53,412 bases of DNA, taken from assembly GCA_903932045.1 (NCBI GenBank), contig CAIZES010000431.1:1-53412 (forward strand), written 5' to 3'. The stretch comes from an uncultured Silvanigrella sp. Its GTDB lineage: Bacteria; Bdellovibrionota_B; Oligoflexia; Silvanigrellales; Silvanigrellaceae. Positions 1 through 53,412 of this stretch are shown here, piece after piece (the first letter of the stretch is position 1; each line of letters opens with the position of its first letter). The notes beneath the pieces were generated by a model. It did not search any database. It was not told the DNA's origin and worked only from the letters and a program-made list of their open reading frames with translations. The position numbers and the translations under genes were made by a program.

Positions 1-52
1 AGAAAATTCTATTCCGTATGAATCCTTAAAAAGTTTTGTCCACTCGGGAGAC

Positions 53-72
53 TTTTGGAATTCCTTCCAAAA
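53..72. repeat. 8-bp inverted repeat in the 3' flank of the first operon
   Basis: TTTTGGAA at 53-60 and TTCCAAAA at 65-72 form a perfect 8-bp stem with a 4-nt loop. It lies about 130 bp beyond the stop of the last minus-strand gene. No U-tract follows on either strand, so it is not a convincing intrinsic terminator. Nothing else is recognisable in 1-198. Confidence 0.4.
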
Positions 73-198
73 CTTTTGCGCCCTTCAAAACACCTAGCCA
101 TGTCGGTCCGAAGAGAAAAAAAATCCCGCCGACAAACATCTGAGAGTTTGGTTAGCATAAACTCAAAAAAATTGTGTTTGAAAAATATTCGCAAGAAA

Positions 199-1266
199 TC
201 AGTAGAGAGTCAGCGCAACGCCTCCAATATCGAGAATTCCCGCAATACGGACCCGACAAGACAACTCTCGCAGTTCTGATACATTTTCAATAACGGTTTT
301 GCACGAAAACGTGCGAAAGGAACGATCTTTATCCAGTCCGACAACTTCTCCAATTCGAATAGTATCAAGCACTCTGACACCATTTTCTGTCCAAACATGC
401 TCTAAATTTGATTGAAGGGAATGCGGGGCAACTATGGGTGTCCAACAACAAATTCGTTTTCCCAACCGAAGGTTTTCCTGAAGCACAGATCTTTGAAGCG
501 AATCCGAAATAGGACTCACAAGGTTTCGTTTTTCAACTTCGAAACCAAAAGAGGCTTGATTGGAAACCCAAACCGACAACAACGGAAATCCTTTTCCTCC
601 CGACAAAAAAGAAAGGAACAAGACAACCCAAAATCCAACGGGAAAAGGCAAAGAAAAGCGGTGCAGCGAAAACGTTTGCAAGAATCCATGACATCGCACT
701 TCACGCCACGGAACAGCTGCAACAATTCCAATCGCAACAGCAAAAAAACTTACGAAAGGCGCAACGGCCGGCAACAAGATTGCAAACGAAAATGAGGTTG
801 CCAGAACCAAGGAAAAACTTCTGACAAAACCTTGATATGCAGGGAACCGAATCAATTTTTCCCACCAGGGATCCCACAACGTTGAAAATGCAGTTGCAAC
901 CGCAACACAAAAAATCAACCACGATTTGGACCAAAATAAAAACGGAATCGAAAAGAAAAAAACATATTGCACCTGAAATTGTGCAACTGCTAGCGCAAGC
1001 CATTCTACCATTTTTCTGCGTTTCGCCAAATATTTGTACAGACCCTGCAGTTCTCGTTGACGCAAAGTTGTTCGTTCTAAAAAATCGATCCACAAAGAAA
1101 ACACAAACAAAACGAACCAAACGCCACCAGCAAAAACCAATAGACGCCAACCATGAGAAAAGTCGCGCGCGATGCGAATTCCAGAAAAGACAGCCCATAA
1201 AAAGGAAACAACGGGCAAAACAGGCTTCAAACGACGCAGCGCCGATGTCGAGATATCAAACCTCAT
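199..1266 (-). CDS. Polytopic membrane protein with C-terminal DUF2914-like domain
   Basis: A 355-residue protein with roughly six hydrophobic segments in its first 230 residues and a soluble C-terminal region. That region has the look of DUF2914: an H-x-W step (HVWTENG), a short strand pair, then RTFSCK near the end. DUF2914 proteins are mostly membrane-anchored and of unknown function, so no role is proposed. The ATG overlaps the end of the upstream pseudouridine synthase gene by 11 bp and is preceded by GAGGAAC, which supports the start and translational coupling. It is the last gene of the minus-strand operon that begins at 9052. Family assignment is by pattern only. Confidence 0.7.
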   Translation of the reverse strand: MRFDISTSALRRLKPVLPVVSFLWAVFSGIRIARDFSHGWRLLVFAGGVWFVLFVFSLWIDFLERTTLRQRELQGLYKYLAKRRKMVEWLALAVAQFQVQYVFFFSIPFLFWSKSWLIFCVAVATAFSTLWDPWWEKLIRFPAYQGFVRSFSLVLATSFSFAILLPAVAPFVSFFAVAIGIVAAVPWREVRCHGFLQTFSLHRFSLPFPVGFWVVLFLSFLSGGKGFPLLSVWVSNQASFGFEVEKRNLVSPISDSLQRSVLQENLRLGKRICCWTPIVAPHSLQSNLEHVWTENGVRVLDTIRIGEVVGLDKDRSFRTFSCKTVIENVSELRELSCRVRIAGILDIGGVALTLY

Positions 1267-2251
1267 TCATGTTCCTCAACGCTAACTCGCACTCTGTAAA
1301 ATCGGATGGCAACGGCGCTACCCACTGAAAATTGCCAACTCCAGGAATTTGCAACTGAAGCCGACTGGCATGAAGCATTTGCCGAAGCGCCATTTGAGCC
1401 GCAGAATGACCCATGATGTTGTTTGAATATGTTTTATCACCCAATATTGGGCATCCGATAGCCATAAGATGCACACGAATTTGATGGGTTCTTCCCGTTG
1501 CAGGAAAACACGTTATGGCAGACGCTTGAATTTTTCGAAAAACCTCCCGCACGCGGTAGTCAGTTTCCGCCAACTTCGCGTCCGCAGGACGCCGCGCGCC
1601 AAAGACCGGCATCCAAGCATTTTTTCGAGAGCGATCGGGCGCAATAGGATACGAGATTTTTCCTTCAGAACTCTTGGGAATGCAGAAACAAAGAGCTTCG
1701 TATTCTTTTTTTACACAACCATCGCGAAAAGCATCCTCTATTTTACGCTGCATATTTTTATTTCTGGCAATCATCATAATTCCTGAAGTATCTTTATCCA
1801 ACCGATGAACCAAGTGCAAATGAGCAAGAGGAAAGCGACTAGGATTTGAAGCGTGCAACGCATGCAAAATTGTATCCGTGGACGAAATCAATGTTGCCTG
1901 CGACGGAATGCCAGCGGGTTTATTAATGACAACAAAATCGTCGCACTCAAACAAAATAGCCTGCTGAAGTTTTTCCGCTCGGGCAGCAACATTTCCATGA
2001 GATACAAGAGATCCTGGTGCACCGTCGCTAGCTGATTGCTGTCTGCTTTCCCAAAAGAGCTCTATTTTATCGCCCAAACGAACCTGTTGTTTCGCAATCA
2101 AAATACGACGTTTATTACAATAAGCCCCACCAGCATCAATAATTTCCTTAATTTTTTTTCGACTCAAATCCGAAAACAAACTTGCAGCTGCAACATCAAA
2201 ACGAAAGCCCTGCAACTGAGGCGACACCACAGCCAAACGTGACGCAATCAT
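1256..2251 (-). CDS. RluA-family 23S rRNA/tRNA pseudouridine synthase
   Basis: A 331-residue protein that isomerises specific uridines in structured RNA to pseudouridine. Residues about 25-65 read as an S4 RNA-binding domain (LFSDLSRKKIKEIIDAGG). The catalytic domain follows, with the hallmark HRLDKDTSG at 149-157 (catalytic Asp about 152) and GRTHQIRVHL near 258. S4 plus catalytic domain is the RluC/RluD layout, but the exact target nucleotide cannot be told from sequence. GGAG sits 7 nt before the ATG. The gene lies inside the operon between a zinc-ribbon membrane protein and a DUF2914-like protein. Confidence 0.93.
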   Translation of the reverse strand: MIASRLAVVSPQLQGFRFDVAAASLFSDLSRKKIKEIIDAGGAYCNKRRILIAKQQVRLGDKIELFWESRQQSASDGAPGSLVSHGNVAARAEKLQQAILFECDDFVVINKPAGIPSQATLISSTDTILHALHASNPSRFPLAHLHLVHRLDKDTSGIMMIARNKNMQRKIEDAFRDGCVKKEYEALCFCIPKSSEGKISYPIAPDRSRKNAWMPVFGARRPADAKLAETDYRVREVFRKIQASAITCFPATGRTHQIRVHLMAIGCPILGDKTYSNNIMGHSAAQMALRQMLHASRLQLQIPGVGNFQWVAPLPSDFTECELALRNMNEV

Positions 2252-2293
2252 ATTTGCTCCACAAAAAAGCGAGGGACAGCCAAAACAAAAATA

Positions 2294-3382
2294 TTAAGCT
2301 TCGACCCCACTCCCTGCCCCATCGGCAAGATCAGATTCATTTGGCTCGTGCCTGAAAATACGAATCGCCGAAAGCACACTAATAAGTGCGAATACCACAA
2401 AGAGAACGAAAAACAAGGGATGCAAGAACACCGACAAAGTCAAACTCAAAAAGGACAGGCTCCCCGTAACAATTAAATTAGTCATAACTTTGTCTGCTGC
2501 GTTCAACGGAAGTTCCGCTTCCAGAACAGCCTCAGTAAACCCCTGCACCACCACCCTGCGCTCGCGTGCAGTTGTCAAAAATCGAAACGGGCTTTTTGGC
2601 GAGTACGCATAGCGAACTATCCAAAAAGGAACATGAATTAATTGAATGCCCACCACTTCAACTTCGGTACGATGATCATAAAGCGATCCAACCTTCAGTT
2701 TTGCAATTCTGCGATGATATTCCTGAATCTGATCTTTTGTGCGCGAAATTGCCAAGGACTCTTTGAGCTGAGTTCCCAACACAGGAAGACCATTGGAATG
2801 ATCAAACCGAAATGGCATTTTTTGATAGTGCACTGTTTCGTCTGACCCAGCCACTTTTCCTAAACTTTCATCAAACGGAAATCCGTCCCAATCAACAATA
2901 ATAGACTCACGCGGGTGATGAATGCGATCAAGCCCCCAGTGTTCTTTTAGAGCCTTGCGCGCCATAACAGCCCAACGATAACGCCGACTCAGTCGGCCAT
3001 CTTCATGTACAAACTTTGATCCATAATCGCTGAGCTTCACTTTGGGTGTTTCGGCCTTTTGGGTTTGTCCGCTCCAAAACGTATGGGCCTCACACGAAAC
3101 AACCCAAAACGGAACGCACACACCATATGATCCCAGCACACGAAATTCGTCTTTCATGTTCTCCACATGATGGTAGCGCGCCTCCATCCACTTGAAAAAA
3201 ATTTCGCTGACATGATCGCGATCCAATCTGTTTGGAATAATAAAATGATCACCAACGAGATCTTTTGTCCCATCGTCAAGATCGAGAGAGAAACTTGCCG
3301 AGCAATAAGGACACAGATGAATATAGTCATTGGGATTGTATTCAAACGATGCAGAACATCCAGCGCAAGTTATGTTGTACAT
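2294..3382 (-). CDS. Zinc-ribbon protein with C-terminal membrane hairpin
   Basis: A protein of about 362 residues. The N-terminus carries CAGC and CPYC some 20 residues apart, a zinc-ribbon knuckle pair. A long soluble middle follows, then two adjacent hydrophobic stretches near residues 300-345 (VTGSLSFLSLTLSVF and FFVLFVVFALISVLSAI), then a short acidic tail. It is therefore a membrane-anchored cytoplasmic protein. The frame is open upstream to 3442, but GGGAAG lies 6 nt before the ATG at 3382 and the ribbon begins right after it, so that start is preferred. I do not recognise the family. It sits between coaE and the pseudouridine synthase in the same operon. Confidence 0.75.
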   Translation of the reverse strand: MYNITCAGCSASFEYNPNDYIHLCPYCSASFSLDLDDGTKDLVGDHFIIPNRLDRDHVSEIFFKWMEARYHHVENMKDEFRVLGSYGVCVPFWVVSCEAHTFWSGQTQKAETPKVKLSDYGSKFVHEDGRLSRRYRWAVMARKALKEHWGLDRIHHPRESIIVDWDGFPFDESLGKVAGSDETVHYQKMPFRFDHSNGLPVLGTQLKESLAISRTKDQIQEYHRRIAKLKVGSLYDHRTEVEVVGIQLIHVPFWIVRYAYSPKSPFRFLTTARERRVVVQGFTEAVLEAELPLNAADKVMTNLIVTGSLSFLSLTLSVFLHPLFFVLFVVFALISVLSAIRIFRHEPNESDLADGAGSGVEA

Positions 3383-3492
3383 ATTTTCTTCCCACAAGAA
3401 CAAAGTCCAGTTCGCCGTAAACAGACAAACACACCACAGCACTATTCTATCAGGATAATGTTCTCACCAGGGGCATACTGAATGACACGGGG

Positions 3493-4110
3493 TCAAATTT
3501 CTAACTGGGCAAATTTCACACGCAAAACTTCCAGCGCTTTATTGAGTTCCACACTCAGCTCGTTTGTAGAGCCATCATTATTGACAATAACGTGGGCGCG
3601 TTTGCACTTTTGTGCATCGGGAATCTGTGAGGCCATTACAGCCTTCACCTGTGCCACTGTGAGTGCACGAGTTTGAGTCACTCGCTCGATGCGCACAGAT
3701 TCAGATGCACAGACTAACAAAATTGCGTCAAAATCTTTCTCGCGCTTTGTTTCAAATAACAACGCAAATTCGTAGAAAACCCAAGCATCGCGACTTGTGG
3801 GAGCTATTGCAGTAACGCGTTCCAGAAGAATTGCCTGAACCTCAGGATGAATGATTGACTCTAACACTTTACGCAAGCCTGCGTCGCGAAATATAGCCTC
3901 ACGAATACAATCTCTATTGAGTGAACCATCAGAAGAATAGCTTTCATTACCGAAAACAGATTTTACACGCTGAATAATATGTGAACGAACAAACGCTTCG
4001 TGAGCTAGTAAGTCGGCATCAATAATTGCATAACCTGCAGTCTTAAGTATTTTTCCAACCGCAGACTTTCCTGAACCAATACCACCGGTAACGGCGATCA
4101 GACGATGCAT
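3493..4110 (-). CDS. coaE: Dephospho-CoA kinase
   Basis: A 205-residue protein catalysing the last step of coenzyme A synthesis, ATP-dependent phosphorylation of the 3'-OH of dephospho-CoA. The P-loop GGIGSGKS is at residues 9-16. The DADLLAHE segment (about 32-39) matches the CoaE dephospho-CoA-binding motif D-AD-AH, and HPEV near 100 is also typical. Length is that of the family. The gene starts 6 nt after the stop of the RHH/Asn-rich gene, with AGGAAAT upstream of the ATG. Confidence 0.95.
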   Translation of the reverse strand: MHRLIAVTGGIGSGKSAVGKILKTAGYAIIDADLLAHEAFVRSHIIQRVKSVFGNESYSSDGSLNRDCIREAIFRDAGLRKVLESIIHPEVQAILLERVTAIAPTSRDAWVFYEFALLFETKREKDFDAILLVCASESVRIERVTQTRALTVAQVKAVMASQIPDAQKCKRAHVIVNNDGSTNELSVELNKALEVLRVKFAQLEI

Positions 4111-4116
4111 AGATGA

Positions 4117-4788
4117 CTATTTCCTGCGCGGATCAAAGCGACTGTTTTGGTTTCCATTACTATTGCCGTTACTATTGCCGTTAGCATTACCGTTTGCGTT
4201 GTTGTTATAGCGATTGCCGCCCTGATAACCTGGCCTATTAAATTTTCGGTTATTATTGTTGCCATTACCATTATTGTTATTATACCGACGCTGGTTTCCG
4301 TTACCGTAATTTTGATTTCCATTCGCATTGTAATGGTGAGACAACTTCGGTGCCTGATATCCATCAGCCTCAGGGGGAACGTAGCCCGTACGAGTCATGA
4401 GATGACTTGGAGTTGGTCGCGAAGCATCCTCAAACGCTCGGCGAGTAACACCTTCAGCAATAAGTTCAAGAACAAAATCTTCAGGACTTACGCCTTCCAT
4501 GCGCGCAACCTGACGAACTTGATTCATCAGCGTGTAACTAAACGCTACAGTCATTTGATTTGAACCCGGTGCAGCGGCGTTCTCTTCGCCACAATCCTCT
4601 TCTTCATATTCTTCGTAATTATCATAACCTTCTTCATATTCGCCGTTACAGGCACCATCGGAATGATTCTCGAGTGACAATTCCGCTGGGCTTTCATCCT
4701 CAGCAGCTCCGTTTTGAACTGGCTGATTTTGAGAGGATTGAGAATCACGGGACAACAAGACTCGTGTACGATACGAAGAAAGGATCAC
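4117..4788 (-). CDS. Ribbon-helix-helix-like protein with acidic N-terminus and Asn-rich low-complexity tail
   Basis: A 223-residue protein in three parts. Residues about 20-75 are Glu/Asp/Tyr-rich. Residues about 78-118 (MTVAFSYTLMNQVRQVARM, then SPEDFVLELIAEGVTRR) have the strand-helix-turn-helix pattern of ribbon-helix-helix DNA-binding domains. Residues about 150-223 are almost only Asn, Gly, Gln, Arg and Tyr, resembling prion-like or RNA-binding disordered tails. Part of the tail is encoded by a 12-bp tandem repeat. The start is GTG at 4788; no better start is seen and the SD is weak (TGGGG). It sits between era and coaE. Function is unknown; DNA/RNA binding with condensate-like behaviour is inference. 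Confidence 0.75.
   Translation of the reverse strand: MILSSYRTRVLLSRDSQSSQNQPVQNGAAEDESPAELSLENHSDGACNGEYEEGYDNYEEYEEEDCGEENAAAPGSNQMTVAFSYTLMNQVRQVARMEGVSPEDFVLELIAEGVTRRAFEDASRPTPSHLMTRTGYVPPEADGYQAPKLSHHYNANGNQNYGNGNQRRYNNNNGNGNNNNRKFNRPGYQGGNRYNNNANGNANGNSNGNSNGNQNSRFDPRRK
4159..4206. repeat. 12-bp tandem repeat coding for the Asn/Gly/Ser tail
   Basis: ACTATTGCCGTT occurs twice in tandem (4159-4170, 4171-4182), followed by two diverged 12-bp units to 4206. On the coding strand each unit gives an Asn-Gly-Asn-Ser type tetrapeptide. The period is a multiple of three, so copy-number change would keep the reading frame. Confidence 0.8.
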
Positions 4789-4928
4789 AGATGAACCCCA
4801 AAAAAATAGATTGAAGAAACTCTTATGGCCGTTGGCCTAGACGAGAACAAAGAAATCAAACACAGCTTTATGCCGCTTATTTACCCAACAACCATAGCAG
4901 AAGCCGTGGGTCGGAAGCAAGGGGTATA

Positions 4929-5876
4929 TCAGCCATCACTCTCTAGGGCAGCATATTCAGCAAGCAAACGATCGTCGTCAAGCCAACCTTCCTGGACCTT
5001 CACAAAAAGTTCCAAATGAACTTTGCCGCCAAGATGCTTTTCCAAGCCCAAACGGGCCTCAGTACCAATCTCACGCAAACGCGACCCCTTCTTTCCAATA
5101 ACAATGCCTTTGTGAGTATCACGATGCACAATAATTGTTGCAGCAATACGAACAATCTTAGTGTCAGACTCAAAGGAATCAACTCGCACTGCACAACTAT
5201 ATGGGAGTTCCTGACCTAGCTGCCGAAACAATTGTTCCCTTATAATTTCTCCACACAAAAAACGCTGGGGTCTGTCGGTCAGGTCGTCTGCTTCAAACAG
5301 CCATTCTGCCTCGGGCATAAAATGAGCCAAATAAATTCGCAGATCTTTAACTTCTTGAGGTCTTTTTGCTGAAACCATATAAACATTTTCTTGCACTATT
5401 TTTTCTGCAGCTCCAGGAACAGCATCAACCACTTCTTTCACTCTATTGTCAATTTCCGAACTAGAGGCAAACACCACATCCTTTTTGACACTATCAACCT
5501 TTGTAACAAGAACAACAACTTTTCCCTTTGTACGTTCCAATACACCTTTCAAATAACGCGTGTCGTCAATGGTCCAACCGCGTTCAACATCAACCAAGTA
5601 ACAAGCAATGCTTGCGTCTTCAAGTGATGCCCATGCAGTCCGGTTCATAGCACGATGTATTCGCGGCAACCCCTCGGCTTTGTGCATCCCGGGGGTATCC
5701 AAAAAAATAAGTTGCGACTCTAACTCTTCGTCAGTAAAAACACCCAAAATTCGATTTCTGGTTGTTTGAGGTTTAGAACTCACCACCGACACTTTCGCAC
5801 TCAACAACGCATTCAAGAGTGTGCTTTTGCCAGCGTTGGGTCTGCCCACGAGCGCAACGTATCCGCATTTCTTCAT
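4929..5876 (-). CDS. era: GTPase Era
   Basis: A 315-residue essential GTPase that binds the 3' end of 16S rRNA and assists 30S assembly. G motifs are clear: GRPNAGKST (11-19), DTPG (60-63), TKVD (125-128) and SAK (169-171). The C-terminal third is a KH domain containing VIGKKGSRLREIG and ending in the usual LFVKVQEGW segment. GGAAGGAT precedes the ATG. The start lies 2 nt after the rnc stop, giving the common rnc-era pair. The 140-bp spacer downstream (4789-4928) holds no gene I can support. Confidence 0.97.
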   Translation of the reverse strand: MKKCGYVALVGRPNAGKSTLLNALLSAKVSVVSSKPQTTRNRILGVFTDEELESQLIFLDTPGMHKAEGLPRIHRAMNRTAWASLEDASIACYLVDVERGWTIDDTRYLKGVLERTKGKVVVLVTKVDSVKKDVVFASSSEIDNRVKEVVDAVPGAAEKIVQENVYMVSAKRPQEVKDLRIYLAHFMPEAEWLFEADDLTDRPQRFLCGEIIREQLFRQLGQELPYSCAVRVDSFESDTKIVRIAATIIVHRDTHKGIVIGKKGSRLREIGTEARLGLEKHLGGKVHLELFVKVQEGWLDDDRLLAEYAALESDG

Positions 5877-5878
5877 AT

Positions 5879-6703
5879 TTATCCTTCCTCAGAATAGAGC
5901 TTTACCATTTCGGCTGTAAGCTCTCCAGAATCAACCATATTCACTAATTTTTGTGCAACAATTTTTGACGCAACACGCTTATTGGGAGCTAAAGCACGCG
6001 CGACTTCGGTTCTCCCAAGGAAACCACCCACAATAAATTCAGTTTTTTCGGGAGTGCTCTCAGTGCCAATAACTCTATAAACAGGCGGATTACCCACTAT
6101 GCCCTGCACCCACTGCTGAAAACGACTCTTGGCATCAAATTTTTGTAAGATATCATTTCCTAGAAGAACATCTTGCACAAAAATACCCCGGAGCCATGCC
6201 CACGTTGCATCGGACCCCGCATCCAAAAGCATTGCCGCTGTAACAGCCTCAAAGGCATCAGCAAGAATACTCTCCCGCTGATGTCCCGCCTGCATGCTTT
6301 CGCCTTTTCCAAGAATGAGCATATCGCCCATCCCAATGGCTTTTGATTTTTGTGCCAATGACTCTGTTCCAACAATGGCTGCTCGCAATTTTGAAAGTTC
6401 GCCTTCTTGCCACCCAGGATGCGCAATCATGGACTCAACGGCAACAAAGTAACTTAAGAATGCGTCACCCAGGAATTCAAGTCGCTCATTTGAATACACG
6501 CCCCGTTTATCAAGAGGCCAATGAACTAAAGAAGATCTATGAATAAGAGAAACACGAGCCACATTGCGATCGCGATAAACATGCCCCTGAACGGAAGACA
6601 GTTGATCCACGAAATCATCAATTTTTGGAAACACTTTGGAAATCTTGGCGGCATCCAGCCCACGCAGACTTTCCAAAATTTCCCGGCCACGTTCATCAAA
6701 CAT
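5879..6703 (-). CDS. rnc: Ribonuclease III
   Basis: A double-strand-specific RNase that processes rRNA precursors and other duplex RNAs. The signature NERLEFLGD lies at about residues 72-80. The second acidic pair of the active site is in ILADAFEAV (about 147-155, Asp/Glu). A double-stranded-RNA-binding domain occupies the last 80 residues. At 274 residues it is slightly longer than E. coli RNase III because of an N-terminal extension of about 35 residues. A TTG at 6709 is possible, but GAGAG lies 6 nt before the ATG at 6703, which is chosen. Coupled to era downstream. Confidence 0.95.
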   Translation of the reverse strand: MFDERGREILESLRGLDAAKISKVFPKIDDFVDQLSSVQGHVYRDRNVARVSLIHRSSLVHWPLDKRGVYSNERLEFLGDAFLSYFVAVESMIAHPGWQEGELSKLRAAIVGTESLAQKSKAIGMGDMLILGKGESMQAGHQRESILADAFEAVTAAMLLDAGSDATWAWLRGIFVQDVLLGNDILQKFDAKSRFQQWVQGIVGNPPVYRVIGTESTPEKTEFIVGGFLGRTEVARALAPNKRVASKIVAQKLVNMVDSGELTAEMVKLYSEEG

Positions 6704-6705
6704 AA

Positions 6706-7173
6706 TCAACTCTCAGATGAAATTTTTTCAATGACGTGATCACCGTATCCCTCTTCTTCGAAGAGTTTTTCAGCTTCGCGCTCAAGCTTTACGTTGCGAA
6801 CAAAACCACGTACAAAAAACTCGACACCCTCGCAGGTATGTTTGCTCCAGTCGATGGGAAAAAACGTATCACGACCGTCTGAAAGATACTCGTGCCAATA
6901 CACGTCAAGATAGTCCAACATTAAATACGCCACATCACTGGGGTCACGATCATTGGCGCTATCTACCGGATAAACGCACTCAATGGGATACTCAATAGAT
7001 CCATCTTTTTTGCGTAAATTAATCTGAATCTGAATTTGATCCAAATTACGACCCGACTCCACCAAAAATTCTTCACCTTCCAGAAAAGGCGAATGTTTTT
7101 TTTCCAACAGCTCGGAAATAGATGCGGTTGTTTCGTCGCTCCAAACCTTTTGTAACGATGCTTTTACATACAT
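6706..7173 (-). CDS. Conserved-looking small acidic protein, family not recognised
   Basis: A 155-residue acidic protein without signal peptide or membrane segment. It looks globular, with a strand-rich centre (QIQIQINLRKKDGS), an acidic helix (DVAYLMLDYLDVYWHEYLSDGRD) and a C-terminal helix rich in Glu. The frame stays open to 7281, but that would run into the upstream gene; the ATG at 7173 lies just after that gene's stop. Sandwiched with tight spacing between the DUF6178-like gene and rnc, so it is probably co-transcribed. No function is proposed. Confidence 0.75.
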   Translation of the reverse strand: MYVKASLQKVWSDETTASISELLEKKHSPFLEGEEFLVESGRNLDQIQIQINLRKKDGSIEYPIECVYPVDSANDRDPSDVAYLMLDYLDVYWHEYLSDGRDTFFPIDWSKHTCEGVEFFVRGFVRNVKLEREAEKLFEEEGYGDHVIEKISSES

Positions 7174-7189
7174 GAGTTTCTTCAAGCTA

Positions 7190-9052
7190 TCACCCCATAA
7201 CATCCATGCGCGAAAGATTAGCAACAAACTCCTTTGCGTTATCAACATCGCGCATCGACTCAAAAGCACGACGCGTTGCACTTGCAGTTGTCACATGAGC
7301 GCGCTCCGACAACACCTCAGGATACAAAGGAACACGGTTTACCAAAGTGGCAACCACATGAAAAACGGGAGCCGAAATTCGTGACTCAATTTCTGAAAGC
7401 CAACTTCGAGCACCTGCAAAATGCTGTTCCTGAACCAAAACACTGAGCTTTGATTTGCCTCGCAAGAGATCGAGAACATCCTTCGCGGCCGATGTGGCAA
7501 GTGCGTCTTCAAACGCCACAGCACACGAATTTGCAACGTCGGAAAGGAGGCTCCAACCTAACTGGAACAAAAATTCTGGTCCAACAAGTTCAACAATCCG
7601 TGAACCATTCACAATATTTTCCGAACTTCCATTTTCGTCAGAAAAAACTGCAGAAAAACCGAAATCCCGAGGACAAGACAACACAAATTCCAAACCCAAA
7701 TTCAAGCTTCCACGAACCACTGCCAATGCTCGTTCTTGAGAATCGGCATCCTTTGAAGTGGAGGATCCCGAAAGAAACATGTTTGAAACACGCGCCAGAC
7801 GAGCCTTCAAATTCACACATTCAGCAGGATTTTCCTCTGAAATGTGCGCAAAAACTTTCTCAACCAAAAGACGATGAGAACGAAATTCGCGCTGACCCGC
7901 CGCATCAAGGCGCAACAACAATGTCTTTGTTTTAGCAACGATGCCTGCAATTGCTTCTTCCATTAGGGCTTCATCTTCAACAAAATATTCGGGCGCAAAC
8001 TGCGCACCTTCAGTGATGCGAAGAAGACCTTCAGAACCAACAGAATCTTCAATGGCATGAATAGCAAGCTCTGGTTCCATGGATCCCAGTAGAGCGCCAA
8101 TGTCGGCGGTGAGATCGGCAAGTGCCTCCTCATCAAGAACATCATTCGCATCAAATTCATCGTCGCTATTTTTTGTATTCACACGTTCGCGATAGGCACG
8201 CTTTGCACTTTCCAATGCCACCGCTTTTGAAATTTCAACACGCAAAGTTTCTGTTTTGCGAGGACGAAGAATAGAACGAGCTTCGTCTGCCGGAACAAAT
8301 CCAGCATCAGCCATCCGCCCTTCACGCCACTTTGTAGCATTTTCCAACGATTCAGAACGCACCAACATGGCAGCATGCGACAAAACCGAGCCGGCCCATT
8401 TGATATCGACTCCATAAAGTGCATCAATAACCTGCTTTATCACTTCAAAGCTTTCGGGATTACCGTCCTTAACACGCAAGTGAAAACGTCCATCAATTGC
8501 TGTCCAATAGTCATCGTGCGCTTCTACATCAAAGCGACTTAACCCTTCCACTTGAATATCAAGTAGCTTTGTGAGGATAAGAACAAGGCTTTCTTCTTCA
8601 AAATCGGAAAGACGCTCGGCCGCAAATTGAGGGCCAATTTCGAGCCACCGCCGAAACCACTGCACAAGACACGAACCGGAAACGTCCTCAACACTGGAAT
8701 CAGAGTCGTATTCCCACATTTCGTAGTCCATAAAACGGACCAATTGCTTTCCGCGAATCCATTCTATGATTTCAAGAGAATCGTCCATTCCATGAGCCAT
8801 AAGACTTCGGTGAAGCAGTTGTGCAGGCAAAGCCTGTACCAAAAAAGGCAAATCACGCTGCTGAATAAGCCAATCAACACTGATAACGCGTGGCGAAACA
8901 GCAGAATCGGTGGCAGGCTTCCACGGCATATTGCGAAGGCCGAGTGCATTTCCCAAGTCAACTTCACGCGAAAGCGCGCTCAGAGAATGCAAATTTTTGT
9001 CTGCCGAAGCCGGGGCATCGCCGGACAAAAAAGGGTGAGAGCGAAGGTTCAT
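7190..9052 (-). CDS. DUF6178-like protein
   Basis: A 620-residue cytoplasmic, mostly helical protein. The pattern near residues 60-160 (PFLVQALPAQLLHRSLMAHG, an LVRFMDYEMWEYD segment, then an LxIGPQFAAERL stretch) resembles DUF6178, a delta-proteobacterial family of unknown function whose members share an L-V-x-x-L-P start and a D-x-x-x-W core. The family call is from memory of the pattern and is moderate. AGGAG lies 6 nt before the ATG. It is the first gene of the minus-strand operon that continues through rnc, era and coaE, so promoters for both directions should lie in 9053-9235. Confidence 0.75.
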   Translation of the reverse strand: MNLRSHPFLSGDAPASADKNLHSLSALSREVDLGNALGLRNMPWKPATDSAVSPRVISVDWLIQQRDLPFLVQALPAQLLHRSLMAHGMDDSLEIIEWIRGKQLVRFMDYEMWEYDSDSSVEDVSGSCLVQWFRRWLEIGPQFAAERLSDFEEESLVLILTKLLDIQVEGLSRFDVEAHDDYWTAIDGRFHLRVKDGNPESFEVIKQVIDALYGVDIKWAGSVLSHAAMLVRSESLENATKWREGRMADAGFVPADEARSILRPRKTETLRVEISKAVALESAKRAYRERVNTKNSDDEFDANDVLDEEALADLTADIGALLGSMEPELAIHAIEDSVGSEGLLRITEGAQFAPEYFVEDEALMEEAIAGIVAKTKTLLLRLDAAGQREFRSHRLLVEKVFAHISEENPAECVNLKARLARVSNMFLSGSSTSKDADSQERALAVVRGSLNLGLEFVLSCPRDFGFSAVFSDENGSSENIVNGSRIVELVGPEFLFQLGWSLLSDVANSCAVAFEDALATSAAKDVLDLLRGKSKLSVLVQEQHFAGARSWLSEIESRISAPVFHVVATLVNRVPLYPEVLSERAHVTTASATRRAFESMRDVDNAKEFVANLSRMDVMG

Positions 9053-9235
9053 GATCTCTCCTGTTAATGCTTATGGTGGCAAACCAACATGACGGGAGAT
9101 TGGCATGCCCCTAAAAAGCGACAAAATCAAGAAGTTTTCGCAGTGTCGCCAATCCAACACATGCCTTGATTTGGCCAACCCATCAACGCTATTGTTTAAA
9201 GTGACGATCGGTCTGTCCAAGGAGTACCATAGCCC

Positions 9236-10162
9236 ATGGTGAAAAAAACGTCTGCCCGTGCAAAAAACCCCAGAAAGATCGCAAAAAGTGTGGTTGATAC
9301 CATCTTTTGGGGCGTGCGGGGAACAATTCCAACGCCGTCGAAGCAAACTCGGAAATACGGTGGAAACACTTCTTGTGTCGAATTTCGGGTGAATCGCGGT
9401 AAAGACATTCTTTCCGTTGCTCTAGATGCGGGAAGTGGCCTCGCAGCATACGGTGCAGAGGCACTGGCCAGAGGTCAACGCGAGTATCACATCTTTTTGT
9501 CGCACGTCCATTATGACCATATCATGGGGCTGACGCGATTTGCACCAATATTCCGTAGAGATTGCAAGGTCAACTTTTACGGAATAGCTCATCCCGATCA
9601 CTCGTTGCGCGACATCTTACGTGGATTCTTTCAGCACCCCTATTTTCCGATTGAATACGATGCCTTAGGAGCAAATCCCAACGTGGTTTGCCACGAGCTC
9701 CACAAGGGCGATGTCCTGAAGGTCGGGAACATTGTCATTTGCTGTCAGCCGCTCAATCATCCTCAAGGTTCGGCCGCCTACCGCCTAGAAGTTCCGGAGG
9801 AAAACGTTTCCCTAGTGTATGCAACCGACCACGAGCATGGTACGAGTGTAGATGCCGACCTCATTAAGTTTTCGAAAGACGCAAAGCTATTCATTTATGA
9901 CTCAACTTATCACCAAAAGAACTACGATAAATACAAAGGATGGGGCCACTCTACCTCTCAGCAAGGTGCGCTCATTGCAAAGGCTTCCAATGTTGAAGCT
10001 TTTGGTATTTTTCACCACGATCCTGCTGCTTCAGATACTGATCTCGAGAAGATATCGCTACCAGAGGCCAAAAAACTGTTCAAACGTTCTTTTCTTTGCA
10101 CCGAGGGTAAGAGTCTGTGCCTAAATACACTTCTTGAGGATCTCGGGTTGCAAGGCAAATAA
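9236..10162 (+). CDS. Metallo-beta-lactamase-fold hydrolase
   Basis: A 308-residue MBL-fold enzyme. It begins with FWGVRGTIP and KYGGNTSC, typical of the PhnP/RNase Z-like phosphodiesterase branch. The metal motif H-x-H-x-D-H is at residues 90-95 (HVHYDH). A downstream ATDHEHG and a late GIFHHDP supply further metal ligands. The substrate is not evident; cyclic nucleotide or phosphoester cleavage is possible for this branch. AAGGAG lies 11 nt before the ATG, a rather long gap. A weak promoter-like pair (TTGATT 9166-9171, TATTGT 9190-9195, 18-bp gap) is in the 183-bp divergent spacer. No terminator is obvious after it. Confidence 0.88.
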   Translation: MVKKTSARAKNPRKIAKSVVDTIFWGVRGTIPTPSKQTRKYGGNTSCVEFRVNRGKDILSVALDAGSGLAAYGAEALARGQREYHIFLSHVHYDHIMGLTRFAPIFRRDCKVNFYGIAHPDHSLRDILRGFFQHPYFPIEYDALGANPNVVCHELHKGDVLKVGNIVICCQPLNHPQGSAAYRLEVPEENVSLVYATDHEHGTSVDADLIKFSKDAKLFIYDSTYHQKNYDKYKGWGHSTSQQGALIAKASNVEAFGIFHHDPAASDTDLEKISLPEAKKLFKRSFLCTEGKSLCLNTLLEDLGLQGK

Positions 10163-10299
10163 CCGATTTTGCAAAAAACTGTGCCTTATAAAAGACGCTG
10201 GGTTGACCACCGCCCCAACCTGTGGGATTCCTAGGTCGTCTTGCTGTATTCCTAGGCTGTTTTCAAGTCTAATGAAGTCCCAAAAAAAGATTGGATATC

Positions 10300-12249
10300 A
10301 TGCAAAAAAAACAAAACCCCAAAGAGCGAAGTTCAGGACACGGGCGGCATCAAAAATACTCCGAAGCTCCAACATCCGTTCCTCAACACCCCCTCAGGCC
10401 ACAATGGCTTTATCGCTCGCCCACTGAAATCAACTTGGTTTTTTTCGACTTGGAAACCACAGGCGGAAACCCACAAAATGCATCTGTCACTGAAGTCGCT
10501 GCAATTCGATACGAAAATGGTATTGAAACGGGACGCTTTCAAACATTGGTCAATCCGGAACGCTTCATTCCGCGGCGCGTACAAGAACTTACGGGAATTA
10601 ATACCGAACTTGTAAAGACTTCACCAGTATTTCGCGACGTTATTGGAAACTTCCTAGACTTTGTGGGAGATGCTGTTCTTGTTTCTCACGGTGTTCTTTC
10701 CGATTTTGCTTTCATCGAGCACGGAGCTCGTGAGTATCTCGGACAAGAGCTCAAAAACTACTACTTATGCACGCACCTTTTGGTGTCAAATTTTCTCACA
10801 GACTTACCAAACAAAAGCCTTTCTGGCGTTGCGGCACACTTTGGAGCACCCGCAGCCAAGGCTCACCGTGCCGAAGCCGACGCAGAAATGACAGCCAATG
10901 TTTTTTGGAGTCTGTACGAACAACTTGCGCATAATGGATTTTCTCATATCGAAGGGCTTCTCAAGCTACAGGCAGATCAACACACCATTCGTCGCCTGGG
11001 TGCCGGAATTCTCGCAAAAGAAATTGAAGAGAAAGCTCCAACCACTCCCGGTATTTTCTATCTCTACAATGGACAACGCGAAATCTCGTTCCTGTCTGCA
11101 GCTGCAAATTTGAAAAAAACTCTGCACGACACAATGCGTTTGGGTGACGAGCGCGAATTTAATAAACTTCTGGTCGACTCGCGCGATTTTAAATTCGAAC
11201 GCACACCCCATTACCTGTTCGCATTGCTGCGAGAAAAAGATCACCTCCGAAAATTGAACTTGCCCATCGATCCACGCAAATTACAAAACCGAGCAACTGG
11301 TTTTGTCCAGATATTTGTAACACAAGATATTCTCGATTTGGCCGATAGAAATTCAAATGCTATTCCGTTCCACATTCCTCGCGATCCAAAATCGGAAGTC
11401 TCTGATGAAGATCTTCGCCGCACCTCGGAACGCGATCTTTCACGCGTCGATGCGCAAGCACCAAAAACAAGCGAGTCTTCGTCAACCGAATTCCTACAGC
11501 AACATTTTAGCGGCGAAAATCCCGATGCCGTGCCTGTTCGAAGCACACATCGTTTAAAATTAGTACGACGCCTCGAAAAATATCAGATTGACAGAACTGG
11601 CGACGACTCAATTGTAACGAGTGGAGCCTTACAAGAAGGAATTGGATGGGCATTTGGCCCGTTCGATCGTCCAAAAGAAGTTGCCAATACCTTGAAAGAA
11701 GCACTCACCGAAGCGCAAATTGACAGCGATAAAATTTCCACTGCCGAACGCGCAAAAAGAATGTGGGAGTTGGTTTCGGTTATGTCCGGTTATTCCAACC
11801 AACCACACACTCAGAACTCCTACAAACCTTTTTCCACGCTTTCTTTATTTATTTCGGCCATTTTTTCCTCCAAACCTCGTGAAAAAAGTTCTGTTGCTGA
11901 ACTTGTGGAGCGAAGAAAACTTTCTTTTGACGAAACCAAACTTCCGCGCACTGGAGTTGCAGTTATTTCGAACCCCGAAACAAAAGATTTAGATATCTCA
12001 ATTTTTGTGCAAGGAACTTTGCGAAAAACACTGCGCTTGGCTCCAGAGGATAGCGAAAAACTTGGGTCTCCTCGCTTTTTCACGCGACTCTTTCAAGGGT
12101 TTGACAACGAAGTCAAAAACTTTAACACACCCATCTTTTTTACAGAAGACAAGTGCCTTGATATTGAACTTCTTTCTTGTTGGCTAAAAGCAGCAGAAGG
12201 CGAATGGGCAGATTTTTCCCAGCTCTCAGCTCTTTATCAACCCGAATGA
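10300..12249 (+). CDS. DEDDh 3'-5' exonuclease fused to degenerate GIY-YIG/UvrC-N-like domain
   Basis: A protein of about 649 residues. An N-terminal DnaQ/PolC-type exonuclease carries all five DEDDh residues: D50 and E52 (FFDLETTGG), D135 (in VLVSHGVLSDFAF), H189 and D194 (AHRAEAD). After it, at about 248-280, comes a UvrC/Cho-like GIY-YIG start (TPGIFYLYN) in which the second motif reads SFLS instead of YVG and the catalytic Arg region reads LKKTL. The nuclease centre therefore looks lost. A remainder of about 370 residues is unrecognised. DnaQ-UvrC fusions are a known architecture. Translation could also start at TTG 10291; neither start has a clear SD. Likely role: DNA repair or proofreading. 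Confidence 0.85.
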   Translation: MQKKQNPKERSSGHGRHQKYSEAPTSVPQHPLRPQWLYRSPTEINLVFFDLETTGGNPQNASVTEVAAIRYENGIETGRFQTLVNPERFIPRRVQELTGINTELVKTSPVFRDVIGNFLDFVGDAVLVSHGVLSDFAFIEHGAREYLGQELKNYYLCTHLLVSNFLTDLPNKSLSGVAAHFGAPAAKAHRAEADAEMTANVFWSLYEQLAHNGFSHIEGLLKLQADQHTIRRLGAGILAKEIEEKAPTTPGIFYLYNGQREISFLSAAANLKKTLHDTMRLGDEREFNKLLVDSRDFKFERTPHYLFALLREKDHLRKLNLPIDPRKLQNRATGFVQIFVTQDILDLADRNSNAIPFHIPRDPKSEVSDEDLRRTSERDLSRVDAQAPKTSESSSTEFLQQHFSGENPDAVPVRSTHRLKLVRRLEKYQIDRTGDDSIVTSGALQEGIGWAFGPFDRPKEVANTLKEALTEAQIDSDKISTAERAKRMWELVSVMSGYSNQPHTQNSYKPFSTLSLFISAIFSSKPREKSSVAELVERRKLSFDETKLPRTGVAVISNPETKDLDISIFVQGTLRKTLRLAPEDSEKLGSPRFFTRLFQGFDNEVKNFNTPIFFTEDKCLDIELLSCWLKAAEGEWADFSQLSALYQPE

Positions 12250-12676
12250 TTTCTAAAACTCGCGCAGGAATTTGAAATAAAAAAATTCCAATACTCTCGT
12301 AAAAACACGAAAACAATTTTTGAAATTTATTTTTCCCAATTTACTTAGAAAAACACGTGTTTTTTACAGCACCCTCCCAAAAACATCCGCCAAAAAAATG
12401 TGGAGGGCTGAAAAAAAAGCCTACGACAAAAGTCTCAAAAATGCGAACATCATTTTGAACTCAGTGAAAAGGCCAAAATTCACCCGAAGCTTAAACAAAC
12501 ACCAAAAAGCAACACACCAATCGCATGATTTTTAGGCATTTCTACTTTCCGAGAAACTGGCAAAAAATGCGTCGCGATGAGTTTGCGACAGACGCAAAAA
12601 CTAGGTATACCTAAAAAAGATAGGTTATTAGCATCAAATGTGAATAAAAAAAATTTGTAAAAAAAGGGAGGATCCC
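12250..12676. other. 427-bp AT-rich spacer upstream of the SurA-like gene
   Basis: No coding region is supportable here. It holds a 16-nt perfect palindrome (AAAAACACGTGTTTTT, 12349-12364) followed by another T, which might act as a weak terminator for the exonuclease gene. A CCCTCC/GGAGGG inverted repeat lies at about 12371-12407. A bulged hairpin lies around 12568-12596, and the promoter/operator described separately follows. Confidence 0.6.
12583..12613 (+). promoter_or_regulatory. Sigma-70-like promoter with palindromic operator over the -10
   Basis: TTGCGA (12583-12588) and TATACC (12606-12611) are separated by 17 bp. The -10 lies inside the perfect 12-bp palindrome TAGGTATACCTA (12602-12613), and a half-site TAGGTTA follows at about 12621. 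The arrangement suggests a dimeric repressor covering the -10 of the SurA-like gene. This is inferred from sequence only. Confidence 0.5.
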
Positions 12677-13810
12677 TTGAAAACATCAAAAGCACGTTCT
12701 GAAACCGTCACAATCAAAAGTAAGAAAGTTTTGGCCGCAACATTTCTCGCGCTAATTTTTGCATCCCTGACCGGACATCCCGCAGCTCAAGCGGAATCGT
12801 CGGCGGTTGCGCCATCTCAAGCGCCAAGCACTCAAGCAGCAACATTTCAAAACTCAACAACACCAATCCGACCCATCGACCGCATTTTGGTTGTGGTTGG
12901 GGACGAAATTATTCTCGTAAGCGACTTTCAAAAGGCTGTTGAAGTTTCAACAAACAAAAAAACTCGCCTTTTACCAACAGGTCAACTTACTGGCGGAAGC
13001 CTCACTCCAACCGAAGCCCAAGGCATTTTGGACCAACTCATAAATCAACGTATAGTGAGTCTCAAAACACGCGAGCTTTCGCTGCAAATTTCGGAGGAAG
13101 AACTTTCCACCGAAGTTGAAAACTATTTGCGTTCGCAAAACCTCACCCACGAAAAACTTGTGGAAACTTTGCAAGCTGATGGGGAATCCATTGAAACCTA
13201 CCGCGAAGAGTTCCGACGTCAAATGGAGACGCAGCGCATTATTGGCCGCATTGTGCGTCCAACGGTTTCGGTAACCGATGACGATGTTCGCAGCTACTAT
13301 CTTCAACAACCAGGTGTTGCCGAAAAACAGCAGCGAATTAAACTTCGTCGTCTGTTTATTGATCTCTCGCCAAGTCTTTCGGAACAAGTAATCACAGAAA
13401 GACGCTCTTACATTGCAAAAATAGAAAAGGAAGTCCGCGACAACGGTGACTCGAATTTTATGGATTTTGAACGCCTTGTTAAGTTATATTCCTCAGATCC
13501 CGATGCCATAAAAACGGGTGGTGCACTTCCCGCCAAAGAACTCCATGAACTACCAAATGATCTCCGTAATAAAATAAGCGGAACCACCAAATCTGGATCT
13601 GTTATTGGACCTCTCACGTTAGGATCGGGAGCCTACTTTTTTCAGTTTTTGGGAACAACCTTCAGCAACGAAGGAGAATACGAAAAGCAGAAGACACAAC
13701 TCAAAAACATGTTGCTCGATGCCAAGGGAAACGAACGTCTTGCTGAATATTTAAGAGCAGAACGCACAAAAACGAAAATTGAAAAACGTGACTTTAATGT
13801 GACACGCTAA
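12677..13810 (+). CDS. SurA-like periplasmic chaperone/peptidyl-prolyl isomerase
   Basis: A 377-residue exported protein. The signal peptide is about residues 1-38 (LAATFLALIFASLTG, cleavage near AQA). A Ser/Ala/Gln linker leads to a SurA N-domain starting at RILVVVGDEIILVSDFQKAV. A parvulin domain at about 205-325 contains LVKLYSSDPDAIKTGGALP, the usual S-x-D-P...GG element. SurA proteins escort outer-membrane proteins through the periplasm. Translation starts at TTG, supported by GGGAGG five nt upstream; a TTG start suggests modest expression. It converges on a minus-strand lipoprotein gene with one base between the stops. Confidence 0.88.
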   Translation: MKTSKARSETVTIKSKKVLAATFLALIFASLTGHPAAQAESSAVAPSQAPSTQAATFQNSTTPIRPIDRILVVVGDEIILVSDFQKAVEVSTNKKTRLLPTGQLTGGSLTPTEAQGILDQLINQRIVSLKTRELSLQISEEELSTEVENYLRSQNLTHEKLVETLQADGESIETYREEFRRQMETQRIIGRIVRPTVSVTDDDVRSYYLQQPGVAEKQQRIKLRRLFIDLSPSLSEQVITERRSYIAKIEKEVRDNGDSNFMDFERLVKLYSSDPDAIKTGGALPAKELHELPNDLRNKISGTTKSGSVIGPLTLGSGAYFFQFLGTTFSNEGEYEKQKTQLKNMLLDAKGNERLAEYLRAERTKTKIEKRDFNVTR

Positions 13811-13811
13811 A

Positions 13812-14810
13812 TTATTTCTCTTCGGTGAGCCTATTTTTAGCAAGAGCACGCGCGTCCAATAAAGATGTTGCAACACCTTTTCCAACAAACAAGTGGCTGA
13901 ATTGTTTTACGCCGTCTACGGTTCCAATCACTCGGCACGAAAGCTCTAGCACTTGATTGTCCGTTCCAGCTATTTTCGGAAACACAATTTCGGAACATTC
14001 AGCACGCACAATTTTCGCTACAGGTGCAGACTCATCAAGAATCCAACCCTTTTCGCGGAGCAAAGATATGATTTCGGCCTGCGCATTTTGTGCCAACTCA
14101 CCACGAAATTCGGGCTTAAACATATTTGCTTGAGCGGCTTCCTCGGCAAGTTCTTTGGAATCGAACAACGAACGCAGTTCGTCCATGCCAGCGCGCGGTG
14201 CAGCGACACAGCCACCCAAACGAGAACACAGTTCGTTTGTTTCGTTATAAGAACTCTTCGAAAGAAAATCGCGAGCCTCAACTAACAATTGAGGACGCAA
14301 GGAGCCCTTCACCGAACGCACTCTGTCGGCATAAGACTTCGCTTTGGCATCTTCGGCTGTTAGAGACTTTCGCAGGGAAGCTAAAAACATGTCACGCCGT
14401 AATGTTGCAACGGCCTCGTGAGTTCCGTCTGCCAAGCATTTTTTAGCAATGCGCACATCCACCAAGGATGCGGACACACTGCTTCGTACCGCCGAACTCA
14501 CCGAAATATCTTTTTCCGTTTCGTGAACACTTCCTGAAGCAGAAATCTCCGAAGAAATTTCCTTCGCAAGGTCGGCGCGAGCGGCATCAACCGCAACTTC
14601 ATGCAAACGCCCCTGGCCATATCCCGAAAACAGGGAAGGATCTTTTTTAGAAGACGAATAATACTGCGAGCAATCGGATGCACCATCGGTTCCACTCATC
14701 GACCCGCTTCCAGAACCCGCCGCAGGATTGAAGGCATTTTTTTCCGTAGAGGCACATGCCACAAAAACAAGAGCTGCAACGCTCAAAAAAAACGTTTGCT
14801 GAATAGACAT
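13812..14810 (-). CDS. LPP20-like lipoprotein
   Basis: A 332-residue lipoprotein with a signal peptide ending in FVAC (lipid Cys about 19). A Gly/Ser linker precedes a region starting GYGQGRLHEVAVDAARADLA, the alternating pattern of LPP20/FlgT-N-like domains, in which YG.G.....A...A...L recurs. The C-terminal half has no recognised motif. Probably anchored in the outer membrane. AAGGAA precedes the ATG. The next gene upstream on this strand encodes a second lipoprotein with related sequence style, so the two may act together; that is inference. Confidence 0.78.
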   Translation of the reverse strand: MSIQQTFFLSVAALVFVACASTEKNAFNPAAGSGSGSMSGTDGASDCSQYYSSSKKDPSLFSGYGQGRLHEVAVDAARADLAKEISSEISASGSVHETEKDISVSSAVRSSVSASLVDVRIAKKCLADGTHEAVATLRRDMFLASLRKSLTAEDAKAKSYADRVRSVKGSLRPQLLVEARDFLSKSSYNETNELCSRLGGCVAAPRAGMDELRSLFDSKELAEEAAQANMFKPEFRGELAQNAQAEIISLLREKGWILDESAPVAKIVRAECSEIVFPKIAGTDNQVLELSCRVIGTVDGVKQFSHLFVGKGVATSLLDARALAKNRLTEEK

Positions 14811-14853
14811 ACTTTTTCCTTAGTTGCAATCACGTTTTGTGGTTGAAACGTAA

Positions 14854-15477
14854 TTATTTAGCAGATGCTTCTTTACCAAAATTATCGATAAAGTTTTTCT
14901 GAGCATCCAAGAGCTTTTGCCGAACTTCTGGATTTCCTTGCTGTCCGCCATTCATGGCATCACGCAATTGTTTTTCGAGAATTCCCTTTTCCACACCCAT
15001 TTTTGCGGCACAATAAACTTTCAACTCACGAGTTCCTGTAGAAGTGCTTTCCACGCGTTTTTCCCAGTAGCGTTCGATTGTTTTCACGCCCGAAAGTTTG
15101 CCTTGCGCAAGAAAAGCAGTAAGAGCTTCTACACCCGGATCCTGTGTTGCTGAAAGCTCGTTCACCTGACCCGATGTTGTGATTCCTTCTTGAATATATC
15201 GCACAAATTTTGCACGAGCAGTTTCTTCAGCTCCACGCATACAAGCTTCGACACGAGCATCACCAGACATTGTAAGAGAGTTCACAAAAATCGCTTTGCC
15301 ATCTTCTTCGAAGGCGGTTTTCTCGCCAGTTGCCCATTCAGGTGTCTTTTTTTTGTCGCCAATCCGTTGAATGACCTCAGCGGGAGCAAATTCTGGCCCT
15401 TTAGGAGTAGAAGAACATGCTGCGGCAACAACACCAACAACAGCAATCATCAGGGTATTTGTCAAAATTGTACGCAT
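14854..15477 (-). CDS. Small lipoprotein, possibly LPP20-like
   Basis: A 207-residue lipoprotein with signal peptide MRTILTNTLMIAVVGVVA ending in AAAC. A TPEWATG element and a segment DARVEACMRGAEETARAKFV resemble the start of LPP20-type domains, where small A/R-rich helices follow a W. The C-terminal third is helical and rich in Lys and Gln. GGAGG lies 6 nt before the ATG, the strongest SD in this operon. It precedes the larger LPP20-like lipoprotein gene by 43 bp. Function is unknown. Confidence 0.75.
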   Translation of the reverse strand: MRTILTNTLMIAVVGVVAAACSSTPKGPEFAPAEVIQRIGDKKKTPEWATGEKTAFEEDGKAIFVNSLTMSGDARVEACMRGAEETARAKFVRYIQEGITTSGQVNELSATQDPGVEALTAFLAQGKLSGVKTIERYWEKRVESTSTGTRELKVYCAAKMGVEKGILEKQLRDAMNGGQQGNPEVRQKLLDAQKNFIDNFGKEASAK

Positions 15478-15555
15478 GAAAAACCTCCGAGAAAAAATTC
15501 GGCACGAATGGTGCGGCGAAACGCAGAAAGATTGTCTCGCTTGCCGTGTTCTGTG

Positions 15556-16566
15556 TCAATCATCGTCCATAGGATAATCTGTGTTGGAAGCATTGCTTCC
15601 TACCACGCTGTTGTTGGCTCCCGTTGCAGGCACACTTCCGGCTCCACTTGCAGGGCCACTTTCCATTTCAGCTTCACGAATGAGGCGTCGCGTCCCACGC
15701 AGCTGCACAATTCGCAGCACAACAAAAATAGCGACAATTCCAAAAAATGTAAGCAACCAAGGAAGAATTGCCATAAAACCGCTTGAGCGCTCCAGGGGAA
15801 CCCCACTCAGCTGGAGTGAAGTCATGATAGGGAAATATTTTCCCAAATTTTTGTCAAAATTCACTTCGTGATCTGTGAGTTGCACTCGATAACGAACATT
15901 TTGGGTACTTGCCACCAAAATCGCCTGCCGAACACTTATGTCGTTTATCTTTCCCGATACATAATAAAGATAAGCACGATGCCCAAAGGGAAGATTCACA
16001 AAAGTTTTTGCAAACACTTTGTAAATACGCTCGTCCTTATTTTCGGTCCCTTGTTCGTTTCGATTCAGCCCTTGCTCAATTTCTTCGGCAAATTCTTCTA
16101 AACCTTTGTCATCGATGGGAATCGGGTTTTTTGTAACCTTAACTCCAATATTGGCATCGGCGGCAACTGGATTTTCTGCGGTTGCAACTGCTTTGTTTTT
16201 AGGCTCCATGTACAAAGCATAAGAGCCTTCATTAAAATGAACATCCCAATCGACAGGCACATTCATTTTAAAATTCTTGAATGCCTCGCGAGGATCGGGA
16301 TCAACGCAGCCCTCTGTGCGACCTCCCGAAGCAACCGTAGGACAAGGTGTTGCTGCGGCCGATGGCGCAATGTATTCAACTTCGCGAACCATTACTCCCT
16401 CTGGATTTTCAGCTGCGGGGCCTGAAGACGAAGATGCTGAAATCCCGGACGCAGAAGCTGCGGTCTCGGACCCTGGTGCAACCAGAGACTCTTGCGCGTA
16501 GGAAACATGAGCTGAATTTCCCAAAAATGCCAAAATGACGAATGGAGAAAAAAACGTAAACCGCAC
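15556..16566 (-). CDS. Exported single-pass membrane protein, unknown family
   Basis: A 336-residue protein. A signal peptide (RFTFFSPFVILAFLGNSAHV, cleavage near SYA) is followed by a Ser/Ala/Pro-rich linker and a periplasmic domain of about 170 residues. A membrane segment near residue 270 (MAILPWLLTFFGIVAIFVV) and a basic, then Ala/Ser-rich, cytoplasmic tail close it. The start is GTG at 16566: GGAGG lies 5 nt before it and the signal peptide begins right there. The frame is open nine codons further upstream, without such a site. It lies between the TPR gene and two lipoprotein genes. No function is proposed. Confidence 0.78.
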   Translation of the reverse strand: MRFTFFSPFVILAFLGNSAHVSYAQESLVAPGSETAASASGISASSSSGPAAENPEGVMVREVEYIAPSAAATPCPTVASGGRTEGCVDPDPREAFKNFKMNVPVDWDVHFNEGSYALYMEPKNKAVATAENPVAADANIGVKVTKNPIPIDDKGLEEFAEEIEQGLNRNEQGTENKDERIYKVFAKTFVNLPFGHRAYLYYVSGKINDISVRQAILVASTQNVRYRVQLTDHEVNFDKNLGKYFPIMTSLQLSGVPLERSSGFMAILPWLLTFFGIVAIFVVLRIVQLRGTRRLIREAEMESGPASGAGSVPATGANNSVVGSNASNTDYPMDDD

Positions 16567-16589
16567 CTCAGCCTCCAACACAAACGGTG

Positions 16590-18074
16590 TCAACCTGCGC
16601 GCGCCATTCGAACCTGCATACCTTCTACAGCATTAACAATGCTATCGGCTACACTGGAATCGAGCTCAAAATAGCGAGCCATGTTCCGATTCGAAAAATT
16701 TTCAAGGCCGTGCAAATCGCGAGCGGCAAAAATACCACTCTCTGAGGATACTTCGACATCGTGCTCAAAAACAACTGCCTGTGCCGTTCGAACCGTCAAA
16801 CCAAGCGACGGATCTGCGGTTGGTGTTGAGCGTGCGGTAAAAAATCCCGAAACGGCATGTTGCCCTTTTGCACTGTTCCTACCTTCTGCCGAAAGGAAAA
16901 TAACATCACCCATTTGAATACTCTCGGGACAACGAAGTTGGAGTTCATCGCGATCCAAAATTGCGGCCAACGTTTTTGGTTCAACATTGAGAAGCCAATA
17001 ACGCTGACGCGGAGCCTGAGGTGCAGCCGTTGCTGCTTGTATGTCTTCAAGTGCAGAGAGAATTGGGGCAGTAGGAAATCCGTACGAGTGTGCTGCCGCC
17101 AACGCCACTTTGAGGTGCGCCGCAGCGGAGTCGCGCATTTCGCCATCGGAATCTTCACAACACAAACGCTTTTCAATGAGACCAAGCTGCACGGAAAATT
17201 CATAATCACCACGAACAAAGTGATGCGCGTTTTGCAAAAGAAAATCACGCGCTTGTGATACTTTTCCAATCATTTCCAGACAACGAGACATCATTAAAAG
17301 AGCTTCGCTTTGCCCCGGATTATTTGCAATAACCACGCGCAATGCGTCCATTGCGCTTTCCCATTCGCCATCATTAACAGCCAAAAGCGCAGATACCATA
17401 TAGGCATCGGGCGCATCCGGAAACTTCTTATTCAACGATTTTAGGGTTGCTGAAGCGGTGTAAAGTGCATTGTTCTCAAATGCATAATCCAAAAAACGAC
17501 GGTATGCCAAATATCCGCAAGACGAGTCTTTTAGAGTAGAAGCAAGTTCGCGCAACCCCATCATGCGCTCTTCTCTGTCTATTGCCTCGCATTTTACAAT
17601 TGCAAGCACTTCATCTACAACATCACCACCAGCTTCCATGCGATAAAGACTTCCAATTGCAGAACGTACAGCATTTGGACGACCCGCATACGTGAATGCA
17701 AGAGTTGCCAACGCAAGATATTCTGTTCGGTCGCGCCTTCTGGACAACAAATGACGCCCCAAATCAACCAATCCATCTGTATCAAGATCTTCTTTAAGAC
17801 CCTCAATCCACATTCGATACATGGTTAACTCAGCGTCCCATCGGAGCCCCACAACAATACTCTGCGAAGCAATATCAACAATGCGATCCCATTCTTCGCG
17901 GAAGGCATGCAATTCAACCAAACGAACCAATTGCCCAAATTCTTTCACGGTAAAAGCCTTATTCCGGCCAAACATATTGAGCACTTGATGAGCCTCGGTC
18001 ACTTGCGAAGCCAAAAGACCGCTGTTCACGCGTTTTGCATCCATCACATTGGCTTCTTGTCTGTTTGCGTTCAT
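16590..18074 (-). CDS. TPR-repeat protein with C-terminal PUA/EVE-like domain
   Basis: A 494-residue soluble protein. Residues about 30-330 are helical repeats of TPR type; PDAYMVSALLAVNDGEWESA and SEALLMMSRCLEMIGKVSQA are the clearest units. From about 355 the sequence changes: RYWLLNVEPKTL, then MGDVIFLSA, then VSGFFTARSTP. This resembles the start of EVE/PUA-like domains, which bind modified bases in DNA or RNA. That match is by eye and tentative. AAGGAG precedes the ATG. First of the small minus-strand group that also encodes an exported protein and two lipoproteins; a 224-bp spacer without genes separates it from the UvrA-like gene. Confidence 0.75.
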   Translation of the reverse strand: MNANRQEANVMDAKRVNSGLLASQVTEAHQVLNMFGRNKAFTVKEFGQLVRLVELHAFREEWDRIVDIASQSIVVGLRWDAELTMYRMWIEGLKEDLDTDGLVDLGRHLLSRRRDRTEYLALATLAFTYAGRPNAVRSAIGSLYRMEAGGDVVDEVLAIVKCEAIDREERMMGLRELASTLKDSSCGYLAYRRFLDYAFENNALYTASATLKSLNKKFPDAPDAYMVSALLAVNDGEWESAMDALRVVIANNPGQSEALLMMSRCLEMIGKVSQARDFLLQNAHHFVRGDYEFSVQLGLIEKRLCCEDSDGEMRDSAAAHLKVALAAAHSYGFPTAPILSALEDIQAATAAPQAPRQRYWLLNVEPKTLAAILDRDELQLRCPESIQMGDVIFLSAEGRNSAKGQHAVSGFFTARSTPTADPSLGLTVRTAQAVVFEHDVEVSSESGIFAARDLHGLENFSNRNMARYFELDSSVADSIVNAVEGMQVRMARAG

Positions 18075-18298
18075 AGGAACACTCCTTCCAACCTTTACGT
18101 TTTGATTCTATCAACAGACGTATCGGAAACAAAAGTGCGTTTATGAGTCCCTCGTCATTGCACCATCTGGGAAAATTTGAATAAATTTTGAAGATTTTTT
18201 GGCGAACATTTTTTCCAGTCCGGCAACATGTGCCTGCAGCTAGGCAAAAATGTTCAATTCATGTGACAAAATTTTTGAACTCTGTCCGGCTCAAAAAC

Positions 18299-20704
18299 TC
18301 ACATATCTATCACTTTGCCAGCAAACTTCAGAAATTCTTCGCGATTTTCGAGCATCACAAAAGTAGCACCTTTTGCACACATCTTTTGAACAAGACGCCC
18401 CAAAACATCAATGTCGGGCGCATGTAATCCCGTTCCGGAGTGCACCAACAAAAACCACGCCCCTTCCAAAGTGCTACGACGTAATTCAATGGTGAGAAGC
18501 AAACGCTGCAGCTCACCACCCGACAACGCATCCATTCCCTGCCCCAACAAAACATATCCCAAACCAAAATCGCATGCAGCACTCAATCGCGTTGCAACGT
18601 TTCGCACGTTTGCAAAAAATTCACGAGCTTCCTCGACGCTCATTTGCATAATTTCTGCAAAATTCTTGCCCTTAAAGCGCGGAACCAAACTCCTAGGCTG
18701 CAGTCGAGCACCCAAGCATGATTCACACTCCACATCCACGGGCGGACCAAAGCGCTGTTTGAGTTCCATAAATCCTTTTCCCTCGCAACGATCGCAACGC
18801 CCTTGCGTAGAACTCCACGAGAAACTCATATCATTAAAACCCAGTAACTGCGATTGCGGCAACTGCGCAAACAAAGCTCTCACATGAGGAAGGATATCAA
18901 GAGCTGCGGCCACAGTGCGACGCGAAGTGCGTGTGAGACTTCCCGGGCGCACAACCTGCAAAATCTTGACGACAATATTTTCACTCACACGAACCCTGCA
19001 ATGCGGGTTTTCAATGGCTCGTTTTCCATCCATGATCCCCTGCAACGTGGGCTCGAGAACCAACTCCAGGAACGAAGATTTTCCACTCCCGGTTGGGCCT
19101 CGCACAAGATTGACGCAGCCTTGAACAATATCCAATCGTTTTTTTTGAACGCCTCGAACATTGAATTTCTCGAAAATGATATTGGAAGTCTCTGCAGAGG
19201 CCAAAGACTCCACGTCACGCACATATTTTTTGGGAACACACTCTCCTTTGGCAGAAGTATCTTCTTTACGAACGTGATCGTTTTTGTGAGAGAGTGTTTC
19301 AACCGATATAACCTGACCTCCATGAATTCCGGCACCAGGACCCATTGTAAACACAACGTCACACTCTTCCAAAAAAACAGGATGATGTTCAACAACCAAA
19401 ACACTTGAACCTTCAGAAACACGTTTCCGAAGAACCTGCACAAAATCGCGCACCTCTTGAGCCGTAAGACCTTGGCAAGGCTCGTCGAGCACATACAATG
19501 CACCCGACAAACGATTTGACATCATCGTCGCAAGGCGAATGCGCTGCAAATCGCCGGGAACCAGCGACGACGCCGATCGATTGAGATTGAGATGACACAC
19601 TCCAACCTCAATTAGTGTTTGCGAAAGTCGCGAAATTTCAGCAGCAACTTTAAGACGGGCTTTATCTTTACCAGCATGAACAAGAAGTTCTTTTTTTACA
19701 AAGACAGCCAACTCTGTCAGTTTTAGCAAATGGATCTCTGCCATTGTGTGCCCACAAATACGCACCGTGGGCACATGTTTTCCCAAACGCGAACTTCCAC
19801 ATTCTTTGCAAGGAAAAATGTCCTCCGGCTGGTTCTCGTTTTGAGACCCTTTTCCCTCGCAAGTGGAGCACTGCCCAAGAGAGGAATGACTAAAGTAGCG
19901 CGGATCAAGTTTTGGCGAACTCTCACCACACTGCGGGCAAGCGGAGTGCGTGTTGAAGGTTTCCACATGTTGTCCACATTCTATTTTCACAACACCCTTT
20001 CCATGCTCCACAGCATCGGACAGGGCGCGCTCAAGCCGTCGCATTTTTTCGGGGGTGACAGAAATTTTATCAATCAAAAGATCAAGCGTATTGAGCTTTT
20101 TTGCATCAATAATCGGAAATGTTTTTTCGTCCTGCAAATCATAAATTTCGCCATTCACACGCAAACGCGAATATCCGAGTTGCCGAAACCTTTCTATATC
20201 TTGAACAAATGCGCCTTTTCTCTTTTCGGCGATGGGAGCAATAATGGTAACGCTCTGACCCGCATAATGTGCAGACACAGACTGCAAAACCTCGGCAAAG
20301 GAAGTCGGCCTCAGCGGAATGGCGCAACTTTTGCAAAAGACATCGCCAAATGCGGCGTAGTAAACCCTAAACAAATCTGTTAGGCCACTCACCGTACCAA
20401 CTGTGGAAAGTTTTCCTGCAACGCCCTGCCGTTGCGACAGGCCCAGTGCCGGAGGAAGGCCCGTAATAGCCCTCACACGCGGGCGCGAGTGTCGAACTTC
20501 AATGGCATTGTTCAGAATGAAACCCGGCAAATTTGCTGCGCCAAGAAAACGACGGAACGATTCGGCATAAAGGGTATGAAAAACAAGACTGGACTTTCCC
20601 GACCCGCTAATTCCCGTGAACGCAACAAGCTTTTCCTTAGGGATGTCTACAGAAATATCTTTGAGATTGTGTTCAGAAGCCCCTCGAACAGAAATGACAC
20701 CCAC
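18299..20704 (-). CDS. UvrA-like ABC ATPase paralogue, shortened and with one degenerate ATPase site
   Basis: About 801 residues against roughly 940 for UvrA. Present: Walker A1 GISGSGKSS (about 31), Walker B1 VLDEP (about 405) with H-loop VVEHH, Walker A2 GPTGSGKSS, signature II LSGGELQ (about 727), and zinc knuckles CPQC, CSTC, CKEC, CDRC, CESC. Altered: signature I reads VPGDLQ instead of SGGE-Q; Walker B2 reads LLVHSGTGLH where LDEPTTGLH is expected, losing Asp and Glu; the second H-loop reads MLEN for IEHN. The loop between the paired zinc knuckles CSTC and CKEC is cut from over 100 residues in UvrA to about 15. The start is GTG with AGGAGG seven nt upstream; an ATG at 20737 lacks an SD. 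Probable DNA-lesion recognition paralogue or a regulator of UvrA. Confidence 0.88.
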   Translation of the reverse strand: MGVISVRGASEHNLKDISVDIPKEKLVAFTGISGSGKSSLVFHTLYAESFRRFLGAANLPGFILNNAIEVRHSRPRVRAITGLPPALGLSQRQGVAGKLSTVGTVSGLTDLFRVYYAAFGDVFCKSCAIPLRPTSFAEVLQSVSAHYAGQSVTIIAPIAEKRKGAFVQDIERFRQLGYSRLRVNGEIYDLQDEKTFPIIDAKKLNTLDLLIDKISVTPEKMRRLERALSDAVEHGKGVVKIECGQHVETFNTHSACPQCGESSPKLDPRYFSHSSLGQCSTCEGKGSQNENQPEDIFPCKECGSSRLGKHVPTVRICGHTMAEIHLLKLTELAVFVKKELLVHAGKDKARLKVAAEISRLSQTLIEVGVCHLNLNRSASSLVPGDLQRIRLATMMSNRLSGALYVLDEPCQGLTAQEVRDFVQVLRKRVSEGSSVLVVEHHPVFLEECDVVFTMGPGAGIHGGQVISVETLSHKNDHVRKEDTSAKGECVPKKYVRDVESLASAETSNIIFEKFNVRGVQKKRLDIVQGCVNLVRGPTGSGKSSFLELVLEPTLQGIMDGKRAIENPHCRVRVSENIVVKILQVVRPGSLTRTSRRTVAAALDILPHVRALFAQLPQSQLLGFNDMSFSWSSTQGRCDRCEGKGFMELKQRFGPPVDVECESCLGARLQPRSLVPRFKGKNFAEIMQMSVEEAREFFANVRNVATRLSAACDFGLGYVLLGQGMDALSGGELQRLLLTIELRRSTLEGAWFLLVHSGTGLHAPDIDVLGRLVQKMCAKGATFVMLENREEFLKFAGKVIDM

Positions 20705-20825
20705 TTTTTTGCCTCCTGTACATTGTGACAAAGACATATCACAATTGGAGCAAGAGAGTGGAGCGAGCTCTGCCCCCGACGGAACGATATGCGAGGAACA
20801 TTAGGAACTCGAGAAAGATGCTATT

Positions 20826-21974
20826 ATGATGAGGACTCAAGTGGCCGCCACCAGCACCCGTCCCTTTTTATTTTCGAACTTGTTTATGCCTAACAGTCCG
20901 GCCGAAGTCAGAGTCAATCCTGAGGGTCCGTGGCTCAAGCTCATCGCTGGAGATGCAAGCGACCGAAAGTTTTATCGATTGGAAGGCTCGGAGACAAGCG
21001 CCATTTGTATGCGCTTTCCAAAGTGGGAAGGTGGCTACGGAGGCGATCCTATTAGCTGGCTTGGGATGCACAAAGTGCTTGTTGAAATGGGGATTCCCGT
21101 TCCAGCAGTTTTAGAAATTGACGAACAAAAGGCCTGTATTTGGACCGAAGATTTTGGTGATAATTTCTTAAATTGCGCTTTGATTCACGACATCCTCGAC
21201 CTCAACAATGCCGGTTCAAAGGAGTCTATCGATTACTACCTCCAGGCGTTAGATCTTTTGATTAAAGCGCAATATCCAACCGCAAAACATGGCGAACACC
21301 CCGCTCAGAACTTAGCTTTTGACACTCAGAAACTCATGTTTGAAATGCGCTTCTTTGCCACGCACTTTCTCAATGGATTGCTCCATCTCAATGTCTCGGA
21401 AGATTCTGCGGAGTGGAAGCCCGTTTTTAACGACTTCATGAAACTTTCACAATGGCTCAGCTCGCAAGAGCGTGTTTTGTGCCATCGCGACTATCATGTT
21501 CGAAATGTGATGATTGTTGGTAAAAAAGCAAAGTGGATCGACTTCCAAGATGCACGCATGGGGCCCCACACATATGACGTTGTCAGCCTCGTTCGTGACT
21601 CGTACGTAAACATCACGCCCGAAACACGAAAAATGCTATTCAATTACTATTTTGAAAACCTGAACGTAGCACGAAAACGTTTGGGATACCCACCCATAAC
21701 ACGCGAAAGTTATGAAATAGAAACTTTGCACATGGGCTTACAAAGAAACGTAAAAGCCATTGGCAGCTTTGGATATCTTGCCACAACAAAAGGGAAGCCC
21801 AGCTACCTCTCTTACGTCAAACAAACCTTGGACACACTCACATCAGATGCGTGCGTTTGTGCACATGGATGCGATTTGAACCAAGAATATCCTGCACTGA
21901 TGAAACTTCTCAACAGCCTCAAAAACGGGAAACTGACTTGGGAACTGCAAAACGCCTTAACACGTTTCAACTGA
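20826..21974 (+). CDS. amgK: AmgK-type sugar kinase (APH/choline-kinase fold)
   Basis: A 382-residue phosphotransferase. H220-R-D222 to N227 in CHRDYHVRN is the Brenner catalytic motif. WIDFQDARMGPHTYDVVSLV supplies the metal-binding DFQD and closely matches the AmgK style. AmgK phosphorylates N-acetylmuramate/N-acetylglucosamine at the anomeric carbon during peptidoglycan recycling, feeding MurU. The following gene is a MurU-like nucleotidyltransferase, which is the main support for this call over a generic aminoglycoside-phosphotransferase-like kinase. It is divergent from the UvrA-like gene across about 120 bp. ATG at 20826 or 20829; GAGAAAG lies about 9 nt before. Its stop codon overlaps the first TGATC unit of the 12-bp array. 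Confidence 0.82.
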   Translation: MMRTQVAATSTRPFLFSNLFMPNSPAEVRVNPEGPWLKLIAGDASDRKFYRLEGSETSAICMRFPKWEGGYGGDPISWLGMHKVLVEMGIPVPAVLEIDEQKACIWTEDFGDNFLNCALIHDILDLNNAGSKESIDYYLQALDLLIKAQYPTAKHGEHPAQNLAFDTQKLMFEMRFFATHFLNGLLHLNVSEDSAEWKPVFNDFMKLSQWLSSQERVLCHRDYHVRNVMIVGKKAKWIDFQDARMGPHTYDVVSLVRDSYVNITPETRKMLFNYYFENLNVARKRLGYPPITRESYEIETLHMGLQRNVKAIGSFGYLATTKGKPSYLSYVKQTLDTLTSDACVCAHGCDLNQEYPALMKLLNSLKNGKLTWELQNALTRFN

Positions 21975-22083
21975 TCAAAAGGGTGATCGCAAGGGTGACC
22001 AACCGCCCGATCACTCGTATGATCATCATGCGATCACTAAACTGATCATTCCATTGATCTTTCAATTGATCTTTCAATTGATC
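21972..22083. repeat. 12-bp-period TGATC array (10 units)
   Basis: GATC occurs at 21973, 21985, 22009, 22021, 22032, 22044, 22056, 22068 and 22080, and a GACC variant fills register 21997. Every step is 12 bp except one of 11. Units share TGATC(A/T) at the front and differ in the other six or seven bases, e.g. TGATCAAAAGGG, CGATCACTAAAC, TGATCTTTCAAT. The array fills most of the spacer between the amgK-like and murU-like genes. It has no open frame linking it to either gene product beyond the overlapped stop codon. GATC is expected about once per 260 bp by chance. Confidence 0.85.
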
Positions 22084-22165
22084 TTTCATGTGCTCAACAA
22101 CGGGGTTTGTACAAAATTCACATCTTTCAATAACGCGAAATAACGCAAAAATGGCGGGAAATATT

Positions 22166-23338
22166 ATGGATTTTATTCCAATTGTTCTTTGTGCAGGTTT
22201 TGGAACACGTCTTCGTCCACTCACACATTATGTGCCAAAGCCCGCGGTGCCTGTGGGCGATTTTCCGGTTGCATACTATTCTATCAAACAACTTTTGCAG
22301 GCGGGCGCTGAGGTTGTGCACTGCAACACCCATTTTTTACCAAATGTTGTTGAGGCCGAGCTTGTTGCTGCGCTCAAAAAAGATGGCTATGCAAAAAGTC
22401 GCATCCGCTTTTGGAACGAGCCGGAAATTTTAGAAACCGGTGGAGGCATAGCTCGCATTGTTCACGAACTGCGCAACGAAGATCTTAGGAAATGGAAAGG
22501 AAGAGATATTATTGCCGTTGCTGGAGATGTGTTTGCAAACCCACCCCTTGAAGCCATGATGAAACGATGGAAGTCACGTCCTGAAAACACCTGCGCCCTT
22601 ATGACCACTCGAACATTGCGCACGAGTCGACCCGATGTGACATGGGTTGATAACACCACAAATCAAATTGCTGGATTTGGAAAAGACATAGACTTGCTCA
22701 CGGCTCCACCTCACCTGGAAACCCGCGTTTTTTCAACCCACCAGATCATCGATCAAGAGTGGGTCACGCAAGCGCCTATTGTGAAAGAATCGTCACGCGA
22801 CATCTTTTACCGCGCTGGCCTCAAAAAAGGCCTCCGCATTCTCAATGTTGCTTTTCCCGACGAGAACACGTGGTTTGACATTGGAGATTATGCATCTCTC
22901 GCCACCTGCGCCGCAACATTTGGAACTCCCACGCGGGAACCTTTGCAATGCCTCGTTCTCGAGCCGGACGAAAAATCGCCTCATCAGCGTTTTCGCAGCG
23001 CCATTCTCAAGACCGGGGTGATCAACCGCTTCAGAAGTTCCTTTCATTTGCAATCGGGAGAAAGCCTATCCAATCGGGTGATCAGCCTGATCAGTCAGGC
23101 GAGTACTCAACCCAACACCCGTGTTTTAAACCTCTCCATTGCGCCCGAGGAACCGCGCCTCGTTTTGTGTGCCGAGGCTTGTCCAATCAATCTCCCGTTT
23201 CCACTCCTCCTCTCGCTCGAAGACCTGGAAGGATCTTCTTCGTCTCAACCCTTAATTCCATTCGAAACCCAATCTTCTACTCTAACCAGTTCCACTCTAA
23301 TTCTGTTTCCAACTCTCAATGCTCAATGCTCACCTTGA
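22166..23338 (+). CDS. murU: MurU-like nucleotidyltransferase with C-terminal extension
   Basis: A 390-residue protein. The N-terminal part (about 1-245) is a nucleotidyltransferase: LCAGFGTRLRPLT at 8-20, K25 in PKPAVPV, AGDVFANPP as the metal-binding Asp segment, and a late NTWFDIGDY. MurU converts MurNAc-1-phosphate to UDP-MurNAc with UTP. At about 220-240 residues MurU is much shorter, so the last 140 residues here are an unexplained, low-homology extension ending in a Ser/Thr-rich stretch. The frame is open to 22088, but GCGGGAA lies just before the ATG at 22166. The gene follows the amgK-like gene and converges on a LysM gene with a 16-bp overlap. GlmU/RfbA-like activity cannot be excluded. 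Confidence 0.8.
   Translation: MDFIPIVLCAGFGTRLRPLTHYVPKPAVPVGDFPVAYYSIKQLLQAGAEVVHCNTHFLPNVVEAELVAALKKDGYAKSRIRFWNEPEILETGGGIARIVHELRNEDLRKWKGRDIIAVAGDVFANPPLEAMMKRWKSRPENTCALMTTRTLRTSRPDVTWVDNTTNQIAGFGKDIDLLTAPPHLETRVFSTHQIIDQEWVTQAPIVKESSRDIFYRAGLKKGLRILNVAFPDENTWFDIGDYASLATCAATFGTPTREPLQCLVLEPDEKSPHQRFRSAILKTGVINRFRSSFHLQSGESLSNRVISLISQASTQPNTRVLNLSIAPEEPRLVLCAEACPINLPFPLLLSLEDLEGSSSSQPLIPFETQSSTLTSSTLILFPTLNAQCSP
23019..23094. repeat. TGATCA cluster inside the murU-like extension
   Basis: TGATCA occurs at 23019, 23079 and 23088, and CAATCGGG occurs at 23051 and 23071. They fall in the part encoding the unexplained C-terminal extension. The cluster lies less than 1 kb from the 12-bp array and about 1.5 kb from the 8-bp array. 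Confidence 0.55.
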
Positions 23339-24399
23339 GCAACATGCATCCAGTTTGTTACAATAAGTTCCATTCCCACCTTAATCATGTCTGGGTTCTT
23401 AATTCTGGGATTGTCTTTCAGAATGGCTCTCCAAGCAGTTGCCGTACCCAGTTCGCGTTGAGCAATTGTCCAAAGAGAATCACCAGCCACAACTTTGACG
23501 AGCTTCTTTGGAGTTGATTCATTTTTGCTTGCGAAAGTTTTTGCCTTTGCATCCAGGCGGTAAAGAATAACATCACCTGTATAGATGAGATCGGCATTGG
23601 AAAGATTGTTTTGGTTTGCAAGTTCTTGCCAGCGTTTTGTTGTGCCGTAAATGTGTGATGCAATCGAGGCCAGAGTGTCACCTTTTTGAACACGGTATGC
23701 CAACAAACTCCCTTCTTCAGGAAGCGCACCAACTGATTCGGAGCCAGGAGCTACGGGAATTGTGTCTACAACAGAAGCAGCGGGTTGTTCCACTGGTGCA
23801 CTCACCGAAGCAGGGGCTGCAGCGGGTTGTTCCACTGGCGCACTCACGGAAGCAGGGGCTGCAGGTTGTGCTGCTGGTTTTACATCGGCCGCCACAGCTT
23901 GCTCAATAGACTGTTGCTGCGCAAAAGGATCTGCTGCAGGTTGTTCTGCAACCGGTGTCGGTGCTGCAACAGGCGAGGCAACGTCAACAGGAGCATTCTC
24001 GGCAGCATTTTTTTCATTCAAAAGCACTGCATTTGCATTATTTGATGCCGGTGGTGTTGCTTCTGCCGGAGCCGCAGGCGTGTTCGTGACTGCATTATTG
24101 AGATCTTTGTCGGCGGCGGAAGCAGGAGCCTCGTTGCCCACCGATGGTTTTTCTGCAACATTTGCAGGAGCAGCGGCCTCAGATTTTGCATTTTCTGAAG
24201 TGACTTCTCCAGCGCTTTCTGCAAGCTTTTCATCTTTTGCAGCACCATTCGATGCGGGCGCGGCTGCAGCACTTGCCACAACAGCGGGATCAGTGGCTTC
24301 ACCCTCATCTGTAGAAACACAAGCGGTCATCGATGTTCCAACCAAGAACAAAGTGGCACACATGGCAATTACATTTTTCGTTCCGAAAATCCTTTTCAT
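23323..24399 (-). CDS. LysM-domain lipoprotein 1
   Basis: A 358-residue lipoprotein. The signal peptide ends in MTAC (Cys about 27). A linker of about 200 residues dominated by Ala, Pro, Val, Glu and Asn includes a 14-residue repeat. Then two LysM domains follow: one beginning YRVQKGDTLASIASHIYG, the other beginning VKVVAGDSLWTIAQRELG. LysM binds peptidoglycan glycan strands, so the protein probably tethers membrane and wall. AAAGGA lies 7 nt before the ATG. It is a paralogue of the next LysM gene upstream, with the same architecture. The 3' end overlaps the convergent murU-like gene by 16 bp. Confidence 0.9.
   Translation of the reverse strand: MKRIFGTKNVIAMCATLFLVGTSMTACVSTDEGEATDPAVVASAAAAPASNGAAKDEKLAESAGEVTSENAKSEAAAPANVAEKPSVGNEAPASAADKDLNNAVTNTPAAPAEATPPASNNANAVLLNEKNAAENAPVDVASPVAAPTPVAEQPAADPFAQQQSIEQAVAADVKPAAQPAAPASVSAPVEQPAAAPASVSAPVEQPAASVVDTIPVAPGSESVGALPEEGSLLAYRVQKGDTLASIASHIYGTTKRWQELANQNNLSNADLIYTGDVILYRLDAKAKTFASKNESTPKKLVKVVAGDSLWTIAQRELGTATAWRAILKDNPRIKNPDMIKVGMELIVTNWMHVAQGEH
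23777..23860. repeat. 42-bp direct repeat, two copies
   Basis: Two tandem 42-bp units (23777-23818 and 23819-23860) differ at only a few bases. They encode a 14-residue Ala/Pro/Val/Ser element in the linker of LysM lipoprotein 1. In-frame, so linker length could vary between strains. Confidence 0.8.
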
Positions 24400-24417
24400 A
24401 CGACATCCTTTCGTATG
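24397..24417 (-). promoter_or_regulatory. Hairpin placing the SD in its loop and the start codon in its stem
   Basis: On the mRNA strand CATACG and CGTATG (six bp) flank a 9-nt loop that contains AAAGGA, and the ATG of LysM lipoprotein 1 lies in the 3' arm. The short stem could damp initiation or act as a simple temperature-dependent element; only structure probing could tell. Confidence 0.35.
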
Positions 24418-24539
24418 TTTAACAAGTCTTGCAAAGTGCGAAAGTCACTTCACGCTTCACGCCTGTGGGGTCCATCGGAGTTTTACAACGAAACTTAACA
24501 CGTCAATTTTTAAATGGGGGAGTTTTTTTGACGCTCGGT

Positions 24540-24659
24540 TATCACGCGATCAAATGATAAGGTGATCACCTCATCTGACCATCGCACGATCACCTGATCA
24601 TCTGATCATCTGATCAGGTGATCGTGTGATAAATTGATCATCTCATCACATGATCACTG
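24540..24659. repeat. 8-bp-period TGATCA array (15 registers)
   Basis: A strict 8-bp frame runs without slip from 24540 to 24659. GATC is at 24548, 24564, 24588, 24596, 24604, 24612, 24620, 24636 and 24652. One-base variants fill the remaining registers: TATC 24540, GATA 24556 and 24628, CATC 24572, 24580 and 24644. The consensus unit is TGATCANN, with the hexamer conserved and two bases free. It lies about 140 bp upstream of the start of LysM lipoprotein 1, downstream of the terminator of LysM 2. No coding role is possible in this orientation. Confidence 0.88.
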
Positions 24660-24683
24660 TGCACAGGCCATTGCGTGCCCATT

Positions 24684-24805
24684 CCTCAGTGCCTCAGCTT
24701 GCCTGATCATTATCTTGATTATTCTGATGAGTCTGCGTGATCTGATTTGCGCGCCTAAGCAACACCTGAGTACTCAATTTGCCTAGGCATGAGCCTAAGC
24801 ATAAG
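24684..24805. repeat. CCTNAG-rich block with TGCCTAGGCA palindrome
   Basis: CCTNAG or close variants occur at 24684, 24692, 24754, 24765, 24782 and 24794. Two pairs are spaced 8 and 12 bp, the same periods as the TGATCA arrays. The palindrome TGCCTAGGCA (24780-24789) recurs, as part of a shared 12-mer TTTGCCTAGGCA, inside atpG at 46921-46932. Confidence 0.5.
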
Positions 24806-24821
24806 CATTTTAGAAAATAAC

Positions 24822-24857
24822 AAAAAAAGGAGATAGGAAAGCAATTTTCCTATCTCC
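24822..24857 (-). terminator. Rho-independent terminator of LysM lipoprotein 2
   Basis: A perfect 12-bp stem (GGAGATAGGAAA 24829-24840 with its complement 24846-24857) has a 5-nt loop. On the minus strand it is followed directly by seven T residues (complement of 24822-24828). It lies about 140 bp beyond the stop at 24998 and is the clearest terminator in the window. Confidence 0.9.
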
Positions 24858-24997
24858 CGGTCACGACGAGTTCTCAAAAATCTCGCTTACTGTTTTCGCT
24901 AATACTGCTACAGTCTTGACAAGCTCTAGCCTTTGCGAACTCCCACCGAATCAACAGTGACTCACGTCACACCTTCGAGTTGAGCTCTTTAAGCACC

Positions 24998-26065
24998 CTA
25001 TTGAGCCATGGCAACAAAGACATCATCACCATTGGCATCTGCTTGAGCCTCGGCTTCGTTGTCATCATTATCTTCATCGGGAACATCAATTGCATTTTGC
25101 GCTGTCTTTTTCTCATTCGAACCGCTACGAAAAGCAAGAACCATTCCCACCACAAGACGATCGGGGTTTTTAAGACGAGGATTCATCTTCCAAAGAGTCC
25201 GCCACTCTTGCTGACTTCCCAGAACCTTTGCTGCAATCGAAGACAAAGTATCGCCCTTTGAAACTGTCATAGTTGTTCTACCAGAAGCTTCGTACGCGGT
25301 TGCAAAATTCTTTGACTTCTCCGTAAGGGTGTAGAAAAGCACATCACCTGCGTAAATTCGAGATGGGTCGCTCAATTTGTTTTCTTCCGCCAGTTTTCGC
25401 CATTGAGACTTATCACCATACACCGCCGCAGCAATATCCCCCAAAGTATCACCTCGCCTGATATAATAGGGCATTAATGTTCCCATTTCAGGAAGTGAAG
25501 CCACACCACCACCTCCTCCATCGCCGGTTGCAGGAGGAACGCTCGCCGGAGATGGCTCAGGTGCGGGCACAGGAGCCGCACTCGCCGTAGAACCTTCAGG
25601 TGCAGGCGCTGGCGCAAAAGGATCGGAACCCACGGCGTCGGGAGCTGGAGCCGAACCCGTAGCAGCCTTAGGGGCACTTTCATTCACCAAGCCCTGAAGC
25701 TCGGCACCCGCAGCCCCGGGTGCTGGAGTTGCTGTCGGGTTTGCGGGCGCTCCTTGGGCAGAGTTGTTTAGTGCATCGGCAAAGGGATCGGCATTGGCAG
25801 CATTTTTTGCCTTAGCGCCCTCACCCGATGCATTATTGCCCGAGGCAGTATTTCCGTTCGCAGCAATGTTTGCGTCGTTCGATTTTGCCGTGTTGTCGGC
25901 CGACGCTTCGTCTGTTGCTGCAGCACTGTTTTCGCTTGGCGAGACCTGTTCCGTTGCAGGTGTCTCGGCGTCATTCGACGTGATACAAGCCGTAAAGCTC
26001 ATGCTTGCAACAAAGGCCGCAGTAGCAGCAGCCAAAACTCTCCAACGCGAAATCATTTTCTTCAT
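24998..26065 (-). CDS. LysM-domain lipoprotein 2
   Basis: A protein of about 355 residues. The signal peptide begins MKKMISRWRVLAAATAAF and ends in FTAC. An Ala/Pro/Asn-rich linker is followed by two LysM domains, starting YYIRRGDTLGDIAAAVYG and MTVSKGDTLSSIAAKVLG, then an acidic Asp/Glu-rich tail. The layout matches LysM lipoprotein 1, pointing to an old tandem duplication. A GTG at 26080 is in frame, but its bases belong to the GAGGGG SD of the ATG at 26065, which is preferred. It is divergent from rsmH over about 180 bp and terminated at 24822-24857. Predicted peptidoglycan-binding envelope protein. Confidence 0.9.
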   Translation of the reverse strand: MKKMISRWRVLAAATAAFVASMSFTACITSNDAETPATEQVSPSENSAAATDEASADNTAKSNDANIAANGNTASGNNASGEGAKAKNAANADPFADALNNSAQGAPANPTATPAPGAAGAELQGLVNESAPKAATGSAPAPDAVGSDPFAPAPAPEGSTASAAPVPAPEPSPASVPPATGDGGGGGVASLPEMGTLMPYYIRRGDTLGDIAAAVYGDKSQWRKLAEENKLSDPSRIYAGDVLFYTLTEKSKNFATAYEASGRTTMTVSKGDTLSSIAAKVLGSQQEWRTLWKMNPRLKNPDRLVVGMVLAFRSGSNEKKTAQNAIDVPDEDNDDNEAEAQADANGDDVFVAMAQ

Positions 26066-26243
26066 GGGTTTGCCCCTCACAGTTCAGCGCCTCACAAATG
26101 CACAGCCCGTACATTCTCCGGTGCCCTAGTCTTCACAGAGTCTTTCGGCGTTCGTTTCCGAAACTTGAGGACGCCGTACTGACACCTTTTCATTTTCGAA
26201 AAAAACTGACATGCTCAATTTGCCGAGCATAGGAGAAAACCTT

Positions 26244-27254
26244 TTGATTACTGAATTTGTACACGATACCGTCTTGCGTCAAGAAACTGTCGCCAGCCTT
26301 TTGCCCAGCGTTGAACTCATTCAAACGCTCGGAAAAAACCCTTTGGTTTGGGTCGACTGTACCCTTGGAGGCGCAGGGCACACAATTGCGTATCTAGAAT
26401 GTCTCCGTGAAAATGGTTTCCAAGGACCCGTGCGCATTGTTGGTATCGACAGGGATCCCCATGCCCTTGCCGTAGCAAAGGAGAGAGTTCAGGAGAACAT
26501 CAAAGACGTTTCCAACATCGAATTTCAGCTCATTGCTAGCACCTTTTCCGAAGGAATTCTGCAAATCGAAAATGGCACCGTACATGCGCTTTGTGCCGAT
26601 TTTGGCGTAAGTTCACCACAAATTGACATTGCCGAACGAGGTTTCTCCCTGCGCCACAATGGCCCCTTGGACATGCGCATGAATCCCACACATGGCGAAA
26701 CCGCAAAACAACTTCTGGAAAATTTCAGCGAAAAAGATCTCGCTCGAATTTTTCACTCCTATGGTGAAGAACCACGCGCTCGCAAGTTGGCACAGGCCAT
26801 TGTTTCCGATCGGTCGCGCAACAAAGTCCCTCTTGATTCCACGCATGAATTTGCAAAATATTGCGAGCGGGTTTTGGGATATCACGGCAGCCGAACATCC
26901 CCGGCAACACGCATTTTCCAAGCACTTCGCATTGCTGTAAATGACGAACTGGGAGAAATCGAACGTCTGCTAGACAGAGTTCCCCACGTTGTGGTCCCTC
27001 TTGGAAAAGCAGCATTCATATCCTTTCATTCACTGGAAGACCGCATGGTAAAAGTGGCAATGCGTTTGTGGGAGCGCGGCGGAATTGTTGACGATCAAAC
27101 GCCAATTTTCCCACACATGGTCCCGCCAACTTGGGGACGCGAAACTCCACGCGGCGGAGTTACGCCCACACCAGAAGAACTTCTTCGCAACTCGCGCGCC
27201 CATTCATCCCGACTCCGCATCTTTTGCTTCAATGGGCAAATTCGTTCACAATAG
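26244..27254 (+). CDS. rsmH: 16S rRNA (cytosine1402-N4)-methyltransferase
   Basis: A SAM-dependent enzyme (formerly MraW) that methylates N4 of C1402 in 16S rRNA and is the usual second gene of dcw clusters. Shown by FVHDTVLRQE at the start (family F-H-x-V-L-x-E), the SAM motif DCTLGGAGHT, DFGVSSPQID, the RGFSLRHNGPLDMRM segment and FHSLEDRMVK. The ATG at 26211 lacks an SD. AGGAG at 26231-26235 points to TTG 26244, giving 336 residues, close to the family. A 6-bp hairpin (26211-26230) lies right before that SD. No mraZ precedes it; the divergent LysM gene does. Confidence 0.93.
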   Translation: MITEFVHDTVLRQETVASLLPSVELIQTLGKNPLVWVDCTLGGAGHTIAYLECLRENGFQGPVRIVGIDRDPHALAVAKERVQENIKDVSNIEFQLIASTFSEGILQIENGTVHALCADFGVSSPQIDIAERGFSLRHNGPLDMRMNPTHGETAKQLLENFSEKDLARIFHSYGEEPRARKLAQAIVSDRSRNKVPLDSTHEFAKYCERVLGYHGSRTSPATRIFQALRIAVNDELGEIERLLDRVPHVVVPLGKAAFISFHSLEDRMVKVAMRLWERGGIVDDQTPIFPHMVPPTWGRETPRGGVTPTPEELLRNSRAHSSRLRIFCFNGQIRSQ

Positions 27255-27289
27255 AAGACGAACACCATTTACCAACCTTGGAGTCTCCG

Positions 27290-27583
27290 ATGAAGTTTCC
27301 TCGGATAGATGCGAGCATTGTTTGCTTTGCACTCGTTGTTGTGGCAGCCATCCCAATTGCCACACTTCGTTCGCGAACATATTCCCTTGGGTACGAACTT
27401 GGAAATTTAAAGCAAGAAGAACGTTCTTTAAGACAGCACAATGTTGAACTTAAATCAGCACTAGCGCGAACTCAACGAAACATTCGCGACCGATTCCTAG
27501 GCAATCACGGAACCGACAAAGAAGCAGCCGTTTTAGATCTCCCCACTCAGGAACGCATCATCAATTCCGAATTGAAACGGTAA
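27290..27583 (+). CDS. ftsL: Cell division protein FtsL
   Basis: A 97-residue bitopic protein. A membrane segment at about residues 10-25 (IVCFALVVVAAIPIA) is followed by a short periplasmic coiled coil (LGNLKQEERSLRQHNVELKS). Sequence is poorly conserved in FtsL, so the call rests on topology, size and position between rsmH and ftsI. GGAG lies 7 nt before the ATG. The stop and the next ATG share a base (TAATG), implying coupling. FtsL works with FtsB and FtsQ to activate FtsWI at the septum. Confidence 0.85.
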   Translation: MKFPRIDASIVCFALVVVAAIPIATLRSRTYSLGYELGNLKQEERSLRQHNVELKSALARTQRNIRDRFLGNHGTDKEAAVLDLPTQERIINSELKR

Positions 27584-29466
27584 TGGAAAACATGAAAAAA
27601 GAAAAAACACGAAATCAAAAACAATTAAAACCCTGGCTCAGAATTTATGCCGCGCTGCGAAAGGGAACGGCGCTACTCGGCAATCAGCTCCAATCTCCAC
27701 TTGCCAACGACTACAGCCTTCGCTTCACTATTGTTGGCATTTTTACTGCCATAGGTCTCGCCCTAATGATTGCGCGATATTCCTATTTATCACTTTTGCC
27801 AACGGACCTACACAGTCGCCTGCGTAGCCAAGCTTCCAGACAATTCGAAACCGATGTAACTCTAACCCCAAATCGCGCCGACATTGTTGATAGAAATGGG
27901 CATCCCCTTGCCATTAGCGTGATGCAACCCAGTGTTTTTGTTATTCCAAAAAGACTCCCAAAAAGCTATGCAGAACGAAAAGAAGTTGCACAACAATTAG
28001 GAATTCCACAACGACAAATTGAGGAGCTTGCAAAAACAAACAAAGGCTTTGCCTGGGTACGACGACGGCTTGAGCCTCAAGCATTCGAAAAAATTGGCGA
28101 CCTTTCGGGTTGGAAAGAATTCGCTGGCGTTATCGATGAACCACGGCGTGTTTACCCTGAAAAAGAAATTGCCGCCCACCTTTTGGGCGTTGTGGGCCTC
28201 GATAACTCCGGTTTGGAAGGCGTTGAAGCTGTTTACAATGCACGCCTTAAGGGAGAAACACTGAATGCGAGAGTGATGCGCGATGCACGTGGACGTCTCA
28301 CTCTTATAACCCCTAATGGAGCCGTTCGACCCGAACGCACAACCGCCCCCCTCAAACTTTCAATTGATGTGTCCATTCAATATTTTGCCGAAGAAGAACT
28401 CAAACAAGGGGTTCTGAACGCAAAAGCCAAAGGTGGCAGCGCCGTGGTTATGGACGTTGAAACAGGCGAATTGCTAGCAATTGCAAGCTATCCAACATTC
28501 GATTTAAACACACCACCAGAAGGCGAACCGGAACGCCGACGCTTCCGCCCTATTATGGACGCTTTGGAGCTTGGATCTGTTGTAAAACCCATTTTTATTT
28601 CGCAAGCTCTCGACCGTGGTCTTGTGAAACCCAACGACACCATTTTCTGCGAAAACGGCTCGTTTCCGGTGCCCGGTGGAAAAATTAGGGACGACCACCC
28701 ACACGGACTCATAACTATTGGCGAAGTTATTAAGTACAGTAGTAATATTTGCACCTATAAATTAATGCAAAAGCTTGGACGCCAAGCCTTTTACGAAACG
28801 GTCATCCGCGCAGGATTTGCACGTTCCCCCGGAACAGGTCTTCCGGGGGAGTGGGCCGGACGTATCACGAAACCCGAAAATTGGCGCGAAATGCGCTTTG
28901 CCAACATGGCTTTTGGACAGGGTCTCGCTATTTCGCCATTGCAAATCACTCACGCCATGGCCACCATTGCGGGCGGAGGCATCGACAAAGGTGTCTCAAT
29001 TCTATTTCGTGATCCCACAAAAGCGCCTGATGTTGCGCCACTTCCGCAATACATCAAACCTGAAACCAGCCGCATTATTACGCAAATGATGTCTTCCGTG
29101 GTTGAAGAAGAAGGCGGCACGGGAGGTCGCGCACGCATTCCTGGAGTGAGCGTTGCAGGAAAAACAGGCACCGCCCAAAAGTTTTCGCAAGTCACAAAAT
29201 CTTATTCCGAACGCATCGCTAGTTTTGTGGGTGTTTTGCCCGCAGAAAAACCAAAATTGGCAATTGCAGTGGTTATTGACGAACCCAAAGTACGACCCGC
29301 ATACGGCGGCACTTTGGCGGGCCCAGTATTTGCCAATGTTGGTTCCAAGACGATAAAGTACTTGAACAGTTTGGGTAAGCTGGCATTCGATTTGCGTGAC
29401 GCCGAACAAGAAAAAGCGCATCGCGAACGCCTTGCTCAAAGCAAAAAAACATCGACAACACACTAA
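27583..29466 (+). CDS. ftsI: Septal peptidoglycan transpeptidase FtsI (PBP3)
   Basis: A 627-residue class B penicillin-binding protein. A basic N-terminus and one membrane anchor (about 45-70) precede the pedestal domain. In the transpeptidase domain SVVK (nucleophile Ser about 331), SSN (about 386) and KTG (about 526) are all present. No PASTA repeats follow. It cross-links septal peptidoglycan together with FtsW. It overlaps the ftsL stop by one base. Confidence 0.95.
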   Translation: MENMKKEKTRNQKQLKPWLRIYAALRKGTALLGNQLQSPLANDYSLRFTIVGIFTAIGLALMIARYSYLSLLPTDLHSRLRSQASRQFETDVTLTPNRADIVDRNGHPLAISVMQPSVFVIPKRLPKSYAERKEVAQQLGIPQRQIEELAKTNKGFAWVRRRLEPQAFEKIGDLSGWKEFAGVIDEPRRVYPEKEIAAHLLGVVGLDNSGLEGVEAVYNARLKGETLNARVMRDARGRLTLITPNGAVRPERTTAPLKLSIDVSIQYFAEEELKQGVLNAKAKGGSAVVMDVETGELLAIASYPTFDLNTPPEGEPERRRFRPIMDALELGSVVKPIFISQALDRGLVKPNDTIFCENGSFPVPGGKIRDDHPHGLITIGEVIKYSSNICTYKLMQKLGRQAFYETVIRAGFARSPGTGLPGEWAGRITKPENWREMRFANMAFGQGLAISPLQITHAMATIAGGGIDKGVSILFRDPTKAPDVAPLPQYIKPETSRIITQMMSSVVEEEGGTGGRARIPGVSVAGKTGTAQKFSQVTKSYSERIASFVGVLPAEKPKLAIAVVIDEPKVRPAYGGTLAGPVFANVGSKTIKYLNSLGKLAFDLRDAEQEKAHRERLAQSKKTSTTH

Positions 29467-29476
29467 CGGAAACAAC

Positions 29477-31162
29477 ATGGGCACGAACAAACAACAAAGC
29501 GAAATGGAAACTGAAATTTCTTTTCGAACAACATTCCAAAGCGCAATAAAAACGTTGAAAGAAAATAATGCGCTCTGTGAAGAACAAAATATTCAGAATA
29601 CAGAAGCAGCGGTTTTTCGAATCTGCTGGGACACACGACTTCTCCCGTCAAACGAAAACGTTCTTTTCCTTGCGCGAAAAGGAGTTCATTTCGACGGCCA
29701 CTCACTTGCCGAAGAGTTCTTACAGCGTGGTTTTGCGGTTGTTGGAGAGCGCTGTGCCATTATGCGACATATGCGCGAACAAGGACGCAACGAAGAAACC
29801 ATTCAAACGCTCATGGCAAACCCAAAACTTTTGTGCGTTCACGACAGCGAAAATGCCCTCAAAATTCTACTCAACTCCGCTCTAGAATTTCACCCACACA
29901 ATTTGAGTTCCATTGCTATTACGGGCACCAGTGGAAAAACCAGCACAACGCAAATTACAGCATTTTTGTGGAACAAACTTTCCAACGCCGCTGTTTTGCG
30001 TCTGGGAACTTTGGGCATTCAAATGGGAGAATCGCTTTGGGATGGAAGTTTTCCAACAATGCCCGACTATCCCGGATTTCTGACAGCACTCACAGCGGCA
30101 CACCGGAATAATATTCACCAATGCGTTTTCGAGGCCACATCCCATGGTCTTGTTGGCAAACGCCTTGGCGACTGGGAAGTTGACATCGCCATATTCACAA
30201 ATCTTTCGCAAGACCATCTCGATTTTCACAAAACCATGGCCAGCTACCGTTCTTGCAAAGGAATTCTTTTTGAAAAACACCTCGCGCCAAATGGCACAGC
30301 CATTGTAAACACCGACGATCCGGAGTGGACATACTTCGCAAATAGACTCCGTCACAGCGCACAGAAACTGATTGGATTTGGTTCTCCCAAACAACGTGTC
30401 ACGTTTTTTGAAAGTGTAAAAGAATCTCCCAGAGAGCCTCATTTTTTAGAAATTTCAGACACAATTTCAGATCACAAGGGAATACGAGGGGCCTGGCGTT
30501 TATTTGGTGCAAATTCCCTCGTTGAAGAAGTTGATTTTGAATGTCCTTTGCTGGGAGCATTTCAACATCACAATTTAGCGGCATCCGTGGCAGCCATGCT
30601 CTGTAAAGGGTTTTCGCTCAAACAAATTTCGCTTCATTGCTCTCTTGTGCCCGGAATTCCTGGACGATTGGAACATGTGGTAGAAGCCTCGGTTGCGCCC
30701 CACCCCGTTGTTCTCGTAGACTACGCGCACAAACCCGATGCCCTCGAAAAAACCCTTCAAACACTCAAAAATATTACGCCACCAGGGGCACAACTCATTA
30801 GCGTTTTTGGATGTGGCGGCGACAGAGATACAAGCAAACGACCCATTATGGGAGAGATATCATCACGTATCGCAGATATCAGCATTGTAACATCCGACAA
30901 CCCGCGCACCGAAAATGCAAATACAATTGTTAATGAAGTCATGGCTGGCATTCCACAAAACTCTAGAGCTCGCCCAATCGTTGACCGACGCGAGGCTATT
31001 TTTGAAGCTCTTCGCGAAGCTAAAGCAAACGATGTCGTGGTTATTTCTGGAAAAGGGCACGAAGATTATCAAATCATTGGTACTCAAAAATATCCGTTTA
31101 GCGACTTTGACATTGCCCGATGCGCCCTGAAAGCAATATTTCAAAAGCAAAAGAAGGAGTAA
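29477..31162 (+). CDS. murE: UDP-MurNAc-tripeptide synthetase MurE
   Basis: A 561-residue ATP-dependent ligase adding the third stem-peptide residue. P-loop GTSGKTSTTQ lies near 148-157. DNPRTENAN near the C-terminus is the motif that in other MurE enzymes marks meso-diaminopimelate specificity. It is some 60 residues longer than E. coli MurE, mainly at the N-terminus. The frame is open to 29396, but only the ATG at 29477 lies clear of ftsI; its SD (GGAAA) is weak. In most dcw clusters murF follows; here mraY starts 9 bp later. Confidence 0.95.
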   Translation: MGTNKQQSEMETEISFRTTFQSAIKTLKENNALCEEQNIQNTEAAVFRICWDTRLLPSNENVLFLARKGVHFDGHSLAEEFLQRGFAVVGERCAIMRHMREQGRNEETIQTLMANPKLLCVHDSENALKILLNSALEFHPHNLSSIAITGTSGKTSTTQITAFLWNKLSNAAVLRLGTLGIQMGESLWDGSFPTMPDYPGFLTALTAAHRNNIHQCVFEATSHGLVGKRLGDWEVDIAIFTNLSQDHLDFHKTMASYRSCKGILFEKHLAPNGTAIVNTDDPEWTYFANRLRHSAQKLIGFGSPKQRVTFFESVKESPREPHFLEISDTISDHKGIRGAWRLFGANSLVEEVDFECPLLGAFQHHNLAASVAAMLCKGFSLKQISLHCSLVPGIPGRLEHVVEASVAPHPVVLVDYAHKPDALEKTLQTLKNITPPGAQLISVFGCGGDRDTSKRPIMGEISSRIADISIVTSDNPRTENANTIVNEVMAGIPQNSRARPIVDRREAIFEALREAKANDVVVISGKGHEDYQIIGTQKYPFSDFDIARCALKAIFQKQKKE

Positions 31163-31171
31163 ATCGTTCGT

Positions 31172-32308
31172 ATGCTACATTTCCTTTTTGTAAAACTCAT
31201 TCAATACAATCACGATACCTTCGGATTTCTCAATGCTCTTTTGTATTTGTCGAGCCGTGCCATTCTTGCTCTTGTAACCGCAATTTTAATTTCAATGGCC
31301 TTGTATCCGCCAGTCATTCGCTGGCTACGGGCACTGAAAGCAGGCCAACCCATTCGCACTCTTGGGCCCGAAAGTCACTTCGAAAAAAAAGGCACTCCAA
31401 CCATGGGTGGCCTCGTGATCTTGTTCTCTCTGCTACTGAGTGCAATGCTTTGGATGGACATCACAAATCGCCATCTTTGGACCCTCACAATTGTCACTGT
31501 GGGTTTTGGTTTAGCCGGATTTTTGGACGACTTTCTCAAAATCACGAAAAAGAATACTCAAGGACTCCCGGGCCGATACAAGATGATAATCCTAGGCGGA
31601 TTTGGAATGGCGGCACTGGGGTGGCACCATTGGGCCGCTCTTCAAACCGGACTTCCGCACATTTCAGTAAAAGCAGCAACCGAACTCGTTTTGCCTTTCA
31701 TAAAAGTCAAATCCAGCACAGCATCAATTGCATGGGATCTTGGGTGGTGGTATTTGCCTTTTGGTTTGCTTGTTCTAGTAGGAACAAGTAACGCCGTTAA
31801 TCTCACCGATGGTTTGGATGGTCTCGTTATTGGTCCTGTTCTCACGTGCTCCGTTGCCTTCCTTGCTCTATCCTATGTCACAGGAAACGTGATTGTTGCA
31901 AAATATCTTTACTATCATACCGTACCCGGTTCTGGCGAAATTGTAGTATTTCTCGCGGCCCTCATTGGCAGTTCCGTTGGCTTTTTATGGTTTAACACAT
32001 GGCCTGCACAAGTTTTTATGGGCGACTCTGGCGCATTGCCGTTGGGCGGCATTTTGGGTGCCATCGCCATTATCACCGGCCACGAAATTCTACTCATTTT
32101 AATGGGCGGCGTTTTTGTGGTTGAAGCCGTTTCCGTTATCATTCAAGTTGCATCGTTCAAGCTTACGGGAAAACGTGTTTTTAAAATGGCTCCTATTCAC
32201 CACCATTACGAAAAAAAAGGATGGCCGGAACAAAAAATAACAGTCCGCATGTGGATCATAAGCCTCATGCTTGCCCTGCTTTCAATGCTCACACTTAAAC
32301 TTCGATGA
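31172..32308 (+). CDS. mraY: Phospho-MurNAc-pentapeptide transferase MraY
   Basis: A 378-residue polytopic enzyme that transfers phospho-MurNAc-pentapeptide to undecaprenyl phosphate, forming lipid I. About ten membrane segments. Hallmarks include TPTMGG, GFLDDFLKI (the DD pair), NLTDGLDGL, and the C-terminal MAPIHHHYEKKGWPE. AAGGAG lies 12 nt before the ATG, an unusually long gap. Eight bases separate it from the murD start. Confidence 0.97.
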   Translation: MLHFLFVKLIQYNHDTFGFLNALLYLSSRAILALVTAILISMALYPPVIRWLRALKAGQPIRTLGPESHFEKKGTPTMGGLVILFSLLLSAMLWMDITNRHLWTLTIVTVGFGLAGFLDDFLKITKKNTQGLPGRYKMIILGGFGMAALGWHHWAALQTGLPHISVKAATELVLPFIKVKSSTASIAWDLGWWYLPFGLLVLVGTSNAVNLTDGLDGLVIGPVLTCSVAFLALSYVTGNVIVAKYLYYHTVPGSGEIVVFLAALIGSSVGFLWFNTWPAQVFMGDSGALPLGGILGAIAIITGHEILLILMGGVFVVEAVSVIIQVASFKLTGKRVFKMAPIHHHYEKKGWPEQKITVRMWIISLMLALLSMLTLKLR

Positions 32309-32315
32309 GGATTTT

Positions 32316-33884
32316 ATGACACTCGTACCGAATTTAGATGGTTGTCGTGTTTGGGTTGCCGGAGCCGCAAGAAGCGGTATTGGCGCTGCACAGATCCTTA
32401 AAAATTTAGGTGCCAGTGTATTCGTTAGCGACTCCGCTTCTATTCCGGAAGAATCAAAGACGCTTCTTCAATCTCTAAACATTGAATTTGAAGAAAACGG
32501 ACATTCATTTGATCAATTCGAACTTGAAGCAAAATTACTTGTTATTTCTCCTGCAATTTTGCTCGATCGCGGGCTCGCATTACATGCTCGTAAGCACAAA
32601 ATTCCCATCGTAAGCGAAATTGAAGTCACGTCTTGGATTGTGGCACACAGCAAAATTTGCGGCATAACAGGAACAAATGGAAAAAGCACAACAACGCACT
32701 ATTTGGCACAGTTGCTGGATCGCGGTGGATTAAAAGGCGTCGCCTGCGGTAATATTGGCAAAGCATTTTCGGTTGCCACCAAAGAAAATTCAGACGCCAC
32801 CTTCGCAGTTGAGCTTTCCAGCTATCAGCTCGAATCTACTTACTCTCTTCGTCCAAAAACAACAATTCTTCTCAATTTGCAGCTCGATCATCAAGCCCGA
32901 TACGAAAACCTAGACGACTATTTAAAAGCAAAGTGGCGCATTGTTCTTCTCACTGCCGATGACGGAATTGCATGCATCGATTCCGATTGTTTTGAGCACG
33001 CCGTTAAAATGGGACTTCCACTTCCGCGCGCACAAGTGATTCTTCTAAATTCTCTTCCCGAAGTGCAAAAAGAAACCCCGGAAGCAATTGTGAATTATTT
33101 GCGCTTTGGTCAAAACCTTCCTGTGGCTTTATATCACGACTTGCGCAAAACACCTGGCATCGAAATTTTTTGTTCAAATACTTTTGGCTACGCTATTGCA
33201 CAAATATTGTCTGATCGGAGTCTCAAAATCACGGTAAAGTCAGAAACCATTGACGCAGAATTTCACGTTCGAACCCCTTGTTTACCTGGGGAGCACAACG
33301 CAAAAAATATTCTTGCCGCAAGTGTGGCTGCCCTTGCCATGGGTGTTTCTGTCGAAACCATACGCGTTCAATGGGAGCACGATTTTACCCAATACCAACA
33401 TCTTGCTCACCGTTTGGAAAATATTGGCGACAAAAACTCCCAGTTTCTCACTTCCGAAGAAAAAATCCGCAAAGTTGCAATTGTGAACGACTCTAAAGCC
33501 ACCAACGTGGAAAGCGTTATAGTTGCACTCAAATCATACGACAAACCCTTGCGTGTCCTGGTGGGCGGCGATCCCAAAGGTGAGAGTTTTGCGCCCCTAG
33601 CTGCGTTTGTTGGCAAAAGAGTTATAAAATTCTATCCTTTTGGAAAGGCTGGCCAAGAAATCTTTGACGACATCAATCCAATAGCATCCAAGCATGTTGC
33701 TCCGGTTTCAAAGTCGCTTTTTGATGCCGCCCAAACAGCGCTTAACGAATCCAACGATGGAGAAATTATCCTTCTATCGCCTTCATGTGCCAGCTTCGAC
33801 GAATTCAAAAATTTCGAACACCGCGGCGATATGTTCCGAACATGGGCAAAAGAACGTTTGGTATCTGGAGAAAATCCGTCGTGA
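32316..33884 (+). CDS. murD: UDP-MurNAc-L-alanine:D-glutamate ligase MurD
   Basis: A 522-residue Mur ligase. It starts with a Rossmann-like VWVAGAARSGIGAAQIL, then P-loop GITGTNGKSTTT, central ELSSYQLE, LDHQARYENLDDY, and C-terminal NDSKATNVES and LLSPSCASFDEFKNFEHRGD, all typical of MurD. About 80 residues longer than E. coli MurD, from inserts in the central part. GAGGA lies 5 nt before the ATG at 32316; upstream in-frame starts lie inside mraY. Its TGA overlaps the GTG start of ftsW. Confidence 0.95.
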   Translation: MTLVPNLDGCRVWVAGAARSGIGAAQILKNLGASVFVSDSASIPEESKTLLQSLNIEFEENGHSFDQFELEAKLLVISPAILLDRGLALHARKHKIPIVSEIEVTSWIVAHSKICGITGTNGKSTTTHYLAQLLDRGGLKGVACGNIGKAFSVATKENSDATFAVELSSYQLESTYSLRPKTTILLNLQLDHQARYENLDDYLKAKWRIVLLTADDGIACIDSDCFEHAVKMGLPLPRAQVILLNSLPEVQKETPEAIVNYLRFGQNLPVALYHDLRKTPGIEIFCSNTFGYAIAQILSDRSLKITVKSETIDAEFHVRTPCLPGEHNAKNILAASVAALAMGVSVETIRVQWEHDFTQYQHLAHRLENIGDKNSQFLTSEEKIRKVAIVNDSKATNVESVIVALKSYDKPLRVLVGGDPKGESFAPLAAFVGKRVIKFYPFGKAGQEIFDDINPIASKHVAPVSKSLFDAAQTALNESNDGEIILLSPSCASFDEFKNFEHRGDMFRTWAKERLVSGENPS

Positions 33885-35140
33885 ATCACAACGAAAGCTT
33901 TTCTCATTCAAAAAAAGATGCGAGTGACTCCTCACAAAAAAACTCTCAAGGAATTGAGAATAACACCGAGAAACTCAGTCTATTTTTGCTTTATGGCGGG
34001 CAAACTCTTTGGTTCCCTGTTTTAGCGCTCACCGCCTTGGGACTGCTTTTCGTTTACAGTTCATCAAGCGTCTATGCTTCACAAAAATATGGCGATGAGT
34101 ATCTCTTCTTCAAAAAACAACTCTTGTTTCTGGTGCCGGCCCTGTTTATGGGCTTCCTGGGCATGCGAGTGCGCATTTCTTTTTTGGATCGCTATGCTGG
34201 CCGTATTTTTATGGGTGCACTCATAGCCACGCTCCTCACACGCGCGCCAATTATCGGAAAAAAAGTTCTTGGCGCTGCGCGTTGGATTCAAATTGCTGGA
34301 TTCCAAATTCAACCTAGCGAATTTTTGAAAATTGCAACCGTTCTTTTCGCTTCCTATTTGCTTTCGAAAAACCCGCGAAAAATTGCGCATCTATGGCCAA
34401 TTCCACTAGCATTTGGAGCCCTCCTTATGCAACCCGACTTTGGATCAACCATGATCTTGGTGATGGGTTTGGCAGCGCTCATCTTTTTGCATGGAATCCC
34501 CTATCGCTTTTTCATTGCTGGCACCCTTGCTTTTCTGCCACTTATTGGCGGAATTATGATTGCGGCCCCCTACCGCATGCGACGTCTTATCACATTTTTA
34601 GATCCCTTTGCCGATCCCCTGGGAGCCGGTTTTCAGGTGATTCAAAGTTTTGTTGCCATTGCCAACGGGGGCTTATTCGGAAAAGGTCTTGGTGGTAGCC
34701 AACAGAAACTTTTCTTCTTACCAGAAGCGCACACCGACTTCATTCTGGCAGTTATTGCCGAAGAAATGGGTTTTTCTGGAGTTGTTGTTGTTGCTGGCGT
34801 ATATGCTCTTCTTTTTATCACCATTCTTCAATTTCTTAAAAAGGTACGCAGTCATCGCGAACGGCTCTTGGGAGCTGGAATTTTTGCTATGCTCGCTGCG
34901 TCAACCATTGTCAATATGGGGGTTGTTGCGGGTTTGTTGCCCACAAAAGGACTGCCGTTACCCTTTGTGTCCTCGGGTGGTTCCTCTCTTTTGGCGTCGT
35001 TTTTTATGATGGGACTTCTTTCGCAAATCTATAGGAATACAATCTTAGCAAACTCTGCAGCAAAAGATGAATCCGTATCCAAAACTTCTGCTTACCGACT
35101 CAACCGCCTTCCCAATTTAAAGGTAGAAACAGATGTTTGA
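33881..35140 (+). CDS. ftsW: Septal glycosyltransferase FtsW
   Basis: A 419-residue SEDS-family polymerase with about ten membrane segments and a polar N-terminal tail of about 35 residues. SEDS features seen: GAARWIQIAGFQIQPSEFLK, QPDFGSTM, GLGGSQQKLFFLPEAHTDFI and LPFVSSGGSS. The frame continues upstream inside murD. The GTG at 33881 overlaps the murD stop (GTGA), has GGAGAAA upstream and gives the normal length, so it is taken as the start. It polymerises septal glycan with FtsI. Confidence 0.94.
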   Translation: MNHNESFSHSKKDASDSSQKNSQGIENNTEKLSLFLLYGGQTLWFPVLALTALGLLFVYSSSSVYASQKYGDEYLFFKKQLLFLVPALFMGFLGMRVRISFLDRYAGRIFMGALIATLLTRAPIIGKKVLGAARWIQIAGFQIQPSEFLKIATVLFASYLLSKNPRKIAHLWPIPLAFGALLMQPDFGSTMILVMGLAALIFLHGIPYRFFIAGTLAFLPLIGGIMIAAPYRMRRLITFLDPFADPLGAGFQVIQSFVAIANGGLFGKGLGGSQQKLFFLPEAHTDFILAVIAEEMGFSGVVVVAGVYALLFITILQFLKKVRSHRERLLGAGIFAMLAASTIVNMGVVAGLLPTKGLPLPFVSSGGSSLLASFFMMGLLSQIYRNTILANSAAKDESVSKTSAYRLNRLPNLKVETDV

Positions 35141-36548
35141 TATCAATCGTCGCATTCACTTTGTAGGTATTGGTGGAACTGGAATGTCTGGAATTGCAGA
35201 AGTTCTGCTTAATTTGGGCTACCGTGTTTCGGGAAGCGACAGCAAAGATTCCGAGACAGTAAAGCGTCTGCGCGAGTTGGGCGCGGAAATCACAATAGGC
35301 CACCTAGCATCCAGTGTGACTACCGCAGATGTTGTTGTGGCAAGCAGTGCTATCAACAAAAATAATCCTGAGCTCCAAGAAGCCGCTCATAAGCGTATTC
35401 CTGTTATTCATCGCTCCGAAATGCTTGCCGAACTCATGCGCCTCAAACATGGCATCATCGTCGCAGGAACGCACGGAAAAACAACAACAACAAGCTTACT
35501 TGCCACAGTGCTTTCTGCATCAGGAATTGACCCCACGGTTGTCATTGGTGGACGTTTAAACGCCTTAGGTGCCAACGCAAAACTGGGAAAAAGCGATTTC
35601 TTTTTAGCAGAAGCCGATGAAAGCGACGGCAGCTTTCTGCGTCTCACACCTTCCATTGCGGTTGTGACAAACATCGATCGCGACCACCTCGATCACTGGT
35701 CCGGACTCGACGAAATCATTGTGGCTTTTCGCACTTTTCTCGAAAAAACTCCCTTCTACGGCTGTATCTGTGCTTGCATTGACGATCCTGGCGTTCAACT
35801 TGTTGTTCCCCATCTGCGCCGCAAGATCATCACCTATGGACTGCGCCCCGACGCCGACATCTTTGCAAAAAACATTTTTCAGGAAGGTTTTTCAACCACA
35901 TTTACACCCGTATTTTTCGGTGTCGAACAGAAACAAGTCACACTCAAAATGCCCGGACGACACAACGTTCAAAATGCCCTTGCGAGCTATGCAGTGGCAA
36001 GCGCTCTTAGGTTGGATCCTTCTCTTGTTGGAAAAGCCATTGGCGCTTTTCAGGGCGTGCAACACCGGACAACACTTTTGGGAACCACAGAAAATACGGT
36101 GGTCATTGATGATTATGCTCACAATCCTCAAAAAATTGCAGCCGCCCTCAAAGGACTCCGCGAAGGGTATCGAACCGCACATTTGTGTGCCATTTTTCAG
36201 CCGCACCGCTACACACGCGTCAAGTCTATGCTCGAAGAATTTGCGTGTGGTTTTGCCGATGCCGATTCTGTTATTGTAACTCCAATTTACTCGGCCGGCG
36301 AAACACCCATTCCCGGAATAAATCCAGAATGTATTGCTCAGCACATCAGAAATCACTCTTTCGGCGGCTCTGCGGCTCCTGTATTTGTTGTGAGCGATCT
36401 TCAACATGCAACAAGCACTGCCGTGCAAATTGCAAAACAAAACTCAAATCAAAATCCCAAAAATATCACGGTCATTGTCAGTTTGGGCGCTGGTGATGTT
36501 GCCAATACAGGCGAATGGATTTTGAAACAATTACGAGGCGAAAAATGA
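35133..36548 (+). CDS. murC: UDP-MurNAc:L-alanine ligase MurC
   Basis: A 471-residue enzyme that joins the first amino acid to UDP-MurNAc. IHFVGIGGTGMSGIAEVL at the start, P-loop GTHGKTTTTSL, EADESDGSFL, DYAHNP and FQPHRYTR are all hallmark MurC segments. Length matches the family. The ATG lies 8 bp inside the end of ftsW with AAAGG upstream. murG usually lies between ftsW and murC; here they overlap, so it is absent from the cluster. Confidence 0.96.
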   Translation: MFDINRRIHFVGIGGTGMSGIAEVLLNLGYRVSGSDSKDSETVKRLRELGAEITIGHLASSVTTADVVVASSAINKNNPELQEAAHKRIPVIHRSEMLAELMRLKHGIIVAGTHGKTTTTSLLATVLSASGIDPTVVIGGRLNALGANAKLGKSDFFLAEADESDGSFLRLTPSIAVVTNIDRDHLDHWSGLDEIIVAFRTFLEKTPFYGCICACIDDPGVQLVVPHLRRKIITYGLRPDADIFAKNIFQEGFSTTFTPVFFGVEQKQVTLKMPGRHNVQNALASYAVASALRLDPSLVGKAIGAFQGVQHRTTLLGTTENTVVIDDYAHNPQKIAAALKGLREGYRTAHLCAIFQPHRYTRVKSMLEEFACGFADADSVIVTPIYSAGETPIPGINPECIAQHIRNHSFGGSAAPVFVVSDLQHATSTAVQIAKQNSNQNPKNITVIVSLGAGDVANTGEWILKQLRGEK

Positions 36549-37636
36549 GCTCACTGCGCAAACAAGAAATTCGAAGAAAGTCTAAAAAGAGAGGTCTCTC
36601 ATCGGACTCGAGCCGAAAAAACACCTGGACAAAATTTCTGTTTCGCATGCTGCGTCTTCCCTTCAATGGAACCCTTTGGTTAGTTGGAATTTTTCGCAAA
36701 TTTCCGCGCACGTCAATTGTTTCCTGCGGAATTATCACAGGGCTTGTGACAATCGCATGGGGGGTGCGCAGCATTCACAGCGCTATAGAATCGCGATTGC
36801 CTCAAAGCATTTCTGTCCAGTGCGAAGACGACTCCCTGCTACAACGTGTGAACAAAACAGCCTGGCAAGCCTTGCAAGATGCCAAAAATCGCGGAACCTC
36901 ACGTACCGAATTTTTGACTCAACTTGCGACAAAATTGAATACCATCGAAAGTTTGGACAATTTTCAAATACGATCAGGACTCGACAGAAAACTTCAGATT
37001 TGGGCAATTCCACAAAATCCTGCATTTGTTTTGGAAGGGACAGAAGGACAACGTGCCGTCATATCAACACGCATGCAAGCCATTGCAACTTTGTCTTCAG
37101 GAACTCCAGCGCCCGATCTGCCATACGTCCACGCTCCAGAAATCAAAATTACACAACGCTCAATTCTATCAAAGGAAAAGCGCGCTCGCATTCCTTCCAT
37201 TTCAGGCATCAATTTGCCCTGGATATACAGACAAATTCACGCCATGAATAATTCTAAAGAAGCTCTGGTCGCACAAAATTTTGTTGTCAACAGTTACTTT
37301 TGGAAACAGAGTACTGGTTTTTCCGTAAAACTCGACCACAAAAAATTGAGTACCATCGCAACAAATTCCGTCTCAATAAATTCGACGTCAACACCTAATT
37401 CAGGAGCATCATCAGCCGTTCCCACCACAACAATAGCGACAACAACAACGCCGTCGGATTCCATGACCGTGATATTTGGTGAAGCCGACATCGGAACTAA
37501 AAAAGAAAGAATGCTAGCTGTCATTTCCAATTTTTCTGCAAAGAATATAGTTCCAGAACTTGTTGACCTTAGCTTCCCCGATCGGGCTCTTGTACGAATG
37601 GGACTTTCCGATAACGGCACTACAATATCATTTTGA
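36545..37636 (+). CDS. ftsQ: FtsQ-like division protein
   Basis: A 363-residue bitopic protein. A basic tail is followed by a membrane segment at about 65-85 (TSIVSCGIITGLVTIAWGV) and a periplasmic domain with a Ser/Thr-rich insert near 280-310. The C-terminal strand VDLSFPDRALVRM resembles the end of FtsQ. The POTRA region is not obvious by eye and the protein is long for FtsQ, so the call leans on topology and position between murC and ftsA. The ATG overlaps the murC stop (ATGA), with GAGGCG upstream. Confidence 0.8.
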   Translation: MSSLRKQEIRRKSKKRGLSSDSSRKNTWTKFLFRMLRLPFNGTLWLVGIFRKFPRTSIVSCGIITGLVTIAWGVRSIHSAIESRLPQSISVQCEDDSLLQRVNKTAWQALQDAKNRGTSRTEFLTQLATKLNTIESLDNFQIRSGLDRKLQIWAIPQNPAFVLEGTEGQRAVISTRMQAIATLSSGTPAPDLPYVHAPEIKITQRSILSKEKRARIPSISGINLPWIYRQIHAMNNSKEALVAQNFVVNSYFWKQSTGFSVKLDHKKLSTIATNSVSINSTSTPNSGASSAVPTTTIATTTTPSDSMTVIFGEADIGTKKERMLAVISNFSAKNIVPELVDLSFPDRALVRMGLSDNGTTISF

Positions 37637-37667
37637 CGCTCTAAACACGATGTGAAGGAGTAAAGCT

Positions 37668-38927
37668 ATGACACCCGATAAAATTCCCAATCTTTGTGTT
37701 GCGCTAGAGATAGGATCTTCTCACACTAGCGTTTTAGTTGCACAGCGATCGTCTACCGAAACGACATCACACATTTTGGGTTATGCACGCGTTGAACACA
37801 CAGCGATGCGCAAAGGCACCATCGTCAATTTCGAGGCTCTCGTCACAAGCATTCAGGATGTTGTGGACGAAGCCGAACGCCAAACGGGTCTTCAACTCAA
37901 TCAAGTTCGACTTGGAGTGAACAGTTGCGATGTTTCGTTTGACAATTGCACACATACTCTCTTGCTCAAAAATGGCGAAGTGCGCGAGTTAGACGTCGAA
38001 CGCCTGCACGCTCTCAGTAAAACAGAACGTCCACCCAACGGCTTCGATTTTATCCACATCTTACCCACACAGTTTTTGTTGGACGGAAAAGCAGGAATTG
38101 TAAGCCCCATTGGAATGTGTGGCAATCAATTGGCAAGCGTTTATCACCGCGTCGCGTTCCCTCAACCCGAGATTCGTAATCTTATTAAAGCTTCCAATCA
38201 GGCCGGTTTGCATGTTGAATCCATTGTATTTGAAGCGCTTTCAGCCGCAGAAGCTACGCTCGATTCCGATGAAAAAGACTTAGGAGTTGCTTGTATTTCC
38301 ATTGGAAGTCACATTACAAATATTGCCATTTACCGGTCTGGTTACCCAATATTTTGCAAAGGATATCCCTTTGGATCCAATCACATTACAAAGGATTTGG
38401 CCATTGGATTGCGGACAACACAAGTTGAAGCAGAGCGCATCAAACGTGAACACGGCCAGGCACTTTATGCTCTCCTTGGCAGCCATGATGCTGTTCGCAT
38501 CACAGAAATGAGCGGACGACCCACGCGCGAAGTGATGCGTGGAGAGGTCTGGCAAATTATCGAGCCTCGCGTCTGTGAAATTTTCGAAACCATATTCGCC
38601 GATCTTTCCCGCCATTCTCTGGTTGAAGAACTGGAAAAAGGCATCGTACTCACAGGCGGAGGTGCTCTTTTGCCCGGTCTTTGCCTTGCCGCCGAAAAAA
38701 CATTCGGACGTCAAACTCGCACTGGAATTCCCGAGTCAACATCCGGACTCGTTGACGGCCTCAAGTCACCTTCGGCATCTCCCCTTGTAGGAATTTTAGA
38801 ACCTCTTTTTGGAACACCCGAAGAAAAAGCCACGGTCTTCAACAGAATTGGCGCCATGAGCTCGCGAGGCGGAATTGCCACATTTGCACAGGAAATCTGG
38901 GCAAAAGTTCTTGAACCCTTCGAATAA
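37668..38927 (+). CDS. ftsA: Cell division ATPase FtsA
   Basis: A 419-residue actin-fold protein that tethers FtsZ to the membrane. VALEIGSSHTSVLV (phosphate 1), the SHS2 insert region, GSHITNIAIY (phosphate 2) and GIVLTGGGALLPG (adenosine motif) are in order. The C-terminus ends IWAKVLEPFE, consistent with the amphipathic membrane-targeting helix. AAGGAG lies 6 nt before the ATG. It is followed not by ftsZ but by a response-regulator gene. Confidence 0.95.
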   Translation: MTPDKIPNLCVALEIGSSHTSVLVAQRSSTETTSHILGYARVEHTAMRKGTIVNFEALVTSIQDVVDEAERQTGLQLNQVRLGVNSCDVSFDNCTHTLLLKNGEVRELDVERLHALSKTERPPNGFDFIHILPTQFLLDGKAGIVSPIGMCGNQLASVYHRVAFPQPEIRNLIKASNQAGLHVESIVFEALSAAEATLDSDEKDLGVACISIGSHITNIAIYRSGYPIFCKGYPFGSNHITKDLAIGLRTTQVEAERIKREHGQALYALLGSHDAVRITEMSGRPTREVMRGEVWQIIEPRVCEIFETIFADLSRHSLVEELEKGIVLTGGGALLPGLCLAAEKTFGRQTRTGIPESTSGLVDGLKSPSASPLVGILEPLFGTPEEKATVFNRIGAMSSRGGIATFAQEIWAKVLEPFE

Positions 38928-38989
38928 AAAACCTGAATAGAAGATCTGAATAAAGAGTCATAAAACGAAATTCTGAATTTTATCGTACA

Positions 38990-39027
38990 TTAAACTCGGA
39001 AAACGCTCCCAGTTTAAATTATTTTTT
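38990..39027 (+). terminator. Weak terminator-like hairpin after ftsA
   Basis: TTAAACT (38990-38996) pairs with AGTTTAA (39011-39017) across a 14-nt loop and is followed by ATTATTTTTT. The stem is short and AT-rich, so at most partial termination is expected. Confidence 0.25.
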
Positions 39028-39101
39028 GATGTATTTTCCCATATAGTCACCACAGAAAAAAACAGCAACGGTCGTTTCTTCGCGCATACTGTGGAGGTTC
39101 C

Positions 39102-39572
39102 ATGTTATCTGTTTCTCAACAATCTCTGGCAAAATCCCAAGAAACATGTGGATGTATTGATCAAAAAATCGATATTGTCATTATTGACGATAACAAACAT
39201 TTTTCGGAAATCCTAAAATCACTTCTCATCAACGAAGGGTATTCTGCAACGTGTGCCCACGACGGCAGCGAAGGACTCCGTACAATTCTAAAACTACAAC
39301 CTCGCATTGTAGTGCTCGACATTCAAATGCCCGTGCTTAACGGCGTCGAGGTTTTGCGTCAAATGCGCAATCATCCAGAACTCAACGGCACGCCAGTTAT
39401 TCTGGCCTCGGCAGAGCGGGATGTTGCAAGCCACGCAAGCCATTACTCACAAACCAACGCCCTTCGCAAACCGTTCGATCTCTCTCATTTGTCTCAACTC
39501 GTGCATAGCATCTTAAACACACCCAAACGTCAATCGGCTCAAAGTCAAGACGAATTCACAATAGCGTCCTAG
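39102..39572 (+). CDS. Single-domain response regulator
   Basis: A 156-residue protein consisting of one receiver domain with short tails. The acidic pair D29/D30 (VIIDDN), phospho-acceptor D73 in VVLDIQMPVLNG, the switch Ser in ILASAE and K123 in LRKPF are intact, so it should be phosphorylatable. No output domain follows. GGAGG lies just before the ATG. It sits between ftsA and ftsZ, a place where no such gene is normally found; flanking spacers are 174 and 222 bp. A partner histidine kinase is not in this window. A link to division control is inference from position. Confidence 0.92.
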   Translation: MLSVSQQSLAKSQETCGCIDQKIDIVIIDDNKHFSEILKSLLINEGYSATCAHDGSEGLRTILKLQPRIVVLDIQMPVLNGVEVLRQMRNHPELNGTPVILASAERDVASHASHYSQTNALRKPFDLSHLSQLVHSILNTPKRQSAQSQDEFTIAS

Positions 39573-39703
39573 CCCAGGGCGATCTCGAAATTTTCAATGT
39601 CAGAAGCTTAGCGTTCGATATTTCGGCACCACATAAAAACACTGCCTCAACACCATCAAATTTTTGACACCTTCTTTTTCTCTTTTGAAAACGTTGGGCA
39701 AAC

Positions 39704-39732
39704 TTTACACCCTCCCACAAAAACCCTATGAT
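39704..39732 (+). promoter_or_regulatory. Sigma-70-type promoter upstream of ftsZ
   Basis: TTTACA (39704-39709), 17 bp, TATGAT (39727-39732): five of six matches in each hexamer and optimal spacing. A transcript would start about 55 nt before the ftsZ ATG. It would let ftsZ be expressed apart from the upstream division genes. Confidence 0.6.
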
Positions 39733-39794
39733 TCGTCTTAGAAATAGGCTCCAAATGAACTGAAACCGTAACACCAGCAACAAGGAGTTGTGGC

Positions 39795-41519
39795 ATGGCC
39801 GACAGGGATAGTCTGCTTGCAAACGCTGTAATCAAAGTCATTGGCGTCGGTGGCGCAGGTGGCAATGCAATCAACACGATGATTCGCGCAGGAATTTCCG
39901 GTGTGGAATTTATCGCTGCCAACACAGATATTCAATCGCTCCAAGCGAATCTTGCTCCCATTAAGATTCAGCTTGGACGCGAACTCACCAAAGGATTGGG
40001 TGCAGGCGCAAATCCCGAAATTGGACGTGATGCCGCGCTCGAAGACAAAGCCATCATCCAAGAAGTGGTGGGTGGCGCAGACATGGTCTTTATTACCGGC
40101 GGTTTGGGTGGTGGAACCGGCACAGGAGCCGCTCCCATTATTGCACAGGTTGCACGTGAAATGGGAGCACTTACGGTAGGTGTTGTTACTAAGCCGTTCG
40201 CTTTTGAAGGAAAAAAACGCCGCAATCACGCAGATATTGGTATGCAAAATTTGCGCAATGCCGTAGACACTCTGATTACCATACCCAATCAACGCCTCCT
40301 TTCCATTGCTCCACCAAACATGCCACTTCTGGATGCCTTCAGCCTTGCTAACGACGTGTTGTTAAACGCTGTCAGAGGTATCAACGACATTATTAATGTT
40401 CCAGGTTTGGTGAATGCCGACTTCGCTGACGTTCGCACAACCATGTCTGAAATGGGAATGGCCCTCATGGGAACCGGCATTGCTTCGGGTGCCAACCGCG
40501 CTCAAGAAGCAGCCCGTTTGGCCATTAATTCGCCTCTTCTCGAGGACATCGATATTGAAGGCGCAACAGGACTCCTTATCAACATCACAGGTCCGGCTTC
40601 AATGACCATGCAAGAATACGCCGAAGCCGCCACTCTCATTCAAGAAGCCGCACATGAAGATGCCAACGTTATTGTGGGCTGCGTTATTGATGACACTCTC
40701 CAAGACAGCATTCGGGTTACCGTTATTGCCACCGGTTTCGATCGCGCGGCAGTGTCGCATCCCGAAATTCGCACCATGACCGGAGCGCCGCAATATCAAA
40801 CAACACAATCGTATGGAATTCACGGTCATATCTCGCAGCCGCGCATGGATCACGGACAACATTTTTCGCAGCAGCGTCCGCAGTCCATTCCGTACAACTC
40901 ACCAACACAACCTCAAACATCTGTTCCAGCATCACTGCCGAACTCCATGCCAACACCGGTGCCCACTTCCGACTACCGAAATAACGTCAACAGTATTGTG
41001 AATCAGCGCCCACAACAGACGCCATTTCACAACCCAATTCCACAATCACAACAACGCGGCCTGTTTGAACCAACAACAACACCTCACCAACCCGACAGCT
41101 ATGGTGAGCAAGGACGCGACTTGGCTCGCCGCACCACTCCGCAAAACATGCAGGGAGTTCAGCAACGGGCAATGGCTTCCGATACTCAAACACCTGCACT
41201 TGCACCAGCGCACGCACCAACGCAAACAATGCGCATGCAATCGGAGTACGAAGACCTCACAAAATGGACATTGGATTTGGCAAAATCTCCAAACGAAACC
41301 ACACACACTTCACAGGTTTCTCAAACTCCACAAACAACAAATTCTGATATGCGTTCTGTAAGCGGAGCATCGGTGTGTGAAGACGATAACTTTCTCTGCG
41401 GTGATTCCGATACCGAATCGGCACTAAATATTGCCCGCGAGCTCGCCCATGTTTCAGCCGCAGACGACTACGAAACACCCGCATTTCTACGCAGACGCGA
41501 AGATTCAAAAAGTATTTGA
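39795..41519 (+). CDS. ftsZ: Cell division GTPase FtsZ
   Basis: A 574-residue tubulin homologue that forms the Z ring. The GTPase core (about 1-320) has GGAGGNAI, GGGTGTGAAP (tubulin signature) and NVDFAD-like NADFADVRT. A linker of about 230 residues rich in Gln, Pro, Asn and Thr follows, much longer than in E. coli. The C-terminal peptide YETPAFLRRRED matches the conserved tail that binds FtsA and other partners. AAGGAG lies 8 nt before the ATG. Own promoter at 39704-39732. A parS site lies about 360 bp downstream. Confidence 0.97.
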   Translation: MADRDSLLANAVIKVIGVGGAGGNAINTMIRAGISGVEFIAANTDIQSLQANLAPIKIQLGRELTKGLGAGANPEIGRDAALEDKAIIQEVVGGADMVFITGGLGGGTGTGAAPIIAQVAREMGALTVGVVTKPFAFEGKKRRNHADIGMQNLRNAVDTLITIPNQRLLSIAPPNMPLLDAFSLANDVLLNAVRGINDIINVPGLVNADFADVRTTMSEMGMALMGTGIASGANRAQEAARLAINSPLLEDIDIEGATGLLINITGPASMTMQEYAEAATLIQEAAHEDANVIVGCVIDDTLQDSIRVTVIATGFDRAAVSHPEIRTMTGAPQYQTTQSYGIHGHISQPRMDHGQHFSQQRPQSIPYNSPTQPQTSVPASLPNSMPTPVPTSDYRNNVNSIVNQRPQQTPFHNPIPQSQQRGLFEPTTTPHQPDSYGEQGRDLARRTTPQNMQGVQQRAMASDTQTPALAPAHAPTQTMRMQSEYEDLTKWTLDLAKSPNETTHTSQVSQTPQTTNSDMRSVSGASVCEDDNFLCGDSDTESALNIARELAHVSAADDYETPAFLRRREDSKSI

Positions 41520-41532
41520 TAAATAGAAATAA

Positions 41533-41730
41533 TCAGCGTTCGGGTGACAACCACGTCCAACTTTCGTAGTCATCATTAGGGTGGGCATCAAAACGCTCCA
41601 ACACCAATTGACCCAGCAAAGATTGACAGGTGCTATAACCCAAAACTGAAACATCTTTCAAAACGAAAGGTCCAACCTGCAATTCTGGTAACGTAAATAA
41701 GCTAGCGCGAATCTCGGGCACATCCGCCAT
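41533..41730 (-). CDS. Small protein or remnant, retropepsin-C-terminus-like
   Basis: A 65-residue frame. ELQVGPFVLKDVSVLG followed by SLLGQLVLERF resembles the C-terminal strands of retropepsin-like aspartyl proteases, where L-x-V-G...V..V and LLG-x-x-x-L-x-R-F occur. The frame stays open without a start for about 20 more codons upstream, but no catalytic D-T/S-G triad is seen. It may be a decayed fragment of a protease gene or a chance frame. There is no clear SD. Treat as doubtful. Confidence 0.3.
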   Translation of the reverse strand: MADVPEIRASLFTLPELQVGPFVLKDVSVLGYSTCQSLLGQLVLERFDAHPNDDYESWTWLSPER

Positions 41731-41975
41731 GACGAGGTCTTGACAGCATCTGACATCTAGAAATTCTAGCTGCGGAGAATGAGCGGCAATTACAAGATAA
41801 AGTTAGCACAGAAACTCCTTGCAGAAGCCAGTCACTACACCACGTCTCCCTCTCCCGCAACACGCGGCCCCCCCGTTTCACGTGAAACAGCGCTTTATTC
41901 ACGCGAAAAGTTTGAACATTTTTTCACTTTTTTATTTATTCAAAAAAAATCGACAGCGAATTGCAAACGAATCCT
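41731..41975. other. Spacer between the ftsZ end and the ATP synthase-linked operon
   Basis: Apart from the parS site at 41875-41888, I see an AT-rich stretch (41912-41950) after it and no supportable gene. It lies where two transcription units converge. Confidence 0.5.
41875..41888. promoter_or_regulatory. parS centromere-like site 1
   Basis: GTTTCACGTGAAAC is the perfect palindromic core of the chromosomal parS consensus bound by ParB. It sits in the spacer between convergent ftsZ and the minus-strand operon. A ParB gene lies 10 kb away with a second site at 51524-51539, so function is likely. Confidence 0.88.
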
Positions 41976-42968
41976 TCAAGAACCAACAAAAGCAGCTTCA
42001 ACCGAAACCTTAGAAGACTGCGACTTTGCCGCAGACACGTCACTTTCCAATATTGCCAAAAGAAAAAGCCATGCCACATATGCAGAAGGCTTAACGACAC
42101 AAATTCCTTGTTTTTCGCTCTCTTTTTCGTTCTCTTTTCCACCGACGTTCAACAACGAAGTTTGTCGCTGCGACTGCGAGCAATAACCATCCCATGACAT
42201 GGGAATTTGCACTAACTTCGAAAGCGCTGCCCATTCGTTGTCTTCTGCTAAAAAACGTTCCGGCACAAGCACAACATCAGCGTCAACGCGTTGACGCCAC
42301 TCTGCAACTCCGCCACGGTTTCGAAACACTTCAGCCAAACACTTCGATAAAAACTGCGCCAATTGCTCGCAAGAACAAAAACTCGTTCTCTCACAAAAAA
42401 AGGTCTTAGGAGCACGGTCCAATCCCAGTTTTTTAAGCGCCAGAAGCTGTTGCTGTCCCGAAAAAACTCCCGCCAAATCGAATGGAGGAGGCGACCGCAG
42501 CAAAATATACGACCCAACACCGTTCAGCGCGGCTTCCGAAAATTTCAGAATTCTTTCAAACAACGTTTCAAGCGCCAATGCGTCGGAAAACCCAACCCGA
42601 CCCACATGTTCACGCCACACACCAGGCCATGCATCGGGAAGCAAAAAAAGAATCGACTTCAACTTTTTAGCAAAAACAAAAACACCCTCTAAAAATCCTG
42701 CAAAATCGGGCAACAAAACAAGGCTCCAGATATCCAGAACCAACACAGTATCGTCCTTTGACATCCGCGAAACAATACCGCTGAGCTGCGCAATATCGCC
42801 CTCTCCCACGCGCAAAAATTCTTCAGGTTGAACTCCGCAATAATCAACAGAGCGTGCCGCTTCGGGAATTTGCACCGATAGCGCCGCTTCAGGAGCTAAT
42901 TTTCGCACTTCTAATGAAACTGCTTCAATAAATTTGGGAGAAGCCATGCCCCAAAGGACAATCTTCAC
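41976..42968 (-). CDS. Protein of unknown function downstream of the glycosyltransferase
   Basis: A 330-residue soluble protein with no recognised motif. The first 120 residues alternate strands and helices (MKIVLWGMASPKFIEAVSLE, VLVLDIWSLVLLPDFAGFL), Rossmann-like in style, and the C-terminus ends in a hydrophobic helix and a Ser/Val tail. The GTG start overlaps the glycosyltransferase stop (GTGA) with AGGAG upstream, so the two are translationally coupled and may act on the same glycan. It is the last gene of the atp-led minus-strand run. Confidence 0.7.
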   Translation of the reverse strand: MKIVLWGMASPKFIEAVSLEVRKLAPEAALSVQIPEAARSVDYCGVQPEEFLRVGEGDIAQLSGIVSRMSKDDTVLVLDIWSLVLLPDFAGFLEGVFVFAKKLKSILFLLPDAWPGVWREHVGRVGFSDALALETLFERILKFSEAALNGVGSYILLRSPPPFDLAGVFSGQQQLLALKKLGLDRAPKTFFCERTSFCSCEQLAQFLSKCLAEVFRNRGGVAEWRQRVDADVVLVPERFLAEDNEWAALSKLVQIPMSWDGYCSQSQRQTSLLNVGGKENEKESEKQGICVVKPSAYVAWLFLLAILESDVSAAKSQSSKVSVEAAFVGS

Positions 42969-44398
42969 CCTTGTTCTCCTCCAACCGAAGCAGCTGAAGC
43001 AATCAGAGAATCCTTATTGAACTCACTGAACTCGTGATGTGCGCCCAATGCATCCAAAAATGCGCACGCAGCAGAACGCCATTCAAAAGCACCTTCCAAA
43101 CCAGCACTTTGCAGCACAAATTGCCGAGGCGACTGAGCCTTTGCCATTGCTTCAAAAAACTTTTCTCGTTTTACGTTGGATGCCAACATTTCGGAAACGG
43201 CCAACGCCCACTCGCCTTCGTTGCTATTTTCCATGCCGCGCCAATAGATTTCAGGAAGACGTCCTTCGGGAAAATGCCCATCCACTGCAGTTCCTTTGCG
43301 GAACAAAACAGGCAACCCCGATAACGCCGCTTCCAGTGGTGGCAATCCAAAACCTTCAGCCAAACTCGGATGCACAAGCATGTCAGACACACGATACAAA
43401 AGAGCAAGAGCTTCGTCGGAAATAGAGGGAATTAACAAAACTCCCTGCTCCTTCAAAAACCGACAAGCTCCCAAACGAATCGCGCCGCGTTCATCAAATT
43501 GCCGAGCGGTTGTAGCATCACCATCGATGCGCACCAAAAGCGTCGACTCATTTCGGCCATCTCTTCGGGCCGCCGCAGTTGCCTTTTCAGCCAAATCCCA
43601 ACACTTGTAAGCTTGCCCTCTGCCCACACCCAAAATCCAACGGCAATTGGTAATCCATTGTTCCGATTCGGGAGTGCCCGAAAATGCTGCCGCCGTAAGA
43701 AATTCCCGGCGCAAAAATCGCCGTTCCGAAACATCCACCGGCCTCTGTTTTGCTCCAAAAGTGCTATCAACACCTTCGCCCAAAACACGAATATCAACCG
43801 TTTTCGATTTGGAAAGATTTCGCAAAATTTGCGCGGAATGTTCCGACACCGTCAACACCAAAGGAAATCGATTTAAAGTATTTTTGACACGCATACGAAA
43901 CTGCGTACCAAAGAAAAAACCAGTCGATTTTGGCTGTTCAAATGGAATGGCGTCGTGAATAATTTGCACAACACGCCCAAAATATTTTTTTCCAAACAAT
44001 CTGCCCACAAAAATAGGACGATCAAAATTCCCTGGAGCAACCCACAAAAAATCTCCATGTGTGTATTGCTTAAGGCGCTTAATAGCTCCCGTTGGCCACC
44101 AGTAAACAGGCTTATCCCACCGGCTTGTAAGCGCGCCCTTGCCGCCACTCCAAAATGAAGTCTCTTCTGGATAATGACGCACTAAATCAACGGTCCAAGT
44201 GGCGGGCTCATATTTTGAAGCGAACAACAAACGCAAGTTCGGAGGCACACGTCCTTCACGCTTGCGTTGCCGGAGTTCCTCGGCCAACGATAAAGAAAAT
44301 CCCGTAATAAATCGAGCAATTCCCGAATGTGCCCCTTCGCGAGCCAATCTCACATCCAAAACTATCCAAGGAGGCAATCCCGACTTTTCAGCTTCCAT
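42965..44398 (-). CDS. GT4-type glycosyltransferase
   Basis: A 477-residue GT-B-fold enzyme. VVQIIHDAIPFEQP in the N-domain and VLTVSEHSAQIL are typical of family-4 glycosyltransferases. The C-domain has LLIPSISDEALALLYRVSDMLVHPSLAEGFGLPPLEA in outline, with the E-x7-E signature in SLAEGFGLPPLEA. It uses a nucleotide-sugar donor; the acceptor is unknown, with LPS or capsule most likely. The gene starts 15 bp after atpC, so it is probably carried on the same transcript, which is unusual for an atp operon. Confidence 0.87.
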   Translation of the reverse strand: MEAEKSGLPPWIVLDVRLAREGAHSGIARFITGFSLSLAEELRQRKREGRVPPNLRLLFASKYEPATWTVDLVRHYPEETSFWSGGKGALTSRWDKPVYWWPTGAIKRLKQYTHGDFLWVAPGNFDRPIFVGRLFGKKYFGRVVQIIHDAIPFEQPKSTGFFFGTQFRMRVKNTLNRFPLVLTVSEHSAQILRNLSKSKTVDIRVLGEGVDSTFGAKQRPVDVSERRFLRREFLTAAAFSGTPESEQWITNCRWILGVGRGQAYKCWDLAEKATAAARRDGRNESTLLVRIDGDATTARQFDERGAIRLGACRFLKEQGVLLIPSISDEALALLYRVSDMLVHPSLAEGFGLPPLEAALSGLPVLFRKGTAVDGHFPEGRLPEIYWRGMENSNEGEWALAVSEMLASNVKREKFFEAMAKAQSPRQFVLQSAGLEGAFEWRSAACAFLDALGAHHEFSEFNKDSLIASAASVGGEQG

Positions 44399-44413
44399 GC
44401 TTCAAGCCTCTTC

Positions 44414-44851
44414 TTATTTTTGTTTCATAAAATTCAGACGCATTGCCGCATCAATACGCGCTGTAGCTCGGTATTCTGCTTTCTCGGCGCGTGTCATGTC
44501 AATACCGGAAGTCACACCTCTCCGGCGATCCTGTGCACGAGCCAAAGCCTTACGAGCGCGATCAAGATCAACCGTCGAAGCTTCTTCGGCGGAATCGGCG
44601 AGCACCGTAACCACGTTTTCTTTGATTTCGGCAATTCCCGCTTCCACTGCAAAGTGATGGGTTTTGCCCTCGGCCACATACGTCAGCACACCATATCCAA
44701 GTTGTGCAACATAGGGTTCGTGGGCTGGTAAGACTCCCATATCCCCGTTTTGAGCGGGCAAACAAAGCTCCGAAGTCTCTACTTCAAAAAGCTTTTTTGA
44801 AGGTGTCAAAAGCACGAGTTTCATTTTGTGAACCGAAGTCATGTCAGCCAT
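44414..44851 (-). CDS. atpC: ATP synthase epsilon subunit
   Basis: A 145-residue rotor subunit of F1. The N-terminal beta sandwich shows LVLLTPSKKLFEVETSELCLPAQNGDMGVLPAHEP, with the usual GDMG-x-LP-H turn. The C-terminal two-helix arm ends in AEYRATARIDAAMRL. A GTG two codons upstream is possible, but AAGGA lies at the right distance from the ATG at 44851. Last of the ATP synthase genes here. Confidence 0.95.
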   Translation of the reverse strand: MADMTSVHKMKLVLLTPSKKLFEVETSELCLPAQNGDMGVLPAHEPYVAQLGYGVLTYVAEGKTHHFAVEAGIAEIKENVVTVLADSAEEASTVDLDRARKALARAQDRRRGVTSGIDMTRAEKAEYRATARIDAAMRLNFMKQK

Positions 44852-44869
44852 AACCACATCCTTTTTTCA

Positions 44870-46300
<1,431 letters not shown>

Positions 46301-46353
46301 TCAAACTCAAAATTGAAATTTCCAAATGCGCGCTTCTCAGCGCACACCCACAC

Positions 46354-47286
46354 TCATAGAGCCTCGGCGCCACTCACAATCTCAATCAATTCCTTTGTAA
46401 TGGCAGCCTGACGCGCACGCTGATACGTAACTTGCAGCTTACGCAGCATTTCTTTTGCGTTACGTGTTGCACTATCCATGGCGGCCATGCGTGCACAATG
46501 TTCGCTTGCCACGGCCTCCAAAAGAGTTTGATACACCGCGGTTGCCAAGTAGCGCGGCAGTGCAACGTCCAACACCTCTTGTGCCGATGGTTCAAAAGTA
46601 GCCTCACCCGGCTTTTCACCCGAAAGAGCATTCTTGTCGAAAGGCAAAACCGTTTCTGCGACCAATGGCAAATTTCCTGCCGACTCAAACCGTGTGAACA
46701 CAAAGATGAGTTTTCCAAAGTTCTTGCCAAAAGAATTGATGATCAAGTGCGAAAGCGCTTCAGAAAAGGGTTTTACACGCTTTTCAAAGGGCGTTGCCAC
46801 CAACCTGATCACCCCCTGATCACCAAACTGATCAGGCGCACTCTCCAAATCAGTGAGTGCGCATTGCTTATTCACAAAGCCCTTGATTGCCGCATTTCGG
46901 ATCAAACTCTGGTGAGCTTTTTTGCCTAGGCAGGTGATCGCCACCTTCCGTCCGGCCTCCTGCTCTTCCGCGAGCATCTTAAGCGTAAGCTTTGTTACGT
47001 TTGAATTATAGCTTCCACAAAGTCCGCGCTCCGAAGACACAACAATAATATGCGTCACGTCCGACTTTGAGGGCTCCATAAGAGGATGAGATGCTCCCGC
47101 ACCCAAACTCCCCACCACATCTCGCACCATGCGCATCAAAGCTCGGGCATACGGTTTCGCTTGAAAGACCGTGGTTTGAGCTCGACCAAATTTCGCGGTC
47201 GATACCAACTTCATGGCCTTCGTAATTTGCTCCGTATTCCGAACGCTCCGAATGCGCGTTCGAAGGTCTTTAAGATTTGCCGGCAT
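46354..47286 (-). CDS. atpG: ATP synthase gamma subunit, with internal insertion
   Basis: A 310-residue central rotor shaft. The N-terminal coil ([20 protein letters not shown], then [12 protein letters not shown]) and C-terminal coil ([17 protein letters not shown]) are canonical, as are GLCGSYNSN and [17 protein letters not shown]. Around residues 155-180 there is a segment ([20 protein letters not shown]) that appears about 20 residues longer than typical gamma subunits. It is encoded by the TGATCA cluster 46806-46834. The start overlaps the end of atpA by 17 bp. An in-frame TTG three codons upstream is less likely. Confidence 0.95.
46806..46834. repeat. TGATCA cluster within atpG
   Basis: TGATCA occurs at 46806, 46817 and 46829, with steps of 11 and 12 bp matching the period of the array at 21972-22083. 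Within 100 bp lies the palindrome TGCCTAGGCA (46923-46932) shared with the CCTNAG block at 24684-24805. The cluster codes for the extra loop in the gamma subunit. Confidence 0.6.
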
Positions 47287-48796
47287 TAGGATCAAACCTC
47301 TTTAAAAAGTCTTCAAATGCACCTTTAAGCTTCTTTTGAAACTCGTCCGTCATCTTTTTGCCACTTGCAATCTCATCCACCAGAGGTTTGTGACTCGATT
47401 CCATATAAGAATGAAGTTGCGCCTCCCATGTAGAGACATCTTTCACTTCCACGGTATCCAAAAATCCGTTAGTGGCGGCAAAAATTGAAATCACCTGCCG
47501 TTCAACGGGCATTGGCTTATACTGCGGCTGTTTCATAAGCTCCATCAAACGTTGACCGCGATGAAGTTGCCTACGAGTCACAGCATCCAAGTCGGCACCA
47601 AATTGCGCAAATGCGGCAAGCTCACGGTACTGTGCCAACTCCAAACGCAACATTCCCGCTGCCTGTTTCATAGGAGCAATCTGAGCAGACCCTCCTACGC
47701 GAGACACAGAAATTCCGGCGTTTACTGCAGGACGCAACCCAGAGTTAAAAAGATCGGATTCCAAAAAGATCTGACCATCGGTAATAGAAATAACGTTCGT
47801 CGGAATATAAGCAGACACGTCACCCGCTTGAGTTTCAATAACAGGAAAAGCCGTCAAGCTACCAGAACCCAATTCGTCGTTGAGTTTGCAAGCGCGTTCC
47901 AACAGGCGACTGTGAACATAAAACACGTCTCCCGGATAGGCTTCACGGCCCGGAGGACGGCGCAGCAACAAAGACATCTCACGATAAGCTTGAGCGTGCT
48001 TAGTAAGATCGTCGTAAAAAATAACCGCGTGCCGGCCACTGTCGCGAAAATATTCGCCCATGGTGCAGCCCGAATAAGGTGCAAGAAATTGCAATGGTGC
48101 AGCATCTGATGCAGTTGCCGCAACGATAATTGTGTATTCCAAAGCGCCTGCTTTGCGCAACCGCTCCACCACCTGAGCCACAGTGGAAGCCTTTTGACCC
48201 ACCGCAACATAAATACAAACAATTTCTTTGCCTTTTTGATTCAAAATGGTGTCAACAATAATGGCAGTTTTACCCGTTTGACGGTCGCCAATAATAAGTT
48301 CGCGCTGACCTCGGCCAATGGGAATCATGGCATCCACTGCTTTAAGTCCGGTTTGCACAGGCTGATGAACACTTTTGCGCGTCATAATACCGGGTGCTTT
48401 TACTTCAACCGGATTTTGCTTCGGATTTTGAATTGGACCCAAACCGTCAATGGGTTCCCCAAGAGCGTTCACAACACGCCCCAAAAGTCCTTCACCCACT
48501 GGCACCGAATTCACGTTGGAGCTACGGCGAACCTGCATGCCCTCGCGAATTTTTTCGCTATCGCCAAAAATAGCAACACCCACGTTGTCTTCTTCAAGAT
48601 TTAGGACCACGCCCTTAATTCCCGATTCAAACACCACGAGTTCGCTAGTCATGACTTTATCTAAGCCATAAACACGCGCAATACCATCGGCAACCGACAC
48701 CACAACTCCCGTTTCGGCGACCTCCACCTTTTGTTCAAAGGATTTGATCTTTTCCTTTAGGAGAGCACTAATCTCGTCAACTCTAATTCCATCCAT
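47270..48796 (-). CDS. atpA: ATP synthase alpha subunit
   Basis: A 508-residue non-catalytic nucleotide-binding F1 subunit. GDRQTGKT P-loop, the [11 protein letters not shown] start, [19 protein letters not shown] and [16 protein letters not shown]-type segment ([16 protein letters not shown]) are as in the family. GGGGAG precedes the ATG. It follows atpH by 2 bp. Confidence 0.98.
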
Positions 48797-48798
48797 CC

Positions 48799-49341
48799 TT
48801 AAACTCCCCGGCTCAGTGAATCACGAAGACTCTTCAAACGTGTTTTTAAACTGGCATCGATAACGGTGCCCGAAACTTCAACAACATAACCAGCACGCAG
48901 CGACTCTTCCACGCTTGGAGTCAAAAAAACTTTCTTCCCAATGCGAGCCGAAAGCGCCGCTTCAAATTCGGTTATGGTATCGGGATCCAAAGTGCGGGCC
49001 GAAAGCAACGTGCCACGACTCACACCCGAAACATCGTCAACCATGGCATAGAAATTTTTCAAAATCTGAGGCATTAAGGCAAAACGCCGATTTTTCAAAA
49101 TCAAACGCAAACAGTTTCCTACGGTAGACCCAACCTTGAGTTGTCCCATAAGAACATTCAAAAGTTCGTTCTTATTTTCATCCGAAAAAATTGGACTCAC
49201 CAACACGTCCGAAATAAGAGGCAAATAAGGTTCAATTGCTTTTGTTTCATCAACAACCTGCTGCAAGGCATTTTGCTCTTGAGCAAGTTCAAGCAAAGCA
49301 ATCGCATATCTTTTTGCCACTTCCGAAGTCTTTTTCTTCAT
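48799..49341 (-). CDS. atpH: ATP synthase delta subunit
   Basis: A 180-residue stator subunit joining F1 alpha to the b stalk. It begins [16 protein letters not shown] (family A-x-R-YA-AL) and has a mid segment [21 protein letters not shown] and a C-terminal [26 protein letters not shown], matching the family G...I..G...D.S.. ending. The ATG overlaps the atpF stop (ATGA) with GAGGAG upstream. Confidence 0.95.
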
Positions 49342-50354
49342 CGGTGTGCATCTCCTCGGGGCACAGGAAAGTTACGAACGCCCTCAAGAGCGTCTTTTCG
49401 AAAACCATCGTTTAAAGCATTCAAACGCTCGGGCGTGAGGCGGCTTTGAACTGCAGAAATTGCCAAGTCCAACAATTCCCGACGCAAAGCTTCACGTCCT
49501 TGCACCAAAGCTTCGCGGACAACGCGATCGGCATCTTTCACCATTTGCTCAGAAGAATGTTTGGCTTCCTGAACCAGGGTCTCGGCCTCGCGCAATCCGT
49601 CTGTGCGATATTCCTCTTGAATTTGCTTCATTTCCGAAGCCAACTTGGAAATCTGCATTTCCAATTCTGTTACTCTTTTTTGAGACGCCTCAAGCATAAG
49701 TTGAGCATCGGAAAGCTCGCGGCGCAAACCTTCGCGGCGCGATTGCAAAAATCCCGGAATAATTTTTTTGCCGCCCCAATACACAACTCCCGCAAACAAC
49801 GCGAATTGAAAATAAGGCCAAACAAAACTATCCATGGTTATGGGAGTAGCTCCGCCCTCAGATCCTTGCGCAATATCGCTCAAACCAGACAAACCCAAAA
49901 TTGCAAAACAAAGCACAGAAACACCAAGCTTTGCAAAAATAGAATTCACAACACCATCCACCATAGCAGGCAATTTTTGCCTTTCCGCATAAAGCGTGGC
50001 GTCTACTTCACTACGAGCGGATTGAATACGATCTCGAACCGCTTCTTGTGATTTTTGAACAAGTTGCTGCGACTCCGCAACACCTTTTGCAAGTTCAGAC
50101 GCGCGTTGCTTTCGCGCTTCATCCATCACATCTTTCAACTGAACATCATACTTTTTTGCAAGACGATCGCCATCCGAAATCAAACGAGTCGCACCATCTC
50201 GCTTTCCACGCGTTCGTCTCATGCGTTCAATCTGCAGACGCAACGCGGGCTTTACAATCAAAAAGTGCGCAATCGCCAAACCCGTCAAATAAACGCCCCC
50301 TTGCATAACAAGAAGAAGTTTGTCCGGATAAAGTCCTTCCTTAATGGAAGACAT
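49338..50354 (-). CDS. atpF: Fused b'-b subunit of ATP synthase
   Basis: A 338-residue protein where two genes of about 140 and 190 codons are expected. Residues 1-130 are b'-like: a membrane segment at about 13-34 and a long charged helix. Residues about 175-338 are b-like: a membrane segment at about 178-193 (WPYFQFALFAGVVYWGGKK), SRREGLRREL, then a helix ending in the delta-binding LLDLAISAVQSRL. Between them, 142-158 (LGVSVLCFAILGLSGL) is a third hydrophobic segment that would return the chain to the periplasm. No stop separates the halves; an internal ATG at residue 131 has no well-placed SD. GGGGAG precedes the ATG at 50354. atpB and atpE are not in the window. Confidence 0.88.
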   Translation of the reverse strand: MSSIKEGLYPDKLLLVMQGGVYLTGLAIAHFLIVKPALRLQIERMRRTRGKRDGATRLISDGDRLAKKYDVQLKDVMDEARKQRASELAKGVAESQQLVQKSQEAVRDRIQSARSEVDATLYAERQKLPAMVDGVVNSIFAKLGVSVLCFAILGLSGLSDIAQGSEGGATPITMDSFVWPYFQFALFAGVVYWGGKKIIPGFLQSRREGLRRELSDAQLMLEASQKRVTELEMQISKLASEMKQIQEEYRTDGLREAETLVQEAKHSSEQMVKDADRVVREALVQGREALRRELLDLAISAVQSRLTPERLNALNDGFRKDALEGVRNFPVPRGDAHR

Positions 50355-50454
50355 AGTTGCTCCCCTTCCAACCAACCAAAAACCACAACTTAGAAAATTG
50401 ACTACCCAACAAGTGTACCTTGATCCGTTCCAGAATGACAATGTCAGAAGACCG

Positions 50455-51348
50455 TTAGCCAGTGAAGTTCCGGTCTCTGGAAGAATTTGATGGGAAATTG
50501 AAATATTTTTCCATCCCACAGGCATGCGCGAGACGAAGATGCTCATGAAGCGTGGTGCGAGAAACTGCTAACAAACGACTTGCTTTGGTAATGCTGTGCC
50601 CCAAGCCATGAACCGTATAAAAGCTCAATGCCAATTTCGCAAAAGCATGAGGCGACTGCTCACTGCCAAGCAATTGCTGAAAAAAATTCTGGGCATGTAT
50701 GGCTGGACTCGCCCTATTCACTTGCCCAACACCAGGAAAAAGTTCCTCGTTTCGGTTCAAAAGCATTCTCTCTTTTTTAACTCCTAAATAGTTTTGCTTT
50801 GCTAAAAAAACAATTTCACGCAGAGTTTTGTCTGCAAGAGAATCATTTCCTTCAAATCCAGCAAAGTATGCAACCTTCACAATAGCATCCAACGTTGCCG
50901 AAAGGCCTGCAAATCGCAAAACCTCTTTTAAATGCACCATGCGTTTTCCATCGAACACATCAATAAAAGACTCTTGACGAAATTCGCGCAGAGCATACGA
51001 TACTATTAACGAAAGTGATGGCAAAAACGTCGGCATCGGTGGCATTTGGCGAACCATAAATCCGGCGCCAGCAGGGAGCGACTCCTCGGAAACATACACA
51101 ATGCACTTTCTTTGGCTCCGCCTTGCCAACTCCTTAACCTCAGCAACCGACGTCGCCAAAACAAACTCCGAAGAAGGGGTTTGGGCACGCTCTGTAATGA
51201 GTGTCTTGAAAACATCTCTACTTTCGTCGTTGTGTAAAAGAACCGCAACATCAAAATTGCTTCTCACATCATCCAGAATCGCATCAATTTCGGGCATTAT
51301 CTTTGGTGCCATAATTTCCTGCAAAAGACCAAAACGAACCACGGACAT
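50455..51348 (-). CDS. Regulator with C-terminal Fis-like helix-turn-helix
   Basis: A 297-residue cytoplasmic protein. The last 60 residues contain HSITKASRLLAVSRTTLHEH, a Fis-type helix-turn-helix like those ending NtrC-family regulators. The first 120 residues alternate strands and helices (DVAVLLHNDESRDVFKTLI) and may be a receiver-like fold without clear phospho-acceptor residues. No AAA+ domain is present. AGGAG lies 6 nt before the ATG and overlaps the palindrome 51358-51369, suggesting self-control. It precedes atpF by 100 bp on the same strand and is divergent from parB. Its targets are unknown. Confidence 0.75.
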   Translation of the reverse strand: MSVVRFGLLQEIMAPKIMPEIDAILDDVRSNFDVAVLLHNDESRDVFKTLITERAQTPSSEFVLATSVAEVKELARRSQRKCIVYVSEESLPAGAGFMVRQMPPMPTFLPSLSLIVSYALREFRQESFIDVFDGKRMVHLKEVLRFAGLSATLDAIVKVAYFAGFEGNDSLADKTLREIVFLAKQNYLGVKKERMLLNRNEELFPGVGQVNRASPAIHAQNFFQQLLGSEQSPHAFAKLALSFYTVHGLGHSITKASRLLAVSRTTLHEHLRLAHACGMEKYFNFPSNSSRDRNFTG

Positions 51349-51357
51349 AAAATTCTC

Positions 51358-51369
51358 CTATATATAGGG
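51358..51369. promoter_or_regulatory. 12-bp palindrome overlapping the regulator's SD
   Basis: CCTATATATAGG is a perfect palindrome 9 nt from the ATG of the Fis-like regulator; its AGG is part of the ribosome-binding site. It is a plausible operator. The rest of the 325-bp divergent spacer 51349-51673 holds parS site 2, a degenerate half-site GTTTCACAC at 51472 and no gene. Confidence 0.45.
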
Positions 51370-51523
51370 AGGGAACAAAAGTCGGACGGGCACCTACCCA
51401 ACCGATTCCCTAGGGACTGAGCAATCCGTAGACCGCTTTTCGTGAAACGCCCGTTTTATTTTTCATTTTTGGTTTCACACTATTTTTTTGAGTTTTAATA
51501 ATACAATCATACACTTATGAGGT

Positions 51524-51539
51524 TGTTTCACGTGGAACA
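51524..51539. promoter_or_regulatory. parS centromere-like site 2
   Basis: TGTTTCACGTGGAACA matches the 16-bp chromosomal parS consensus with one asymmetric position. It lies 135 bp upstream of the parB start, where ParB spreading could also repress the divergent genes. Confidence 0.88.
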
Positions 51540-51673
51540 TTTTTCTGGCACCAAAAATTGCCTCCACCCCCCATCTCACTTAGACTCAAACTCAGTCGCA
51601 AAAAAAGAGTTCGGACTCGCCGAACTCACGCATTTTCAAAAAATCACCGACTTCTATTTTCGGGAGCAAAAAA

Positions 51674-52558
51674 GTGTTGATCAACGCAGAGCCATCTCAA
51701 CAAGAGCAGAACCTACCAAATTCTTCCTTTCAAAATCCGGAAATTCCCGACAACCGCGTCCGAGAATTGGAACTTTCGCAACTCACACCGCTCAAAGGGC
51801 AACCCCGCCGTCTTTTCGAAGAAGGCCCCCTCACCGATCTCGCCCAAAGCATCAAAAATTATGGCATTCTCCAACCGCTCATTGTTTCGCACAACGGTGG
51901 CGGACACTTCACAATTATTGCAGGCGAACGCCGCTGGCGAGCCGCTCATTTAGCAGGCCTTTCCCGAGTGCCCTGTTTGGTACGCAATCCTAACGAACAC
52001 ACCTCTTTAGAAATTGCACTCATCGAAAACATACAGCGCGAAGAACTCTCACCAGTGGAAGAAGCACGCACACTGGAAAGACTTCTAAACGAACACGAAT
52101 ACACACAAGAAACTTTGGCATCAAAAATTGGCAAAGAACGATCAACTGTGAGTAACGCTTTGCGCCTTTTGAGCCTGCCCGAAGAAATTCTTTTTGATCT
52201 CGACTCTCGCACACTCACCGCTGGACACGCTCGAGCATTGTGTGGCCTCGAAGACAAACGCACGCAACTGCGAATCCGCCAACTCATACATAAAAAAAGG
52301 CTTTCGGTGCGCCAAACCGAGGAATTGGTAAAGCGCCACAAGCGCGAATTGGCTCAACCTCAGCCAGCAACCGCAAATATCCCTCAAGATTTGCGCAATC
52401 TTTGTGATCAGTTCAAAGGACACCTGGGAACAAAAGTTCGAATTTCGGGATCATCCGAAAAAGGAAAGATTGAAATTTCATACTATACTCAAGATGATCT
52501 GGAACGCATTGCCGAACTCGTTTTGGGTGGCGGATTGGATGCCGCACTTCATTCTTAG
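51674..52558 (+). CDS. parB: Chromosome partitioning protein ParB
   Basis: A 294-residue CTP-dependent DNA clamp that loads at parS. The N-domain has GERRWRAAHLAG (CTP-binding motif) and ENIQREELSPVEEA. The helix-turn-helix that reads parS lies around TQETLASKIGKERSTVSNAL. The C-terminal dimerisation segment ends DDLERIAELV. The start is GTG at 51674 with GGGAG 8 nt upstream. ParB is normally co-transcribed with ParA; no parA is adjacent on either side. Confidence 0.95.
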   Translation: MLINAEPSQQEQNLPNSSFQNPEIPDNRVRELELSQLTPLKGQPRRLFEEGPLTDLAQSIKNYGILQPLIVSHNGGGHFTIIAGERRWRAAHLAGLSRVPCLVRNPNEHTSLEIALIENIQREELSPVEEARTLERLLNEHEYTQETLASKIGKERSTVSNALRLLSLPEEILFDLDSRTLTAGHARALCGLEDKRTQLRIRQLIHKKRLSVRQTEELVKRHKRELAQPQPATANIPQDLRNLCDQFKGHLGTKVRISGSSEKGKIEISYYTQDDLERIAELVLGGGLDAALHS

Positions 52559-52617
52559 CTAATGGAACCCTTCCAACAAATCTCTTGATTAATATCAATT
52601 TCTATTTGTGTTTTCAA

Positions 52618-52634
52618 TTGGCACGAAACTTGCT
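52618..52634 (+). promoter_or_regulatory. Sigma-54 promoter (-24/-12)
   Basis: TTGGCACGAAACTTGCT matches the consensus TGGCACG-N4-TTGCW fully. GG (52620-52621) and GC (52632-52633) are exactly 10 nt apart. Predicted transcription starts near 52645, about 70 nt before the lipoprotein ATG at 52716. An inverted repeat TTGAT-N4-ATCAA lies at 52584-52597, a possible activator or IHF-type site. Confidence 0.75.
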
Positions 52635-52715
52635 CAGGAAAGGATGAGACTGCGCAGAGGTCTGTTGCAGCTCATTTGTCGATTCCCAAAACATGTTTCC
52701 CAAAGGAGCCCTGCC

Positions 52716-53327
52716 ATGAATCTCAAATCGATTGTTTTTATAAGCACTATGAGTCTCTTGAATGTAGCCTGCAGTTCTGCAAAGGACGCCCAACCAGCCC
52801 CCACTCCCACTCCCACTCCCACTCCCACTCCCACACCGGCAGCACCCGCAACGCCAAACACTCCAGTCACTCTTGGAGCACCAGTCCCAACATCAGCCAA
52901 CTCAAATCCAACCAATGACACTCAAAATGCTTTCAAAATCATCGATCGAGAGCTTTCTCGGCTCACAATCAACGGTTATCCTTATCTTCTCTTTATCATG
53001 AATCCCAACGACCCCACCGTCGAAATCACAACAATGACCATCAACGACAAGCCCGCGAGTGCCCAAACATTAGGATCAGAAAATGCCGTAGACTTTCTTG
53101 GCCGATGTACAGAAAAAATATTCGATAATATCTTTTCTGAGGCCGATGACTCCTACAAAACCTCACTTCGAAAAAAATCCGCACCCTTTTTCAACCGTGC
53201 ATATTGCTATTACATTGAAGGGTACAACTTTAGTCAGTACAAAGAAACAGGTACAAATATTCGTTTCACATTTTCAAAAAATTCCCTTCCCATTGGCACT
53301 TTCACACTCAAAATCAAACCCGACTAA
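52716..53327 (+). CDS. Lipoprotein with Pro-Thr repeat linker
   Basis: A 203-residue lipoprotein. The signal peptide (MNLKSIVFISTMSLLN) ends in VAC, then SSAKDAQP and a (Pro-Thr)6 linker. A domain of about 140 residues with three Cys (ending TFTLKIKPD) follows; I do not recognise it. AAAGGAG lies 7 nt before the ATG; the frame is open upstream to 52608 but without SD. A sigma-54 promoter precedes it, so expression should need an enhancer-binding activator. Outer-membrane or periplasm-facing protein of unknown role. Confidence 0.8.
   Translation: MNLKSIVFISTMSLLNVACSSAKDAQPAPTPTPTPTPTPTPAAPATPNTPVTLGAPVPTSANSNPTNDTQNAFKIIDRELSRLTINGYPYLLFIMNPNDPTVEITTMTINDKPASAQTLGSENAVDFLGRCTEKIFDNIFSEADDSYKTSLRKKSAPFFNRAYCYYIEGYNFSQYKETGTNIRFTFSKNSLPIGTFTLKIKPD
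52800..52834. repeat. CCCACT hexanucleotide microsatellite
   Basis: Five perfect CCCACT copies plus a partial sixth encode the Pro-Thr linker of the lipoprotein. Changes in copy number would lengthen or shorten the linker without a frameshift. Confidence 0.9.
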
Positions 53328-53412
53328 CTTCACACGGAATGGATAACGCTGCCCGCCTTAATTGATCCCGAAGCTCGGCTTCACCCTTTGCCAGCTGCCC
53401 TTGAATTTTTAC
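53314..53412 (-). CDS. Possible 3' end of a gene running off the window
   Basis: An open frame on the minus strand enters at the window edge and ends at 53314, giving 32 residues (QLAKGEAELRDQLRRAALSI is the core). It overlaps the end of the lipoprotein gene by 14 bp in a convergent layout. QLRRAALSIP recalls the four-helix-bundle (23S intervening-sequence) family, but a stop follows at once, so the match may be chance or a remnant. The remainder lies outside the window. Confidence 0.3.
   Translation of the reverse strand, partial: VKIQGQLAKGEAELRDQLRRAALSIPCEVSRV

Follow-up and report, generated by a model that had tools for sequence, protein, structure and literature searches.

A 53,412-nucleotide contig of an uncultured Silvanigrella sp. 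(CAIZES010000431.1; the whole stretch is called the window below) carries fifteen TGATCA-like units at 8-bp steps upstream of a LysM lipoprotein gene, and a second array of the same hexamer at 12-bp steps about 2.5 kb away. In both arrays the hexamer core is conserved and the filler between the cores is saturated with changes. Constraint on the cores and neutral evolution appear close to equal in likelihood, constraint being slightly favoured. Our tentative reading, placed at somewhat below even chances, is that the 8-bp array arose by slippage and that its cores were retained afterwards, forming a cis element with several sites that is probably sensitive to methylation. The 8-bp array and its surroundings comprise the following features.

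About 24539-24659: 8-bp array, 15 units of TGATCANN
24563, 24595, 24603, 24611, 24635 and 24651: positions of the intact TGATCA words in this array
24585-24626: 16-bp perfect inverted repeat within the array, arms CACGATCACCTGATCA / TGATCAGGTGATCGTG
23323-24399, minus strand: LysM lipoprotein gene 1, with the array about 140-260 bp upstream of the gene start
24828-24858, minus strand: hairpin resembling an intrinsic terminator, located behind LysM gene 2 and separating it from the array
24998-26080, minus strand: LysM lipoprotein gene 2, a paralogue of gene 1

The regularity first described for this array was borne out, as GATC or a one-base variant occupies fifteen consecutive 8-bp registers without a slip, compared with a longest in-register run of five when the window was dinucleotide-shuffled 100 times and any step of 5-16 bp was allowed. 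TRF scored the same tract at only 8.6 copies and 73%. The accompanying statement that the hexamer is kept was too strong, since intact TGATCA is present in 6 of the 15 units and GATC in 9, and the central AT, found in all 15, is the sole invariant part. In the register TGATCANN, pairwise disagreement in the successive core columns is 0.34, 0.45, 0, 0, 0.25 and 0.36, and the two filler columns are saturated (0.76 and 0.78). The further remark that the array does not look like a recent tandem duplication fails for part of it, where two neighbouring units both read TGATCATC.

The second array and two smaller TGATCA clusters, both located in coding sequences, had escaped the original prediction, which was right as to the existence of the 8-bp array. 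Their positions, with those of the genes flanking the second array, are listed below.

20826-21974, plus strand: amgK-like sugar kinase gene
21972-22090: 12-bp array, 10 units of TGATCA or a near variant plus six variable bases, with one 11-bp step
22166-23338, plus strand: murU-like nucleotidyltransferase gene, preceded by the 12-bp array
23079-23093: TGATCA pair at a 9-bp step, within the murU coding sequence
46806-46834: three TGATCA at steps of 11 and 12, within the atpG coding sequence

The 12-bp array is situated between amgK and murU, with its unit 1 overlapping the amgK stop codon, and takes up most of the 190-bp spacer between the two genes (21975-22165). Both long arrays are intergenic, each upstream of a gene, and both fall inside a 2.7-kb stretch, sharing the hexamer and differing in step. 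The longest word common to them has at most 8 bases. Neither therefore has the appearance of a block copied from its counterpart, and derivation of one from the other was rejected. No TGATCA pair at most 20 bp apart was found outside this contig in the whole genome, an incomplete MAG of 4.2 Mb in 503 contigs. Genome-wide, TGATCA is not abundant (0.17 per kb), and a HIP1-like palindrome was rejected on this ground. Misbinning of the contig was also rejected, as its composition agrees with that of the other MAG contigs sampled.

The neighbourhood of the arrays has a history of its own. Where the window has two LysM genes, the nearest relatives have only one, located between murU and rsmH; this points to a duplication of the gene in this lineage, from which the spacer holding the 8-bp array probably follows. 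The distance between amgK and murU is about 1.6-1.8 kb in four family members (G001, G002, G005 and G007), and in a more distant relative (G014) amgK directly adjoins murU. In addition, LysM gene 1 contains a 42-bp repeat (23777-23864).

Two origins had been proposed for the 8-bp array, namely an old array selected for its palindrome and a polymer built by slippage that then drifted, and these proved to be the right alternatives to weigh, with uniform drift missing the contrast between core and filler. In neutral simulations with point mutation and unit duplication, matched to overall divergence (n = 300 per array), the observed contrast was reached in 0 of 300 runs for the 8-bp array and 1 of 300 for the 12-bp array, and in 0-0.7% of runs with hairpin-templated copying added, values that are too favourable to constraint because the models are simple and the 8-bp array was noticed as extreme, having been picked for its regularity. 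The 12-bp array, which has the same hexamer, was not picked in this way. Among the other old arrays in 546 kb of this genome the contrast is at most 0.38, compared with 0.62 here. Minisatellites and simple sequence repeats resemble the 8-bp array in having tandem units of equal length, identical or near-identical neighbours and many occurrences in the genome; however, their variation is spread over the unit, whereas in the window arrays it is concentrated in the filler.

A neutral origin nevertheless remains a substantial contender that we would place short of an even chance: the array may be an old, functionless minisatellite that grew by slippage and drifted, in which quasipalindrome copying between palindromic units scrambles the filler yet maintains similarity in the self-complementary columns. 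In the sampled contigs, TRF detected 138 tandem arrays in 546 kb (about 25 per 100 kb) with periods of 6-54, most commonly 12, 9, 15 and 18 (e.g., L068, L069 and L081), and the longer, multi-copy ones are mostly near-identical internally. A fresh 8-bp array, (TGATGACG)n with about 14 units, was also found on another contig (C49:3-120). The genome is full of short tandem repeats, and slippage is therefore a ready source of the array. Besides the identical neighbouring units, the 16-bp inverted repeat supports such copying, as its arms have a non-consensus core in common (CGATCA / TGATCG) and it was matched in 0 of 100 unit permutations. Shared derived bases of this kind are the expected product of template switching at imperfect palindromes, which at imperfect inverted repeats is described as an established mutation route (PMC7202029, PMC3820800), and simulated hairpin copying often yields long inverted repeats. 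The absence of the array from relatives is also in line with neutrality. On the other side, hairpin copying rarely produced the contrast in the simulations, and neutrality leaves unexplained why the same hexamer occurs in two arrays of different step within 2.7 kb.

According to the preferred reading, in which the cores are retained, a lineage-specific array would have been born by short-repeat slippage with some hairpin-templated copying in a repeat-rich genome, and its TGATCA cores would then have been kept, adjacent Dam-methylatable sites working as one multi-site cis element. The most likely role of the 8-bp array would be that of an operator for the LysM gene downstream of it, cooperative and sensitive to methylation, and the 12-bp array would play an equivalent part for murU. 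The genome encodes a Dam-family methylase, closest to DpnM, and the GATC words of the arrays may well be methylated for this reason. Methylation is predicted, as are a protein that binds the sites and control of the two genes related to peptidoglycan. The suggestion that a protein polymer reads one site per 8 bp found no direct support. Each array also contains a weak promoter-like match directed towards its gene, little above regional chance in both cases.

24554-24581, minus strand: TGGTCA-16-TATCAT, 9/12, in the 8-bp array, towards LysM gene 1
21995-22023, plus strand: GTGACC-17-TATGAT, 9/12, in the 12-bp array, towards murU

Several observations speak against retention of the cores for a function, including the partial preservation of GATC and TGATCA among the units, the lack of either array in relatives, the lack of a P1-type pacase, the near-chance level of the promoter-like matches and the slippage arrays elsewhere in the genome. 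If the cores are selected, the locus would represent a long multi-copy array of Dam sites in bacterial chromosomal DNA. It would then be a naturally occurring substrate on which cooperative, methylation-sensitive reading of DNA could be studied, and a hint that the arrays of phage P1 belong to a wider class. If they are neutral, it would clearly illustrate how slippage and hairpin copying in a repeat-rich genome can mimic an array of conserved motifs, a point of relevance to motif-finding in general.

The 8-bp TGATCA array was found in no relative within the class, and the 12-bp layout gave only weak matches with three mismatches among relatives, except for one regular array in a distant relative (G039). 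In the murU-LysM spacer of G039, a short TGATTANN array with an 8-bp step is present (contig C3:8159-8196, L163), which is taken as independent of the window arrays. No closer genome was found, this MAG being the one genome of the genus among those searched, and a scan of genome contigs matched only distant LysM proteins. It had been anticipated that a selected function would be unlikely if relatives lacked the array and the genome held no other copy; the first half of this describes the result, as no relative has the array, and the second does not, since the 12-bp array is close by. A class-wide conserved TGATCA site in the murU-LysM interval was suggested by a 6.4-fold raw enrichment and rejected after genus correction: with each genus counted once, the enrichment is 2.8-fold, ranks 19 among all hexamers and sits within a general composition shift. 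Most TGATCA clusters in relatives were judged by eye to be coding or chance occurrences.

The original interpretation, sound in its two broad options, was mistaken in regarding the array as unlike any described element. TGATCA at 8-bp steps was detected in 77 IMG/VR contigs, all in one common context (TTGATCAAATGATCAAGTGATCAC) that matches P1-like phages at lox-cre. In the P1 record, Dam methylation sites are annotated in the cre regulatory region, one of which overlaps the -35 of a cre promoter. The P1 cre control region (pR1/P3cre) has TGATCA every 8 bp with two free bases between and lies upstream of a gene, and the window array likewise has TGATCA/GATC at 8-bp steps; the P1 region differs in having 2-3 units versus 15, in placing a site on the -35 of an annotated promoter and in belonging to a phage, not a bacterial chromosome. 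A second shared TGATCA cluster, with steps of 8 and 15, was observed in P1-like phage-plasmids beside TTTATATAA-like sequence (L222:5294, L205:1006, L217:8879 and others); at this locus a Pantoea plasmid match has no feature listed and an Acinetobacter match has an integrase gene.

The 12-bp array has its own counterpart in the same phages. The pac site of P1 is described as having seven TGATCA/G hexamers that carry Dam sites (PMC10028697), spaced by 7, 12, 15 and 12, 11 in AF234172, with an IHF site and a defined cleavage annotated between the two hexamer clusters. In scans of viral contigs, the pacA-like terminase genes of P1-like phages proved to contain TGATCA words spaced at exactly 12 bp and separated by varied filler; these terminases belong to phrog_1711 and are similar to phage D6 and P1 PacA. 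P1 pac (HEX4/HEX3) and the phrog_1711 phages, with 5-6 units at strict 12-bp steps, share with the 12-bp array of the window the TGATCA/G hexamers, each holding a Dam site. However, P1 pac is located within pacA and functions together with PacA/PacB, whereas the window arrays lie outside terminase genes, and the roughly 12-bp step is found in the 12-bp array only, that of the 8-bp array being another. P1-type PacA had no match in 56 genomes (the source genome and 55 relatives) in a search run without a positive control, and phrog_1711 had none in the source genome, itself an incomplete MAG. Their greater length, their chromosomal location and the failure to find a PacA-type protein are the reasons for not classing the window arrays as pac sites.

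It is quite improbable that the arrays form a chromosomal pac-like site at which packaging by a phage, a phage satellite or a gene transfer agent would start, read by a terminase small subunit. The layout of the 12-bp array, with TGATCA/G at 12-bp steps, an occasional 11 and varied filler, matches that of P1-like pac, and P1 pac sites placed in a chromosome are reported to raise its packaging (Huang & Masters 2014, as cited in PMC10028697); yet the 8-bp array is unlike pac, no P1-type PacA was detected, and the window has the gene content of an ordinary stretch of core chromosome, with cell-division and ATP synthase genes and parB. Methylation-linked elements with TGATCA at 8-bp and at 12-bp steps both exist in one phage group, a precedent that favours the preferred reading. 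A wider proposal is that the window holds a family of TGATCA arrays with both steps, probably near the origin, that would be read cooperatively by a putative chromosomal methylation-sensitive protein and would be the cellular counterpart of the two P1 elements; we consider this unlikely as a whole.

The contig is probably origin-proximal, because parB (51674) with a canonical parS alongside (51524-51539) and the atp genes close by are all present. This location would suit a partition or nucleoid-anchoring site near the origin read by a polymerising protein, and contiguous short-repeat centromeres do exist: parS of pSM19035, bound by the omega/RHH ParB, has 7-10 contiguous 7-bp heptads with an ATCAC core that overlap promoters (PMC9499535). 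The window arrays resemble it in being contiguous short repeats. It differs in its 7-bp step, its non-palindromic unit, its plasmid location and its dedicated delta/omega genes; the window has no contiguous WATCACW heptads, and its 8-bp array has a step of 8 and a palindromic core. A partition role is very improbable, given that the chromosome already has ParB and parS, that some 27-30 kb separate the arrays from these and that relatives are without them. A second near-match to parS occurs after ftsZ (41874-41889).

The arrays might also act as a structured RNA or cruciform (hairpin) element instead of a duplex binding site, which appears very improbable. DNA folding gave z values of -4.3 and -4.2 relative to dinucleotide shuffles, and the 12-bp array showed a modest excess relative to unit permutations (p about 0.01). 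However, when the palindromic cores were kept, the 8-bp array reached a z of only -1.4 (p 0.11 relative to unit permutations), indicating that it folds little beyond its cores, and Rfam had no match for the arrays; a functional RNA was rejected on these two grounds. Elsewhere in the window, nearly six perfect copies of CCCACT (52800-52834) were noticed in a lipoprotein-like coding sequence, which makes this tract a candidate length-variable repeat.
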